Notes: a model not told the origin generated them from the sequence alone. A stretch of 9,888 nt of DNA from Candidatus Acidulodesulfobacterium acidiphilum (GCA_008534395.1 SHMQ01000052.1:1-9888), one strand, 5' to 3'; shown: positions 1-9,888, counted from the stretch's first letter. Program-made: numbers and translations.

Positions 1-89
1 ATAAACAGGATTAGTTTAAATTCAGTCCTGTTTAACCCTATCCCCAAACCAATCTTTCTTAACTTACCATCAGGAACTTTCAATTTCAT
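1..89 (-). CDS. 5' end of an unrecognised gene running off the left edge
   Basis: An open frame of 29 codons starts with ATG at 89 and continues without a stop off the window. It reads MKLKVPDGKLRKIGLG and then GLNRTEFKLILF. A GGAG Shine-Dalgarno at 97-100 sits 7 nt before the ATG, which supports a real start. I do not recognise the family from so few residues. It lies 34 nt downstream of a 24-codon leader-like ORF and is the first sizeable frame after the Pho-type promoter at 249-303, so it may be a phosphate-regulated gene. Caution: the frame overlaps a 9-bp inverted repeat (2-10/26-34), and a short open frame can occur by chance. Confidence 0.4.
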   Translation of the reverse strand, partial: MKLKVPDGKLRKIGLGIGLNRTEFKLILF

Positions 90-123
90 TTCTTTTCTCC
101 TTTTTTTTGTTTTTGTTATTATT

Positions 124-198
124 TTAAAATGTAAAAATAACTTGGACGCACATTACTAAAGCGCCCAACGGATAAAAACTTCGTTTTTTCCGTAACAT
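124..198 (-). CDS. 24-codon leader-like small ORF
   Basis: ATG at 198 is preceded 4 nt upstream by a perfect AAGGAGG (203-209), the strongest ribosome site in the window; the frame ends at TAA 124-126. The 24-residue product has a basic start (MLRKKRSF) and a hydrophobic remainder (LGALVMCVQVIFTF), so it could be a small membrane peptide, a truncated signal peptide or a leader peptide. The coding DNA contains two successive hairpins. It lies between a Pho-type promoter and the partial gene at 1-89. Function is unknown; the ribosome site is the main support. Confidence 0.4.
   Translation of the reverse strand: MLRKKRSFYPLGALVMCVQVIFTF
142..168 (-). repeat. Hairpin inside the leader ORF, possible attenuator
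   Basis: An 8-bp stem pairs TTGGGCGC with GCGTCCAA (one G-U in RNA) around an 11-nt loop, and is followed on the minus strand by GTTATTTTT. It resembles a weak intrinsic terminator or attenuator. A second, AU-rich hairpin with a UUCG-like apex lies immediately before it, at about 170-193. No regulatory role is shown. Confidence 0.35.
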
Positions 199-248
199 AA
201 ATCCTCCTTAAGGTTTTTTATGAATATGAATCAATATTATTGATAATA

Positions 249-303
249 ATTTTATCAAATGAATGTTACAACTTTATGAAATTTACGTTAAATAATGTTA
301 AAT
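249..303 (-). promoter_or_regulatory. PhoB-type promoter A (11-bp Pho repeats plus -10)
   Basis: On the minus strand, consecutive 11-mers TTTAACGTAAA (292-282), TTTCATAAAGT (281-271) and TGTAACATTCA (270-260) match the Pho-box pattern of 11-bp repeats with a TGTCA/TGTAA-like core. A looser fourth copy with TTAACA lies at 303-293. Five bases after the last repeat comes TAAAAT (254-249), where a PhoB-dependent -10 should be; there is no separate -35. The expected transcript would begin near 242 and enter the leader-like ORF at 198 and the partial gene at 89. The repeats are seen; PhoB binding is inferred from the E. coli consensus. Confidence 0.6.
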
Positions 304-362
304 TTTGTTGCAGGATTGTCGTACTTTTGTTACCTGAATATTAATGCGCAATAGTTAGAGCC

Positions 363-476
363 ATGAACCGCATATTTATCGATACGAGCGCATGGTATGC
401 ATTTATAGATAAAAACGTCCCCGACGATAAAGAATCGGAAAAATTGTATAAAAGCATTTTTATTATAGTCCAATGA
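363..476 (+). pseudogene. N-terminal fragment of a VapC-like PIN toxin
   Basis: A 37-codon frame starts MNRIFIDTSAWYAFIDK, the typical opening of VapC PIN-domain ribonucleases: beta-strand 1 ending in the catalytic Asp of DTS, then W-x-A. After residue 30 the resemblance stops and the frame ends at TGA 474-476. A complete VapC has roughly 130-140 residues, so about three quarters is missing. No recognisable VapB antitoxin precedes it. It lies alone, opposite in direction to the surrounding genes. I read it as the remnant of a deleted toxin-antitoxin module rather than as a functional peptide. Confidence 0.55.
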
Positions 477-565
477 AAACGGAATACGCATATATCAGAT
501 AGAAATAAAAATATCCGCTTTTTAGATAAAGTAGTGTTGAATTATGTTATAAGTATATAGGGGAA

Positions 566-961
566 TCAATAGGGGTAAAAATACGGATAAGGAGCAAAAG
601 GCGTCCATTGCCAGTTCTGCCATACCCAGCAGGGCTGCATATGCTGTCCTCTTTTAAACGCCCTATGCTGTTTTTTGCGGATGCCGGTTCTAAGCATATA
701 ATTTAAAACGCCTGAAGTAATGCCTTCTTTATGAAGTTTTATTATCTGCCTCGCCGTTAAGTAAAATATTTCATGCGAAGCCCTTAGTCTCTTAATAATA
801 GTAAGTTTAGGAACATGTCTTTTGCATAAATTAGCTATCTCTGAAATAGTCAAAGGCGGGGGTACCGGTTTAACGTAATAGGAACAGCCGCTTAGAGCAA
901 GACTTAATATAAAAGCTAAAAAAGTTATCGATATAATATATTTATATAAATTGAATTTCAT
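566..961 (-). CDS. Small outer-envelope lipoprotein with aromatic C-terminus
   Basis: The 131-residue product has a basic start, a hydrophobic stretch (residues 9-22) and a lipobox LSGC with lipidated Cys26, so it should be exported and anchored by signal peptidase II processing. Residues 37-92 (LTISEIANLCK ... SGVLNYMLRT) follow the helical pattern 'V-I-x-L-x-K-x-G-x-s-x-x-V-I-x-x-M' found in many small lipoproteins of unknown function: two helix pairs with S-x-x-x-F-x-L-(T/S)-x-x-x-I between them. The tail is basic (residues 95-105) and then rich in Trp, Pro and Tyr, ending PYPYFYPY. It lies 71 nt after the PIN gene in the same direction; no clear Shine-Dalgarno precedes ATG 961, so dependence on the upstream transcript is possible. 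Export is well supported; function is unknown. Confidence 0.75.
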   Translation of the reverse strand: MKFNLYKYIISITFLAFILSLALSGCSYYVKPVPPPLTISEIANLCKRHVPKLTIIKRLRASHEIFYLTARQIIKLHKEGITSGVLNYMLRTGIRKKQHRAFKRGQHMQPCWVWQNWQWTPFAPYPYFYPY

Positions 962-1032
962 TTTTCGTTTGTTAAAAATTTACCGTTATCTTACTCGAAA
1001 TAGCCAATATTCCCAGCGTATAAATGCAATAT

Positions 1033-1500
1033 TCATAAAAATTTTTCAAAAACTTCTTCGGGCGTTATAACCGAAGTGAATAAATGAATATTTCCATATT
1101 TAACGACATCCGTTTTGGGAATAACGATTGCATTTGCTTCAGACGATTTAGCAACTTCTATAAATTTTAAAAAATTACTATCTCCTAAATGAATTCCGTG
1201 CGTCTGTATTTTTTTTGCCGTAACGAATTTACCGTATTCTTTTAAAAAAGCGAACAGATAATCGATATTCTTTTTTTCTATTTTTTTACTATGAATTTCG
1301 GTAAAATATTCTAAATAAATTCTGTCGTCTAGAGCGATATCGTATCTTCCGTCTATTAGATAGTCTATAAGCCGCCCACAACAACTTTCCGCATTAAGAA
1401 CTCCTTCGATAAATACTTCCGTTCTCAACACGAAAAGATATTTATCTATTTCTTTTTTGAGGCGTTTATAAAATTTAGCTAAATTATTCCCTTGAGTCAT
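1033..1500 (-). CDS. PIN-domain toxin-like protein with eroded active site
   Basis: The 155-residue product resembles the PIN_3/COG1569 toxins (putative RNases of type II toxin-antitoxin pairs). The pattern VLRTEVFIEGVLN (24-36) matches their VLDTNVLVSGLL; GRLIDYLIDGRYDIALDDRIYLEYFTEI (split here as residues 42-69) matches the next two helices and strand; DSNFLKFIEVA (107-117) and VITPEEVFEKF (144-154) match the C-terminal half. The first catalytic Asp is Arg26 and the Asn after it is Glu28; the TG-(D/N) motif is IPK (127-129). Glu64 and Asp107 remain. It also has about 20 extra N-terminal residues. The gene overlaps the antitoxin by 17 nt, has no evident Shine-Dalgarno and is probably translationally coupled. 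Family assignment is fairly secure; loss of RNase activity is inferred. Confidence 0.7.
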   Translation of the reverse strand: MTQGNNLAKFYKRLKKEIDKYLFVLRTEVFIEGVLNAESCCGRLIDYLIDGRYDIALDDRIYLEYFTEIHSKKIEKKNIDYLFAFLKEYGKFVTAKKIQTHGIHLGDSNFLKFIEVAKSSEANAIVIPKTDVVKYGNIHLFTSVITPEEVFEKFL

Positions 1501-1729
1501 TGTTTATTGTGGTTTCTTTAATAGCCGATTCTCTTAAATCTCTTACCGCTTTTTTTAATTTTATAGATTGCCATGAATTGAGCGTTTCGTTTAAATTTTT
1601 CGGGTCAATCGGTATCATTAAAGCAACGGGCATTCCATTCTGCGTAACTATAATCTCTTGTTCTTCTTTAAGGTCGTCGATTACTTTATTCGTATATAGT
1701 CTTAAATCTCGAGAAGGTACAAATTTCAT
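1484..1729 (-). CDS. Phd/YefM-family antitoxin
   Basis: The 81-residue product begins MKFVPSRDLRLYTNKVIDDL and continues EIIVTQNGMPVALMIPID, the Phd/YefM fold signature (S-x-x-x-L-R ... (I/V)-x-V-T-x-N-G-x-P-V-A-x-(L/M)-x-P). Members bind their own promoter as dimers with the N-terminal half and neutralise the toxin with the C-terminal half, here the charged helix at residues 46-72. ATG 1729 follows a good GAGGAGAG (1744-1737). The 3' end overlaps the PIN gene by 17 nt, standard antitoxin-first order. Pairing of a Phd-type antitoxin with a PIN toxin is common. Its promoter is the Pho-type site at 1798-1852, so control may be by phosphate as well as by autorepression. Confidence 0.85.
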   Translation of the reverse strand: MKFVPSRDLRLYTNKVIDDLKEEQEIIVTQNGMPVALMIPIDPKNLNETLNSWQSIKLKKAVRDLRESAIKETTINNDSRE

Positions 1730-1797
1730 AATTTAACTCTCCTCGTACATTATAAATTTTCTTTATATTACGAAAAATTTTAATTAATATAATGATA

Positions 1798-1852
1798 ATG
1801 ATAACATACAAATGTTACAGTTTTATGACATTTATGTTAAATTTTTGAAATA
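1798..1852 (-). promoter_or_regulatory. PhoB-type promoter B upstream of the antitoxin
   Basis: Minus-strand 11-mers TATTTCAAAAA (1852-1842), TTTAACATAAA (1841-1831), TGTCATAAAAC (1830-1820) and TGTAACATTTG (1819-1809) are in exact 11-bp register. The middle pair is close to the E. coli Pho-box consensus of two CTGTCAT-type half sites. TATCAT (1803-1798) lies five bases after the last repeat as the -10, with no conventional -35. The transcript would start near 1791, about 60 nt before the antitoxin ATG. The block begins 15 nt after the ppk1 stop codon, so it cannot serve ppk1 on this strand. Confidence 0.65.
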
Positions 1853-1867
1853 TTTAAAAATGAAGTC

Positions 1868-3889
1868 CTATTTTTCTCCGCAAAACTTATTGCAAATTCG
1901 TTCCTGACAGTTAAATTTTGAATCTTCCCGAGTATTGAACGTATATTTATCTTCTTTAAGAAGCCATGATTTTAAGTCGTCGTTAATGTTGCATTCAATA
2001 ATATCCATAAGTTTTTTTTTAGACTCGGGGTCTTTGATTTCAAAAAAAAGTTCTATTCTTTTATCGAGATTTCTCGTCATTAAATCTGCGGTGGAAATAA
2101 AAACTTTTTCATTTCCTGCATTATAAAAATAGTATATCCTTGCGTGTTCCAAAAACCTTCCTATTATGCTTTTAACCTCGATATTTTCGCTTAAATCCTT
2201 TATACCCGGCTTTATCGAACATATGCCTCTTATTATCATTTTTACTAAAACGCCCGCCGAACTTGCCGCGTAAATTTTATCTGTAATTTCGGCGTCGAAT
2301 ACAGAATTTACCTTGATTATTATTTCGGCGCGTCTTCCGGCTTTAGCCTCGCTTATTTCAAAATCGAACAGCTCGGCGAGCGTTCGCCTCAGATTTACGG
2401 GGGCTAACTTTATTCTGCTCCATTTAAATATGTCGGAGTAGCCCGTCATATAATTGAACATATTGGATATCTCCGAACATGCCTCTTCTTCCGCGGTAAT
2501 ATAATCGATATCCGTATAAATATTTGCGGTATATTCGTTGTAGTTACCGGTAGAAATATGGGCGTATCTTACGATTTTACCTTCTTCTTTTCTTGTCGCA
2601 AGAAATATTTTCGCATGTATTTTTTTATCGGAAAAACCGTAAGTCACGATGCATCCAGCCTCTTCCAGTTTCTTGGCCCATTTTACGTTTTTCTCTTCGT
2701 CAAACCTCGCTTTGAGTTCCACTACCGCACATACGTGCTTTCCTTTTAATGCCGCATTTGCCAGCGCTTCAACTATTTTGGAGTTTTTATCCGTCCTGTA
2801 TAATGTCATTTTTATAGAAAGCACGTTTTTATCGTTCCCAGCCTCGGCAATCCACTTAGATATAATTTTAAAATCGTTGCAAGGCCTGAAAAGCAAAATA
2901 TCTTTCTTTTTTGCGATATCGAAAATACTTTTATTTTTCAGGTAGTCGGGGATTGCCGGTTTGAAGGGCTTGTAATATAAACCCCTGCTTTCTTCTTTAA
3001 TATTAAACAGGAACGACAGATTAAGGGGGCGGTTCGTTATATAAAAGTCTTCGTCTTCATAATCCCCGTTTATCCTTAAATAATATTTGATTTTATTCGT
3101 TAAAACGTTGCTAATTTCTCTGTTTATTTCGACTCTTACGATGTTGCTCCACTTTCTTGCCGAAATGTTTTCTTCTATTGCGGACAGAAGGTCCTCCACG
3201 TCCTCGTGTTTTATAGGCAAATCGGCGTTTCTGGTTACCCTGAATAAAAAATAATCCTTTACGGCGTAACCCGGAAATATTTTATCTATATACCTTTCTA
3301 TAATGTTTTCCGGAGTAAAATAATATGATTTTTTAGATTTTTTAATTTTATAAACCTTCTTTACGTTTTCTGGAAGAATAATCAAAGCATCATATACTTT
3401 GTTTTCGATTTCTAATTCTACGAAAAAACATAATTTTAAATTAAAAATAAACGGTATTTTTTCTATTTCGGAAATCATAACGGGAGTAATTACCGGCGAT
3501 ATTTCCGTATCGAATATTTCGTCTAAAATTTCCATATCGAAAGGCTCTAACGGAAATATAAAAATCTTAAGCTTGATAAGTTCGGAGGCGAGAGCGTTAA
3601 AAATCGAAGCACTTTTTTCGTCCTGCTTATGAACTCTAATGGAAATTTTATTTAACGCTTCGGATGGACTAAAACCGGATATATCTTTTTCTTTGTAACC
3701 GGCAGATATCAAATCCTTCAGTCCCGCCACCCTTATCATAAAAAACTCGTCTAAGTTAGCGGAATGTATAGCCAAAAATTTAAGTCTTTCGCATAACGGA
3801 ACGGTTTCGTCTGCCGCCTGCATAAGCACTCTTTCGTTAAAATCGAGCCAGCTCAATTCCCTGTTGTTATAAACGCTAACGCTATTCAT
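1868..3889 (-). CDS. ppk1: Polyphosphate kinase PPK1
   Basis: PPK1 reversibly transfers the gamma-phosphate of ATP to polyphosphate, usually at the inner membrane. Numbering from the TTG at 3895 (675 residues): the N-terminal signature NRELSWLDFNERVL is at 11-24; KMTLYRT at 362-368; KKIHAK at 424-429 with His427 as the expected phosphorylated histidine; STGNYNEYTA at 448-457; and FLEHARIYYF at 581-590 with the second conserved His584, followed by TADLMTRNLDKRIE (602-615). Length is close to the usual 690-720. ATG 3889 is preferred: it overlaps the preceding ppx-like gene by 8 nt and suits translational coupling, whereas TTG 3895 is the longer alternative; neither has a clear Shine-Dalgarno. 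It is the last gene of the polyphosphate operon, with no intrinsic terminator seen after its TAG. Identification is firm. Confidence 0.96.
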   Translation of the reverse strand: MNSVSVYNNRELSWLDFNERVLMQAADETVPLCERLKFLAIHSANLDEFFMIRVAGLKDLISAGYKEKDISGFSPSEALNKISIRVHKQDEKSASIFNALASELIKLKIFIFPLEPFDMEILDEIFDTEISPVITPVMISEIEKIPFIFNLKLCFFVELEIENKVYDALIILPENVKKVYKIKKSKKSYYFTPENIIERYIDKIFPGYAVKDYFLFRVTRNADLPIKHEDVEDLLSAIEENISARKWSNIVRVEINREISNVLTNKIKYYLRINGDYEDEDFYITNRPLNLSFLFNIKEESRGLYYKPFKPAIPDYLKNKSIFDIAKKKDILLFRPCNDFKIISKWIAEAGNDKNVLSIKMTLYRTDKNSKIVEALANAALKGKHVCAVVELKARFDEEKNVKWAKKLEEAGCIVTYGFSDKKIHAKIFLATRKEEGKIVRYAHISTGNYNEYTANIYTDIDYITAEEEACSEISNMFNYMTGYSDIFKWSRIKLAPVNLRRTLAELFDFEISEAKAGRRAEIIIKVNSVFDAEITDKIYAASSAGVLVKMIIRGICSIKPGIKDLSENIEVKSIIGRFLEHARIYYFYNAGNEKVFISTADLMTRNLDKRIELFFEIKDPESKKKLMDIIECNINDDLKSWLLKEDKYTFNTREDSKFNCQERICNKFCGEK

Positions 3890-5414
3890 AATCAAGTTTT
3901 ACGGCAAGTTCTACCGGAATGCCGAATGTTTCGAGAAAATCCGTCGATTTTAATTTAAAAAACTTTATCTCCAAAAAAGGCGTAACCGATGAAACTGCCG
4001 TAATTTTTACGACTTTATCCAATACTTCTATGTTTATATCCTTTATTAACTGCATATGACCGGCGTCTAAAGCGTCGGCTATCTTTAAAATCGAAATTAC
4101 CTTTTTTACGGTAAGCTCTCTTTCCGGACTTATCCGGTAATGCGCAGTATCCGAAGGACGATATTCGCCGCTTCCGTGAAAAAATGCGCAAAATGCTATA
4201 TTTTCGAGTATCTCCCTGTTTAAACCGGGTATATTCAAAGAATTAATTATTCTGTAAGAATATTCACGATGGTCGTTTATATTATTATAATACCCGACAT
4301 CGTGAAGAATAGCCGAACCGACAAGGACGGCACGCTCATCCGGCTTAATAATAAGAATATTTTTCAACGAACGCCGTATTTTTTCGGAAAACATAAGAAC
4401 CTGTTTAGCGTGTTTGTCGTCGAGGTTATATTTTTTTCCGAAGTAAAAAAAATATTCTATTAATTTTTTATTAAATTTCTTTTCTTTCGTTTTTATAAGA
4501 TAAAACCGCGTAAGCTGGTCGGAAAAGTTCTGGTCGGAGAAGTAAAGTTTTTTTGCTCCTGCCGATTTCATTATAGATATATAAACATATAAAACGGGCT
4601 TTAAAATCTTAGCGTCGTAATCGTTTATAGAAATTTTAGCGCAGATTTCCGAAATAGAGGACGTTTTTATTTTCGAATAAAGATCCGTTAAACCCGCAAT
4701 ATCGAAAAAATTCCCTTCCGGTTTAAATATTTCCAAAAGCAGGCCGGTAGAAGTATCCGAACCTATGACCGAGGTAATTTTATCGTACTCTGTACAACTT
4801 TTTTTAAGCAGTAAAACAAGCTTATTTATATATTGCTCGTAAGCCCTATATTTAACGCTTTCGTCTATATCGCTAAACAATTGGGCGATTCTTAAAGCGC
4901 CGTAAGGAAGAGTCGACGAAAAAAGGCTGATTTTATGTTTTCTTATGTTAATACCTACGTTTCCGCTGGACAGATTGACGAGCACCGACCCTTTGCTTTC
5001 TAATTTTTTAAACCCTTTAAGCGATTCGCTTACTCCGAGATATTTTATATAAAGTTCTTCTTCCGCGTCTATTATTTCAAGCTCTATACCCGTCTTTACC
5101 CTTATATGGTTTATAAAAAAATGTTTGTTTTCCGCGTCTCTGACGGCGCTAGTACATACCGCCCTATAGTTGCCGTTTATATCATATTCTTTAAATTTTA
5201 GTTTAATATTGCCAAAAATTTCGGCGGCCTTGTAAACGGTATCGAGAGTTATATACTTTTTAAGAAACGTGTCCATTCCGATACTTAACGGAAAAATTAT
5301 ATACTCGAGCGTTTTTATGCGCCGTCCGGCGTCAGAATTTTTTGAAACTTCAGAAATTTGGCATCTTATACTGCCCGCCCCTATATCTACGATTCCAAAA
5401 ATACCGGATTTCAT
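3882..5414 (-). CDS. Ppx/GppA-HD paralogue with degenerate phosphate loops
   Basis: The 510-residue protein aligns end to end with the preceding Ppx. Its actin-like ATPase half (1-310) is changed at key places: loop 1 is DIGAGS (10-15) instead of DAGSNS; loop 2 is NLSSGNVG (147-154) instead of DIGGGSAE, losing both acidic residues; and the TGGT loop is GSDTST (218-223). The Glu pair in DAEEE (116-120) survives. The C-terminal HD domain looks intact: KHAKQV (334-339, His335), LHDVG (370-374, His371-Asp372), His382, His413 and ADALD (446-450, Asp447). The start ATG overlaps the upstream stop as ATGA. I infer reduced or absent exopolyphosphatase activity and a possible regulatory or HD-hydrolase role; a different ligand (polyphosphate, nucleotide or alarmone) is equally open. 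Membership of the family is secure. Confidence 0.85.
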   Translation of the reverse strand: MKSGIFGIVDIGAGSIRCQISEVSKNSDAGRRIKTLEYIIFPLSIGMDTFLKKYITLDTVYKAAEIFGNIKLKFKEYDINGNYRAVCTSAVRDAENKHFFINHIRVKTGIELEIIDAEEELYIKYLGVSESLKGFKKLESKGSVLVNLSSGNVGINIRKHKISLFSSTLPYGALRIAQLFSDIDESVKYRAYEQYINKLVLLLKKSCTEYDKITSVIGSDTSTGLLLEIFKPEGNFFDIAGLTDLYSKIKTSSISEICAKISINDYDAKILKPVLYVYISIMKSAGAKKLYFSDQNFSDQLTRFYLIKTKEKKFNKKLIEYFFYFGKKYNLDDKHAKQVLMFSEKIRRSLKNILIIKPDERAVLVGSAILHDVGYYNNINDHREYSYRIINSLNIPGLNREILENIAFCAFFHGSGEYRPSDTAHYRISPERELTVKKVISILKIADALDAGHMQLIKDINIEVLDKVVKITAVSSVTPFLEIKFFKLKSTDFLETFGIPVELAVKLDYE

Positions 5415-6949
5415 TGAGCGTTAAGAAATACGTACTTTCCGGTTATTTTTTCCATTAAATCTTTTTTAGTTTCTAAAGATTCGACTTCTAAAAGTATATC
5501 TCCTTTATAAACGGGATTAAGCGTAATAATTTTATCCGTAACCTCCGGCTTTATATCTTCAATGTTTCCTTTATGCTCCCTGTCGAGCGCGTCCACAACT
5601 CTTAATATAGATGCAAGCTTAATTACGGCGTCGATATCTCCTTCTCTTATATCTTTGTATATATCATGATGTTTTTTTGGAGGACTTTTTCTATGGTATC
5701 TTGCAATATTGGCGATTATCGCCTTTTCGTAGTCGCTAAAACCGGCTAAGTCGATGTTTTTTATTAAATAAAGCGAATGCTTATGATGTTTTGACATCGA
5801 CACGAAATTTCCGATATCGTGAAGCATGGCGGCGGCAATAAGATATTTAAGATATTCTTTTGATATCCCGTAAGATTCTTCGAGCGCATAGAAAAGTTTT
5901 TCGGATAAATAGGCGACCTGTTTAGCATGTTTTTCGTCAAAGTTAAATTTTTTGCCGATTTCGCTGAACATTGGAAACGGAAAATCTGTTTCGTATTTTT
6001 TCTCCTGTTTTTTTACCGCAGTCATAAAAACTCCTTTTTTATTTAATTCATCTATTAAAAGACCGCTTCTTAATCCTCCTGAAAAGGAATAAAATCCTTG
6101 AAGACGAAAATAAGTCAACATTTCATAAAGTATTACGGCGGCAGGAATAATAATGTCGGCTCTGCCTGCATCCGCCGATTTTATTTTTTTTATGTCGTCG
6201 GCAGAACTGTTTTTATTTGCGTCGATAAAATCTTTCAGAAACGATTTTGGAACATAATTTATTCTAGAATCCGCCTTTTTACCGTTAAAGCCGCAATAAA
6301 CGGCTGCCAAGTTATTTACCGTGCCGCCGGTACAAATTGCTTTTTTAAAAAATAGGTTAGGGAAATCTTTAAAACTGTTCTTTATAAAAGTCTTCATAGC
6401 CGGTATTTTCAAATTATACGGCGGTCTTTTTTTAGAAAAATCGTTTTTAAGCCTGAGGCAGCCGAGCGGCGTACTATAAGACTGCAAAATCTCGCCTCGC
6501 TCTACTAATGTAATTTCAGCGCTTCCACCGCCGATATCCGCTATTACGGAATTGGATTTATTTAGATTAAAATTGCTTGAAACGGCTAAATACGACAACC
6601 TTGCTTCTTCTTCTCCGCTTATTATATTCAGGTCTATTCCGCAGGTTTGTTTAATTTCCGACGCAATCTCTTCTTTATTTTTTGCATGCCTGAAAACCGC
6701 AGTTCCAACCGCTTTTACCGTGTCGGTTTTATTTAATTCTATAATCTTTTTTATATAATTGAAGGCTTTAAAAAGTTTTTCTTTAGATTCGCCGCTTATA
6801 TAACCCGTCCTGAAGCAGTCGTCGCCTATTCTCGCAGAAACCTTATATTCGTCTATAAGGCTGCAGTTTCCGTCTTTAGTTTCTACTATCTTAAGCTTTA
6901 TGGAGTTGCTTCCCGCATCTATAATCCCTAATCTGAACGATTTTTTCAT
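5411..6949 (-). CDS. ppx: Exopolyphosphatase Ppx/GppA with C-terminal HD domain
   Basis: This enzyme class removes terminal phosphate from polyphosphate (Ppx) or from pppGpp (GppA). The 512 residues match the full length of E. coli Ppx (513). Actin-like domains: IIDAGSNSIKL (9-19, phosphate loop 1), IISGEEEARLSYLAV (109-123, holding the catalytic Glu), IADIGGGSAEITL (136-148, loop 2) and CTGGTVNNLAAVY (206-218). The C-terminal part is a true HD domain: KHAKQV (340-345, His341), AAMLHDIGN (373-381, His377-Asp378), HHKHS (388-392), RYHRK (417-421) and VVDALDR (451-457, Asp453); E. coli Ppx carries HE instead. It follows the CHAD gene by 25 nt and overlaps the next gene by 4 nt. The Shine-Dalgarno before ATG 6949 is weak. 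Ppx versus GppA cannot be told by eye; the ppk1/CHAD context favours polyphosphate. Confidence 0.93.
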   Translation of the reverse strand: MKKSFRLGIIDAGSNSIKLKIVETKDGNCSLIDEYKVSARIGDDCFRTGYISGESKEKLFKAFNYIKKIIELNKTDTVKAVGTAVFRHAKNKEEIASEIKQTCGIDLNIISGEEEARLSYLAVSSNFNLNKSNSVIADIGGGSAEITLVERGEILQSYSTPLGCLRLKNDFSKKRPPYNLKIPAMKTFIKNSFKDFPNLFFKKAICTGGTVNNLAAVYCGFNGKKADSRINYVPKSFLKDFIDANKNSSADDIKKIKSADAGRADIIIPAAVILYEMLTYFRLQGFYSFSGGLRSGLLIDELNKKGVFMTAVKKQEKKYETDFPFPMFSEIGKKFNFDEKHAKQVAYLSEKLFYALEESYGISKEYLKYLIAAAMLHDIGNFVSMSKHHKHSLYLIKNIDLAGFSDYEKAIIANIARYHRKSPPKKHHDIYKDIREGDIDAVIKLASILRVVDALDREHKGNIEDIKPEVTDKIITLNPVYKGDILLEVESLETKKDLMEKITGKYVFLNAQ

Positions 6950-6974
6950 TGTTTCATTAACTTTATTAGGTTTT

Positions 6975-7856
6975 CTATACGTTAAGCGCGCGGATAAAAG
7001 ATTTTATATCTTTATCTTCTTCAAAATTTTCTATAAGTTCTATGACTTTTTTCCTGTCTGCGTTTAACGCTTTTTTTATTTCATTTCTTATAGGCTTACT
7101 CTTATCTATTAATTTTTTATAAATATTTATCTGAACTATTTTATCTTGAGCGTCGCCTATGGTTTTCTGAATTTTTTCCAAGCGGCTTATTGTTTGAACT
7201 ACAATATCTTCTCTAATCAAATCGGAAGAAAATTCCATAATATACCTAAATTCTTTAAAAATAAGCCTTAATATATGAAGTTCTTCATTGTCTAACGAAG
7301 TAGTTTTTATTATAATCGTTAATTTTTTGTAAGTCTTTTTTATCGTTAAAACTAAACGTTCAAGAGGCTCCGCATCGTTCAATTTATTATCGAATAAATC
7401 TCCATTCTTAAGCGCATTTTCAAAATCGGCAAGAAAACCGCTAAACTCCTGAGATCCTATAACGGATAAAATTTTGCCTTGTTCTATTCTTATTTCTTTT
7501 TCTATTTTTAGCCTTATTTCATCCTTTAATAGCGCAGGAACTTCATCTTTAACGTATAAATCCATAGACTTAAGAAGAACGTCTAAATCTCTTTTCCTTT
7601 GAGTTTCTTTCATTATTTTAGTTAATTTCTTTTTAAAATATATACCTCTGCCGCTAAGCTGCTGTCGGAATATTTTTAAAAGCGTTTTAATGCGCCTAAT
7701 AGCAACCCTGAATTTATGAAGGTTTTCGCCGTTTTTTCCTTCTATAATTCCGGGCATTTCCGTTTTTATCTCTTCAAGCAGGGAATTTAATATTTTTACC
7801 GTAATTTCTTCCGACGTCATATTTTTATTTAAACCGTAAAATGATTTTATAGGCAA
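6975..7856 (-). CDS. CHAD-domain protein (polyphosphate binding)
   Basis: CHAD (conserved histidine alpha-helical domain) proteins are basic helical bundles that bind inorganic polyphosphate. The 293-residue product shows the repeated signature twice: LHKFRVAIRRIKTLL (46-60, His47) and LHILRLIFKEFRYIMEF (193-209, His194), plus RDLDVLL (89-95) and IGDAQD (233-238) that end the two half-bundles. No CYTH triphosphatase domain precedes it, so it is a stand-alone CHAD. It has many Lys/Arg residues and no signal peptide, so it is probably cytoplasmic. It is the first gene of the operon with ppx, the ppx-like gene and ppk1, which supports a role in organising or localising polyphosphate granules. 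The start is TTG 7856, set by GGAGG at 7865-7869. Confidence 0.92.
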   Translation of the reverse strand: MPIKSFYGLNKNMTSEEITVKILNSLLEEIKTEMPGIIEGKNGENLHKFRVAIRRIKTLLKIFRQQLSGRGIYFKKKLTKIMKETQRKRDLDVLLKSMDLYVKDEVPALLKDEIRLKIEKEIRIEQGKILSVIGSQEFSGFLADFENALKNGDLFDNKLNDAEPLERLVLTIKKTYKKLTIIIKTTSLDNEELHILRLIFKEFRYIMEFSSDLIREDIVVQTISRLEKIQKTIGDAQDKIVQINIYKKLIDKSKPIRNEIKKALNADRKKVIELIENFEEDKDIKSFIRALNV

Positions 7857-7864
7857 AGGCGTTA

Positions 7865-7869
7865 CCTCC
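7865..7869 (-). promoter_or_regulatory. Shine-Dalgarno deciding the TTG start of the CHAD gene
   Basis: GGAGG lies 8 nt upstream of TTG 7856. The next in-frame ATG is residue 13, without such a site at the right distance, so the TTG start is favoured. Confidence 0.7.
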
Positions 7870-7923
7870 GTTTTATCGTTACGTTAATTTATTATCAAAC
7901 ATTTAATTAAGTAATATGATGAT

Positions 7924-7978
7924 ATTATATATTTTAATTGTTACGGTTTTGTGACGTTTCTGTTAAATTTTTGTAACA
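7924..7978 (-). promoter_or_regulatory. PhoB-type promoter C of the polyphosphate operon
   Basis: Four consecutive minus-strand 11-mers, TGTTACAAAAA (7978-7968), TTTAACAGAAA (7967-7957), CGTCACAAAAC (7956-7946) and CGTAACAATTA (7945-7935), share a T-x-ACA core and A-rich spacer in exact 11-bp phase, as expected for two tandem Pho boxes. A perfect TATAAT (7929-7924) starts five bases after the last repeat. There is no -35 hexamer, which fits activator dependence. The transcript would begin near 7917 with a leader of about 60 nt before TTG 7856. PhoB binding is inferred. Confidence 0.7.
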
Positions 7979-8001
7979 TTTAAAAATGAGGACATATTTA
8001 T

Positions 8002-8408
8002 TTAACTTTTCACGATATAATGTGGGGTGAGAACGAAAATATTTTTTACGAATCCGTAATGAACAGAGTTATGGGTGTTTGCTATGATTTAAGACACGCT
8101 TTAATGGGCGATAGAGACATTGAATTTGTCGATAACGGTATGGATTATGATAAAATGAAATGGTTTTTAAAGTATGTTCCGATAAAAACGTGTATTACAG
8201 GATAGAAATATTATGGCCAGAATTGTTATTCGTTATGATATCGCTTAACGATTTCGTAAAACTTTATGCCTTAAAAAAATCTAAAATGAGATACGATGCT
8301 ATGCTTTATAAAGAAAATATTTGGGATTCGGCTATTGGTAAAACAGTAAGATGTGAAGCAATTTACTTAATACTAATCCGGCTCTTTGGCGGCATTAATT
8401 CCGAATAG
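8002..8408 (+). pseudogene. Frameshifted, 5'-truncated conserved hypothetical (probably DUF6904)
   Basis: Two adjoining frames make one protein if a single lost base near 8180 is restored. Frame one carries VMGVCYDLRHALMGDRDIEF and then VDNGMDYDKMKWFLKYVP; frame two continues directly with DKNVYYRIEILWPE and LLFVMISLNDFVKLYA, then KYD-like KMRYDAMLYKENIWD. From memory this is the pattern of DUF6904 (uncharacterised). Coding resemblance (LTFHDI) already precedes the ATG at 8020, but an in-frame TGA at 7987-7989 and the Pho promoter lie where the first 20-40 residues should be. Only about 135 codons remain, and the last 25 residues also look altered. No Shine-Dalgarno is seen. It is therefore a decayed gene, though a sequencing error could explain the frameshift alone. 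Confidence 0.6.
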
Positions 8409-8447
8409 GCTTTAGCAAAAATGTTGCCTGATTTATTGAAATAAATT

Positions 8448-8476
8448 TTGACATTTCCTAAAATATACTGTAAAAT
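8448..8476 (+). promoter_or_regulatory. Sigma-70 promoter of the ATPase gene
   Basis: A perfect -35 TTGACA (8448-8453) is separated by 17 nt from TAAAAT (8471-8476). The ATG at 8485 is only 8 nt after the -10, so transcription should start at or within a few bases of the initiator codon, giving a leaderless message. No Shine-Dalgarno is present, which agrees. Confidence 0.65.
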
Positions 8477-8484
8477 TTAAGATT

Positions 8485-9747
8485 ATGAGCGAAAATTTAC
8501 AGTATTTTAGAGCGATATACAATTTTCTGCCTTCCGAAAAAGAAAGAAAAATCGTCTTAATAACCGGCGCTCGTCAGACCGGAAAAACCACTCTTGCAAA
8601 AAATAAATACAATACGTTGCGTTATATCAATCTGGATTCTCCGGAAATACGGGACGGCATTTCGCAGATTACGGCCTCAAACTGGCATAAAGATATAGGC
8701 AAAGCTATACTTGACGAAGCGCAGAAAGAACCTTCGCTGTTCGAAAAGGTTAAATATGCTTATGACGGAGGAAATCTCGATTTTCAAGTAATTCTCGGTT
8801 CAAGTCAAATTCTTTTATTGAAAAAGATAAGGGAATCGCTTGCGGGAAGAATATCGCTTTATGAACTGTGGCCTTTAATGATGTCCGAGATATATGCCGG
8901 ACTAGGAGCTAAAATTATTAAACCGCCTCTTATAGACCGCATCCTTGAGGAAGAAGATTTTCATAAGCTTATGGAAAGTCTTCCATCTGTTTTAATAGGC
9001 GAAGAAGATATAAAATTAAAAGAAGCTCAGGAACACTTATTAAGATGGGGTGGAATGCCGTTCCTTTTAAGTATTAATAATGCATATGAAAGGCAAAAAT
9101 GGCTCAGAGATTATACTTATACATATTTAGAAAGAGATCTTGCAGATTTATCAAGAATTGAAGATTTGGAACCTTTTAAAAAATTTCAAACAATATCGGC
9201 TTTAAGAAATGCAAAACTTCTCAATTATTCCGAACTGGCTCGAGATGTCGGTATAAGCGTAGATACATCAAAGAGATATTTAGAATATCTGAAAATATCT
9301 TATCAAACTATACTGCTTCAACCTTACGGAACTAATATAACGAGTTCGGCTGTAAAAACCCCGAAGATTTACTGGCTTGACATTGGTTTATTAAGGCAGA
9401 TGACGGGCTTTTGGGGCGACGTGATTTCCGGTGATATATTTGAAACTTTGGTAATTTCCGAAATCTACAAATGGATAAAAACAATGCAGAAACCTGTCTC
9501 AATGTATTTTTATAGAACCCGCTCAGGATTAGAACTCGATATTCTTTTGAAAATAAATGAAAGAATAATAGGGATTGAAATTAAAAATCGCAGTATTGTA
9601 ACCCCTTCCGATTTAAGACCTATGAAAGCCGTAGCCGACGGTCTCGGCAAATTATGGAGCGGCGGTATTTTAGTTTATAACGGAGATAAAATAGACAAGA
9701 TTGCAGAACCGAATATCTGGATGATACCGTCAAGACGTCTGTTTTAA
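8485..9747 (+). CDS. AAA_14 / DUF4143 family ATPase
   Basis: The 420-residue product has the common bacterial and archaeal AAA_14-DUF4143 architecture. The P-loop GARQTGKTT is at 28-36, Walker B AILDEAQ at 74-80, a sensor-like ILGSSQ at 103-108 and the AGRISLYEL motif at 120-128. The linker GGMPFLL (189-195) and YLERDLADL (214-222) lead to a winged-helix-like segment YSELARDVGISVDTSKRYLE (248-267) and KIYWLDIGLLRQ (294-305). The C-terminus has a PD-(D/E)XK-like core: Asp352 in LELDILL and EIK at 365-367. Members are common, often patchily distributed and genomically solitary; the cellular role is not established. It stands alone, opposite to the polyphosphate operon. No intrinsic terminator is seen after its TAA. 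Confidence 0.9.
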   Translation: MSENLQYFRAIYNFLPSEKERKIVLITGARQTGKTTLAKNKYNTLRYINLDSPEIRDGISQITASNWHKDIGKAILDEAQKEPSLFEKVKYAYDGGNLDFQVILGSSQILLLKKIRESLAGRISLYELWPLMMSEIYAGLGAKIIKPPLIDRILEEEDFHKLMESLPSVLIGEEDIKLKEAQEHLLRWGGMPFLLSINNAYERQKWLRDYTYTYLERDLADLSRIEDLEPFKKFQTISALRNAKLLNYSELARDVGISVDTSKRYLEYLKISYQTILLQPYGTNITSSAVKTPKIYWLDIGLLRQMTGFWGDVISGDIFETLVISEIYKWIKTMQKPVSMYFYRTRSGLELDILLKINERIIGIEIKNRSIVTPSDLRPMKAVADGLGKLWSGGILVYNGDKIDKIAEPNIWMIPSRRLF

Positions 9748-9888
9748 AAACATAATTAATTAAATAAAATTTTTATCGTTTACGCAATATTTATTTTAAA
9801 TTAACATTTATAAGATATAATTATTTCATGAATAATTTTACTCGTTTCATTTAAATATTGCCTGTCGAAATTATTCATTTATTTTTAA
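9748..9888. other. Gene-free right end with an 11-bp inverted repeat
   Basis: This AT-rich stretch has no supportable gene. ATGAATAATTT (9828-9838) and AAATTATTCAT (9868-9878) form an 11-bp inverted repeat with a 29-nt loop. A TATAAT at 9816-9821 has no matching -35. A 25-codon minus-strand frame lies here but lacks a ribosome site. Confidence 0.4.

Follow-up and report, generated by a model that had tools for sequence, protein, structure and literature searches.

Our investigation of a 9,888-nucleotide stretch of DNA (the window) concerns ppxB, a gene that encodes a Ppx/GppA-family protein with replaced catalytic loops and lies between the genes of an exopolyphosphatase (ppxA) and of polyphosphate kinase 1 (ppk1). 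Because PpxB combines a conserved replacement loop with a fixed place between ppxA and ppk1, we take it to be, in all probability, a control subunit that does not catalyse, and not a copy in decay. Based on the evidence below, we lean towards the view that PpxB is a conserved pseudo-exopolyphosphatase, which binds polyphosphate without catalysis and serves PPK1, PpxA or both as a regulatory subunit. To our knowledge, how bacterial PPK1 and Ppx avoid futile ATP cycling, and how chain length is set, are poorly understood, and a conserved, co-inherited, non-catalytic Ppx encoded between the two enzymes is a concrete candidate for their control.

Gene layout and active-site motifs

The operon runs along the minus strand of the window (as does every feature located below) in the order CHAD gene, ppxA, ppxB, ppk1. 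Its first gene (6975-7856) encodes a CHAD-domain protein (PF05235, 105 bits) and adjoins ppxA in all congeners examined. The next, ppxA (5411-6949), encodes a canonical Ppx-HD exopolyphosphatase of 512 amino acids with every catalytic motif intact (PF02541, 166 bits). It is followed by ppxB (3882-5414), whose product is a full-length, loop-degenerate Ppx/GppA-HD protein of 510 amino acids, and by ppk1 (1868-3895; TIGR03705, 731 bits against a cut-off of 466). The stop of ppxA and the start of ppxB overlap by four bases (ATGA), and ppk1, which probably starts at the ATG at 3889, overlaps ppxB by eight bases, the resulting spacing of -8 being the commonest in the family. PpxB is 28% identical to PpxA and exceeds the Pfam cut-offs of both PF02541 (46 bits, cut-off 27) and PF21447 (40.3 bits, cut-off 27.3). 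This is a warning for annotation, as a protein that passes the Ppx-GppA cut-off would be labelled an exopolyphosphatase. A third Ppx, short and with canonical loops, is found at another locus of the home genome.

The first-pass annotation had claimed that the second Ppx of this pair lost the acidic and glycine residues of phosphate loop 2 and carries an altered loop 1 and TGGT loop, and our motif alignment with E. coli Ppx, GppA and PpxA bears this out. Loop 2 (N147 to G154; 4953-4976) reads NLSSGNVG in PpxB against DIGGGSAE in PpxA (canonical DIGGGSxE), and the catalytic Asp, the Gly-Gly pair, the Ser and the Glu are missing. Loop 1 (D10 to R17; 5364-5387) aligns as DIGAGSIR against DAGSNSIK in PpxA (canonical DxGSNSxx), and the TGGT loop (IGSDTS; 4749-4766) has GSDTS where PpxA has CTGGT and E. 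coli GASGT. At the start of the inter-domain linker helix (SDQNFSDQLT; 4509-4538) the conserved Arg (GGLRxG or REG) is lost, the GGLRSG of PpxA having become QNFSDQ; relatives carry SRxxFPxxL or similar at this place, and the motif Arg is absent from all PpxB. Among 30 non-redundant PpxB sequences, the Asp and the Glu of loop 2 are each kept in none (0/30), S150 and G151 are invariant, N152 is found in 29 and N147 in 27, and the replacement N-x-[SA]-S-G-N is present in 27/30; the loop of PpxA is DxGGG[ST]xE in 32/32. The Asp of loop 1 has changed to Asn in 25/30 PpxB and is kept in five, including those of the window's genus, and R17, at the position of H14 in the PPX of D. radiodurans (DrPPX), is invariant (30/30). 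In one respect the earlier reading has to be corrected: alignment reveals that helix 2 still has its catalytic Glu (E120; 5055-5057; E. coli E121, DrPPX E114), and that the Arg paired with this Glu (R92; 5139-5141; DrPPX R86) was not lost either. E120 is invariant in the 30 PpxB, and position 92 is Arg in 29 and Lys in one.

These losses affect residues of known importance. Mutants of E. coli Ppx at E121, D143 or E150 have only residual activity (PMC5417653), and in the DrPPX structures D7, D136 and E143, together with T10, N11, S12, G139, S141 and R271, bind Mg2+, water and the chain, and E114 is paired to R86 (PMC11234463). PpxB has no equivalents of D143 and E150 of the former or of D136, E143 and S141 of the latter. 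Judged by its sequence, PpxB belongs to the Ppx/GppA structural family and does not qualify as a catalytic exopolyphosphatase; the sequence gives good support to its being a pseudoenzyme, and it probably performs no hydrolysis. Since E120 never varies and R92 hardly does, and both are catalytic residues, PpxB might still carry out some residual or altered reaction, and it could be an active enzyme in which a remodelled, metal-poor phosphate site accepts a new substrate and E120 and R92 perform the chemistry. The new loop is conserved like a catalytic loop, and Rv1026 of M. tuberculosis offers a precedent, having weak ATPase yet no polyphosphatase activity (PMC3411833). However, Rv1026 still has both acidic residues of loop 2, Asp and Glu, and PpxB has neither; moreover, the loop 1 Asp is gone in most PpxB and the linker Arg in all, and the E120-R92 pair may just hold helix 1 in place (compare the DrPPX E114A structure, PMC11234463). 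We therefore regard an active, remodelled PpxB as improbable.

Conservation, co-inheritance and ancestry

An alignment of orthologues had been proposed by the first-pass annotation as a check on its reading, which canonical loops in the orthologues would have refuted; in this alignment the degenerate loops are conserved and canonical loops were not found, and the reading withstood the check. PpxB proteins of congeners are 75-97% identical and have the same replacement loop. The gene is present in 9/16 genomes of the window's genus, in 6/7 genomes of the family's second genus (including Ca. Acididesulfobacter diazotrophicus), in 37 of the 50 Deferribacterota genomes searched (Denitrovibrio, Mucispirillum and other Deferribacterales) and in further genomes, and the PpxB family thus spans two phyla, Deferribacterota and Ca. 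Acidulodesulfobacteriota. Against congeners, dN/dS is 0.08-0.13 for PpxB, 0.10-0.20 for PpxA and 0.07-0.13 for PPK1. As the replacement loop is fixed and dN/dS is low, loop 2 was swapped for a new loop on which selection acts in its turn. We rejected chance or sequencing error as the cause of the loop loss, given the low dN/dS and the recurrence of the loop in congeners and at over 40 other loci. A pseudogene is likewise refuted, by the fixed loop and by purifying selection that spans both phyla.

The order ppxA-ppxB-ppk1 is held in every locus long enough to read, and PpxA is canonical in every operon. The gap between ppxA and ppxB is -4 (ATGA) in 50/69 loci, a count in which some records appear twice, and no gap exceeds 29 bases. 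In the home phylum, the three genes ppxA, ppxB and ppk1 are either all present or all absent: the same 15 of 30 genomes have each of them (kinship ignored), and PpxB without PpxA was found in no genome examined, unless a contig end intervenes. The trees of PpxA, PpxB and PPK1 all place the window's genus with L110, L042 and L121, and the sister genus with L046 and L129, the support being uneven for the sister-genus lineage. Since these two different placements of the home family's genera recur in all three trees, the operon seems to have been transferred whole, which suggests that it was acquired twice.

The first-pass annotation also implied that PpxB arose by duplication of the adjacent gene, an origin that the phylogeny rejects. 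PpxA and PpxB each form one clade (100/100 for each), and a tree joining them as sisters is rejected (AU test, p=7e-6); a recent tandem duplication of ppxA is ruled out by the tree and this test. That PpxB is a functionless, decaying duplicate of PpxA might be read from its low PF02541 score and lost motifs, but in view of a dN/dS of about 0.1, the fixed replacement loop, the constant presence in the operon and the separate ancestry we give this explanation practically no credence. PpxB is instead nested (100/99) with six other Ppx-HD proteins, all of which have damaged catalytic motifs, differing in kind, and five of which are encoded directly upstream of ppk1. Among canonical Ppx-HD loci outside these operons, an immediate ppk1 neighbour is rare (L137, L144 and the L130/L131 pair, in which an active-looking Ppx lies across ppk1 from a degenerate one). 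In three near-complete genomes (G214, G351 and G045) the degenerate protein is the sole PF02541 member and PPK1 is present. As the only Ppx-GppA call in these genomes is a degenerate protein, polyphosphate breakdown inferred from it would be doubtful; and as the clade keeps its adjacency to ppk1 even without an active Ppx, PPK1, not PpxA, is the common denominator.

These observations bear on the main rival to a PPK1-linked regulator, namely an obligate PpxA-PpxB heterodimer, in which PpxB would give a second C-terminal polyphosphate-binding surface, PpxA alone would catalyse and PPK1 would merely be co-transcribed. Characterised family members are dimeric (PMC3411833; PMC11234463), the ATGA coupling of ppxA and ppxB and the constant company of PpxA would suit such a partnership, and the PpxA and PpxB trees are correlated (r=0.81 between their distances). 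On the other hand, the wider clade includes degenerate Ppx encoded upstream of ppk1 in genomes without a canonical Ppx, and PpxB has lost the ARYHRKS stretch that PpxA conserves in domain III. As PpxB is not the sister of PpxA, it did not originate from the mere splitting of a homodimer. An obligate heterodimer seems to us rather unlikely, and it could hold together with the PPK1-linked regulator. We prefer this regulator because the wider clade retains the ppk1 neighbourhood even where an active Ppx is absent; since PpxB falls in this ppk1-linked lineage and not beside PpxA, a partnership with PPK1 is no less likely than one with PpxA.

Fold, HD-like domain and charge

The AlphaFold2 model of PpxB is confident over the full length (mean pLDDT 87) and displays the parts of the Ppx fold: two ASKHA domains, an HD-like helical domain and a small C-terminal domain. 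Its top Foldseek match is E. coli Ppx (E=5e-25), and it matches the PPX or PPX/GppA of E. coli, D. radiodurans, A. baumannii and H. pylori over the whole chain. VIA-align gave Z 30.6 over 478 residues against 2FLO (rmsd 7.9) and Z 32.4 over 296 residues against 3MDQ (rmsd 2.6). We attribute the large overall rmsd to the hinge that joins the N-terminal half to the C-terminal one, which would differ in the predicted model and is known to vary in the Ppx family (PMC11234463).

The HD-like domain (Ppx-GppA_III / HD; 4014-4439) scores above cut-off for PF21447 and for PF01966 (HD); in PpxA, too, the HD-like family of domain III is above cut-off. All six candidate ligands (H335, H371, D372, H382, H413 and D447) are present in the PpxB of the window, and four of them (H335, H371, D372 and D447) make up the H...HD...D metal-ligand pattern. 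The claim that every HD ligand candidate was kept is true of this species but not of the family as a whole: 15/30 non-redundant PpxB have the full set of four core ligands, against 26/32 PpxA. They are replaced in at least three separate PpxB branches, including all Mucispirillum, and are clearly lost in the PpxB of Mucispirillum and other gut Deferribacterota; at the position of the HD pair, Mucispirillum has LLFQVG or LLYQVG and the Denitrovibrio group LSDVG. The replaced loop 2 is better conserved across PpxB than these ligands. Mean column entropy in PpxB is lower in the ASKHA half (1.54) than in the HD half (1.81), whereas in PpxA the HD half has the lower value (1.59, against 1.73 for the other). 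The less variable half of PpxB is thus the one that lost catalysis, and it is mainly there that selection acts.

This bears on the suggestion that PpxB is an HD-domain phosphohydrolase, acting for example on a nucleotide second messenger, on a dead Ppx scaffold. The six ligands and the PF01966 score of the window's PpxB are what one would expect of such an enzyme, yet a core that is complete in just half of the 30 PpxB contradicts a family-wide function, conservation is lower in the HD half than in the other and, as PpxA has the same ligands in most of its sequences, they are no speciality of PpxB. We consider this explanation very unlikely. The division of labour put forward by the first-pass annotation, an active PpxA beside a non-catalytic PpxB, is thus supported by a loop fixed in two phyla, a canonical PpxA and co-inherited, overlapping genes, whereas the HD phosphohydrolase that it offered as one option is weakened.

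The ASKHA half of PpxB has a net positive charge in 22/22 operons and is more basic than that of PpxA in 19/22 (p=2e-4, kinship ignored); the window's own operon is an exception, the N-terminal half of its PpxA being more basic than that of PpxB. Tested on the wider degenerate clade as a general marker, basic ASKHA charge fails outside PpxB. Within PpxB, the positive charge would be in keeping with the binding of a polyanion.

A proposed regulatory subunit for PPK1, and known systems

In the mechanism that we propose for the regulatory subunit, PpxB retains the predicted four-domain Ppx fold but no longer has the metal- and phosphate-handling residues that hydrolysis requires, and translational coupling would yield it together with an active PpxA and PPK1. 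A polyphosphate chain (or a phosphate-rich nucleotide) would be held in its basic, non-hydrolysing cleft, and contact with PPK1, PpxA or both would set the balance of chain synthesis and breakdown. It is the ligand, the partner and the direction of control that we infer here; the operon position is also compatible with co-regulation without contact. A broader and decidedly tentative version would make PpxB the founder of a class of PPK1 regulatory subunits, in which dead Ppx-fold proteins, with a fixed place upstream of ppk1 in several lineages, would sense the polyphosphate chain or an alarmone through a converted active site and, in a single complex of synthesis and degradation, switch PPK1 as well as any PpxA that is present.

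In the open-access literature we found no matching account of a degenerate Ppx that accompanies PPK1, of pseudoenzymes among Ppx proteins or of Mucispirillum polyphosphate genes, and the nearest known systems each share some features with PpxB. E. coli Ppx (1U6Z/2FLO) and GppA have the same length and the same four-domain fold with domains III and IV, their Glu121 and helix-1 Arg are kept in PpxB, and E. coli, like the window, has ppx and ppk in one operon. Unlike E. coli Ppx, PpxB is without the equivalents of D143, G145, G146, S148 and E150 and the linker Arg, and ppxB is upstream of ppk and preceded by a separate active Ppx, whereas E. coli ppx is downstream. Of the full-length homologues with a solved structure, DrPPX (8JGO-8JGU, PMC11234463) comes closest in a sequence search (2.6e-14); its R86-E114 pair is conserved in PpxB, its D136, E143 and S141 are lost, and its D7 is lost in most PpxB. 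The CHAD-domain proteins, one of which is encoded in this operon, are non-enzymatic polyphosphate binders in polyphosphate gene clusters (PMC6537752), with an all-helical fold unrelated to PpxB. Rv1026 is a paralogue of an active Ppx with undetectable polyphosphate hydrolysis; unlike PpxB, it keeps its catalytic residues and has weak ATPase activity, and no ppx-ppk operon is known to us from its description (PMC3411833). Yeast Rtg2p, a Ppx/GppA-family protein whose known role is regulatory (PMC5417653), differs in being eukaryotic, in keeping the equivalents of E121 and D143 (E137 and D158) with E150 changed to Gln, and in having no polyphosphate operon. Rtg2p and Rv1026 are precedents for members of this family that are not polyphosphatases, and both retain more of the catalytic set than PpxB.

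Genes flanking the operon

Immediately 3' of ppk1, two overlapping genes on the minus strand (window 1033-1729) encode a PhdYefM-like antitoxin and a PIN-domain protein, which probably constitute a toxin-antitoxin pair. The same strand encodes a 131-aa protein with a lipoprotein-like N-terminal start (566-961), for which no Pfam match was found. The gene for an AAA_14/DUF4143 ATPase (8485-9747, plus strand) is divergent from the operon that contains ppxA, ppxB and ppk1.

Variation among relatives

In part of the sister genus (loci L017-L019, L059 and L060), the HD-like domain of PpxB, the loop-degenerate protein, carries an Asn-rich insert of about 90 residues, placed after the position of H413, and a shorter insert occupies the same site in PpxB of L040. 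The canonical paralogue, PpxA, has lost the HD pair (LLRDIG) in the Denitrovibrio group (L043-L045 and L079-L086) and retains its canonical catalytic loops there. We also observed that the PPK1 reading frame of Denitrovibrio sp. BM704 (L044 8073-10085; L125) is in two pieces, which could reflect a frameshift, an assembly error or a real loss.

Other degenerate Ppx-HD proteins

In an unrelated genome (L138 2779-5114), a canonical Ppx and a loop-altered one form a tandem of their own, which is truncated by the contig end. The catalytic motifs are damaged in differing ways in further Ppx-HD proteins, from six loci (L112, L113, L115, L118, L127 and L130), in five of which ppk1 lies directly downstream of the degenerate gene. 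In three near-complete genomes (G214, G351 and G045), such a motif-damaged Ppx-HD is the sole Ppx/GppA protein.
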